Program-made: the position numbers and the translations under genes
Notes under the pieces: model-generated
The model's input: the letters and a program-made list of their open reading frames with translations, nothing else
Database searches by the model: none
What the model was told of the DNA's origin: nothing
Origin: Phycisphaerae bacterium
Lineage (GTDB): Bacteria > Planctomycetota > Phycisphaerae > Phycisphaerales > SM1A02
DNA length: 39,208 nucleotides
Assembly (NCBI GenBank): GCA_016873275.1
Contig: VGXO01000026.1
Coordinates: forward strand, 1-39,208
Direction: 5' to 3'
In this document: in pieces, positions 1 through 39,208 of the stretch
Position numbering within the stretch: the stretch's first letter is position 1
Layout of the letters: each line of letters starts with the position of its first letter

Positions 1-117
1 CCTCCCCTCCGTCTCGCTGGCTTCGCCAGCGAGCCACCTCCCCGACGTCGCTTCGCTCCGTCAGGGAGGAGTTCCGGAACACGACTCCCCGACCTCGCGG
101 CGCTCGGTCGAGGAGGA

Positions 118-173
118 GTTCCGGAGTTCCGGAGTTCCGGGGTTCCGGAGTTCCGGGGTTCAGCAGTTCCGGA
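118..173. repeat. Tandem 8-mer array, unit GTTCCGGA
   Basis: Seven consecutive 8-nt units starting at 118 read GTTCCGGA or GTTCCGGG; the sixth is degenerate. The unit also occurs singly next to the palindrome at 37-69 (near 71-78), so the array probably grew from the flank of that element. It lies outside any gene. Confidence 0.8.
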
Positions 174-600
174 CTGCGCGATCTCGACGTGGTGCGCTTC
201 GGAACTCCTCCCCACGGCTTCGCCGTGGGGAGGTGTCGCCTCGCGGAGCGAGGCGACGGAGGGGACCGACTCCGACGGGTTGCGCGCCACGCGGACTTCG
301 CACGCGGAAGTCCACCGCGTACGTCGGGACCGCACCCGGGAGGATCGTGGCGGACCCGATGCGGGCAGGATGCCCGCGGTCCACCTCGGGCTCGAACGAG
401 TCCCCCACTCTCCCGCGAGCGCAGCGATGCGGGGGAGTCGGGCTTGTCGCGACGCGACAAGTCCGGTGGGGGAAGGTCCGAATCACGACGTGCGGATCGA
501 GGCGCCGACTCGACACGCGACGTCTCGATCGCTGCGCCCTGCGACGCTCGTCGCGCGTCGTGCCACCCTCACCCGCCTCGCGAACTGCGTTCGCGTGGCG

Positions 601-639
601 ACCTCTCCCGCTCGTCGCGGCGCTCCTCGCGGGAGAGGT
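601..639. terminator. Stem-loop just downstream of rsfS
   Basis: Arms 601-611 and 629-639 are perfectly complementary (11 bp) around a 17-nt loop. The hairpin starts about 20 nt past the rsfS stop and could end the hppA-rsfS transcript. There is no T tract, and it also belongs to the local palindrome family, so its role as a terminator is uncertain. Confidence 0.4.
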
Positions 640-660
640 GAAGCCCGCCCGACCGACGTT

Positions 661-1044
661 CTACGCGGTCCCGCGGCGCCAGGGGACCGAGGGCGCGCCC
701 TGCCAGAGCTGCTCGAGGTCGTAGTACGCCCGCTGGTTCGGCTCGAAGAGGTGCGCCACCACGTCCACGAAGTCGACCACCACCCACGAGATCGAGGGAT
801 CGCGGCTCTCGCCGAGGGAGCCGAAGCCCTGCGCCTTGCCGATCTTCTCGATCTCCGTCGCGGTCGACTTCATCTGCCGGCTGCTCGTGCCGGAGCCGAG
901 CACCACGTAGTCGCAGACGGGGCTCGCGCCGCGGACGTCGAGCACCCGCACGTCCTCGAACTTGCGGTCGTGGAGGTGGCGGGCGACCTCGATCGCGAAG
1001 GCGCGGACCTTCTCCGGATCGGTCGAGCTGCGGGATCGGATCAC
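661..1044 (-). CDS. rsfS: Ribosomal silencing factor RsfS
   Basis: 127-residue RsfS/Iojap (DUF143) protein. The family binds ribosomal protein uL14 and blocks joining of the 30S and 50S subunits, lowering translation when nutrients are short. The typical domain core is present: a helix followed by DVRGASPVCDYVVLGSG, then the SRQMKSTATEIEK helix, and the WVVVDFVDVVAHLF strand-helix, ending in the usual YYDLEQLW tail. The length is normal. The start is GTG at 1044, with AGGAG about 7 nt upstream. It begins 10 nt after the hppA stop, so the two are almost certainly cotranscribed. RsfS more often sits beside nadD, so this neighbourhood is unusual. Confidence 0.95.
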   Translation of the reverse strand: MIRSRSSTDPEKVRAFAIEVARHLHDRKFEDVRVLDVRGASPVCDYVVLGSGTSSRQMKSTATEIEKIGKAQGFGSLGESRDPSISWVVVDFVDVVAHLFEPNQRAYYDLEQLWQGAPSVPWRRGTA

Positions 1045-1054
1045 CGGCGGCTCC

Positions 1055-3661
1055 TCATGAGAGCCCGATCCACGACGCCACCATCGGGTGGAACTTGACG
1101 ACGAGTCCCGCGAAGACGACCGAGACGATGCTGACGAGCTTGATCAGGATGTTGAGGGAGGGACCGGAGGTGTCCTTGAAGGGATCGCCCACCGTGTCGC
1201 CGACGACCGCCGCCTTGTGGGCGTCCGACCGCTTGCCGCCGTACTGCCCGGTCTCGATCCACTTCTTGGCGTTGTCCCACGCGCCGCCCGCGTTCGCCAT
1301 GAAGATCGCCACCGCGAATCCCGAGACGAGCGAGCCCGCGAGCATCCCCATCACCCCCGCGACGCCGAGGAGGAGCCCCACCACGACCGGCACGATCACC
1401 GCCATCAGCGAGGGCACCACCATCTCGCGGAGGGCGCCCTGCGTGGAGATCGCCACGCAGTTGGCGTAGTCGGGGTACTGGCGTCCCTCGACGGTGACCT
1501 CGAACGGCCACTTGTTGGGATCGGCGATCTCCGCGTCGATCATGCCGGCGGCGCGGAAGCCGGTCTTCATGATCCCGAACTGGCGGCGGCACTCCATCAT
1601 CATGCGGTAGGCGGCGCGACCGACCGCGTTCATGGTCATCGCGCAGAAGACGAAGACGAGCATCACCCCGATGAAGAGCCCGCTCAGCACCATGGGGTTG
1701 AGCAGGGTCACGTCGAAGGAGGCGAGCAGCTGCGGCAGGCTCGCCGACGCCGCGGGGGCGAGCTCGAACTCGACGTTTCGAAGCCGACCCTCCTCGACCG
1801 CGAGCTGCACCGAGCCGTGGAAGGTGCGGGTATCCGCGTCCCAGGTCGCCTTGAGCGTCGCGGTCGCCGCCTCGATCGCCTCGCGGCGGTCCGGATTCAG
1901 GAGGATCCCGCCCTGCACGCCGCTCGCGCCGGGCAGGGTCAGCGCGAACAAGCCGTCGCCGACGTACGCGGCGCCCCCGGAGTCCTGCATCGACTTCGTC
2001 GCCTCGCCCGACGCGACGATCGACGCGTCACGCACCTGCGAGTCGATCGCCGACTGCACGGTGATCGCGTACGCCGCGAGGAGGGCGAGCGCCGTGAGCG
2101 CCGCCGAGCCGATCGCGAAGCCCTTGCCGGTCGCCGCGGTGGTGTTCCCGAGCGAGTCGAGCATGTCGGTCCGCTCGCGGACGTGCTTGGGCTGGTGGGT
2201 CATCTCCGCGTTGCCGCCCGCGTTGTCCGCGATCGGACCGTACGCGTCGGTCGCGAGGGTGATCGCGAGCGTCGCGAGCATGCCGACCGCGGCGATCGCC
2301 ACGCCGAAGACGCCGAGGAGGAAGACCTGCGACCCGCCCGCCGCGATGAAGGCGACGAGGATCGCGACGACCGTGGTGATCATCGGGATCCAGGTGCTCA
2401 CCATGCCCTCGGCGATGCCCGAGATGATCACGGTGGCGGGACCGGTCTGCGCCTGCTCGCTGATCCGCCGGGTGGGGGCGTGCTCGTAGGAGGTGTAGCG
2501 CTCGGTGCCCCAGGCGATCACCAGTCCCGCGAGGAGACCCGCCACGATCGCGATCCAGAGCCCGACCCAGCTCACCACCGGCACGCTGCCGAGGAGCACC
2601 CAGAGGAGCCCCGCCGAGCCGCCCACGATGAGCAGGCTCGACGCCCACACGCCGAGGTGCAGGCTCTTCAGGAGCTCGCCCATCGTCGCGCCCTCGCGGG
2701 TGCGGACGAGGAAGATCGAGATCGCCGAGGCGATGATCCCGAGCCCCGCGAGCGCCGCCGGCACCGCGACGAGCTGGATCGCGTGCTCGCTGGTGAACGC
2801 CTTGAACTCGCCGGTCGTGTCGCTCGCGAGGCGGAACGCCGCCGCCGCCGCGAGCGCCATCGCCGCGAGGATCGATCCGTAGTAGCTCTCGTAGAGGTCC
2901 GCGCCCATGCCGGCGACGTCGCCGACGTTGTCGCCCACGTTGTCGGCGATCGTCGCGGGATTGCGGGCGTCGTCCTCGGGAATGCCCGCCTCGACCTTGC
3001 CGACGAGGTCGGCGCCGACGTCGGCGGCCTTCGTGTAGATGCCGCCGCCCACGCGGCTGAAGAGCGCCTGGAGGCTCGCGCCCATCGCGAAGCTCAGGGT
3101 GGCGGTGGTCACCGCGACGAGATCGGTCTCCCCGAGCACCTGCGTGAGCACGAGGAACCACGCGGAGACGTCGAGGATCGCGAAGCCGGTGACGCAGAGA
3201 CCCATCACGGCGCCCGCGCGGAAGGCGACGGTCAAGCCATCGTTCAGCGACTGCTTCGCCGCCGCCGCGGTCCGGGCGGAGGCATTGGTCGCGGTCTTCA
3301 TCCCGAAGAAGCCGCAGATTCCCGAGAGAAGCCCGGCGATCGGCACGCCGATCGCGCTCATCGGTGCCTGCAGACCGGTGGCGCCCATCGCGATCAGGAC
3401 GCCGATGAGCAGCACGAACACCACCGAGACGACCTTCCACTGCGCCCGGAGGTAGGCATAGGCGCCCGCCCGCACCGCCGCGGCGACCCGGACCATGCCC
3501 TCATCGCCCTCGCTGCGGGCGACGACGGATCCGTAGAACGCCCACGCCATGAACAGCGCCACCACGCCGCCGATCGGAGCGAGGTACCACGCGGCGGGGA
3601 TCGCGACCGCCACGGTCTCGGCGGCGGAGGCGAGGGAGGGGTCGGACTGCAATGCAACCAT
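1055..3661 (-). CDS. hppA: Membrane-bound cation-pumping pyrophosphatase
   Basis: 868-residue integral membrane pyrophosphatase, which hydrolyses PPi and pumps H+ and/or Na+ across the membrane. The diagnostic motifs are present: DVGADLVGKVEAGIPEDD, then ADNVGDNVGDVAGMGADLYE, ATDAYGPIADNAGGNAEM, GGAWDNAKKWIE and GDTVGDPFKDTSGPSLN, all carrying substrate/Mg-binding Asp and Lys. GNTTAATGKG at 505-514 has Ala where K+-independent pumps have Lys, placing it in the K+-dependent subfamily; whether it pumps Na+ or H+ is not decided by this. A soluble stretch of about 110 residues (540-650) separates two membrane segments, longer than I expect for the family. The start ATG at 3661 has GGAG upstream; a GTG at 3715 would add 18 unlikely residues. 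Confidence 0.96.
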   Translation of the reverse strand: MVALQSDPSLASAAETVAVAIPAAWYLAPIGGVVALFMAWAFYGSVVARSEGDEGMVRVAAAVRAGAYAYLRAQWKVVSVVFVLLIGVLIAMGATGLQAPMSAIGVPIAGLLSGICGFFGMKTATNASARTAAAAKQSLNDGLTVAFRAGAVMGLCVTGFAILDVSAWFLVLTQVLGETDLVAVTTATLSFAMGASLQALFSRVGGGIYTKAADVGADLVGKVEAGIPEDDARNPATIADNVGDNVGDVAGMGADLYESYYGSILAAMALAAAAAFRLASDTTGEFKAFTSEHAIQLVAVPAALAGLGIIASAISIFLVRTREGATMGELLKSLHLGVWASSLLIVGGSAGLLWVLLGSVPVVSWVGLWIAIVAGLLAGLVIAWGTERYTSYEHAPTRRISEQAQTGPATVIISGIAEGMVSTWIPMITTVVAILVAFIAAGGSQVFLLGVFGVAIAAVGMLATLAITLATDAYGPIADNAGGNAEMTHQPKHVRERTDMLDSLGNTTAATGKGFAIGSAALTALALLAAYAITVQSAIDSQVRDASIVASGEATKSMQDSGGAAYVGDGLFALTLPGASGVQGGILLNPDRREAIEAATATLKATWDADTRTFHGSVQLAVEEGRLRNVEFELAPAASASLPQLLASFDVTLLNPMVLSGLFIGVMLVFVFCAMTMNAVGRAAYRMMMECRRQFGIMKTGFRAAGMIDAEIADPNKWPFEVTVEGRQYPDYANCVAISTQGALREMVVPSLMAVIVPVVVGLLLGVAGVMGMLAGSLVSGFAVAIFMANAGGAWDNAKKWIETGQYGGKRSDAHKAAVVGDTVGDPFKDTSGPSLNILIKLVSIVSVVFAGLVVKFHPMVASWIGLS

Positions 3662-3811
3662 CGGTCGTGGCTCCAGCACTGGTTCTTGAAGACGCCATCG
3701 CCGGTCTCGGGACACGCCGGGACCGGCGACGCTATGAAGACAGGTTCGTCGGAACGCGCGAGGCCGAGGCAGGAGGATCCCCCGAGCGCCTCGGTCGCGA
3801 CGACCCCACGG

Positions 3812-4033
3812 TCAACTCGGACGTGGCGCAGGACGCGACATGGGACCGGCGAAGTCGCGGGTCACGCGGACCTCGCGGCGGCGCATGTCGCGACGACGGC
3901 GCTCCGAGGGCTTCTCGTAGTACTGCCGCCGCTTGATGTCCTTGGTGAGCCCTTCCTTATCGCACAACTTCTTGAAGCGGCGGAGCATCTGTTCCGCGCT
4001 CTCGCCGCCGCGAGCCTTGATCCGAATCGCCAT
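3812..4033 (-). CDS. rpsU: Small ribosomal subunit protein bS21
   Basis: 73-residue bS21 protein of the 30S subunit, located near the 3' end of 16S rRNA, where it assists initiation. MAIRIKARGGESAEQMLRRF followed by a basic KKLCDKEGLTKDIKRRQYYE segment and an Arg-rich tail match the family. The family's normal length is about 60-75 residues. The ATG at 4033 is chosen because the match begins there; an open extension to 4123 has no family similarity. A candidate promoter lies upstream at 4094-4123. A gap of 150 nt, without an obvious terminator, separates it from hppA on the same strand. Confidence 0.95.
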   Translation of the reverse strand: MAIRIKARGGESAEQMLRRFKKLCDKEGLTKDIKRRQYYEKPSERRRRDMRRREVRVTRDFAGPMSRPAPRPS

Positions 4034-4093
4034 GAGGTCTGCCTTGGGGTCCGAAGGGTCGATCTGCTCCCCGGACGGACCGGGGAATCGGGC

Positions 4094-4123
4094 ATTACTA
4101 CAGACCGCCCCCCCGCTTGGCAA
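4094..4123 (-). promoter_or_regulatory. Candidate promoter for rpsU
   Basis: On the minus strand TTGCCA (4123-4118) is followed after 17 nt by TAGTAAT (4100-4094), about 60 nt upstream of the rpsU ATG. The -35 matches TTGACA at five of six bases; the -10 is weaker. A 13-nt perfect inverted repeat, CGCTTG-G-CAAGCG (4114-4126), covers the -35 and could be an operator, though this is inference. Confidence 0.5.
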
Positions 4124-4184
4124 GCGTCTGCTTCATGGATGGAGTCCCCTCGCGCTCTCGGGCGGCGTCCGCCGGAGGTCCGGC

Positions 4185-4190
4185 TACCCT
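4185..4190 (+). promoter_or_regulatory. Possible -10 box upstream of the NYN gene
   Basis: GCTACCCT at 4183-4190 resembles the GCTAC-nn-T boxes seen before several other genes here (9676, 28731). It lies about 82 nt upstream of the start at 4272. No convincing -35 is visible, so this is a weak call. Confidence 0.25.
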
Positions 4191-4271
4191 CGGGAACGCG
4201 GAAATCGCCCCTTCCGGGTCGCTCGGGTCACTCTCCGGCTCGCCCCCCAGATCGCTCCCCCAAGTCGCCTC

Positions 4272-5003
4272 ATGGTCCTCCTCGTCGACGGGAACAACGT
4301 CTTGCACGTCGAGGGCGTCCTCCCCTCCGAGGTCGCCGGCGGCGGCGCCGTCGAGCTTGCGGGACTGATCAGCCGCAGCCGCTACCGCCATGACGAGGCG
4401 GTGATCGTCCTTGATGGTCCGGGCGACGCCGCCCTCGACCTCCCCGGGCGGGTCCGGATCATCCACTCTGGACGCCACCGCACCGCCGACGAGGTGATCG
4501 TGGACCTCGTCGAGCGCAGCTCGACGCCGCGGTCGATCGTGGTGGCGAGCTCCGACCGGGAGATCCTCCGCCGCGCCCGCCGCCGCCGCTGCCGGGTGCT
4601 CACCGCGGAGGAGTTCCTCGCCCAAGTTGGCCGCGACGCGGTCGCCGACCGCCGCCGCGCCTCGGCTCGCCCGACGCCTCCCGCCGGCAGCACCGAGCGG
4701 TGGATCCGCGAGTTCGGCGTGCCACCGGAGTGGCTCGAGCTTCCCGCGGCAGGGACCGCGCCTCCTTCACCGGAGGCTTCGTCCTCGCAGGCTTCGTCTC
4801 CGGAGGCTTCCTCGCCGCTCCCCGCGCCTCCCGCCTCGGCGCCTCCGCGCGACGAGGCGCCGACGCGAGGTCCGGAGCCTCCGCGGCACCATCCCCGTCG
4901 TGCCCTCGAGGGGGTGCGGCGGCTCGACGAGGTCGATCCGCGCGAGCTCGAGCGGTTCGACATGGGCGAGTGGATCGATCGACCGCCGCCCTCCTCCGCT
5001 TGA
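4272..5003 (+). CDS. YacP-like NYN-domain (PIN-like) protein
   Basis: 243-residue protein with an N-terminal NYN domain of the YacP type (about residues 1-135), a PIN-like fold expected to act as a Mg-dependent ribonuclease. The start MVLLVDGNNVLH gives the first acidic residue; VIVLDGPGD, HRTADEVIVDLVE and VVASSDREI carry the other conserved acids in the expected order. Residues about 150-210 are a Pro/Ser/Ala-rich linker with repeated EASS units. The protein ends in a short charged motif, RRLDEVDPRELERFDMGEW, which may be a docking tail. The ATG at 4272 is chosen because the beta-strand opening of the domain begins immediately there. pdxH follows after 38 nt on the same strand. Confidence 0.85.
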   Translation: MVLLVDGNNVLHVEGVLPSEVAGGGAVELAGLISRSRYRHDEAVIVLDGPGDAALDLPGRVRIIHSGRHRTADEVIVDLVERSSTPRSIVVASSDREILRRARRRRCRVLTAEEFLAQVGRDAVADRRRASARPTPPAGSTERWIREFGVPPEWLELPAAGTAPPSPEASSSQASSPEASSPLPAPPASAPPRDEAPTRGPEPPRHHPRRALEGVRRLDEVDPRELERFDMGEWIDRPPPSSA

Positions 5004-5041
5004 CGATCCCGCCCGACCCGAGGACCGTCCGCACTACCGCC

Positions 5042-5644
5042 ATGAGCCTCGACTTCGACCGCCCCCCCGCCGATCCCGTCACCCTCGCCCGCGCGTGGTT
5101 CAAGGACGCCGAGGGCACCGGGCTTCCGAATCCCAACGCGATGACCGTCGCGACGATCGATCCGGATGGTCGACCGTCGGCGCGGATCGTCCTCCTCCGC
5201 GGCTTCGACGAGCGCGGCGCGGTCTTCTTCACGAACCGCGAGAGCCGCAAGGGCGTCGCCCTCGAGGCGCACCCGCGGGCGGCGCTCCTCTTCCACTGGG
5301 ATCCGCTCGACCGGCAGATCCGGATCGAGGGTCGCGTCACGCACGCGAGCGACGAGGAGTCGGACGGCTACTTCGCGGCGCGCGCCCGCGAGAGCCAGAT
5401 CAACGCGTGGGCGAGCAGCCAGTCCCGCCCGGTCGAGGACCGCGCGACGATGATCGCCCTGCAGCGGGCGATGACCGAGCGCTTCGCCGGTCGCGAGGTG
5501 CCGCGTCCGCCGCACTGGGGCGGCTACCGCGTCTCCCTCGACCGCCTCGAGTTCTGGCAGGGCGACCGCCACCGCTTCCACGACCGCGTCATCTACCTGC
5601 ATGACGAGCGCGGCGGCTGGATCACCCAGCGGCTCTGCCCCTGA
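5042..5644 (+). CDS. pdxH: Pyridoxamine 5'-phosphate oxidase
   Basis: 200-residue FMN enzyme that oxidises pyridoxamine or pyridoxine 5'-phosphate to pyridoxal 5'-phosphate, the last step of B6 salvage and of the DXP-dependent pathway. It shows the full family pattern: NPNAMTVATIDPDGRPSARI, VLLRGFDERGAVFFTNRESR (FMN phosphate contacts), FHWDPLDRQIRIEGRV, the SQINAWASSQSRPV segment, PPHWGGYRV, and the C-terminal signature EFWQGDRHRFHDR. The length is normal. The ATG at 5042 lies 38 nt after the NYN gene and the two may be cotranscribed. It converges on dnaE with 21 nt between the stops and no visible hairpin. It is functionally connected to the PLP-type aminotransferase near 10.1-11.1 kb only in a general sense. 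Confidence 0.95.
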   Translation: MSLDFDRPPADPVTLARAWFKDAEGTGLPNPNAMTVATIDPDGRPSARIVLLRGFDERGAVFFTNRESRKGVALEAHPRAALLFHWDPLDRQIRIEGRVTHASDEESDGYFAARARESQINAWASSQSRPVEDRATMIALQRAMTERFAGREVPRPPHWGGYRVSLDRLEFWQGDRHRFHDRVIYLHDERGGWITQRLCP

Positions 5645-5665
5645 CGACCTGCGCCCGATCGGCGA

Positions 5666-8600
5666 TCACCCGTACGCCGGCTCCTCGACCCGCGGCGGAC
5701 CGCGCCGCGGCGAGCGCTGCCGCGGCGGTCGATGACCACCCCGCACCCGCACCCCCGCGGCGCCGACGAGCTCGCCGAGGCGATGCATCAGGTCCGCGGT
5801 CGGCACCACGCGGAGCCCGCGCGGCACGATCACCACCGACTCCCCGCCGAGCTCGAGGGTCACCGTCACCTCGACCGGACGCCCCCGCAGCGAGGAGACG
5901 CTCGACGCCGCCTGCCGCAGCAGCCCGTGCACGAGCTGGAGCGTCGCCTCGGGCGAGGGACCGCCGTCGGTCTTGGTGGGCACGAGCACCTCGAGCCGCG
6001 TCGCGAGGTGAAGCGGCGCCTCGGTGATCGGGATCGCCTTGTCGATGAGGAGCGTCGCGCCGCCGCGGGAGCGGTCCACCACGCCGAGGAGGAGGATGAT
6101 CCGGTCGAGCGCGAGGAGCTCGGCGTGGGTGCTGAAGGTCTCGGGGAAGGCGATCGCCTCGACGACGCCCGCCGCGTCGTCGAGCTTGACCCGCGCCATC
6201 CGCTCGCCGCGCTTCGTCGCGAGCGCCCGCGACTCGACCACGGTCCCTCCGAGGATGACCGAGGCGCCGTCGGGAAGCTCGGCGAACTCCGCGGCGCGGT
6301 GGGTCGCGAACTCCTTGATCCACGCCCGCCACTCGTCGAGGGGATGCCCGGAGACGTGGAAGCCGAGCGCCTCCTTCTCCTGCGCGAGCGTCTCGGCGCG
6401 GGTCCACGCCGGCGCCGACTTGAGCGGGATCTCCGGCGCCGCCGCGGCGGCGCCCGACGCCCCCTCGCCGCCTCCGCCGAAGAGGCTGTCCTGACCGCTC
6501 CGCCGCGCCTCCGCGGCGCGACGCGACGCCGCCATGCAGTCGGGGATCGTCGCGAGCATCGAGGGTCGCCGCTCGAGCCCGTGGAGCGAGTCGAGGCATC
6601 CCGCCTTGACGAGGAGCTCGACCGTCTTCGGGGTCACCCGCGTGGGGTCGATCCGCTCGCAGAAGTCAAAGAGCGACCGATAGGGACCGTGCGCCTCGCG
6701 CTCCGCGATCGCCTCGCGGATCGCCTGCGAGGGCAGGTTCTTCACCGCCTTCAGCCCGAACCGGATGTGCCCGCGCGAGGCGGTGCGCGGCTCGCCCTCG
6801 TCGAAGCCGACGAGGAAGTCGGCGCCGGAGGCGTTGAGGTCGGGCGGGCGCACCTCGACGCCGAGGTGCGGGCGGCCCGGCGCGTGGTCGGGCCAGGGCA
6901 GGCGGCGGCACTCCTCGAGGTACTCCGCCCACTCCTCGACCTTCCGCGCCTGGCTCTCGAAGGTGAGCACCGCCGCGAGGTACTGCGCCGGGAAGTAGGT
7001 CTTCAGGAAGGCGGTCTGGTAGGCGACGATCGCGTAGCCGGTCGAGTGGCTCTTGTTGAAGCCGTAGCCGGCGAAGCGGAGGATCAGCTCGAAGAGCTCG
7101 TCCGCCCCGCGGGCATCGACGCCGCGGGAGGCGGCGCCCTTGGCGAAGTCGCTCCGCGCCGCGTCGATCGTCGACGCCTTCTTCTTCGAGATCGCCTTGA
7201 TGATCGTGTACGCGCCGCGGAGCGGGATCCCGCCGAGGCGATGCAGCACCTGCATCACCTGCTCCTGGTAGACCATGATCCCGTAGGTCTCGGCGACGAG
7301 CTCGTCGACGAGCGGGTGGACGCTCGGGACCGCCTGCCGCCCGTGCTTGCGGGCGTTGTAGTCGGGGATCAGGTCCATCGGACCCGGGCGGTAGAGGGCG
7401 TTCGCCGCGATGAGGTCCTCGATCCGGTCCGGCTGCATCTCGAGGAGCAGCCGCCGCATCCCGCCGGACTCGAACTGGAAGATGCCCGCGGTCTCGCCGC
7501 GACGGAAGAGCCCGAAGACCTTCTGGTCGGCGAAGTCGAGGCGGTCGAGATCGAGCGGGTCGAGGCTGCTCGACGCGCTGCTCGACGCGCCGACCGCGCG
7601 GCGGATCTCCTCCTCGGAGAGCGTCTCCCGCACGAGCCTCTTCGCGAGCTCGATCGTCGAGAGCGTGCGGAGCCCGAGGAAGTCCATCTTGAGGAGCCCG
7701 ACCCGCTCGCAGGTCGGACCATCCCACTGCGTGACGACCGCCTCCGAGTCGCCGCCGGAGGCGCGGCAGAGCGGGACGATCTCCTCGAGCGGTCGGGTCG
7801 CGATCACCACGCCCGCGGCGTGCACGCCGGCGTGGCGGGCATGGTCCTCGAGCGCCTGCGCGACCTCGAGCACCCGCTTCACCGTCGCGTCCTGCGCCGC
7901 ATCGCGGAGCTCCGGGCTCTTCTCGAGCGCCTCCTCGACGGTGATGTGGAGCTCCGGCGGCACGAGGTTCGCGAGGCGCTGACCATCCGCCGGCGCGAGC
8001 CCCATCACCCGCGCGACGTCCTTGATCGCCGCCTTCGCCTTCAGCCGCCCGAAGGTGATGATCTGCGCGACGTGCCCGTACTTCTGCCGGACGTGCTCGA
8101 GCACCGCGGCGCGACCGTCCTGGCAGATGTCGATGTCGATGTCGGGGTACTCGGTGCGGTCCGGGTCGGTGAAGCGCTCGAAGAGGAGTCCGTACCGCTC
8201 GGGGCAGGCGTTCGAGAGCCCGAGCACGTAGCCGACCATCGTGCCGACGCCGGAGCCCCTCGCGACCGCGGGGATCCCCTGCTGGCGCGCCCAGTTCACG
8301 AAGTCCCAGACGATCAGGAAGTAGGGCGTGATGAGCTTCGCGGAGAGGATCCCGAGCTCCCGCTCGAGCCGCGCCCGGATCGCCTCGCCGCCCGCGTCGG
8401 CGCCGTAGCGCCAGCGGAGCCCCGCCTCGCAGAGCGCCCGCAGCGCCTCGTCGCACTCCTTCCGGAGCCGGGCGAGCTCCGCGTCCTTCGGTCCCTCCTC
8501 GTCCGCGGCGTAGGGTCGCACCTCGACGGTCGCGCTCGCGCGGGCGAACCAACCCTCGACGTCCGCCGGATCGAGCGCGGGCATCTTCCCGTGCCGCAGC

Positions 8601-9604
8601 ACCCGCACCATCGGGGCGTGGTTGCGGCCGAAGTCGAGCTCGAGCGAGCAGCGCTCGGCGATCCGCGCGGTGTTGCGCACCGCCTCGAGGTCCTCCGGGA
8701 AGAGCGCCGCCATCTCCGCGGGCGTCTTGAGGTGGAGCTCCTCGCTGTACCGCAGGCGGTCGGGGCTCTCCTTGGTCTTCCCGAGCGAGATGCAGCAGAG
8801 GGTGTCGTGGACGTCGTGGTCCTCGCGCCTCAGGAAGTGGACGTCGTTGTCGACGACGAGCGGCAGGTCGAGCTCCTTCGCGAGCCGGCGGAGCAGCGGG
8901 TTGATCCGCTCCTGCTCCGGCACGTGCCGCTGCATCTCGAGGTAGAAGCGGGGTCGCCCCTCGGGATCCGGCGCGAAGGTCGCGGCGTGCCACCGCGCCT
9001 CCTCGACGGCGAGGCGCCAGTGGCGATCCTCGTTCGACTCCGCGAAGTTCCAGAGGTGGTGCGCGATCGAGGAGCCGAGGTGCCCATTGATCGCGATCAA
9101 CCCGTCGCCCCACTGGGCGAGGGTCGACTTGTCCATCCGCGGCTTGTAGTAGAAGCCGTGGAGGAAGGCGTCGGAGCTGAGCTTCAGGAGGTTCGCCCAG
9201 CCGGTGCGGTTCTCCGCGAGGAGCACGAGGTGGAACCCGCCGTCGGCGACGCCGGTGTGGGTGCGGTCGCGGCGGTCGCCCGGACGCCCGTCGCGGTCCG
9301 GCGCGACGTACGCCTCGATCCCGAGGATCGGCTTGATCCCCGCCTCCAGAACCTTCAGATAGAACTCGGCGGCGCCGTAGAGGTTGCCGTGGTCGGTGAT
9401 CGCGACCGCGGTCATCCCGAGCTCCTTCACCCGCTCGACGAGGCGGTCGATGCGGTTGCCGCCGTCGAGCAGCGAGTACTCGGTGTGCAGGTGGAGGTGG
9501 ACGAAGGGCTCGGGCGCCGATGACGCCGTCGGCGCCGTTGACGCCGATGGCGCCGCGGGAGCAGGCCCCGTGCTCCCGGCATTCGTCGACGAGCGGCGGG
9601 CCAT
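5666..9604 (-). CDS. dnaE: DNA polymerase III subunit alpha
   Basis: 1312-residue replicative polymerase, somewhat longer than the usual 1150-1200. Residues 1-33 are an Ala/Ser/Pro-rich leader. The PHP domain begins at 34 with HLHTEYSLLDG and VAITDHGNLYG. The catalytic acids are D488 and D490 in PDIDIDI, with D641 in KMDFLGLRTL. RGSGVGTMVGYVLGL, ALYRPGPMDLIPDYN, the FNKSHSTGYAIVAYQTAFLK fingers/tau region, and an OB fold (VILGGTVVES) follow. The PHP metal ligands look largely retained (HLH, TDH, GIEAYV, DNDVHF), but the usual Cys is His in NGHLGSSI, so a PHP exonuclease may still work. The ATG at 9604 has GGAGG about 14 nt upstream. It is divergent from the small membrane protein gene. Confidence 0.97.
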   Translation of the reverse strand: MARRSSTNAGSTGPAPAAPSASTAPTASSAPEPFVHLHLHTEYSLLDGGNRIDRLVERVKELGMTAVAITDHGNLYGAAEFYLKVLEAGIKPILGIEAYVAPDRDGRPGDRRDRTHTGVADGGFHLVLLAENRTGWANLLKLSSDAFLHGFYYKPRMDKSTLAQWGDGLIAINGHLGSSIAHHLWNFAESNEDRHWRLAVEEARWHAATFAPDPEGRPRFYLEMQRHVPEQERINPLLRRLAKELDLPLVVDNDVHFLRREDHDVHDTLCCISLGKTKESPDRLRYSEELHLKTPAEMAALFPEDLEAVRNTARIAERCSLELDFGRNHAPMVRVLRHGKMPALDPADVEGWFARASATVEVRPYAADEEGPKDAELARLRKECDEALRALCEAGLRWRYGADAGGEAIRARLERELGILSAKLITPYFLIVWDFVNWARQQGIPAVARGSGVGTMVGYVLGLSNACPERYGLLFERFTDPDRTEYPDIDIDICQDGRAAVLEHVRQKYGHVAQIITFGRLKAKAAIKDVARVMGLAPADGQRLANLVPPELHITVEEALEKSPELRDAAQDATVKRVLEVAQALEDHARHAGVHAAGVVIATRPLEEIVPLCRASGGDSEAVVTQWDGPTCERVGLLKMDFLGLRTLSTIELAKRLVRETLSEEEIRRAVGASSSASSSLDPLDLDRLDFADQKVFGLFRRGETAGIFQFESGGMRRLLLEMQPDRIEDLIAANALYRPGPMDLIPDYNARKHGRQAVPSVHPLVDELVAETYGIMVYQEQVMQVLHRLGGIPLRGAYTIIKAISKKKASTIDAARSDFAKGAASRGVDARGADELFELILRFAGYGFNKSHSTGYAIVAYQTAFLKTYFPAQYLAAVLTFESQARKVEEWAEYLEECRRLPWPDHAPGRPHLGVEVRPPDLNASGADFLVGFDEGEPRTASRGHIRFGLKAVKNLPSQAIREAIAEREAHGPYRSLFDFCERIDPTRVTPKTVELLVKAGCLDSLHGLERRPSMLATIPDCMAASRRAAEARRSGQDSLFGGGGEGASGAAAAAPEIPLKSAPAWTRAETLAQEKEALGFHVSGHPLDEWRAWIKEFATHRAAEFAELPDGASVILGGTVVESRALATKRGERMARVKLDDAAGVVEAIAFPETFSTHAELLALDRIILLLGVVDRSRGGATLLIDKAIPITEAPLHLATRLEVLVPTKTDGGPSPEATLQLVHGLLRQAASSVSSLRGRPVEVTVTLELGGESVVIVPRGLRVVPTADLMHRLGELVGAAGVRVRGGHRPPRQRSPRRGPPRVEEPAYG

Positions 9605-9675
9605 GGGGGGTCGATCATCCTCCGTGCCGCACCGCGATCCGCCTCCGCGACGAGTCCCGCGCGACCCTCGCATGC

Positions 9676-9681
9676 TACGCT
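9676..9681 (+). promoter_or_regulatory. Candidate -10 box, TACGCT
   Basis: GCTACGCTCGACC at 9674-9686 lies in the dnaE divergent region, about 69 nt upstream of the ATG at 9750. Nearly the same string, GCTACAATCGACC, precedes tatA (28729-28741). The recurrence supports a promoter -10 element, but no clear -35 is seen. Confidence 0.35.
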
Positions 9682-9749
9682 CGACCCTCGTCGGCGCGCG
9701 GTCGATCCGACCCGCGCGGACCGTGAACTTCCGACGCCCCGAGCCCGCG

Positions 9750-10124
9750 ATGCGCGAGTCCCGCTCCCCGCCCCTCCTCCCCGCTCCCGCCGGCGTCGGT
9801 CGGCGGATCGACGCCTTCTGGCGGCGGGTGGCGGCGTGGTTCGAGGCTCGCCTCCGACCCGGCGCCTCGGGTCGCCTCGACCTCGCCTCGCTCGGATCGC
9901 TCGCGCTCGCGATCCTGCTGCTGCCGGTCGCGATCGCCCTGATCCTGACCGTCCTCGTCGTGTTCGCGGCGCTCGCGGTGGTGCTCCTCGTGCTGGGGCT
10001 CGTCGCCGGCGTCCTGAACCGCGTGGTGCGCGGCGGACGCTCCGGATTCCCAAGCGAGTCGGGCGGCTCGGACGGCGAGGGGCGCGTGAACGTCAGGGTG
10101 ATCCGCCCGGACGCGGGTCGCTGA
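9750..10124 (+). CDS. Small two-helix membrane protein, unknown function
   Basis: 124 residues, not recognised. A short basic, amphipathic N-terminal part (GRRIDAFWRRVAAWFEARL) precedes a long hydrophobic stretch at about 48-92, sufficient for a helical hairpin, then an Arg/Gly-rich, Ser-rich soluble tail. This suggests an inner-membrane protein with both ends in the cytoplasm. The codon third positions are strongly G/C, as in neighbouring genes. The start is uncertain: ATG at 9750, GTG at 9723 and ATG at 9672 are all in frame and none has a clear Shine-Dalgarno. It is divergent from dnaE and convergent with the aminotransferase gene, with only 18 nt between the stops. Confidence 0.6.
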   Translation: MRESRSPPLLPAPAGVGRRIDAFWRRVAAWFEARLRPGASGRLDLASLGSLALAILLLPVAIALILTVLVVFAALAVVLLVLGLVAGVLNRVVRGGRSGFPSESGGSDGEGRVNVRVIRPDAGR

Positions 10125-10142
10125 GAGCGCCTCGCGGCTTCC

Positions 10143-11099
10143 TCACTCGCCGTCGAGGATCTCCGGCACCTCGCCCTCGTCGGACGCCTCGAGCGGCTCG
10201 TCGCCCGCATCCGCGAGCCACGCCTCGCGGAAGCCGCGGACGATCGGCCCCGGTCGCCCCTCGCCGATCGTCGCGCCCTCGAGGGCGACGAGCGGCATGA
10301 CGCCCCAGCTCGAGTTCACCAGGCACGCCTCCTCGGCGCGGAGGAGGTCCTCGATCGAGAGCAGGCGGCGCTCGACCTCGAGCCCCTCGCGCGACGCCTG
10401 CTCGAGGATCGTCGCGCGGATCACCCCCGGCAGCACCGGCGCGCGGAGGGCGCCCGGCGGCTCCTCGCCGCGGGCGAGCGGGGTCAGCACCCGCCCCTCC
10501 CTCACGACGATCAGGTTGCTGACCGATCCGCCCGCGAGGTGGTTGGTGACCGCGCACCAGATCGCCTCGTCGAGCCCGCGCTCGGCGGCGTCGCGGAGCG
10601 CGGCGAGGCGGCTCCAGTAGTCGAGCGTCTTGTGTCCCGCGAAGGGATCGAGCGGGTTGAGCCGCCCGTCGGCGACCACCGCCCGCGCGCCCCGCTCGAA
10701 GAGGACCGCGGGATACGCGGTCGGCGGCTGCACGGCGATCAGGATCGTGGGATCGCCCGGTCGCCCTTGATCGCGGAGGAGGTTGAGCCCGCCGCCCGAG
10801 ATCGTCACGCGGATCCGCGCGTCGCCGATCGAGGCGCGGGCGAGGGTCGCCTCGACCGCCGCCGCGAGGGGCGCGATCCTCAGGCGGTCGCTCAGGCGAA
10901 GCTCCCGCGCCGAGTCGCGGAGTCGACAGAGGTGTCGACCGAGGTGCATCACCCGCCCGCCGCGGGCGAGCATCGTCTCGAAGAGCCCCATGCCATGCTG
11001 GAACCCCGCGTCGAAGGCGGAGATCCGCGCCTCCTCCCGGGAGACGAAGGAGCCATCGAGCCAGATCGCTCCCGCTTCGGCCGCCGCGCCGCCGGTCAT
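10143..11099 (-). CDS. Class IV PLP aminotransferase (PabC/IlvE-like)
   Basis: 318-residue fold-type IV PLP protein of the branched-chain aminotransferase / D-amino acid transaminase / aminodeoxychorismate lyase superfamily. The opening SAFDAGFQHGMGLFETM, HLGRHLCRL and the PLP-lysine motif GHKTLDYWSRL (K157) are clear. The segment LAGGSVSNLIVV (188-199) is the usual LAEGS-xSN motif, but Gly190 replaces the Glu that normally contacts the PLP ring nitrogen. This argues against an ordinary IlvE; substrate is unknown and a 4-amino-4-deoxychorismate lyase role is only a guess. The C-terminal tail is acidic. The ATG at 11099 overlaps the upstream gene's stop by 4 nt (ATGA), so translation is probably coupled. 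Confidence 0.85.
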   Translation of the reverse strand: MTGGAAAEAGAIWLDGSFVSREEARISAFDAGFQHGMGLFETMLARGGRVMHLGRHLCRLRDSARELRLSDRLRIAPLAAAVEATLARASIGDARIRVTISGGGLNLLRDQGRPGDPTILIAVQPPTAYPAVLFERGARAVVADGRLNPLDPFAGHKTLDYWSRLAALRDAAERGLDEAIWCAVTNHLAGGSVSNLIVVREGRVLTPLARGEEPPGALRAPVLPGVIRATILEQASREGLEVERRLLSIEDLLRAEEACLVNSSWGVMPLVALEGATIGEGRPGPIVRGFREAWLADAGDEPLEASDEGEVPEILDGE

Positions 11100-11563
11100 G
11101 AGGTGCCTCCTCCGCCCGGCGCGACCTCCTCGCGCCCGATCGTCTCGAGCTCGAACCCGATCACCTCGAGCGACCCGCCCTCGCAGCGGAGCCGCAGCCG
11201 CCGGAGCCCGCCGTCCGCGGCGAGGAACCGCACCGCGGGGGTCCGCGAGTCGACCTCCGGATCCGCCGGCTCGTAGGTGATGGTCAGGTCGCCGCGGGCC
11301 GCCTCCGCGAGGATCCGGTCGACCTGCTCGGCGACCCAGCCCTCGGGCGCGATCGCCGGCGGCGGCAGCACCGCCCGACCGCCCCGCAGGTCGGACTCGA
11401 GCGTCTTCGCCCAGGTCCTCGCCATCGCGTCGCAGGATCGCCTCGACTGCTCGAACCAGATCCAGATGGCGATCGCCACCAGCACCGCCGGCGCGCCCCG
11501 CCGAAGCGCCGCCCGCAGCCGGCGCGATCCGCCTCCTCGCGAGGAATCCACGGGCTCGAGCAT
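11096..11563 (-). CDS. Single-pass membrane protein, unknown function
   Basis: 155 residues, not recognised. A basic N-terminus (RRLRAALRRG) is followed by one hydrophobic helix (about 24-38, PAVLVAIAIWIWF) and then a soluble domain of about 110 residues presumed to be outside the cytoplasm. That part contains a helical segment and a beta-like end (LRRLRLRCEGGSLEVIGFEL). The ATG at 11563 is preferred because longer in-frame starts would overlap the promoter and start of the divergent ABC-F gene. The stop overlaps the aminotransferase ATG by 4 nt, which implies an operon; what links the two functions is not evident. Confidence 0.65.
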   Translation of the reverse strand: MLEPVDSSRGGGSRRLRAALRRGAPAVLVAIAIWIWFEQSRRSCDAMARTWAKTLESDLRGGRAVLPPPAIAPEGWVAEQVDRILAEAARGDLTITYEPADPEVDSRTPAVRFLAADGGLRRLRLRCEGGSLEVIGFELETIGREEVAPGGGGTS

Positions 11564-11586
11564 CGTCGGAGTGTACCGGTCGCTCG

Positions 11587-11592
11587 TACACT
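11587..11592 (+). promoter_or_regulatory. Candidate -10 box, TACACT
   Basis: TACACT in CGCTCGTACACTCCC lies 23 nt before the ABC-F ATG. If used, the 5' leader would be only about 16 nt, consistent with the lack of a clear Shine-Dalgarno. No strong -35 is visible. Confidence 0.35.
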
Positions 11593-11615
11593 CCCGCCCC
11601 TCCCGAACACCCCCC

Positions 11616-13640
11616 ATGCCACTGCTCTCCGTCAACGCGCTCCGCTTCGGTCACGGCTCCCATCAGGTGCTCGAGGAGGTGACCTTCTCGATCGAGCCCG
11701 GCGAGAAGATCGGTCTCGTCGGCCGCAACGGCTGCGGCAAGAGCACGCTCCTCAAGTGCATCGCGGGCCTCATGAAGCCGGACTCCGGCCTCGCCGCGAC
11801 CTCCCGCAACGCCCGCATCGGCTACCTGAGCCAGGACCCGCGGCTTGATCCCGAGGACACGCTGCGCGGCGCCGCGGAGGCGGCGTTCGACGAGCTGCAC
11901 GCGGCGCACCGCGAGCTCGACGAGGTCTTCGCCCGCATGGCGGGTCCGGAGGGCGCCGACGGCGCCGCACTCGAGCGGCTGCTCGCGCGGCAGGCGTCGG
12001 TCGAGGCGCGGATCGAGACGCTCGGCGGCTACGCGATCGACCACAAGATCGACGCGATCCTCCACGGGCTCGGCTTCACCGACGACCAGTTCGACCAGAA
12101 GGTCCCGACGCTCTCGGGCGGTCAGAAGGCCCGCCTCGGGCTCGCCCGGCTCCTCCTCGAGCAGCCGGACCTCCTCCTCCTCGACGAGCCCACCAACCAC
12201 CTCGACATCGCGGGGCGGCGCTGGCTCGAGGAGTTCCTCGCCGAGGAGTTCCGCGGCGCGGTGATCGTGGTGAGCCACGACCGCTGGCTCCTCGACCGCG
12301 TGGTCTCCCGCATCCTCGAGATCGACCAGGGTCGGCTCCGCGAGTACCCCGGCAACTACCACGACTTCCTCGCCCTGCGGCAGGAGCGGATGCTCACCCA
12401 GTCGCGGAACTACGAGAAGCAGCTCGACCGGATCCGCGCCGAGGAGCAGTTCATCGCCCGCTACAAGGCGGGGCAGCGGGCGAAGCAGGCCCGCGGCCGC
12501 GAGACCCGCCTCGAGCGCTTCAAGCGCGACGAGCTCGGCGAGCGCCCGCTCGAGCAGGAGGTGATGAACCTGCTGCTTCCCAAGGCGCCGCGGGTCGGCG
12601 ACTTCATCCTCGCCGCCGAGCACCTCGCGAAGTCCTACGACGAGCGCCGGCTCTTCGGCGACCTGACCTTCTCGATCAAGCCGGGCGACCGCATCGGGAT
12701 CATCGGGCCCAACGGCGCCGGCAAGACCACGCTCCTCAAGGTGCTGCTCGGCGAGATCGAGCCGGAGGAGGGCGAGCTCAAGCGGAGCCCTCGGCTGAGC
12801 GTCGGCTGGTTCCGCCAGACGCAGGACCATCTCGACCTGAGCCTTCCGGTCTACCGCTACCTTCAGACGGTGATCCTCTCCCTCGACGGCTCCGCGAAGG
12901 CGTCCGAGCAGCAGGCGCGGAACCTCGCGGGCGCGTTCCTCTTCTCGGGCGACGACCAGGAGAAGTGCCTGGTGGACCTCTCGGGCGGCGAGCGGGCGCG
13001 GGCGGTGCTCGCGGGGCTCGTCTCCGCGGCGCACAACCTGATCGTCCTCGACGAGCCGAGCAACCACCTCGACATCCCCTCGGCGGAGCGCCTCGAGCAC
13101 GCGATCACCGAATACGGGAAGCAGGCGTCGGGCGCGATGCTCCTCATCAGCCACGACCGCGCGCTCCTCGAGGCGACCTGCGACCGGCTGATCGTCCTCG
13201 ACGGCGAGGGCGGCGCGACCGAGTTCGCGGGGCGCTACTCCGAGTGGCAGGCGCGGCAGGAGGCGCTCGAGGCGGACGCCGCCCGCGCCGCCTCCAAGGC
13301 GACCGAGCCGCGACCTGCCGCGGCGAAGGGTCCGAGCGTGAGGTCGACCGGGGGCGGGGAGAAGCCGGCGAAGGCGCAGACCGCGAAGCCCGGCGGCGCG
13401 AGGGGCGGGACCGCGACCGCCTCCGGCGGCGACTCGCTCGCGCGGATGACGACCGCGCAGCTCGAGAAGGAGATCGAGTCGCTCGAGCGGACGATCCGCG
13501 AGATCGACACGCAGCTCCTCGATCCCAAGGTCTACGGCGACGCCCGGAAGGCGAAGGACCTCGCGCAGAAGCGCGAGCACGCCGCCGGTCGCCTCGAGCC
13601 GCTCGAGTTCGAGTGGTCCCGCCGCGCCGGCGGCGAGTGA
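11616..13640 (+). CDS. ABC-F family ATPase (Uup-like)
   Basis: 674-residue soluble protein with two ABC ATPase cassettes and no membrane segment. Cassette 1 has Walker A GRNGCGKST (36-44), signature LSGGQKAR (166) and DEPTNHLD (190). Cassette 2 has GPNGAGKT (364), LSGGERAR (455) and DEPSNHLD. A charged linker containing KQARGRETRLERFKR joins them. After a Pro/Ala/Lys-rich segment (about 560-610) comes a C-terminal coiled coil (TTAQLEKEIESLERTIREI) typical of the Uup branch. ABC-F proteins act on ribosomes or, for Uup, on branched DNA and ribosome assembly. The assignment to Uup rather than another ABC-F branch rests on the coiled coil. It is monocistronic by appearance. Confidence 0.92.
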   Translation: MPLLSVNALRFGHGSHQVLEEVTFSIEPGEKIGLVGRNGCGKSTLLKCIAGLMKPDSGLAATSRNARIGYLSQDPRLDPEDTLRGAAEAAFDELHAAHRELDEVFARMAGPEGADGAALERLLARQASVEARIETLGGYAIDHKIDAILHGLGFTDDQFDQKVPTLSGGQKARLGLARLLLEQPDLLLLDEPTNHLDIAGRRWLEEFLAEEFRGAVIVVSHDRWLLDRVVSRILEIDQGRLREYPGNYHDFLALRQERMLTQSRNYEKQLDRIRAEEQFIARYKAGQRAKQARGRETRLERFKRDELGERPLEQEVMNLLLPKAPRVGDFILAAEHLAKSYDERRLFGDLTFSIKPGDRIGIIGPNGAGKTTLLKVLLGEIEPEEGELKRSPRLSVGWFRQTQDHLDLSLPVYRYLQTVILSLDGSAKASEQQARNLAGAFLFSGDDQEKCLVDLSGGERARAVLAGLVSAAHNLIVLDEPSNHLDIPSAERLEHAITEYGKQASGAMLLISHDRALLEATCDRLIVLDGEGGATEFAGRYSEWQARQEALEADAARAASKATEPRPAAAKGPSVRSTGGGEKPAKAQTAKPGGARGGTATASGGDSLARMTTAQLEKEIESLERTIREIDTQLLDPKVYGDARKAKDLAQKREHAAGRLEPLEFEWSRRAGGE

Positions 13641-13821
13641 GACCCGCGGTCGTCCCCCGACCTCGCCTCGTCGAGCGCCGGGGGCAGCGTTCTCGGATCC
13701 GCCGCGCGACGCTTCCTCCTCTTCGGGGTCTCCCGACCTCATGGACCCCGGGGGATCGGTCGATAACCGCCCTGTCCCCGACCGCCCGTCGGTCGCCGTC
13801 CTGAATCCCGAGAGCCGCCCG

Positions 13822-15846
13822 ATGCCCCGCAACATCCCCGTCGGAAACGGAGAGCTCCTCGTCACCTTCGACGACCTCTACCGGATCCGAGACCTCTATT
13901 GGCCGCACGTCGGGATGCCCAACCACACCTGCGGGCACGTGCAGCGCTTCGGCGTGTGGGTCGACGGCGAGTTCGCGTGGGTCGAGAGCGGCGAGTGGAC
14001 GCGGAGCCTCCGCTACAAGCCGGACACCCTCGTCACCGAGGTCAGGCTCCGCAACGACCGCCTCGGGCTCGAGCTCGTCTGCCAGGATGCGGTCGACTAC
14101 TGGAGCCCGGTCTACTTCCGGAAGATCACCGCGACCGACCTGCGGCAGCGACCGCGGGAGATCCGCCTCTTCTTCCACCACGACATCTCGGTCAACGAGA
14201 GTCCGGTCGGCGACACGGTGAACTGGGACCCGACGACCGAGGGGCTCATCCACTACAAGAACGATTGCTACCTGCTGATCAACGGCTTCGACGGCCGCAG
14301 CTACGGCATCGACACCTGGGCGACCGGCGCGAAGCGCATCGGCGATGCCGAGGGCACCTGGCGCGACGCCGAGGACGGCATGCTGAGCCAGAACGCGATC
14401 GCGCAGGGCTCGGTCGACTCGACGATCGGCCTCAAGATCTCGCTGCGCCCGGGCGGCACGACCTCGGCGTTCTACTGGATCGCGGTGGGCCGCACCTACG
14501 CCTCCGTCGTCGAGCTCAACCGCAAGGTCCACGAGAAGAGCCCGCAGCGGATGATGGACCGCACCGAGGCGTACTGGCGCTGGTGGTCGTGCAAGGAGCC
14601 GATCGACTTCACCCCGCTGCCCGAGCCGATCCGCGACCTCTACACGCGGAGCGCCCTGATCGTCCGCACCCAGATCGACAACGCCGGGGCGATCCTCGCC
14701 GCGAACGACTCGGACATCACCCACTTCGCCGGGGACACCTACTCCTACTGCTGGCCTCGCGACGGCGCGCTCGTCGCGCGGGCGCTCGTCCTCGCCGGGC
14801 AGGGCGACCTCAGCCGGCAGTTCTTCGGGTTCTGCGAGCGGGCGCTCGCGAAGACCCCCTACTTCCTGCACAAGTACAACCCAAGCGCCACCCTCGCCTC
14901 GAGCTGGCATCCCTGGGCGATCGACGGTCGGCAGATCCTGCCGATCCAGCAGGACGAGACCTCGCTCGTGATCTGGGCGCTCCGGCGCCACTTCGAGGTC
15001 TTCCGCGACGTCGAGTTCGCCAAGGGCGTCTACAACCGCCTCGTCGTCGAGCCGGCGACGTGGATCCTCGACTACCGCGACCACAACGGCCTGCCGCTCC
15101 CGAGCTGGGACCTGTGGGAGGAGCGGCGCGGCATCCACCTCTTCACCGTCGCGACGACGATCGGCGCGCTGCAGGCGGCGGCGGCGTTCTGCCACGACAT
15201 GGGCGCGTTCGACCGCGCCGCGGAGTTCTCCGAGGGCGCCGAGCGCATGAAGGGCGCGATGCTGCGGCATCTCTGGCAGCCGGAGCTCAAGCGCTTCGCC
15301 CGCATGGCGACGCCGCTCGAGGATGGCTCCTACCGCCTCGACATGACCCTCGACGCCTCGGCGTACGGGCTCTTCGCCTTCGGGGCGCTTCCCGCCGACG
15401 ACCCTCGCGTCGTCTCGCACATGGAGGCGCTGCGGGAGCGGCTCTGGGTCAAGACCTCGATCGGCGGCGTCGCCCGCTACGAGAACGACTACTACCACCA
15501 GGTCGAGCAACAGAACCTCAAGGACGTCCCGGGCAACCCGTGGATCATCTGCACGCTCTGGCTCGCCGAGTGGGAGATCGCGAAGGCGAGCTCCGTCGAG
15601 GAGCTCCAGCAGGCGGTCAAGTACCTCGAGTGGACGCAGGCGCGGGCGCTCCCCTCGGGCGTCCTCGCGGAGCAGGTCAATCCCTTCGATGGTCGCCCGA
15701 TCTCGGTCAGCCCGCTGACCTGGTCGCACGCGACGGTCATGTCGGTGGTGGTCCAGTACCTCCTCAAGCACGCGGAACTGACCGGACGCAGCTCCGGCTG
15801 CCTCGCGGAGCTGGCGATCGCCCGGTCCCGGACGCGACGGAGCTGA
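13822..15846 (+). CDS. Glycoside hydrolase family 15 (glucoamylase-like)
   Basis: 674-residue GH15 enzyme. The bacterial-type N-terminal beta-sandwich opens at MPRNIPVGNGELLVTFD and runs to about residue 275; the (alpha/alpha)6 catalytic barrel follows, with YSYCWPRDGALV (substrate-binding), SWHPWAIDG, QQDETSLVIWAL and the acid motif SWDLWEE (E433/E434). The second catalytic Glu is E617 in GVLAEQVNPFDG. The family hydrolyses alpha-glucosidic bonds: glucoamylase, isomaltase or trehalase activity are all possible. No signal peptide is seen, so it is probably cytoplasmic, as expected for glycogen or trehalose use. The ATG at 13822 is chosen where family similarity begins; an in-frame ATG at 13741 would add 27 residues. 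Confidence 0.92.
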   Translation: MPRNIPVGNGELLVTFDDLYRIRDLYWPHVGMPNHTCGHVQRFGVWVDGEFAWVESGEWTRSLRYKPDTLVTEVRLRNDRLGLELVCQDAVDYWSPVYFRKITATDLRQRPREIRLFFHHDISVNESPVGDTVNWDPTTEGLIHYKNDCYLLINGFDGRSYGIDTWATGAKRIGDAEGTWRDAEDGMLSQNAIAQGSVDSTIGLKISLRPGGTTSAFYWIAVGRTYASVVELNRKVHEKSPQRMMDRTEAYWRWWSCKEPIDFTPLPEPIRDLYTRSALIVRTQIDNAGAILAANDSDITHFAGDTYSYCWPRDGALVARALVLAGQGDLSRQFFGFCERALAKTPYFLHKYNPSATLASSWHPWAIDGRQILPIQQDETSLVIWALRRHFEVFRDVEFAKGVYNRLVVEPATWILDYRDHNGLPLPSWDLWEERRGIHLFTVATTIGALQAAAAFCHDMGAFDRAAEFSEGAERMKGAMLRHLWQPELKRFARMATPLEDGSYRLDMTLDASAYGLFAFGALPADDPRVVSHMEALRERLWVKTSIGGVARYENDYYHQVEQQNLKDVPGNPWIICTLWLAEWEIAKASSVEELQQAVKYLEWTQARALPSGVLAEQVNPFDGRPISVSPLTWSHATVMSVVVQYLLKHAELTGRSSGCLAELAIARSRTRRS

Positions 15847-15885
15847 GGACGCGCCCGGCGTCGGGATTGATCCTCGGTCCATGAC

Positions 15886-15904
15886 GCGGGCGATCAGCGC
15901 CCGC
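15886..15904 (+). terminator. Hairpin after the GH15 gene
   Basis: GCGGGCG and CGCCCGC form a perfect 7-bp stem around a 5-nt loop, 40 nt after the stop, followed by TTCC. There is no long T run, as is usual in such GC-rich DNA. Just downstream (15922-15950) is a degenerate GATCTG-type hexamer repeat of unknown meaning. Confidence 0.45.
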
Positions 15905-15971
15905 TTCCGCGAATGAGTCCGGATCTGGATCTCGATCTGGGTCTGAATCTACGGACCCTCGACTCCGAACT

Positions 15972-17099
15972 ATGCCCCCGATGCGTCGGGATGACCTCCA
16001 CGCCGCCGAGACCCTCGACTCCGTCGCGAAGGCGATCGGCGAGTGGACCCTCGCGCTCATGTCCGAGCGGGACCCCTCCTTCGCCGCGCGGCTCGAGGGC
16101 GACGCCCGCCGGCTCTGGCGGGGAGAGCTCAAGAACCGCCTCGACCATCTCGCCGAGGCGGTCGCCTGCCGCTGCCCCGAGCTCCTCGCCCGAAACGTCC
16201 AGTGGAGCCGCGAGGCGTTCGAGTCGAGGGGACTGCCGCTCGAGGACCTCCGCGCGAGCCTCGAGGCGATGCGGACGGTCCTCCTCGAGCAGCTTCCGGC
16301 GCCGATCGCGAAGACCGCCGCGGAGCTCGTGGACGCGGGGCTCGCGCGGCTGCACGCCCCTGCCGCCGGTCGCGCGGACCGCGCCGCGAACGAGCGTCAG
16401 GAGCCGCTCGCCGGCGACGATCCGGACGTGATCGCGGCGCGGCTCTACCTGCTCCACATGCTCGACCGCGAGCAGGAGAAGGCGTCGGAGATCGTCCTCG
16501 ACCTCCAGTCCCGCGGGCGCGGCACCGTCGAGATCTACGAGAAGGTCCTCGCCCCGGCGCTCGCCGAGGTCGGTCGCATGTGGCACCTCCGCGAGGCGTC
16601 GGTCGCCGACGAGCACTTCTCGACCGCGGGCACGCGGCTCGTGATGGCGGAGCTCCGCCAGCACGCCCACCGCGAGGCGCCCTGCGGTCGAAGCGTGCTC
16701 TGCACCGCGGTGGGCGGCGACCTCCACGACCTCGGGATCCGCATGGTCGCCGACGTCTTCGAGTTCGCCGGCTGGCATGCCGAGTGCCTCGGCGCGGACA
16801 TGCCCGCGGAGGAGGTGGCGGTTGCCCTCGAGTCGCGGGTGACCGGGCGCTTCGACCTGCTCGCGGTCGCCGCGAACACCACCCTCGGGCTCCGCCCGAT
16901 GGCGCGGCTCGTCGAGACGGTGCGGCGCTCCCGCGCCGGCAACGGAATCAAGATCCTCGTCGGCGGACTTCCCTTCCGGCTTGCCCCCGAGCTCGCCGAG
17001 GCGGTCGGTGCCGACGGCGTCGCCCGGACCGCGAGCGAGGCGGTGCGGCTCGCCGATCGGCTGCTCGCGGCGTCCCCCGCGGCATCGCCGCGATCCTGA
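15972..17099 (+). CDS. B12-binding sensor with CarH-type light motif
   Basis: 375 residues. The N-terminal helical domain (about 10-115; GEWTLALMSERDPSF, LRASLEAMRTVLLEQL) resembles the RsbRD/RsbT co-antagonist or histidine-kinase N-terminal helical type. After a linker comes a helical B12 cap (about 150-225) containing W204-x9-E214-H215 (WHLREASVADEH), the spacing found in adenosylcobalamin photoreceptors of the CarH/LitR family. A Rossmann B12 domain follows, with D250-x-H252-x-x-G255 (DLHDLG) and a glycine pair in ILVGGLPF. No MerR DNA-binding domain and no methyltransferase domain is present, so output must go through a partner or through the helical N-terminus. ATG 15972 or 15981 may be used. 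Light sensing is inferred from the motif only. Confidence 0.82.
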   Translation: MPPMRRDDLHAAETLDSVAKAIGEWTLALMSERDPSFAARLEGDARRLWRGELKNRLDHLAEAVACRCPELLARNVQWSREAFESRGLPLEDLRASLEAMRTVLLEQLPAPIAKTAAELVDAGLARLHAPAAGRADRAANERQEPLAGDDPDVIAARLYLLHMLDREQEKASEIVLDLQSRGRGTVEIYEKVLAPALAEVGRMWHLREASVADEHFSTAGTRLVMAELRQHAHREAPCGRSVLCTAVGGDLHDLGIRMVADVFEFAGWHAECLGADMPAEEVAVALESRVTGRFDLLAVAANTTLGLRPMARLVETVRRSRAGNGIKILVGGLPFRLAPELAEAVGADGVARTASEAVRLADRLLAASPAASPRS

Positions 17100-17171
17100 C
17101 GATCCGATCCTCGCGGACGCGGCCCTGCCCCCTGGTCCTTCAGCGGAGGCGTCGATCGAGGCGGCGCCGCT

Positions 17172-17192
17172 CGGCGATCGTGCGGATCGCCG
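17172..17192 (+). terminator. Hairpin after the B12 sensor gene
   Basis: CGGCGATC and GATCGCCG form a perfect 8-bp stem around GTGCG, 73 nt after the stop. No T tract follows. It may end the sensor transcript or be part of the leader of the small gene at 17267. Confidence 0.35.
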
Positions 17193-17266
17193 CCGCGGCG
17201 TCATGATGCTCGCCGTGCCGGGGCGGCGCGAGCGGTCGCGGTCACCCCGGCGCGTGGAGACCGATC

Positions 17267-17395
17267 ATGGAAGCCCTCACCGCCGTCGCCGTCGCCAGCC
17301 TCATCCGTTCGATCCAGGAGATCTCCGCGGAGCTCAAGCGGATCAACGAGCAGCTCAAGTCGCTCGAGCGGACCATCGAGAAGACGCGGAAGTAG
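17267..17395 (+). CDS. 42-residue coiled-coil protein, unknown function
   Basis: Short gene starting at ATG 17267 with GGAG 7 nt upstream (GGAGACCGATC then ATG), a better ribosome site than most neighbours have. The product has a hydrophobic N-terminal part (MEALTAVAVASLIRSIQE) and a charged heptad-like helix (ISAELKRINEQLKSLER) ending in EKTRK. It looks like a small amphipathic or coiled-coil helix that could bind a membrane or a partner. Nearly all third codon positions are G or C. No homologue is recognised. It follows the B12 sensor on the same strand, separated by 167 nt and a hairpin, and is closed by a strong hairpin at 17460-17486. Confidence 0.65.
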   Translation: MEALTAVAVASLIRSIQEISAELKRINEQLKSLERTIEKTRK

Positions 17396-17459
17396 TCGCG
17401 GGAGGAAGTTCCGCCCGCGGCGATCGCGAGGTCCGAGCAAGAGCGTCGCCCACCGAGGA

Positions 17460-17486
17460 CGCCGCCGCGAGGTCGTCGCGGCGGCG
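17460..17486. terminator. Bidirectional terminator hairpin
   Basis: Perfect 11-bp stem (17460-17470 with 17476-17486) around the loop GGTCG. It sits between the convergent 42-residue gene and the Bax-inhibitor-1 gene and can serve both strands. No T tract is present on either side. Confidence 0.55.
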
Positions 17487-17561
17487 CGGAGGATGCAGGG
17501 TCGCTCGGGGCGGGGGCTCGGGCGACCTCGTCGCGTGTTGCCCGCCGTCCGTCGCTCGCCG

Positions 17562-18380
17562 CTAGTCGCGCCGGCCGAACAGCATCGCGACGCGGAAGAC
17601 CATCTTGAGCGCCTCCATGTAGACCCACGCGAGGGTCACGATGAGCCCGAACGCCGCGTACCACTCCATCGACTTGGGGCTGCCCGCGGCGACGATCTCC
17701 TCGACCTGCCGGAAGTCCACGATGAACCAGAGCGACGCGATGATCAGGATGAAGGCGTTGAGACCGAGCCCGATCAGCGCCGCGCTGCCCCCTTCCATCG
17801 CCGAGGAGAGGGAGAGGAAGGGCATCGCGACGCCGAAGAGCGAGAGCACGAAGCTGACGAGGTAGGTCACGAAGATGCCCGCGGTCGCGACCCAGAGGAT
17901 CCGAGTGAAGGTCTCGCCGCCCCGCAGCACGCCGAGCGAGTAGAGGGTCAGCATGGTGAGCAGGATGGCGATCGTCACCACGAACGCCTGCAGCGCGATG
18001 CCGCCGGGCACCTGAATTCCCTGCTGTGCGAGGATGTTCTGGAAGAGCATGCTCACCGCGCCGAGGAGGAAGCCCTCGACGATCGCGTAGATCGGTCCGA
18101 GCCACATCGCCCGCGCCGGGTTCCCCCGCAGGGCGAAGAAGATCCCGAGCACCACGACGAGCGCCGTGATGTTCGCGATCCAGAGCGCCCCCGGGAACGC
18201 CGAGGTGACCTGCCAGCCGACGAAGCCGGAGGCGGTCGCCATGAGCGCCATGAGGATCGTCTTGTTGACCACGCCCTGGACGGTCGCGGTCTGGGCGCGA
18301 CCCGACGCGAGCCCTCCGGTCTGGAAGACGTTCGGCAGGTCGTCGCCGGCGAGGACGGGATTGGTCGACTGCAGGTTCAT
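17562..18380 (-). CDS. Bax inhibitor-1/YccA family membrane protein
   Basis: 272-residue polytopic protein of the BI-1 (TMBIM) family. About 40 N-terminal hydrophilic residues containing a QTGGLASG segment precede seven hydrophobic helices. The family-like features include the FVGWQ first helix, the ARAMWLGPIYAIVEGFLLGAVS loop-helix region, WFIVDFRQVEEIV near the sixth helix, and MEWYAAFGLIVTLAWVYMEAL near the end. Family members bind to or conduct Ca2+ or regulate membrane proteases; the role in this organism is unknown. The ATG at 18380 has a strong GGAGG 8 nt upstream, which decides the start. It appears to be its own transcript. Confidence 0.9.
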   Translation of the reverse strand: MNLQSTNPVLAGDDLPNVFQTGGLASGRAQTATVQGVVNKTILMALMATASGFVGWQVTSAFPGALWIANITALVVVLGIFFALRGNPARAMWLGPIYAIVEGFLLGAVSMLFQNILAQQGIQVPGGIALQAFVVTIAILLTMLTLYSLGVLRGGETFTRILWVATAGIFVTYLVSFVLSLFGVAMPFLSLSSAMEGGSAALIGLGLNAFILIIASLWFIVDFRQVEEIVAAGSPKSMEWYAAFGLIVTLAWVYMEALKMVFRVAMLFGRRD

Positions 18381-18505
18381 GGGGAGTTCCTCCGTGAGGC
18401 GGGAGCGTCTCGAGAAGCCAGCGCCCTCCAAGTGGGCGTGCGGGCGCGGCGGATGGTAGGAATCGGACTTGCCGAGGTCATCCCTGCAGCCGAGGTCGAT
18501 CGCGA

Positions 18506-18523
18506 CCGCGGCGATCGCCGCGG
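18506..18523 (-). terminator. 18-bp perfect palindrome after the lipoprotein gene
   Basis: CCGCGGC-GATC-GCCGCGG forms a 7-bp stem with a GATC loop, 25 nt past the lipoprotein stop. It is placed to end the phoH-lipoprotein transcript before the Bax-inhibitor-1 gene. It is fully palindromic, so it could also be a protein-binding site. Confidence 0.45.
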
Positions 18524-18548
18524 GAGACTCGACGCGGGGCGGTCGCGC

Positions 18549-19178
18549 TCACCCGCCGCCCGACGCTGCGGCGTCCCTCGCCGCCGGCTCCGCCGCCACC
18601 GCGAGACGGTCGATGACCTTCACCCGGAGCGACGCGAGCCGGTCGCCGTCGGCGGCGACCTCCTCGGCATCCTTCGAGAGGTCCGCCGCCTTGAGCTGCG
18701 CCGAGACCTCGTCGAGGAGCGCGTCCGCGTAGCCGAGCGCCTCGACCTGCGTCAGCAGCACCCGCCGCTCGAAGGCGTCGCCCGAGGAGAAGAGGAGCTC
18801 CCGCGTCGTCGCGCCCTTGATCGCCGACCGCACCCGGACCTCGGGCGCGGGAAGTCCCGTCGCGTCGAGCGGGATCGAGCTTGCCTTGGCGATCGTCTCG
18901 AGCCGCGACGCCGCCTCGCCGCAGGTCGTGGCGATCTCGCGGAGGAGCCCGGCGGTCGCCTCGCTCGGCGACTTGATCGCGAGGATGCCGTCCACGCCGG
19001 CGTTGTCGGAGAGGACCCGCCACGCGAGGGACATCGCCTGCGATCGCTCGTCGATGGTGCCGCGGATCGCGGGCGGTCGCGTCCCGCAGCCGAGGAGGCT
19101 CGACGTCGAGCCCGCCGCCGCGGCGGCGAATAGGACCGCCCAGCTGACGCCCCGCCTCGCCCGACCTGCCCCGGTCAC
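18549..19178 (-). CDS. Putative lipoprotein, mostly helical
   Basis: 209 residues, family not recognised. A basic n-region (GAGRARRG) and hydrophobic core (VSWAVLFAAAAAG) end in the lipobox SLLGC (C31), so it should be a membrane-anchored lipoprotein. The mature part is rich in Ala and charged residues and reads as a helical bundle (EATAGLLREIATTCGEAASR; VLLTQVEALGYADALLDEVS), loosely like DUF4142-type ferritin-like helical proteins, though I would not assign that family. The GTG start at 19178 overlaps the phoH stop by 4 nt (GTGA) and has GGAGG close upstream, so it is translationally coupled to phoH. The sequence does not show what connects them. Confidence 0.75.
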   Translation of the reverse strand: MTGAGRARRGVSWAVLFAAAAAGSTSSLLGCGTRPPAIRGTIDERSQAMSLAWRVLSDNAGVDGILAIKSPSEATAGLLREIATTCGEAASRLETIAKASSIPLDATGLPAPEVRVRSAIKGATTRELLFSSGDAFERRVLLTQVEALGYADALLDEVSAQLKAADLSKDAEEVAADGDRLASLRVKVIDRLAVAAEPAARDAAASGGG

Positions 19179-20614
19179 AGCACCTCCGCCGCGAGGCTCG
19201 CGAGGTCGCTCCGCTCGGTCTTCGCGAGCGTGACGTGCCCGGCGAGCCGGTAGCCGCGCATGCGGTCGATCAGGTGGGTCAGCCCGTTGCTCGAGGCGTC
19301 GAGGTAGGGGTGATCGATCTGCCCGATGTCGCCGCAGAGGACGATCTTCGTGCCGTCGCCGACGCGGGAGACGATCGTCTTCACCTCGTGGGGCGAGAGG
19401 TTCTGCGCCTCGTCGACCACCATGAACTGGTGCGGGATGCTCCGCCCGCGGATGTAGGTGAGCGGCTCCATCACCAGCTTGCCGGTCGCCATCAGCTGGT
19501 CGAGCCGCTGCTCGACCGAGCGGCTCTCCGCGTCCTCGCGGCCGCCGCCGCGGGTCGAGAGCAGGTAGGTGACGTTGTCGAAGATCGGCTGCATCCAGAG
19601 CGAGAGCTTCTCGTCCTTGTCGCCGGGCAGGAAGCCGATGTCGCGCCCGAGCGGCATGATCGGCCGCGCCGCGAGCAGCTTCTCGAAGCGCTCCTCGCGG
19701 ATCGTCTTCTGCAGGCCCGCCGCGAGGGCGAGCAGCGTCTTGCCCGTGCCCGCGGGACCGATCATCGAGACGAGCTTCACGTCGTCGTCGAGGAGGAGGT
19801 CGAGCGCCATCGTCTGCTGGACGTTCCGCGCCATCACGCCGAAGACCGGCTTGCGCGGCCCGGTCACCGGGATCAGCCGACCGGTGTCGGAGAGGAACCG
19901 CGCAAGCCCCGCGTGCGAGGCATCCTCCCGGTCCTGCAGCACCACGTACTCGTTCGGCACCGCCTCGAGCCGCCCCGGCTCGTCGCCGCGCCGCGAGGAG
20001 ACCGGCAGGTCGGCGAACCGCTCGAAGGGAAGCTGCCGCTCGGTGTAGAGCTCGTCGATCAGGGCGCCCGGGGCGAGGACCTCGACGTAGCCGGTCCGCA
20101 GCCACTGGGCATCGACGCGGTCCGCCTCGAAGTCCTCCGCGGGGATGCCGAGGGCGTCGCACTTGACCCGGGCGTTGATGTCCTTCGAGATGAAGATGGT
20201 CCGCTTGCCCTGGCGATGCAGCGCGTGGGCGACGCCGAGGATGCGGTTGTCGGACTGGTCGAGGTCGAGGGCGAAGGGCGAGGAGAGGTCGCAGCGGTCG
20301 ATGCGGATCGAGCCGCCCTGCTCGTTCCAGGTGATCCCCTCGAAGAGCCGCCCCTTCTCCCGAAGCCCGTCGAGGCTGCGGATCACCTGCCGCGCGTTGC
20401 GGCCGGTCTCGTCGTTGTTCTTCTTGAAGCCGTCGAGCTCCTCGATCACCGTGAGGGGGATCACCACCTCGTGCTCGGCGAACTTGAAGATCGACTGCGG
20501 GTTGTGCAGCAGGACGTTGGTGTCGAGGACGAAGTGCTTGCGGACGCCTGCCGACGCCGCCCGGGCGGGGGTCGAGCCCTCGGAGGTCTCGACGGACGCG
20601 TGATGCTTCGTCAA
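19175..20614 (-). CDS. PIN-PhoH family ATPase (YlaK-like)
   Basis: 479-residue fusion of an N-terminal PIN nuclease domain (about 25-165) and a C-terminal PhoH ATPase domain (about 255-475). The PIN part begins with KHFVLDTNVLLHNP (first acid D31), then VIEELDGFKK, and QSDNRILGVAHAL and ISKDINARVK supply further acids. The PhoH part has Walker A GPAGTGKT (286-293), FLPGDKDEKLSLWMQPIFDN, Walker B VVDEAQN (D401, E402) and GDIGQIDHPYLD. Such PIN-PhoH proteins act as RNA helicase/ribonucleases in characterised actinobacterial cases. The start is TTG at 20614, the only start upstream of the PIN core; AGGAAGG lies about 12 nt before it. It is first in an operon with the lipoprotein. Confidence 0.93.
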   Translation of the reverse strand: MTKHHASVETSEGSTPARAASAGVRKHFVLDTNVLLHNPQSIFKFAEHEVVIPLTVIEELDGFKKNNDETGRNARQVIRSLDGLREKGRLFEGITWNEQGGSIRIDRCDLSSPFALDLDQSDNRILGVAHALHRQGKRTIFISKDINARVKCDALGIPAEDFEADRVDAQWLRTGYVEVLAPGALIDELYTERQLPFERFADLPVSSRRGDEPGRLEAVPNEYVVLQDREDASHAGLARFLSDTGRLIPVTGPRKPVFGVMARNVQQTMALDLLLDDDVKLVSMIGPAGTGKTLLALAAGLQKTIREERFEKLLAARPIMPLGRDIGFLPGDKDEKLSLWMQPIFDNVTYLLSTRGGGREDAESRSVEQRLDQLMATGKLVMEPLTYIRGRSIPHQFMVVDEAQNLSPHEVKTIVSRVGDGTKIVLCGDIGQIDHPYLDASSNGLTHLIDRMRGYRLAGHVTLAKTERSDLASLAAEVL

Positions 20615-20804
20615 GGGACGCTGGTTCCTTCCTGGGCGTGGACCAACCCGAACGCGGCGGGTCCGACGGACCTCCTGTCCGATCGACGCGACGCGAGGTC
20701 GATGCTAGCAACGCGGGCGGTCGATCGCGCGGGGTCGCGGGCTCCGCGGGCGCGGACTTCGCGGATCGTGAACGAGGCGTGCGAGGCCCGCCCGCGGGGG
20801 TCGC

Positions 20805-21674
20805 CTACCGCTCGCGGCTCGCGACCGGCGCGGGGCTCGGCGCGTCGGGCGCCGCGTCGATCTCGACGACCCGCGAGGGCGCGGGCAGCGTGCGCTCGAA
20901 CGCGCGGCGGTTCCGGTAGATCCCCCACAGCTTGGTCGTCGCGACGACGGCGTCCATGAAGCGGACCTTGGAGCCGGCGACCTCGGTCCACGAGGTCACC
21001 GGGACCTCGAGGAAGACCTCCGCCGGATCGGCGACCCCGCGGGCGCGGACGTGGTTCGCGATCCGCTGGATGAGCTCCATGTCGAAGACCCACCGCGAGG
21101 AGTAGGGGCTCGCGACCGCGGCGCGAAGCGCCGGGGAGCTCCGCATCAGCTTCGCCCCGCACTGGGTGTCGTGCACCGGAAGGTCGAGGGCGAGCGCCGC
21201 GAGGTTCGCGACCGCCCGCGCCGCATAGTGGCGCCCGGCGTGACGGCGGACGCTCCGCCCGAGCATCTGCACCCGCGAGCCCATCGCCATCTCGAGGCGG
21301 GGGTTCGCCTTGAGCGGCTCGAGCAGCCGGAGGAGGTCGTCGAGCGGCGTCGCGAGGTCGGCGTCGAAGAAGCCGACGAACTCCGCCCCCTCGGCGATCG
21401 CCGCGAGCATGCCCCGCCGCACCGCCTCCGCCTTGCCTTGGTTCGCCTCGAGCCGCAGCAGCGACGCCCGCTCGGCGCCGACGCGGGCGACGATCGCCTC
21501 GATCACGCCCGCGGTGCCGTCGCGCGAGCCGTCATCGACGAACCGGAAGTGCCATCCCGGATGCGCCTCGAGCCACGCCGCGAACGCCGCGGCGGGCAGC
21601 CGCTTCTCCTCGTTGAAGCACGGCACCACCACCTCGATGCGGCGGGGGCGTGTCTCGGGAGGGTTCGGGCGCAT
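20805..21674 (-). CDS. Glycosyltransferase family 2 (DPM/DPG synthase-like)
   Basis: 289-residue GT-A fold enzyme. IEVVVPCFNEEKRLP opens the nucleotide-binding domain, with FVDDGSRDGT, NQGKAEAVRRGM and the metal-binding FDADLATP (DxD-type). TQCGAKLM and SSRWVFDMELIQR are characteristic of the dolichyl-phosphate glucose/mannose synthase-like group, which makes polyprenyl-phosphate sugars on the cytoplasmic face. No membrane segment is visible. It starts 13 nt after the GT39 gene and surely shares its transcript. Together they form a plausible two-gene unit: this enzyme would charge undecaprenyl phosphate and the GT39 enzyme would use the lipid-linked sugar outside. The C-terminus is a Pro/Ala-rich tail. 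Confidence 0.9.
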   Translation of the reverse strand: MRPNPPETRPRRIEVVVPCFNEEKRLPAAAFAAWLEAHPGWHFRFVDDGSRDGTAGVIEAIVARVGAERASLLRLEANQGKAEAVRRGMLAAIAEGAEFVGFFDADLATPLDDLLRLLEPLKANPRLEMAMGSRVQMLGRSVRRHAGRHYAARAVANLAALALDLPVHDTQCGAKLMRSSPALRAAVASPYSSRWVFDMELIQRIANHVRARGVADPAEVFLEVPVTSWTEVAGSKVRFMDAVVATTKLWGIYRNRRAFERTLPAPSRVVEIDAAPDAPSPAPVASRER

Positions 21675-21687
21675 GGGGAAGGATGCC

Positions 21688-23439
21688 TCAGGGAGCCGCG
21701 GGGGCGACCCGCTCGAGGACGAGGATACGCATTCGCCGCCCGTCCTTGTTGATGTGGATCATCGGGACGCTGCCGACCTCGACGAGCCCGAGGTCCCCCG
21801 CCGACTCCTCGAGCGCCGCGAGATGATCGGTGGTGGTCACGAGGAAGGCGGTCGAGGGCTCCCGCGCCCACGCGGCGACCTCCGCCGGATCCTTGGGGAG
21901 GTCGAGGATCGGATTCTCGACCGGTCGATCGAGGTAGTAGTAGAGACCTGGCTCCCGGTAGCCGTGCACGTGGACCGCCGTCGCGTCGGCGAGGCGAGGT
22001 CGCAGGATCGCCGCGATCTCGGGTCCCGGCTTGATGAGCCGATCGAGTGGTCCGACGCCCATCACCACCGCGACGACGATGAGGACCGGCGTGCTCGCGA
22101 GGAGGAGCGCATTGACCGAGGCGATCCGCTCGCGGAGCTGCCACGCCGCGGCGAGGAGTCCCACGCCACCGACGAGCACCGCCGCGATCGAGGCAGACGC
22201 GATCGCCGCGGCGCCACCCGCCACGACTCCTGCGGCGGCGATCGCGGCGGCGGCGAGGATCGCCACCGTGCCGTGGAAGAACGCCCCGCCGCGGAGCCAG
22301 TCACGGTCCTTCGCGGAGAGCCGACCCTCGCGGTACGCCGCGAGCGCCGCCGCCGCGAGGATCGCCAGCGGAGGAAACACCGGCAGGATGTAGTGCGGCA
22401 GCTTCGTCGCCGCGAGGCTGAACATCACGAAGGGCGGGACGATCCAACCCCAGAGCACCGCCCGCCCGCGGACGCTGCCGAGATGCCGCCGCACCAGCGC
22501 CGACGCGCCCGCGGGCAGATGGATGATCCATGGGAAGAGCCCGGCGATGACGATGGGCACGTAGACCGGCAGCGTCAGCAGGTAGCCGAGCGGACCGCTG
22601 CCGCCGTGACCCTCCATCGGGCGAAGCGCCCGCCCGATGACGTGCACCATGAGACCGGTCTGCGCCATCTCGCCGCCGGTCGCGCGGTTCGCGGGGATCG
22701 CCCAAGCGAGGAAGATGGCGAGGCCAAGCAGCGTCGCGACGATCGTCCCGAGGAAGGGTCGCCAGCCCGCCCAGACCTCGCGGCGCCCGAGGATCACCGC
22801 GACGAGGAACATCGGAAGCAGCACCGCCGGACCAAGCGGGAACTTGGTCAGCATCGAGCCGCCCATCGAGATCGTCATCGGGATCCACGCCCACCACCAC
22901 GAGCTCGGTCGCGCGACCTGCTCGACGAACGCCCACGCGCCGAGGGTGATGAAGAAGAGGAGCACCATGTCGAGCATGGCGGAGGAGCCGAGGATGAACG
23001 GAAGCGCCGCGCCCATGAACATCGCGGTCGCCCACCGTCCGACCTCGCGGTCGAGGAGGCGCCGGGCGACGAGGCCGGTGAGGAGCCCCGTCGCGAGGAG
23101 CGCGACGACCGAGATCAGCCGGGCGGCGAACTCGCCCTCGCCGAGGACCCGCATCACCGACGCCATGAGCCAGTAGGTCATCGGGGGCTTGTGGGCGAAG
23201 GTCTGCCCGTTGACCTGCGGCACCAGCCAGTCCCCCGAGTGGAGCATCTCGACGGCGGTGCGGGCGTAGTTGGTCTCGTCGCGGTCGAAGAGCCGGGTCG
23301 AGGCGGCGACGACGAGCGCCGCCGCGACGAGGAGCCACGGGCTCGCCGCGAGCAGGAAGGAGACGAGCCGCCCGCCGGTCTCGCCCCGCCTCTGGAAGGG
23401 CTCGGGCTCGGTCTGGGGGCGTGCGTCGGGAGGGGTCAT
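21688..23439 (-). CDS. GT39/ArnT-like membrane glycosyltransferase
   Basis: 583-residue multi-spanning GT-C protein of the PMT/ArnT (GT39) superfamily. The first extracytoplasmic loop has the catalytic acid motif FDRDETNYA (D54, E55), followed by GDWLVPQVNGQ and FAHKPPMTYWLMA, all hallmarks of ArnT-like enzymes. About 12 hydrophobic helices span residues 25-430, with the KLPHYILPVFPPLAIL loop typical of the group. A soluble C-terminal domain (about 470-583) follows. These enzymes transfer a sugar from polyprenyl phosphate onto lipid A, another lipid or a protein at the outer face of the inner membrane; the acceptor here is unknown. The ATG at 23439 has GGAGG upstream. It is divergent from ubiD. 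Confidence 0.92.
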   Translation of the reverse strand: MTPPDARPQTEPEPFQRRGETGGRLVSFLLAASPWLLVAAALVVAASTRLFDRDETNYARTAVEMLHSGDWLVPQVNGQTFAHKPPMTYWLMASVMRVLGEGEFAARLISVVALLATGLLTGLVARRLLDREVGRWATAMFMGAALPFILGSSAMLDMVLLFFITLGAWAFVEQVARPSSWWWAWIPMTISMGGSMLTKFPLGPAVLLPMFLVAVILGRREVWAGWRPFLGTIVATLLGLAIFLAWAIPANRATGGEMAQTGLMVHVIGRALRPMEGHGGSGPLGYLLTLPVYVPIVIAGLFPWIIHLPAGASALVRRHLGSVRGRAVLWGWIVPPFVMFSLAATKLPHYILPVFPPLAILAAAALAAYREGRLSAKDRDWLRGGAFFHGTVAILAAAAIAAAGVVAGGAAAIASASIAAVLVGGVGLLAAAWQLRERIASVNALLLASTPVLIVVAVVMGVGPLDRLIKPGPEIAAILRPRLADATAVHVHGYREPGLYYYLDRPVENPILDLPKDPAEVAAWAREPSTAFLVTTTDHLAALEESAGDLGLVEVGSVPMIHINKDGRRMRILVLERVAPAAP

Positions 23440-23595
23440 CGCTCGATCGCCCGGCGCCGTCGCGCGGGGTCCGTGGATCCATCCAAGGGGTCCGCCGACT
23501 TCCTCTGGAGTCGAGCGGCGGAGTCTACCTGCCTCGGGCGCCCGCATCCCGCAGCGCCGTGCGTCGAACCCGCCGCGGGTGCGCCCCGCCGCGCG

Positions 23596-23601
23596 TACGC
23601 T
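23596..23601 (+). promoter_or_regulatory. Candidate -10 box of ubiD; near-leaderless
   Basis: TACGCT ends 9 nt before the ubiD ATG at 23611. If this is the -10 element, transcription would begin within a few bases of the start codon, giving a leaderless or near-leaderless mRNA. No Shine-Dalgarno is visible upstream of this ATG, which fits. Experimental start-site data would be needed. Confidence 0.3.
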
Positions 23602-23610
23602 CTCCGCCGC

Positions 23611-25701
23611 ATGTTCCGAAGCCTCCGCGAGTTCCTCGGTGCCCTCGAGTCCGCGGGCGAGCTCGTGCGCGTGCGGGAGGAGGTCTCGCCGATCCTCGAG
23701 GCGACCGAGATCGTCGACCGCATGTCGAAGAGTCCCTGCCCGCGCCCGAGCGCGGCGGCGCAGCGCTTCGACCCGCTCCACGCGCACCTCGGCGGTCGCG
23801 CGATCCTCTTCGAGAAGGTCGCGGGCTGCGACCTGCCGCTCGCGATGAACGTCTACGGCTCCTACTCGCGCGTCGAGATGGCGCTCGGCTGCGGCGGCGT
23901 GGGAGGAGCTCATGGACGTCACGCGGGAGGTCTCGAGGCGATCGCGTCGCGAATCGCCGGACTCACCCGACCGCAGCCGCCGCGCTCGCTCGGCGAGGCG
24001 ATCGCCCGCGCGAGGCAGTTCCTGCCGCTCCTTCGCATCGGTCCGCGGCTCGTGCGGCGCGCCGCGTGCCAGGAGGTGGTGCGGCTTGGCTCCCGCGGCG
24101 AGGTCGACCTGCGCCGCCTGCCCTTCGTCAAGTGCTGGCCGCTCGACGGCGATCCCGCCGCGGTCGGATTCGGGATCTCCGCGCAGGACTCCGGCACCGC
24201 CGCGGGCGAGGGTCGCTACCTCACCTTCGGCGGCATGCACACCGTCCACGCCGACGACCGCGACGATCCCCGCCCCGCGAGCCACAACATCGGGATGTAC
24301 CGGGCGCAGCTCGTCGACCGCACCCGCCTCGCGATGCACTGGCACATGCATCACGACGGAGCCAATCACTGGCGGAGCTGGAAGAAGCTCGGTCGCCCGA
24401 TGCCGATCGCGATCGCCCTCGGCGGCGAGGGCGTGATGCCCTACGCGGCGACCGCGCCGCTGCCGCCGGGTCTCAGCGAGCTCCTCATGGCGGGCTTCCT
24501 GAACGGCCGAGGCATTCCCTTGGTCCGCTGCAGGACCGTGCCGATCCGGGTGCCGGCGAACAGCGAGATCGTGATCGAGGGCTTCGTCTCGACCGACTGC
24601 GGCATGATCGGCTTCGATCCGCGCCACGACGGCGCGCTCGGTCCCGGCGCGGTCTTCGAGGGTCCCTTCGGCGACCACACCGGCTTCTACTCGCTGCCCG
24701 ACCGCTACCCGATCGTCGAGGTCACCGCGGTGACGCATCGGCGCGACGCGGTCTTCCCCGCGACGCTCGTGGGGCTCCCGCCGCAGGAGGACTACTACCT
24801 CGGCAAGGCGACGGAGCGGATCTTCCTGCCGCTGCTCAAGGTGCTCATCCCGGACATCGAGGACTACCACCTCCCCCGCTTCGGCTGCTTCCACAACGCG
24901 GCGTTCGTCCGGATCCGCAAGCACTACCCGCTGCAGGCGCGACGGGTGATGCACGCGGTCTGGGGCGCCGGGCAGATGGCATGGACGAAGTCGATCGTCG
25001 TCGTGGACGACTCGGTCGACGTGCACGACGAGCACGCGGTGCTGCGGGCGATCGCCGCGAACTGCGACTTCCGCCGCGACCTCGAGCGGGTGCGGGGTCC
25101 CCTCGACATCCTCGACCACGCGGCGCCCTTCCTCGGGGCGGGCGGCAAGATCGGCTTCGACGCGACCCGCCGCTCGAGGGGCGAGGAAGGCCCGCTCGGC
25201 ACGATCGATCCGCCAGCGATGCCCGAGTCGCGGGCGGTCGCCGACGCCGCGGCGCGGCTCGCGTCCCTTCACGGGCACGCCGGCATCGCCGCGACCTCGC
25301 TTCCTCCCGAGGGCGTCGGCGCCGTCGCGGCGATCTCCCTCGCGCCGGGCGGGGACGCCGACGCGGCGCTCGAGCTCGCCCGCGCCTCGCTCGGCGAGCT
25401 CCCGGCGGCTCGATGGATCATCGCGGTCGACGAGCCGCTTCCGATCGACCGCCTCGAGCCGATCCTCTTCATGCTCCTGAGCAACGCCGATCCGGAGCGG
25501 GACATGATCCTCCGCGGTCGGCACCTCCTCTGCGACGCGACGCGGAAGCTGCCGGGCGCGCGGCGCGACCTGCCGGTCCGCGACTACCCGCCGCTCGTCG
25601 CGATGGATCCCGAGGTCGCGGCGCGGGTCGAGTCGCGCTTCGCGGCGTCCCTCGGGCTCGCGCCGGCGCGGATGTTCCCCTCGGGCGGGGTCACGCGATG
25701 A
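23611..25701 (+). CDS. UbiD-family decarboxylase
   Basis: 696-residue UbiD-type enzyme, which uses prenylated FMN to (de)carboxylate aromatic or unsaturated acids. The N-terminal domain begins at MFRSLREFLGALESAGELVRV. Prenyl-FMN/catalytic residues are visible: R231 in NIGMYRAQ, and E350 and D355 in EGPFGDHTGFYS, the UbiD version of the EGPFGE motif. The HWHMHHDGANHW, LGGEGVMPYAA and PPQEDYYLGKATERIFLPLL segments also fit. It is longer than the usual 480-620 residues, with a C-terminal part (about 545-696) ending in NADPERD and DATRKLPG motifs typical of quinone-pathway members. A menaquinone/ubiquinone step is likely but not proven; no ubiX is in the window. Confidence 0.93.
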   Translation: MFRSLREFLGALESAGELVRVREEVSPILEATEIVDRMSKSPCPRPSAAAQRFDPLHAHLGGRAILFEKVAGCDLPLAMNVYGSYSRVEMALGCGGVGGAHGRHAGGLEAIASRIAGLTRPQPPRSLGEAIARARQFLPLLRIGPRLVRRAACQEVVRLGSRGEVDLRRLPFVKCWPLDGDPAAVGFGISAQDSGTAAGEGRYLTFGGMHTVHADDRDDPRPASHNIGMYRAQLVDRTRLAMHWHMHHDGANHWRSWKKLGRPMPIAIALGGEGVMPYAATAPLPPGLSELLMAGFLNGRGIPLVRCRTVPIRVPANSEIVIEGFVSTDCGMIGFDPRHDGALGPGAVFEGPFGDHTGFYSLPDRYPIVEVTAVTHRRDAVFPATLVGLPPQEDYYLGKATERIFLPLLKVLIPDIEDYHLPRFGCFHNAAFVRIRKHYPLQARRVMHAVWGAGQMAWTKSIVVVDDSVDVHDEHAVLRAIAANCDFRRDLERVRGPLDILDHAAPFLGAGGKIGFDATRRSRGEEGPLGTIDPPAMPESRAVADAAARLASLHGHAGIAATSLPPEGVGAVAAISLAPGGDADAALELARASLGELPAARWIIAVDEPLPIDRLEPILFMLLSNADPERDMILRGRHLLCDATRKLPGARRDLPVRDYPPLVAMDPEVAARVESRFAASLGLAPARMFPSGGVTR

Positions 25702-26417
25702 GTCCGGACGACCTCCCGCCGCCGCGCGACGCATCCGGCGGACCCGCGCCCGACGACTCGATCCCCGCCTCCGCCCGGTGGATCCATCGGGTCCTCCTGC
25801 TCGGGCTCGTCGCGGTCTACTTCTTCCTCTCCTACTGCATCCTTCGCGCGCTCCTCGGCAGCGTCGGCGGGTCCTTCGGGACGATCGCGAAGGCGCTCCT
25901 CGCGACCGCGGCGATGGGCGCCTTCATCGTGTGGGCGGTGCCGCTCGCCGAGGTGCCGCAGATCGTCTTCCGCCACCTCCTGCCGCAGCGTCGCGCCCGC
26001 CGCGGTCGCTGCCCGCACTGCGGCTACGACCGACGCGATCGCGCGTGCCCCGAGTGCGGCTTCGCGGGCGCAGCCCCCGGGCCGTGGCAGCTCGGCTGGA
26101 GCACGGTGCGACGATTCGGCGTGGTGCTCCTCGTCGGGTTCCTCCTCGGCGCCGTGACGGGCGAGGTCTGGACCTCGCTCGACGAGCGCCGCTTCGCCGC
26201 GGAGTCGGTCGGTCGCCCGGCGCACGTCCGCCCGCGGGCGTGGCCCGCCGACTTCGCGAACCTCGCGTGGGATCCCCGCACCGGCGTCTCCGCGGTCGAT
26301 CCGTTCCAGTCGCCAAGGATCGAGGGCTGGCGACCGAAGGATCGGTCGTCGCCTCCGTCGGCACCGGTCGCGGAAGGCTCCGCCGCGGCATCATCGCGCG
26401 GCGACTCGGGTCCCTGA
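25698..26417 (+). CDS. Membrane protein with planctomycete-type zinc ribbon
   Basis: 239 residues. Two hydrophobic helices (about 27-50 and 58-82) are followed by a cytoplasmic zinc ribbon, CPHCGYDRRDRACPECG, with C105, C108, C117 and C120, and then a third helix (about 139-158) and a soluble tail of low complexity. The CxxCGYD...CPECG pattern recurs in many planctomycete membrane proteins and supports the taxonomic inference. Its function is unknown. The ATG overlaps the ubiD stop by 4 nt (ATGA), so it is translationally coupled to ubiD, which may point to a role with that enzyme or simply share its expression. Confidence 0.75.
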   Translation: MSPDDLPPPRDASGGPAPDDSIPASARWIHRVLLLGLVAVYFFLSYCILRALLGSVGGSFGTIAKALLATAAMGAFIVWAVPLAEVPQIVFRHLLPQRRARRGRCPHCGYDRRDRACPECGFAGAAPGPWQLGWSTVRRFGVVLLVGFLLGAVTGEVWTSLDERRFAAESVGRPAHVRPRAWPADFANLAWDPRTGVSAVDPFQSPRIEGWRPKDRSSPPSAPVAEGSAAASSRGDSGP

Positions 26418-26477
26418 CGATCCGCCATGCCGGGCGTCATCCGGGTGGCATTGATCCAACATAAGTTCCACGGCTCG

Positions 26478-26492
26478 GTCCTCGTCGAGGAC
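26478..26492. promoter_or_regulatory. Inverted repeat upstream of the -35
   Basis: GTCCTC-GTC-GAGGAC forms a 6-bp inverted repeat with a 3-nt centre, about 18 nt upstream of the TTGACA at 26510. It could be an activator or repressor site. It is short and the call is weak. Confidence 0.3.
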
Positions 26493-26509
26493 TAATGTTC
26501 TTCCTGATG

Positions 26510-26537
26510 TTGACAACCGATCCGACGTCGTTATCTT
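26510..26537 (+). promoter_or_regulatory. Sigma-70 type promoter of the winged-helix gene
   Basis: A perfect TTGACA (26510-26515) is followed after 16 nt by TATCTT (26532-26537). The flanking DNA (26460-26545) is clearly richer in A/T than the rest of the window. Transcription would start near 26544, about 100 nt before the ATG at 26647, and the transcript would begin just before the hairpin at 26551. Confidence 0.65.
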
Positions 26538-26550
26538 CCCACCTTCTTCC

Positions 26551-26574
26551 GGAGCAGGTCACGCGACCTGCTCC
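26551..26574 (+). promoter_or_regulatory. Perfect 10-bp hairpin in the 5' leader
   Basis: GGAGCAGGTC-ACGC-GACCTGCTCC is a perfect inverted repeat with a 4-nt loop, lying at about +7 to +30 of the predicted transcript. It could be an operator bound by a dimeric regulator, possibly the gene's own winged-helix product, or an mRNA-stabilising 5' stem. It holds GGAG in its first arm but is too far from the ATG to be the ribosome site. Confidence 0.6.
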
Positions 26575-26646
26575 TTGTCATTGATGGGTGCGGTTTTGCG
26601 GCACGTTCGTCGCCGCAGGATCGGCCCGCCCTTGGAGACCCTGCCG

Positions 26647-27069
26647 ATGGCCCGTCCTCCGAAGCTCGCCAACGCCTCGCTCGAGGCGCTCACCGCCGAG
26701 ATCCACCGCCGCCGCCGCGCGCTGCCCAAGCTCGAGGCGAGGGCAAGCGCCCTGCGGGAACAGCTCGCGGAGGTCGAGGCGGAGATCGCGTCGCTCGGCG
26801 GCATCGCCGGCGCAGGTCGAGGGGGTCGTCGCGGTCGGGCGGGCGGCGGTCGCCGCGGTCGCGGTCGGCGCGGCGGCAACCTCGCCTCCGACGTCGCGAA
26901 GGTGCTCGGCGACAAGCCGATGGGCCCGAAGCAGATCGCGGACGCGATCGTCGCCGCGAAGCTGCGTGCCCCCGCGAAGACCCTCGCGATCCAGGTCTCG
27001 CAGGTCCTCGCGAAGAACAAGTCGATGTTCGCGCGGCAGGGTCGCGGTCAGTGGACGAGGAAGGGCTGA
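26647..27069 (+). CDS. Coiled-coil / RGG / winged-helix protein
   Basis: 140 residues. A helical coiled coil (about 12-51; LTAEIHRRRRALPKLEARAS) leads into an Arg/Gly-rich linker (54-77; GRGGRRGRAGGGRRGRGRR) expected to bind nucleic acid. A C-terminal winged-helix domain (79-140) follows, with a pattern seen in HARE-HTH-like planctomycete proteins: SDVAKVLGDKPMGPKQIADA, then LAIQVSQVLAKNKSMFARQG and a terminal GQWTRKG. A chromatin-like or transcription-regulating role is inferred. The ATG at 26647 has GGAG about 10 nt upstream; an in-frame start at 26575 would place the leader hairpin next to it and lacks homology. It has its own strong promoter at 26510, suggesting high or regulated expression. 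Confidence 0.8.
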   Translation: MARPPKLANASLEALTAEIHRRRRALPKLEARASALREQLAEVEAEIASLGGIAGAGRGGRRGRAGGGRRGRGRRGGNLASDVAKVLGDKPMGPKQIADAIVAAKLRAPAKTLAIQVSQVLAKNKSMFARQGRGQWTRKG

Positions 27070-27090
27070 TCGCCCCTCCGCTCCCTCGGG

Positions 27091-27324
27091 CTACCTCGCC
27101 GCGAGGGGGACCTGCTTCGCGGTGATGTCGACCGGGGCGAAGGTGGTCGCGGGCTCGATGATCCGAAGCCCCGGCGCCGAGAAGTCGATCCTCGTCAGTT
27201 CGATCAGTTCGATCTGGTCGATCAGTTCGATCTGGTCGGTCAGTTCGATCGGCAGGCCCGGCTCAGCGCACGGAAGCGAGCCCGCATCCCACGGCGGACG
27301 TCCATCGACGACGGACCGGCGCAT
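27091..27324 (-). CDS. 77-residue protein with DQIELI repeats, unknown
   Basis: Small open frame starting at ATG 27324, 2 nt after the mltA stop codon. The product carries an in-frame six-residue repeat (LTDQIELIDQIELIELT), encoded by an 18-nt tandem repeat, and ends in a polar segment (APGLRIIEPATTFAPVDITA). Third codon positions in the repeat-free C-terminal half are almost all G or C, which supports real coding there; the N-terminal third is less convincing. No Shine-Dalgarno is close to the start, so translation might depend on termination of mltA. No family is recognised. Confidence 0.4.
   Translation of the reverse strand: MRRSVVDGRPPWDAGSLPCAEPGLPIELTDQIELIDQIELIELTRIDFSAPGLRIIEPATTFAPVDITAKQVPLAAR
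27192..27252. repeat. 18-nt tandem repeat (GATCAGTTCGATCTGGTC)
   Basis: Two full copies and two partial ones of an 18-nt unit lie in the small frame downstream of mltA. Read on the minus strand, it encodes DQIELI. The period is a multiple of three, so expansion or contraction would not shift that frame. Confidence 0.75.
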
Positions 27325-27326
27325 CG

Positions 27327-28571
27327 TCAGCCCGGACCGCCGCCCTCCGGCTTGAGGAAGAGGTAGTAGAGCCTCCCCTCGGCGTACTGCCCGCCCGCGA
27401 GGATCTCGGCGCTCGGACCGATCCCCATGAAGAGGTCGCAGCGACCGGGCGCCTGGATCGCGCCACCGGTGTCCTGATCCATCATGAACCGCTGGAGCGG
27501 CGCGCCTTGCTCGCCTCCGCCGCGGGTGTCGACCATGGCGACGCAGCCCGGCGGATAGACCTTCTTGTCGGTGGCGATCGATGCCCGCGGCGTGACCCGC
27601 ACGCCGAGCGAGCCGGCGGGCCAGGTCTTGCCGTCGTAGTCGGCGAAGAAGACGAAGCTCTCGTTGCGGTTGATCAGCCGCTCGACCTCCGCGGGGTTCT
27701 CGCGGTAGACGCGGCGGATCTCCGCGAGGCTCAGTCGATTCGGCTCGATGAGTCCCGCCTCGACCATCGCCTTGCCGAGCCCGAAGTAGGGTCGTTCGGT
27801 CTTGCCCGCGTAGCCGATGTGGCGGATCGAGCCATCGGGCATCCGCAGCTTCGCGGAGCCGTTCACCTGCACGATGTAGGCGTCGAGCGCCGTCTTCATC
27901 CAGTAGAGCTCGAGCCCGTCGAGCAGCCCGCTCGCGACGATCTCCGACCGGGGCGGCCAGGGAACCACCTTGCCGTCCGCGTCGCGGCGACCGAGCGGCG
28001 TCCCGTCGTCCGCGGTCACCAGCGATGCCGGGCGGCGATAGATCGGCGAGGAGAACTGCGCCGTGCGCACGGGGCTCGCCTCGAACTCCGGCGCGAAGTA
28101 GCCCGTGAAGAGGACCGTGCCGGAGCCATCCCAGCCGATCGACTCGTAGACGTCGAAGCGGCGGCGGACCTCCTCCACGAACTCCGCGGCGGTGCCCGAG
28201 GACTGCAGGAGCTGCCGGAACGCCTCGACCGACGCCTTCGCCTCGGCGTGCGAGATCTCGTCGTCGCCGTCCCAGCGCTCGACGCGATAGGGATAGCGCT
28301 GCTTGCTCGAGGGAACCGAGAACCAGCGGAGGCTCTCGTCGAGGCTCGCGGTGAGCCCGGCGTCGCGGCTGCGCCACGCCGTGGCGAGGTCGGGCAGCTG
28401 ATCCGGCGGCACGAGCCGCAGCGCCCGCGCGTTGGGATCCATCGGGCGCGAGTAGTCGGGCGCCGTCTTCGAGGCGCAGCCGGCGGCGGTCCAGACCACG
28501 GTCAGGGCGGCGACGACCACGACGCCCGCGGCGGATCGGCGGGCGGACGGCAGGCGGGCAGACGAAGGCAT
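27327..28571 (-). CDS. mltA: Membrane-bound lytic murein transglycosylase A
   Basis: 414-residue lipoprotein of the MltA family, which cleaves peptidoglycan glycan strands to 1,6-anhydro products. The signal peptide has a hydrophobic core (AAGVVVVAALTVVWTAA) and the lipobox AAGC (C32). The MltA barrel (about 145-340) includes VLFTGYFAPEFEAS, RPYFGLGKAMVEAGL and NESFVFFADYDG. The 3D domain follows, with ATDKKVYPPGCVAMVDTRG and the catalytic-Asp motif MMDQDTGGAI (D367, with D365 nearby). The C-terminus (GGQYAEGRLYYLFLK) matches the family end. ATG 28571 is chosen because GGAGG lies 11-14 nt upstream; an in-frame ATG at 28604 is possible. It faces away from tatA. Confidence 0.94.
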   Translation of the reverse strand: MPSSARLPSARRSAAGVVVVAALTVVWTAAGCASKTAPDYSRPMDPNARALRLVPPDQLPDLATAWRSRDAGLTASLDESLRWFSVPSSKQRYPYRVERWDGDDEISHAEAKASVEAFRQLLQSSGTAAEFVEEVRRRFDVYESIGWDGSGTVLFTGYFAPEFEASPVRTAQFSSPIYRRPASLVTADDGTPLGRRDADGKVVPWPPRSEIVASGLLDGLELYWMKTALDAYIVQVNGSAKLRMPDGSIRHIGYAGKTERPYFGLGKAMVEAGLIEPNRLSLAEIRRVYRENPAEVERLINRNESFVFFADYDGKTWPAGSLGVRVTPRASIATDKKVYPPGCVAMVDTRGGGEQGAPLQRFMMDQDTGGAIQAPGRCDLFMGIGPSAEILAGGQYAEGRLYYLFLKPEGGGPG

Positions 28572-28730
28572 CGGCGCTGGCTCCTCCAAGGCGGCGGCGA
28601 CCATCGGAGCGCCGGCACGCGGGCTCCGCGACGGCGGATCATCGGCTCGGAGCGGGTCGCTGCCCGAGATTCCCGGACGGAGGAGCGGTCGCCCGGATGT
28701 CGCGGCGTCGGGGCTCGCACGCGCGACGGC

Positions 28731-28736
28731 TACAAT
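28731..28736 (+). promoter_or_regulatory. Candidate -10 box of tatA, TACAAT
   Basis: GCTACAATCGACC at 28729-28741 contains TACAAT, five of six matches to TATAAT, 29 nt upstream of the tatA ATG. The same flank occurs before the gene at 9750. The -35 region (near 28708) is not convincing. Confidence 0.45.
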
Positions 28737-28764
28737 CGACCTCGTCGCCTCCTCGAGGAACCTC

Positions 28765-29091
28765 ATGACCACCCTCCCCCTGCTCCCGATCGTCCTGGCG
28801 TCGGAGGTCACCTCCCTCGCCTTCATCCAGAACATCGGGATGCCGGGGCTGATCGTCATCCTCGTCGTGGCGCTTCTCATCTTCGGACGCCGCCTTCCGG
28901 AGGTCGCCCGCTCCATGGGCAAGAGCATCATGGAGTTCAAGAAGGGGCTCAAGGACGCCCAGACCGACATCGAGGACGAGGTGAAGCGCCCCGCGAAGAG
29001 CCCGCGGCAGTTGTCCGAGGACGCGACCCGCGAGGCGATGTCGAAGAACTCCGCCGAGGCGAGTCCCTACCGCACCGACGGGCAGGGCTGA
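28765..29091 (+). CDS. tatA: Twin-arginine translocase subunit TatA/E
   Basis: 108-residue TatA-family protein that forms the pore-like oligomer for Tat export of folded proteins. One membrane helix (about 26-42; GMPGLIVILVVALLIFG) ends in the conserved FG hinge, followed by the amphipathic helix RRLPEVARSMGKSIMEFKKG and a polar tail. About 24 residues precede the helix, longer than in E. coli TatA. The ATG at 28765 has GAGGAA 4-5 nt upstream. No tatC is nearby. The DUF2868/DUF3482 pair follows after 94 nt on the same strand but with its own start region. Confidence 0.92.
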   Translation: MTTLPLLPIVLASEVTSLAFIQNIGMPGLIVILVVALLIFGRRLPEVARSMGKSIMEFKKGLKDAQTDIEDEVKRPAKSPRQLSEDATREAMSKNSAEASPYRTDGQG

Positions 29092-29184
29092 GCGGAGCCG
29101 TGATCGGAGATCGTGCCGGGTCGGGCGTCGATCGCTCGGGCGAGGTCGGCTCGACGAGCCTCGGCTGACCGGTTCCCCCTCGCC

Positions 29185-31428
29185 GTGACGACCCCCCTGG
29201 AACCATCCCCGACGACGCGATCGACCGCCGGTCGTCCGCTCGGGGTGCGGCGCACCGTGCTCTGCGAGGCGACCGCGAGCTGGCAGGTCGCCCGCCCCGC
29301 GGAGGATCTCGCCCGCGAGATCGACGAGGTCCGCGACGCCGCAGGCGAGGTCTGGCGCGGCGAAGATCCCGTCGCGCGGCTCGATCGCTTCGCGCATCAC
29401 GCCCGCTCTCGCGTGGCATTCGAGGAGGCGCGGCGTCGGCTCGTCTCGCTGCGTCGGCTCGTCCTCCTCGGTGCGGCGATCCTCGTCGCGCTCGCCGGCG
29501 CCGCCGCGGTCGCCGCGGTGCTGCCCTCCTCCCGGACGCAGCCGGTGAACGTGTTCTGGCTCCTCGGCGGCTTCCTCGCGACGCAGACCATGCTCCTCGT
29601 CGGATGGATCGTCGCGTTCCTCGTCCTGCCGGGAGTCCCGCCCTCGATCGCGGCGCCCTTGATCCGACTCCTCCGCTGGCTCGGCTCGCGCACCGCGGGA
29701 GCCGCGACCTCCCATCGCGACGCCCCCGGCGACGCGACCGCGATCCGCCTGCTCGGCGAGCGATGGTCACGGGTGCAGGCGCGAGGGCGGCTCGGTCGCT
29801 GGACGCTCGGCACCGTCTCGAACCTCCTCTGGACGGTCTTCAACCTCGCGGGGCTCCTGACCGCGGTCGCGCTCCTCTCGGCACGGCAGTACCAGTTCGC
29901 GTGGGAGTCGACGATCCTCACGCCGAGCGCCTACGTCCTCGTCACCGACGCGGTCGCGTCGCTGCCGAGGGCGATGGGCTTCCCGGCGCCCGACTCGACG
30001 CTCATCGACGCGAGCCGCTTCGATCCGGTCTCGCCGCAGGAGTTCCTCCCGCAGGGCGATGCCGAGCGCGCCGCGTGGAGCGGGCTCCTCGTCGGCTCGA
30101 TCGTCGCGTACGCCCTCCTGCCGCGGGCGGTCCTCTTCCTCGTCTCCCTCGCCGGCATGCTGGTGGTCGGCGGGCGGGCGAGACCTGACTCCGCCGATCC
30201 GGCGGTCGCGCGGCTGCTTGCGGCGCTCGCGCCGACCTCGCGACGCGAGGGGGCGATCCCGCCCGATGCACCGCTGCCAGTCGTGGGCGCCGCGCGAGCG
30301 ACCATCCCCCGCCCGGCGGGTCCGCCCGCGCTCGCGGGACTGGAGCTCGACCCGCCTGCCTCCGGGTGGCCGCCGGCGCTGGGACTCGCGATCGATGACC
30401 TCGGGCTCGTCGCGAGCCGCGAGGAGCGGCGAGCCTGCGCGACCCGCCTCGCCGCCGCGGGGACCTCGCCGGATCCGCTGGTCCTCGTCGCCGACCTCGT
30501 GGTCGTCCCCGACCGCGGCATGCGCGCCGCGATCGAGGAGATCGCCTCCGCCGCGGGCGGTCCGATCGTGGTGGTCCTCACCGGCGGCTCGCGCCTCCGC
30601 GCCCGGGAGTCGACCGCCGGCGCCGCGCATCGCCTCGACGACTGGCGGCGGCTGCTCGCGGACCCGAGCCTGCGGTCGCCCGGCATCGTCGAGGTCGATC
30701 TGGATCACCTGACCGCCGAGAGCCGCACGATCCTCCGCCGCGCGATCGAGGGCGCCGCCGCCGCGACCGGCTCGCCGCTCGTCGAGCTTTCCGCGGCGTT
30801 CTCCCTCATCCGAGGCGCCGCCTTGGAGTGGCGCGACGGAGAGCGCGCGGTCCGGACGCCGATGCCGCTCGAGGAGGCGGAGCTTCACCGCGCGATCGCC
30901 CGCCACTTCGAGTCGCGGAGTCCCGGTCGCCTGCCCTTCACGGCACCATCGCTCGACGACGCGGCGGGCTCGCTCCGCCGCGCCGCGGCGCGGGTCGAGG
31001 CGATGCTGCCGCCCGCGCTCCGCCTGCGACCGCGCTGGCTCGCCGCGGGCGCCGTCGCGGGCGCCTTGGGCTGCGTCGCCGCCGCGACGATGGTCGCCCC
31101 GATCGCGATCTCGGCGCTGCCGGCATGGTCGGCGATCGGCGCAGCGCTCGGGGGCGTGCTCTCGTCGCTTCGGCGCGGCGACGCCTCGGGATCGCCGGCA
31201 CTCGAGCAGGAGTCGACGGTCGACCTCGCCCCCGCCACGAGCGCCGCCGCCGTGCAGGCGGTGCTGCTCGCCCACCAGGGTCGAGGCGAGCGCGACGTCG
31301 CCGAGGCGCTCGCGGCGGCGTTCGATCCGGATGGTCCCCCGCCGCTTCGAGACCCCGCGGCGGTCGCCCGCTTCCTCGACTCGATCATGACGCGCCTCTC
31401 GGCGCGCGGCGGGGAGCGTCGGTCATGA
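29185..31428 (+). CDS. DUF2868 family membrane protein
   Basis: 747 residues. The family (DUF2868) is a membrane protein usually encoded next to a DUF3482 GTPase, exactly as here. An N-terminal soluble part (about 1-85) precedes pairs of hydrophobic helices: near 88-112 and 125-150, then 205-225, and 290-325. A long soluble region follows, with helical and beta segments, and one more hydrophobic stretch near 610-640 (AGAVAGALGCVAAATMVAPI). The biochemical role is unknown. The start is unsure: GTG at 29185 has no Shine-Dalgarno, and GTG at 29113 has GGAGA close by. The stop overlaps the GTPase ATG by 4 nt (ATGA), so the two are coupled. Confidence 0.8.
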   Translation: MTTPLEPSPTTRSTAGRPLGVRRTVLCEATASWQVARPAEDLAREIDEVRDAAGEVWRGEDPVARLDRFAHHARSRVAFEEARRRLVSLRRLVLLGAAILVALAGAAAVAAVLPSSRTQPVNVFWLLGGFLATQTMLLVGWIVAFLVLPGVPPSIAAPLIRLLRWLGSRTAGAATSHRDAPGDATAIRLLGERWSRVQARGRLGRWTLGTVSNLLWTVFNLAGLLTAVALLSARQYQFAWESTILTPSAYVLVTDAVASLPRAMGFPAPDSTLIDASRFDPVSPQEFLPQGDAERAAWSGLLVGSIVAYALLPRAVLFLVSLAGMLVVGGRARPDSADPAVARLLAALAPTSRREGAIPPDAPLPVVGAARATIPRPAGPPALAGLELDPPASGWPPALGLAIDDLGLVASREERRACATRLAAAGTSPDPLVLVADLVVVPDRGMRAAIEEIASAAGGPIVVVLTGGSRLRARESTAGAAHRLDDWRRLLADPSLRSPGIVEVDLDHLTAESRTILRRAIEGAAAATGSPLVELSAAFSLIRGAALEWRDGERAVRTPMPLEEAELHRAIARHFESRSPGRLPFTAPSLDDAAGSLRRAAARVEAMLPPALRLRPRWLAAGAVAGALGCVAAATMVAPIAISALPAWSAIGAALGGVLSSLRRGDASGSPALEQESTVDLAPATSAAAVQAVLLAHQGRGERDVAEALAAAFDPDGPPPLRDPAAVARFLDSIMTRLSARGGERRS

Positions 31429-32840
31429 CCCCGCTCCGTCTCGCCGTCGTCGGGCACACCAACACCGGGAAGACCTCGCTCCTCCGCACGCTCGCGCGGC
31501 GGCGGGACTTCGGCGACGTCTCGCCGAGCCCCGCGACCACGCGGCGGGTCGAGCCGCTCGCGCTCCTCGCGGGCGGCGAGGAGGTCGCGGTGCTCCTCGA
31601 CACGCCCGGTCTCGAGGACTCGATCGGGCTCCTCGAGGCGATCGACGCGATGCGGCACGACCGCCGCGAGGATCCCCAGACCTCGATCGAGCGGTTCCTC
31701 GCCTCGGAGGAGGCGAGGCGGCGCTTCCCGCAGGAGGTGGCGGCGCTCGAGGCTGCACGGAGCGCCGACCTCCTGCTCGTGGTGATCGACGCCCGCGACC
31801 GCGTGCGACCGCGGCACCTCGACGAGCTCGAGGTCCTCCGCCGCTGCGGTCGCCCGGTCGTGCCGCTCCTCAACTTCGTCGCCGCGGAGGGCGCCGACGC
31901 CGAGGCATGGCGCGGCGGGCTCGCGCGACTCGGTCTTCATGCCGTCGCCTCCTTCGACGTGGTCGTCTACGACGCCGAGGACGAGGCAAGGCTCCTCGAG
32001 GCGGTGCGGACGCTCGCCCCCGACCACCGCGGGGCGATCGACCGGCTGCTCGAGGACCGCCGCGTCCGCCGCGACTCGATCCGGCGGGCGACCGCGGCGG
32101 CGCTCGGAGACCTCCTCGTCGACGCGGCGTCGCTCGTCGTCGAGGTGATGCCGGCGCCCCGCGGGGACCCGGCGATCCGGCGACGCCTCGAGGAGGACGC
32201 CGGCGAGGCGCTGCGGGAGCGGCTGCGGACCCTCGAGCGTCGGACGCACCTCGAGGTCCTCGCCCTCGCCGGCTTCGACGCCGCCGACGCGAAGGTCGCC
32301 GAGGCGGCGCTCGCCGACCTCTCGATCGGCATCGACCTCTTCTCGCCGGAGGCGCTGCGGGCGATGGGCTTCACCGCCGCGACCGGCGCCGCGGCGGGCG
32401 CCGCGACCGGCGCCGCGATCGACCTCGCGGTGGGCGGACTGAGCCTCGGCGCCGCCGCGGCGATCGGCGCGGTCATCGGCGGCACCCTCGGCGCCGCGGG
32501 TCGGCAGGCGCGACGGCTGCTGCTCCTTGCCCGCGGCGGACGCGAGGTCACCGCGGGCGACCCGACGCTCCTGCTTCTTCTTCGCCGCGCGATGACGCTC
32601 GTCCGCGGACTCGAGATCCGCGGTCATGCCGCGGTCGAGCCGCTCGCGGTCGGCACGACGCCGGGGAAGGATGCCTCTCGGCGCGAGGACGAGCGCCTCG
32701 CGGCGATCGTCATGCCGCTCCTCCGCGCCGCGCGATCGCGGCTTGGTCATCCCGCCGGGGAGGCGGGGACCTCGGCGTCACGCGAGGACCTTCGGCGCGA
32801 GGTCGCGCGGGCGATCGAGGACGCCCTGCGCCCGCGGTGA
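31425..32840 (+). CDS. DUF3482-type GTPase
   Basis: 471-residue Era/TrmE-like small GTPase with a DUF3482 C-terminal region. G1 is GHTNTGKT (10-17), the switch-1 Thr lies in SPATTRRVE, and G3 is DTPGL (59-63). The usual NKxD G4 is replaced by LLNFVA after the RPVVPLLN strand, as in this family. The C-terminal part has a Gly/Ala-rich, weakly hydrophobic double stretch (about 310-365; GAAAGAATGAAIDLAVGG), which may insert into or lie along the membrane, plus a final helical end. It is translated in coupling with the DUF2868 membrane protein. The pair probably forms a membrane-GTPase complex, but its process is not known to me. Confidence 0.88.
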   Translation: MTPLRLAVVGHTNTGKTSLLRTLARRRDFGDVSPSPATTRRVEPLALLAGGEEVAVLLDTPGLEDSIGLLEAIDAMRHDRREDPQTSIERFLASEEARRRFPQEVAALEAARSADLLLVVIDARDRVRPRHLDELEVLRRCGRPVVPLLNFVAAEGADAEAWRGGLARLGLHAVASFDVVVYDAEDEARLLEAVRTLAPDHRGAIDRLLEDRRVRRDSIRRATAAALGDLLVDAASLVVEVMPAPRGDPAIRRRLEEDAGEALRERLRTLERRTHLEVLALAGFDAADAKVAEAALADLSIGIDLFSPEALRAMGFTAATGAAAGAATGAAIDLAVGGLSLGAAAAIGAVIGGTLGAAGRQARRLLLLARGGREVTAGDPTLLLLLRRAMTLVRGLEIRGHAAVEPLAVGTTPGKDASRREDERLAAIVMPLLRAARSRLGHPAGEAGTSASREDLRREVARAIEDALRPR

Positions 32841-32856
32841 GGAGCGCAGGGCGTCC
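32819..32856. terminator. Shared terminator overlapping the GTPase stop
   Basis: Arms GGACGCCCTGCGC (32819-32831) and GCGCAGGGCGTCC (32844-32856) form a perfect 13-bp stem with a 12-nt loop containing the GTPase stop codon. The hairpin lies between convergent genes and ends 8 nt before the end of the minus-strand lipoprotein gene, so it can terminate both. No T tract is seen. Confidence 0.75.
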
Positions 32857-32864
32857 GTTGATCG

Positions 32865-33401
32865 TCAGCCGCCGAGGGCGAAGGAGATCACCGAGGTGGT
32901 GCCGTCCTTCGCCGTGATCTCGACCCACAGCATCGAGCCATCGGGAAGCGGCGAGGGCGCCTCGGCGTGGGTGTGCCAGTGCCCTTCCTCCTCGCCAGCC
33001 TTCGCCTTGACCGAGCCCGCGGCGTCCTGGGTCCCGATCCAGAACCGGACCGCCGACGCCTCGCCGAGTCCGCCGTCGATCCAGACGTCGATCGGCACGT
33101 CGCCGCCCGCGGTCACCTCGCCATCGCGGGACGCCTTCACCGTCGAGGCTCCGAGCGTCTGCTCGCCGAGCTCGACCGTCTCGCCGTGGTGATGGTCAGA
33201 CGCTTGCTCCCCGGCATCGCCGTGATCGTGATCGTGATCGTGATCGTGGTCGTGGTCGTGGTCGTGGTCGTGATCGTGATCGTGCGAGCCCGACGTCGAG
33301 GCTGACTTCGGCTCGTCGCCTCCGCCGCAGCCGGAGGTGGCGCCGAGGAAGGCGAGGCTCGCCGAGGCGAGGAGCAAGGCGAGGGGGTTCGTGCGGTGCA
33401 T
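32865..33401 (-). CDS. His-Asp repeat lipoprotein, probably metal-binding
   Basis: 178 residues. The signal peptide (LALLLASASLAFLGATSG) ends before C25; the lipobox is weak (TSGC). Residues 40-60 form a run of ten His-Asp dipeptides plus His, followed by another His cluster (DHHHGE). The C-terminal domain (about 70-178) is beta-rich, containing DVPIDVWIDGGLG, RFWIGTQDAAG, a GHWHTH segment and LWVEITAKDG, with a family I do not recognise. The His/Asp tract suggests binding of Zn, Cu, Ni or similar metals outside the cytoplasm. The ATG at 33401 has GGAG 9 nt upstream. The next gene on the same strand upstream is the remnant of a heavy-metal RND pump, which fits a former metal-handling cluster. 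Confidence 0.8.
   Translation of the reverse strand: MHRTNPLALLLASASLAFLGATSGCGGGDEPKSASTSGSHDHDHDHDHDHDHDHDHDHDHGDAGEQASDHHHGETVELGEQTLGASTVKASRDGEVTAGGDVPIDVWIDGGLGEASAVRFWIGTQDAAGSVKAKAGEEEGHWHTHAEAPSPLPDGSMLWVEITAKDGTTSVISFALGG
33222..33284. repeat. Hexanucleotide array (GTGATC/GTGGTC)10
   Basis: Ten tandem hexamers, six GTGATC and four GTGGTC, plus a final GTG encode the His-Asp run of the lipoprotein on the minus strand. The period keeps frame, so the length can vary between strains without breaking the gene. Confidence 0.9.
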
Positions 33402-33506
33402 GGAGGTTCTCCGAGAGGAACACGTGGATCCCCGGGCATCCGGGAGTTCGATCGCGGGGCGACGCTGCCCGCGCGGGGTGATCATCGCAGGATCGCCGGG
33501 CTTCGG

Positions 33507-34820
33507 TCATGCCGGCGTCACCTCCGGCTCGAGGAGGGCGATCGAGGTGCCGGCGCGGGCAAACGCCAGCGCGTAGCCGACCGGGACCACGAAGAGGTTG
33601 AGGAACGTCGAGGAGACGAGCCCGCCGAGGACGACGACGGCGAGCGGGGCGAGGAGCTCGCTTCCGGGCTCCCCCGCCGCGAGGGCGAGCGGCAGCAGCC
33701 CGAGCGCCGCGGTGAGCGCGGTCATCAGGATCGGCACGAGCCGCTCCATCGAGCCCTGCACCACCGCCTCGACGAGGCTGCGTCCCTCGTGCCGCTGCAG
33801 ATGGTCGAAGTGGTTGACGAGGAGGATCCCGTTGCGGACCGCGATGCCGAAGAGCGTCACGAACCCGACGAGGCTCGCGATCGAAAGGACCGGCGCGACG
33901 TAGCGGTCGCCGCCGAGACCCATCAGCGACTGCACGTTCGCAAGGACCGACGGCGACTCGCTCACGAAGACCGCGACCACGCCGCCGATCAGCGCGAGCG
34001 GAAGATTGAGCATGACGAGGAGCGCCGTCCGCGAGCGTCCGGTCGTGAGCTGCAGCAGGAGGAACATCACGACCGCGACGACCGATCCCATCAGCAGGAT
34101 CGTCCGCGCCGCCGACTGCTGCGCCTCGAACTGCCCGCCATACCGCACGGTGAATCCCGCCTCGGCGACGATCGGATCGACCTTCGCCCGCACCTCCGCG
34201 ACGAGGTCGCCGAGGTTGTACCCCGCGGCGACGTTGACCGAGACCACCGCCTTGCGGCGGGCGTTCTCGCGGGCGATGAGGTTGCTCGTCATCTCCGGAC
34301 CGAAGTCGGCGACGTCGCCGAGCCGGACCATCGCCCCATGCTCGCCCCGCAGGATCAGCTCGCCGAGCTGGTCGATCCGCGCCCGCTCCTCGTCGGCGAG
34401 CCGGACCACGAGGTCAAGGCGTCGGATGCCCTCGTTGATCTCCGCGACGGTCTCGCCGTGCAGCGCCTGGCGGACCTGCTCCGCCGCGGCGGCGGGCGTG
34501 AGCCCGGCCGCGGCAAGGTCCTCGGCGCGGTACCGGATCGGCACCGACGCCACCATGATCTCGCGGTTGGCGGCGACGTCTCGGGTGCCGGGAATCGACT
34601 GCAGCACCGACTCGATCCGCTTCGCGACCGCCCGAAGCCCGTCGAGGTCGTCGCCGTAGACGTCGATCGCGATCGCGGCGGGCGTTCCCGAGAGCAGGTG
34701 CGACATGCGGTGCTCGATCGGCTGCCCGACCATGGTGGTGATGCCGGGCACGCCGGCGAGGACGCGGTCGATCTCGTCGCGGACGGCGTCATGATCCCCC
34801 TCCGGCGCGACGACGCGCGG
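33507..34820 (-). pseudogene. C-terminal half of a heavy-metal RND pump (CusA/CzcA)
   Basis: Only about the last 437 residues of a normally ~1040-residue HME-RND pump are present. Similarity begins at about DEIDRVLAGVPGI and continues through QPIEHRMSHLLSG, the second periplasmic half (NVAAGYNLGDLVAEVRAKV) and membrane helices 7-12, including GIAVRNGILLVNHFDH. The N-terminal half, with helices 1-6 and the charged proton-relay helix, is missing, so the product cannot be a working pump. The frame is open right up to position 34820, directly after the neighbour's TGA and in the same reading frame. GTG 34751 or another internal codon would be the only starts. It is either a deletion/insertion remnant or a misassembly. 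Confidence 0.85.
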
Positions 34821-37172
34821 TCAGGGCACGAAGGGCGACTTCCCGAAGCCCTCGCGGATGTAGTCGTTCACGGCGCCCGCGGCGTACCGCTCGTCCCACG
34901 CCCCACGGCGGTTCTGCTTCGCCCGCTCGATGAAGACGAGGAAGGCGTGATGGCGTCGGGCGCAGACGCGGGCTTCCTCGGCGGAGAGCACCCGGGCGGT
35001 CCAGAAGGCGCCGCTCCCGGGGTACTGGGATGGCTCCGAGAGCACCTCGCGGACCTTCGCCGCGTTGGGGCGGCGCCGCTCAAGCGGGACGCCCGCATCG
35101 ACGGTGATCTCCTCGTCCGGAACGAACGAGGGATCGATCGAGCGGACGTAGCTCTCGATGTCCCGCTGCCAGCCGGCACGCCCCTGGGGATCGGCAAGGG
35201 TCGAGGCGTCCTTCCACCCGGCGGCGGTCGCGATCGACTCGATGGACCCATGCGAGGCTCCCAAGGCGTCGTAGCCGGCACCCTGCCAACCCGCCATCGT
35301 GCCGCTGGTCGCACCCCAGGTGTGGGTGCTCGGGCTGGGCGAGTGGTAGTGGTTGCCGCCGGAGGTCGCGGTTCCGAACTCGAACGTGCTCGGTCGCAGC
35401 GCATCCGCGCACGCACCCGCGACGCCGCTCGTCGTCAGGGCGAGGGCGTTGCCGCCCACCTCGCAGGAGAGGACGCCATCCGGCGCCGACGAGGATGCCA
35501 CCGTGAGGGCGGGACCGCTCTTCGCGGTCACCACCACGTTGTCCCTGATCCGCAGGTGCATCGAGGTCTCGGCGGGACTCGCCCCATAGGCGGCGATCCC
35601 ACTGCCCATGAGGTGACCGCCGCCGTTGCTCGGGCGGTGCAGGTGCGCCACGACGTTGTCGATCAGCTCGCCGATCTGCTCGTTGCCGACCGCCATGGCG
35701 ATCCCGACGCCGAAGCCCCCCGGAGGAAGCAGGTGATCGTCGTGCAGGACGCAGTTGCCGCGGACCATCGCGTCCTGCAGCAGGGTCCGATCGGCTTGAC
35801 CATGCCCGACGCTCAGCGCCTGGTGATTCCAGAGCAGGAGGTTCCCCTCCGCCCGACCGCCGACGCGCATCTGGATCGAGCTCCCGCCGCCCCCTCGCGA
35901 GACGATGTTGCCATCGAAGTCAAGCTCCGCCGCCGCGGACAGGTAGCAGTTCCGGTCGAACCACGTCCGCGTCGGCTGCAGACCCGCTCCCGCGGGAACT
36001 TGTCCTTCGGTGCCGGTGCTGACGAGCCGTGACGTCCATGTCGCGGGGTTCAGCGGGTCCTCCTTGAAGCCGTTCTGGTCGAACACGCACTGGCGGATCG
36101 CGACCTCGCCGTTCGTGCTCACGAAGATCCCCTGCACATGCAGTCCCGAACCCGATCGCCAGTTCGCCTCGACGATCGAGCGGTGCACCTCGACGCACTG
36201 CGGGCTCCGACCTTGGACCGTCTGGATCGACGAGCCGCGGCTGCTTCGGAAGCGCACGCCTTCCAAGCGGATGTTCGCGGAGGCGTACCAGATCTGCGCC
36301 GACTCGCTGACCGGACCCGTGGTCGGCATCGATCCGGCATTCCGGAACTCGAGCGAATCCACGATGTAGTTGCCCCCGCCATCCCACGATCGAATGAACT
36401 GCGGAGGCGTGCCTTGCACGATCGGTCGATCCACCGCCGGATCGCCGTACGCCGCGTAGACCCGGGGCTCGGAGGGCGACCGCCCCGCGGTGCGGTAGTC
36501 GATGAACCGCGTGCTGCCGAGGTCGAAGACGTCGCCGCGGCGAAGCAGCATCCACTCCGGCTCGCCGCGGAGGCTCGTCCCCGATCCATCGCGGAGCGCG
36601 ATCCTCGCGGCGGCGATGGTGCGGTAGGCGACGACCGCGCCGATCGGGTTGGTCGGATCGAGCCCGATCTCCGGGTCCGCGGGCAGGTAGTAGCCACGCC
36701 CCTGCGCGTTCATCGCCGCGGCGGCGTCGTCGCCCGCCGCGGAGACGAACACGATCCGCGAGTCGCCGGCGACGAACATCGGGAGGTCGAGGAAGCCCTC
36801 CTCGTCGAGGAGCCGCAGCTCGCCCCAGCGGTTGAGGAGCCGCGAGAGGTCGGCGCCGCCCACGATGCCATCGCCGTCGAGGTCCTCGACGCCCTGCCCC
36901 GCCGTGCCCCACGAGACGAGGAGCACGCCGAGATCAGCGCCGTCGATCCAGCCATCGAGGTTCAGGTCGCCCATGCCTCGCGCCGCCTGCTCGAGGAAGC
37001 AGGACCCCGCCGCGTCGGACGAACCACCGAACGCGGCGGGGGCGAGGAGGGCGGAGAGGGTCGAGCAAAGGACCGAAGATAGGATGGCTCGGGAGCTGCT
37101 TCGTCGCACGGCACGACTCGTCGAGATCGCGAATGGACGGCTTGCCACGACGCCAAGCCGGTCCCTCACCAA
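34821..37172 (-). CDS. Secreted beta-helix protein with N-terminal dockerin
   Basis: 783 residues. A signal peptide core ([20 protein letters not shown], about 30-49) is followed by a dockerin-like EF-hand pair at 68-117: [14 protein letters not shown] and [14 protein letters not shown], each with the expected Asp/Asn calcium ligands. The rest (about 130-780) resembles parallel beta-helix domains, with repeated short strands such as [30 protein letters not shown] and [11 protein letters not shown], and a long Ser/Gly-rich middle. Substrate or partner is unknown. Dockerins are usually C-terminal, so this placement is uncommon. Starts are non-ATG: TTG 37172, GTG 37169 or GTG 37109, none with a good ribosome site. 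It stops exactly where the RND remnant begins. Confidence 0.8.
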
Positions 37173-37300
37173 GACGAGCGAGGGGGACCGCGGATCGACA
37201 GACCCCTGCAGGAGCGTGACTTCGAGGAGAGTTCCTCAGTCCGCGGACGCCGCTCGGTCCTCGCGGCAGGTCCGCTTCGTCGCCGGCAGGCCGACCGACC

Positions 37301-37350
37301 GATCGATCGATGGCGATCGATGGCGATCGATGGCGATCGATGGCGATCGA
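37301..37350. repeat. Tandem 10-mer TGGCGATCGA
   Basis: Four perfect 10-bp copies (37311-37350) follow a related GATCGATCGA start at 37301. The 10-bp period places each GATCGA on the same face of the helix. It lies about 130-180 nt upstream of the dockerin gene start and could be a protein-binding cluster. Confidence 0.85.
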
Positions 37351-37629
37351 TGCGTGCTCGCCACCCCGCCCACACCGGTCGCCCGATCCGCGATGACCCG
37401 CAGACGGTCTCGCGGCGATGAGTCTCGTGGCACTCGCACGGTCGCGTCGGCGACGCGCCTGAGCCGAGGCGATCCATCGAGAATCGCTCGGTTCGGACCT
37501 GATGAGGCGGACGACCGCGCGGCTCGACGCGATCGGGGGCGTGACGTCGCGGCGTGACCGTGCATCGTCGGGGTGATTGCGCCGCCATCGACGGAGCCGT
37601 CGCACTGGCGTCGATGCCATGACCGAACG

Positions 37630-37648
37630 TCGGCCGATCGCCGGCCGA
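37630..37648 (-). terminator. Hairpin directly after the CNNM gene
   Basis: TCGGCCG and CGGCCGA form a 7-bp stem around ATCGC, ending at the base next to the CNNM stop codon. It is a likely terminator, though no T run follows. Confidence 0.45.
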
Positions 37649-38962
37649 TCATGCCCCCGCGGCAGCGTGACCATCGACCCGGCGGACGATGAGCTTGTCG
37701 ATGCGGACGCCGTCAGTGTCGACGACCTCGAGCTCGAGCCCCTGCCAGGTCGCCTTCTCGCCCTCCTGCGGGATCCGACCCAGGATCGTGGTCACGACTC
37801 CCGCGACGGTGCTGACGTCGGGAAGCAGTTCCTCCGCCTCGGCGGGAATCTGCAGGGTCAACGCCATCTCGTGAAGCGGAAGGCGACCATCGACGAGCCA
37901 CGAGCCGTCGCTGCGCCGGGTCATCGTGGGCATCGCCGCGTCGCCCTTGCGGCTCACGTCGCCGAGGATCGCCCGCGCGACGTCGTTCAGCGTGAGCATG
38001 CCGAGGGTGCCGCCGTACTCGTCGACCACGAAGGCGAAGTGCGTGCGGGTCGCCTGGAACTGATCGAGCAGGCGCAGCGCCGGCATCGACTCGGGCACGA
38101 AGAGCGGCGAGTGGGTCACCGAGGCCACGGAGAACTCCTTGCCTGCGACGAGCCCGTGGGCGATGAGGTCCTTGACGTGCACCACGCCGACCACGCGGTC
38201 GAGTCCGCCACGGCAGACGGGGAAGTGCGAGTGCGGGCTCGTCCCGACGAGGACCCGCACCGCCTCGAGCGGCGTGCGCTCGTCGATCCAGACGATGTCC
38301 TTGCGGGAGATCATGAGGTCGCGCACGACGAGGTCGCCGACCCGCATGGTGCGCTGGAAGAGCGCGAGCTCCTGCGGCGTGAAGACGCCGGTGCCGGCGG
38401 CGCGGGCGATGATCGCCCGCACGTCCTCCTCCGAGACGTCGTCGCCCTCCCGCGGCTTGAGCCGAAGCACGCGGAGGAGGAGGTCCGTCGAGGCGGAGAG
38501 AAGGCGGATCGGCCACGCCGCGACGATCGAGAGCAGGTTGAGCGGCCGCGAGATCGCCGCCGCGACCGCCTCCGGGTGCGCCAGCGCGATGCGCTTGGGG
38601 ACGAGCTCCCCGACGACGAGCGAGACGTAGGTGAGGAGGAGGACGACGATCACGAGGGCGATGACGTCGGCGTGCGGCGCGAGCCGCGGGACCGACGCGA
38701 CGAGTCCCTCCAGCCCGCCGGAGAGGGCGTTCTCGGCGAACGCGCCGGCAAGGATGCCGATGAGGGTGATCCCGACCTGCACGGTCGAGAGGAACCGGGT
38801 CGGATCCTTGGCGAGGAGGATCGCGGTCGAGGCGCCGCGGCTGCCGCGGGCCGCCGCCCGCTGCAGGCGGGACTGGCGGCTCGTCATCACCGCGAGCTCC
38901 GACATCGCGAAGACGCCGTTGAGGAGGACGAGGGCGAGGAGGATGAGGATGGAGATCGCCAT
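37649..38962 (-). CDS. CNNM/CorC (HlyC) family transporter-like protein
   Basis: 437-residue CNNM-CBS protein. Its start MAISILILLALVLLNGVFAM begins the DUF21 membrane domain (about 1-175) with the SELAVM, QVGITLIGILAGAFAE and LVVGELVPKRIA motifs. Two CBS repeats (about 205-330; VRDLMISRKDIVWID and FAFVVDEYGGTLGMLTL) and a C-terminal CorC_HlyC domain (about 345-437) follow. Bacterial members are Mg2+ exporters or Mg/Co-resistance factors regulated by nucleotide binding to the CBS pair; specificity is not shown here. The ATG at 38962 is chosen by the membrane domain. The right edge of the window is 246 nt away and contains repeats rather than a gene. Confidence 0.93.
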   Translation of the reverse strand: MAISILILLALVLLNGVFAMSELAVMTSRQSRLQRAAARGSRGASTAILLAKDPTRFLSTVQVGITLIGILAGAFAENALSGGLEGLVASVPRLAPHADVIALVIVVLLLTYVSLVVGELVPKRIALAHPEAVAAAISRPLNLLSIVAAWPIRLLSASTDLLLRVLRLKPREGDDVSEEDVRAIIARAAGTGVFTPQELALFQRTMRVGDLVVRDLMISRKDIVWIDERTPLEAVRVLVGTSPHSHFPVCRGGLDRVVGVVHVKDLIAHGLVAGKEFSVASVTHSPLFVPESMPALRLLDQFQATRTHFAFVVDEYGGTLGMLTLNDVARAILGDVSRKGDAAMPTMTRRSDGSWLVDGRLPLHEMALTLQIPAEAEELLPDVSTVAGVVTTILGRIPQEGEKATWQGLELEVVDTDGVRIDKLIVRRVDGHAAAGA

Positions 38963-39086
38963 GGGGCGATGGTAGAGGCGGGTGATCACGCGTCCACGTC
39001 GCCACGACGCGGCGGAGCGGAGCGCGGCTCGCGAGCGCCGCGAGCAAGTCGCGATCGACCCCCGAGCGACGGTTCGCACGACTCGG

Positions 39087-39208
39087 AACTCCTCCTCGAC
39101 CGAGCGAAGCGACGTCGGGGAGGCGTGCTCCAGAACTCCTCCCTGACGGAGCGAAGCGACGTCGGGGAGGCGTGCTCCAGAACTCCTCCCTGACGGAGCG
39201 AAGCGACG
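39087..39208. repeat. Tandem 47-bp unit with palindromes at the window edge
   Basis: Copies of AACTCCTCCCTGACGGAGCG and its continuation recur with a 47-nt period (39134 and 39181), with an earlier variant at 39087. Each has CTCC(C/T)-TGACG/CGTCGGGGAG arms around GAGCGAAGCGA, the reverse complement of the element at 37-69. The last copy is cut by the window end. Nothing in 38963-39086 is recognisable as a gene. Confidence 0.8.

Follow-up and report, generated by a model that had tools for sequence, protein, structure and literature searches.

A probable stand-alone photocobilin, with a phycobiliprotein-like globin ahead of a CarH-type B12 domain, encoded by a planctomycete

The window (the whole stretch of DNA analysed here, 39,208 nucleotides in length) constitutes a single contig in a genome of 3.23 Mb and 136 contigs, estimated to be 100% complete. 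The open reading frame of interest encodes a 375-amino-acid protein (Table 1) and represents a real gene, as 44 homologs, at 27-64% identity, align along its length; the closest database relatives are 66% and 64% identical to it. The true start may be M4 (position 15981), as Met or Val stands in this column in many of the aligned sequences listed. Pfam places a B12-binding_2 domain at residues 161-228 (9.8e-11) and a B12-binding domain at residues 241-358 (1.1e-17), both over the curated cut-offs; at E-values up to 1, residues 1-140 have no Pfam match and the protein as a whole matches no DNA-binding domain.

Table 1. Features of the photocobilin-type locus, in window coordinates.
Feature	Position	Strand	Basis
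Photocobilin-type protein, 375 aa	15972..17099	+	ORF and translation; AlphaFold2 model of whole protein, pLDDT 93.4, pTM 0.91
N-terminal phycobiliprotein/photoglobin-like domain, about residues 6-129	15987..16358	+	Profile match to SasPcob biliverdin domain, 8.6e-11; predicted fold, Z 18.0/17.7
Cobalamin-domain four-helix bundle (PF02607), residues 161-228, with G201xxW204 and E214-H215	16452..16655	+	Pfam, alignment
Rossmann-type B12-binding domain (PF02310; residues 241-358) containing G249xxH252 (H252 at the lower axial ligand position) and G274xxxP278	16692..17045	+	Pfam, alignment, predicted fold
GH15 glucosidase-like gene, next upstream of the photocobilin gene	13741..15846	+	Pfam 5.2e-26; same order in 15/24 family loci

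The published signature of light sensing by adenosylcobalamin (AdoCbl) consists of the elements GxxW, EH, GxxH and GxxxP which, in the text available from that paper, were found in 1561 of 128,000 cobalamin-binding-domain sequences after clustering at 80% identity (PMC11796333). All four are present here, as G201-W204, E214-H215, G249-H252 and G274-P278, and none is conserved in fewer than 41 of the 45 sequences aligned: W204, E214, H252, G201 and G274 are invariant, H215 and P278 are conserved in 44, and G249 in 41. The alignment comprises the window sequence and 44 homologs (47 distinct sequences, minus the incomplete L027 and L035), and is not a full set of the carriers counted in the genome survey below. 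Both the W-x9-E-H spacing and the DLHDLG motif (D250-L-H252-D-L-G255) noted in a preliminary description of this DNA are confirmed in the translation. One homolog, L012, carries ER instead of EH, a naturally occurring change at the light switch.

Translated in all six frames, the window contains the fuller pattern, G-x2-W-x9-E-H, a single time, and among the four B12-binding matches in the genome this pattern is carried by the photocobilin only; a regex search found none in the own-genome stretches L001, L002 and L006, the first two of which encode, as judged by eye, mutase-like and MetH-like proteins, respectively. We make no use of its presence in 71/71 named loci, a trivial result given that the loci were found with an EH-containing pattern. 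The last of those stretches (L006, 1441-2208, reverse strand, on own-genome contig C1; the same gene as L004) encodes a second stand-alone protein of B12-binding fold that aligns without the EH pair and the axial His, and is possibly a cobalamin-independent relative. In the predicted model, the B12 domain superposes on that of SasPcob with a Z-score of 26.8 (rmsd 1.7, 208 residues aligned) and on CarH with a Z-score of about 20. Pfam, signature residues and fold together support the earlier proposal of a CarH-type AdoCbl light-sensing domain lacking a DNA-binding domain; there is no Pfam match to MerR, in whose place sits a domain of globin fold. The protein reaches 47.7 bits with the NCBIfam CarH model, for which the cut-off is 400, a result that we count against a photocobilin reading of the protein.

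The N-terminus had been described as 'RsbRD-like' and helical, of which the second part holds and the first does not, as both profile and fold point to a phycobiliprotein-like globin. A phmmer search of the PDB with the 375-residue protein returned SasPcob first, with residues 42-104 placed on its C-terminal globin (i-Evalue 0.016), and the best PDB relatives by profile A1, each matched in both the B12 and globin domains, are the photocobilins SasPcob (2.7e-49; globin part 2e-7) and AbPcob (5.5e-43; globin part 0.0022). Profile A2, built from 21 N-domains (the window's and those of 20 of the 44 homologs, from the forward strand of their loci), matches the SasPcob globin, its biliverdin-binding domain, at 8.6e-11, AbPcob at 0.027 and allophycocyanin beta at 0.088; the Pfam Phycobilisome family is touched by one of the 45 members (0.024). 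An AlphaFold2 model of the isolated domain (pLDDT 93.1, pTM 0.86) is closest to allophycocyanin (Z 18.0), SasPcob (Z 17.7, with 120 residues aligned at rmsd 2.3) and smURFP (Z 17.1), where differences of up to about one Z unit count as ties. Two points count against the photocobilin reading here: the Foldseek E-values are weak (1.7e-3 and up), and the AlphaFold2 models are predicted and ligand-free. The label 'RsbRD-like' applies only loosely, through the related non-heme globin of RsbR, which serves as an outgroup to the photoglobins (PMC10151467). Pfam RsbRD is matched by 0/45 sequences at an E-value of 0.1, and RsbR is absent among the 50 best fold-search rows, a result still compatible with a remote relation. 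On homology and predicted fold, the N-terminal domain is a globin of the bilin-binding type. The region also contains two cysteines, C66 and C68.

The putative bilin pocket can be compared with that of SasPcob, for which the published numbering equals the chain sequence plus six (checked on W61, H108 and W296 in alignments). The residues of note are W49, E52, R56, W78 and R86. Profile alignment places SasPcob Asp270 at E52 and Trp296 at W78, such that, of the biliverdin contacts, the Trp is kept and the Asp is replaced by Glu, the latter being a further point against the photocobilin reading. W78 is invariant in the 45 sequences, with W49 and R86 each conserved in 44 and R56 in 42. Position 52 is Glu in 26, Asp in 5 and another residue in 14 (an acid in 31/45); it is acidic in 28/28 aligned members of the window's family and varies outside it, where H, N, A, Y, F, C and Q are found besides D and E.

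Synthesising the sequence signature, domain identities, predicted fold and conservation established here, we propose, with a probability of about 0.8, that the protein is a stand-alone planctomycete photocobilin: a green-light AdoCbl switch with its output in trans. The order of globin then B12 domain follows from the phycobiliprotein-like nature of the N-terminus. We count in favour of this the sequence and fold matches to SasPcob and AbPcob, the conserved signature, W78 and the position of E52, along with the adenosyltransferase, photolyase-family and GGDEF genes and two settings described below, the one at L065, which resembles a known light cluster, and the GGDEF gene adjoining the L075 homolog. 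Photocobilins, as defined in the literature, convert in both green and red light, change oligomeric state when illuminated and activate diguanylate cyclase in cis and in trans (PMC10979010). We infer AdoCbl and bilin binding, photochemistry, a dimer-to-monomer change and output in trans by analogy with SasPcob, AbDPcob and CarH. In the dark, His252 would bind AdoCbl ‘base-off’, with the adenosyl group resting against Trp204 and, over the dimer interface, Glu214-His215; green light would then break the Co-C bond, shift the Glu-His helix and open the dimer. The globin is envisaged as packing on the corrin edge so that, if it holds a bilin, red light could act on the cobalamin as well. As the 375-residue protein has no output domain, we propose that the changed oligomer or surface may bind and alter a separate partner protein.

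Of the 301 genomes sampled from the window's order, 68 have a homolog spanning both domains. These carriers are genomes with a best match of 1.4e-25 or better, and include three (G277, G293 and G299) in which the gene is split over contigs; weaker matches were left out, those listed covering mainly the B12 part and starting at residue 107 or later. Five records entitled as Bacteroidia, Kuenenia, Limnohabitans or Chitinophaga (L080, L084, L099, L102 and L119) encode proteins that are 37-46% identical, and are likely to be mislabelled bins. A PF01126 heme oxygenase was found in 127/301 genomes of the order, and the model was checked on 14 control genomes, of which three gave a match, each above the cut-off. 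None was found in the window's genome, complete as this is estimated to be, which is one of 31/35 carriers of the window's family with no match; the four with one compare with 20/33 among the other carriers. Taken over all 301 genomes, carriers show no enrichment in heme oxygenase (24/68 versus 103/233, Fisher p 0.21). Among the 45 aligned sequences, an acid at position 52 accompanies the enzyme in 5/13 as compared with 26/32 of those without, a reverse trend that follows kinship. Searching for the HugZ type (PF10615) yielded a single partial match, which at 22 bits lies right on the cut-off and which we did not count as a heme oxygenase. With neither enrichment in carriers nor a link to the acid at position 52, heme oxygenase was rejected as a companion gene. 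The absence of PF01126, the lack of enrichment and the failure of the acid to track heme oxygenase all weigh against the photocobilin reading. A second chromophore might be a scavenged bilin, another ligand or the product of another enzyme, or there may be none.

It is quite conceivable, though we lean the other way, that the protein senses light with cobalamin only, the globin serving as a ‘lid’ that no longer binds bilin and the response being limited to green light. This is a narrower form of the photocobilin reading and does not exclude it, so that our confidences in the two overlap. The missing heme oxygenase, in the genome and in most family carriers, would suit it well, as would the variability of position 52 outside the family and the weak binding of biliverdin by AbPcob (PMC10979010). 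Set against this are the near-complete conservation of W78 and R86 and the acid found at position 52 in every aligned family member, as a mere lid need not keep a pocket acid.

The window's genome encodes an AdoCbl-forming adenosyltransferase (4.8e-61), a photolyase-family protein (7.3e-94) and two GGDEF proteins. The first of these also fits a sensor of B12 status, working in the dark on a CarH-type fold with any light response incidental, and any AdoCbl-binding switch would report on AdoCbl supply too; such a role is nonetheless improbable, given that the light-signature residues are near invariant, that a photolyase-family gene is present, and that some related records name lakes or ponds (Baikal, LacPavin, pond), which are lit habitats.

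Turning from this to partners for the proposed photocobilin, neighbouring genes were called with a crude codon-composition script, which missed the homolog itself in 5/41 loci, and the 60 neighbour proteins scanned with Pfam are a selection from those calls. The preliminary description had suggested a search of conserved neighbourhoods for partner kinases or sigma-factor regulators; no single partner proved common to the loci, whilst sigma-factor systems do appear in some. In the window, Pfam identifies no regulator in an adjoining gene, which again counts against the photocobilin reading. The GH15 gene lies 125 bases from the photocobilin gene on the same strand, and is its next upstream, same-strand neighbour in 15/24 loci of the window's family, the window included; one further locus (L054) has it on the opposite strand, and in eight it was not found. 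It is a candidate operon partner, albeit one whose link may reflect inherited gene order rather than function, since FabF lies in the same stretch in 21/24 family loci (the exceptions being the window's own stretch, L046 and L055). Genes for a Bax-inhibitor-like protein (17562-18431, reverse strand) and a PhoH-PIN protein (19175-20614, reverse strand) recur near the homolog in many family loci. Between the former and the photocobilin gene sits a 42-residue ORF (17267-17395, forward strand), coiled-coil-like by eye, which was set aside as a partner as it has no match in same-genus loci.

Amongst 17 loci of other families, four (L060, L063, L065 and L073) have ECF sigma and fasciclin genes in the fetched stretch, with an RskA-type anti-sigma gene also in three of them; SRPBCC-type genes are found at L062, L070, L072 and L074 (the last by tblastn only) and old-yellow-enzyme genes at L060, L064 and L069. 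The L065 homolog has beside it genes for CMAS, DUF1365, an FAD amine oxidase and a desaturase, a setting comparable to the light-inducible cluster of LitR, which consists of phrB, SDR, FAD-oxidoreductase and UfaM (PMC9758184). PAS-LuxR regulators are present at L066. At L075 (8009-10080) the homolog lies immediately next to a separate GGDEF gene, and the pair may correspond, as two genes, to the published fusion of photocobilin and cyclase. Our leads as partners are the GH15 neighbour, a diguanylate cyclase and a sigma-factor system.

An input module for a stressosome-like ‘partner switch’ of the RsbR/STAS-RsbT kind, as raised in the preliminary description, is very unlikely. The genome does hold STAS (seven matches) and HATPase_c_2 genes (five, three of them over the cut-off), and interaction networks predict STAS and SpoIIE partners for SasPcob (PMC10979010); the genome's STAS and HATPase_c_2 matches, however, all lie on contigs other than the window's, neither domain turned up in the scan of 60 proteins encoded near homologs, the 375-residue protein has no STAS domain by Pfam, and RsbRD goes unmatched throughout the alignment. 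We have set the RsbRD/stressosome reading aside on Pfam, fold and neighbourhood. That the protein is instead a methyl-transfer corrinoid protein akin to MtbC or MtgC can be given almost no weight, as the NCBIfam matches that might suggest it (MtgC 7.6e-16, 58 bits, plus other corrinoid proteins) fall at 46-58 bits for MtgC, MtbC and pyl_corrinoid against curated cut-offs of 215-370, none of five scanned neighbouring window proteins is a methyltransferase, and the motif is absent from the B12 proteins examined for comparison, namely the corrinoid protein 1y80 (which lacks the W, EH and GxxxP), the genome's own MetH-like protein and its stand-alone paralogue, so that the earlier refuting condition, a motif widespread in B12 proteins linked to methyltransferases, finds no support among them.

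Going further, we can imagine a branch of planctomycete photocobilins that works without a recognisable PF01126 heme oxygenase, its acidic pocket capturing a bilin made by neighbours (lake cyanobacteria, for example) or some other ligand, and its sensor controlling GH15. This is a long shot; if true, the sensor would respond jointly to light and to a pigment from outside, and would govern the breakdown of sugar polymers through the GH15 glucosidase. Independently of this, probable photoreceptors of the two-chromophore, B12/bilin type are documented in planctomycetes, their carriers pose a testable puzzle as to the origin of the second chromophore, and their neighbourhoods supply candidate partners for stand-alone photocobilins, the function of which has been called less clear (PMC10979010). 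Globin-first photocobilins could also become optogenetic parts.

Finally, the protein can be set beside known systems. With the non-heme globin of RsbRD/RsbR it shares a related globin class (PMC10151467), but neither a Pfam match at an E-value of 0.1 nor a STAS domain; phycobiliproteins, BBAG and photoglobins are alike in the fold of about residues 1-129. CarH/LitR (PDB 5C8A, 5C8D) have the same AdoCbl light-sensing fold and W/EH/H motifs, whereas the MerR DNA-binding domain is theirs only and the globin is extra here. AbDPcob, the Acidimicrobiaceae photocobilin-diguanylate cyclase (PDB 8J2Y), has both sensory domains and the motifs, but with a cyclase fused to them and His at the Asp270 position. 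SasPcob of Saccharothrix syringae (PDB 8J2W/8J2X) comes with the same parts, being stand-alone, with a CarH-type B12 domain, a phycobiliprotein-like globin, the light motifs and the Trp296 position; it differs in its reversed domain order and in having Asp270 where the globin-first planctomycete protein has Glu52, and the planctomycete genome is further set apart from it by the absence of a PF01126 match. Photocobilins have been sorted into groups according to which end of the protein carries the B12 domain (Zhang et al. 2024, PMC10979010), and further BBD-CBD fusions have been mentioned (PMC11796333). The earlier suggestion that such an output had not been described is not borne out, since both stand-alone and fused photocobilins acting by protein-protein contact are already published (PMC10979010). 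Judged against the open-licence literature, a scope distinct from that of the published sequence networks, a planctomycete photocobilin may be undescribed in print; most likely, then, the protein is of the kind described in 2024, the planctomycete example being new and the kind itself not.
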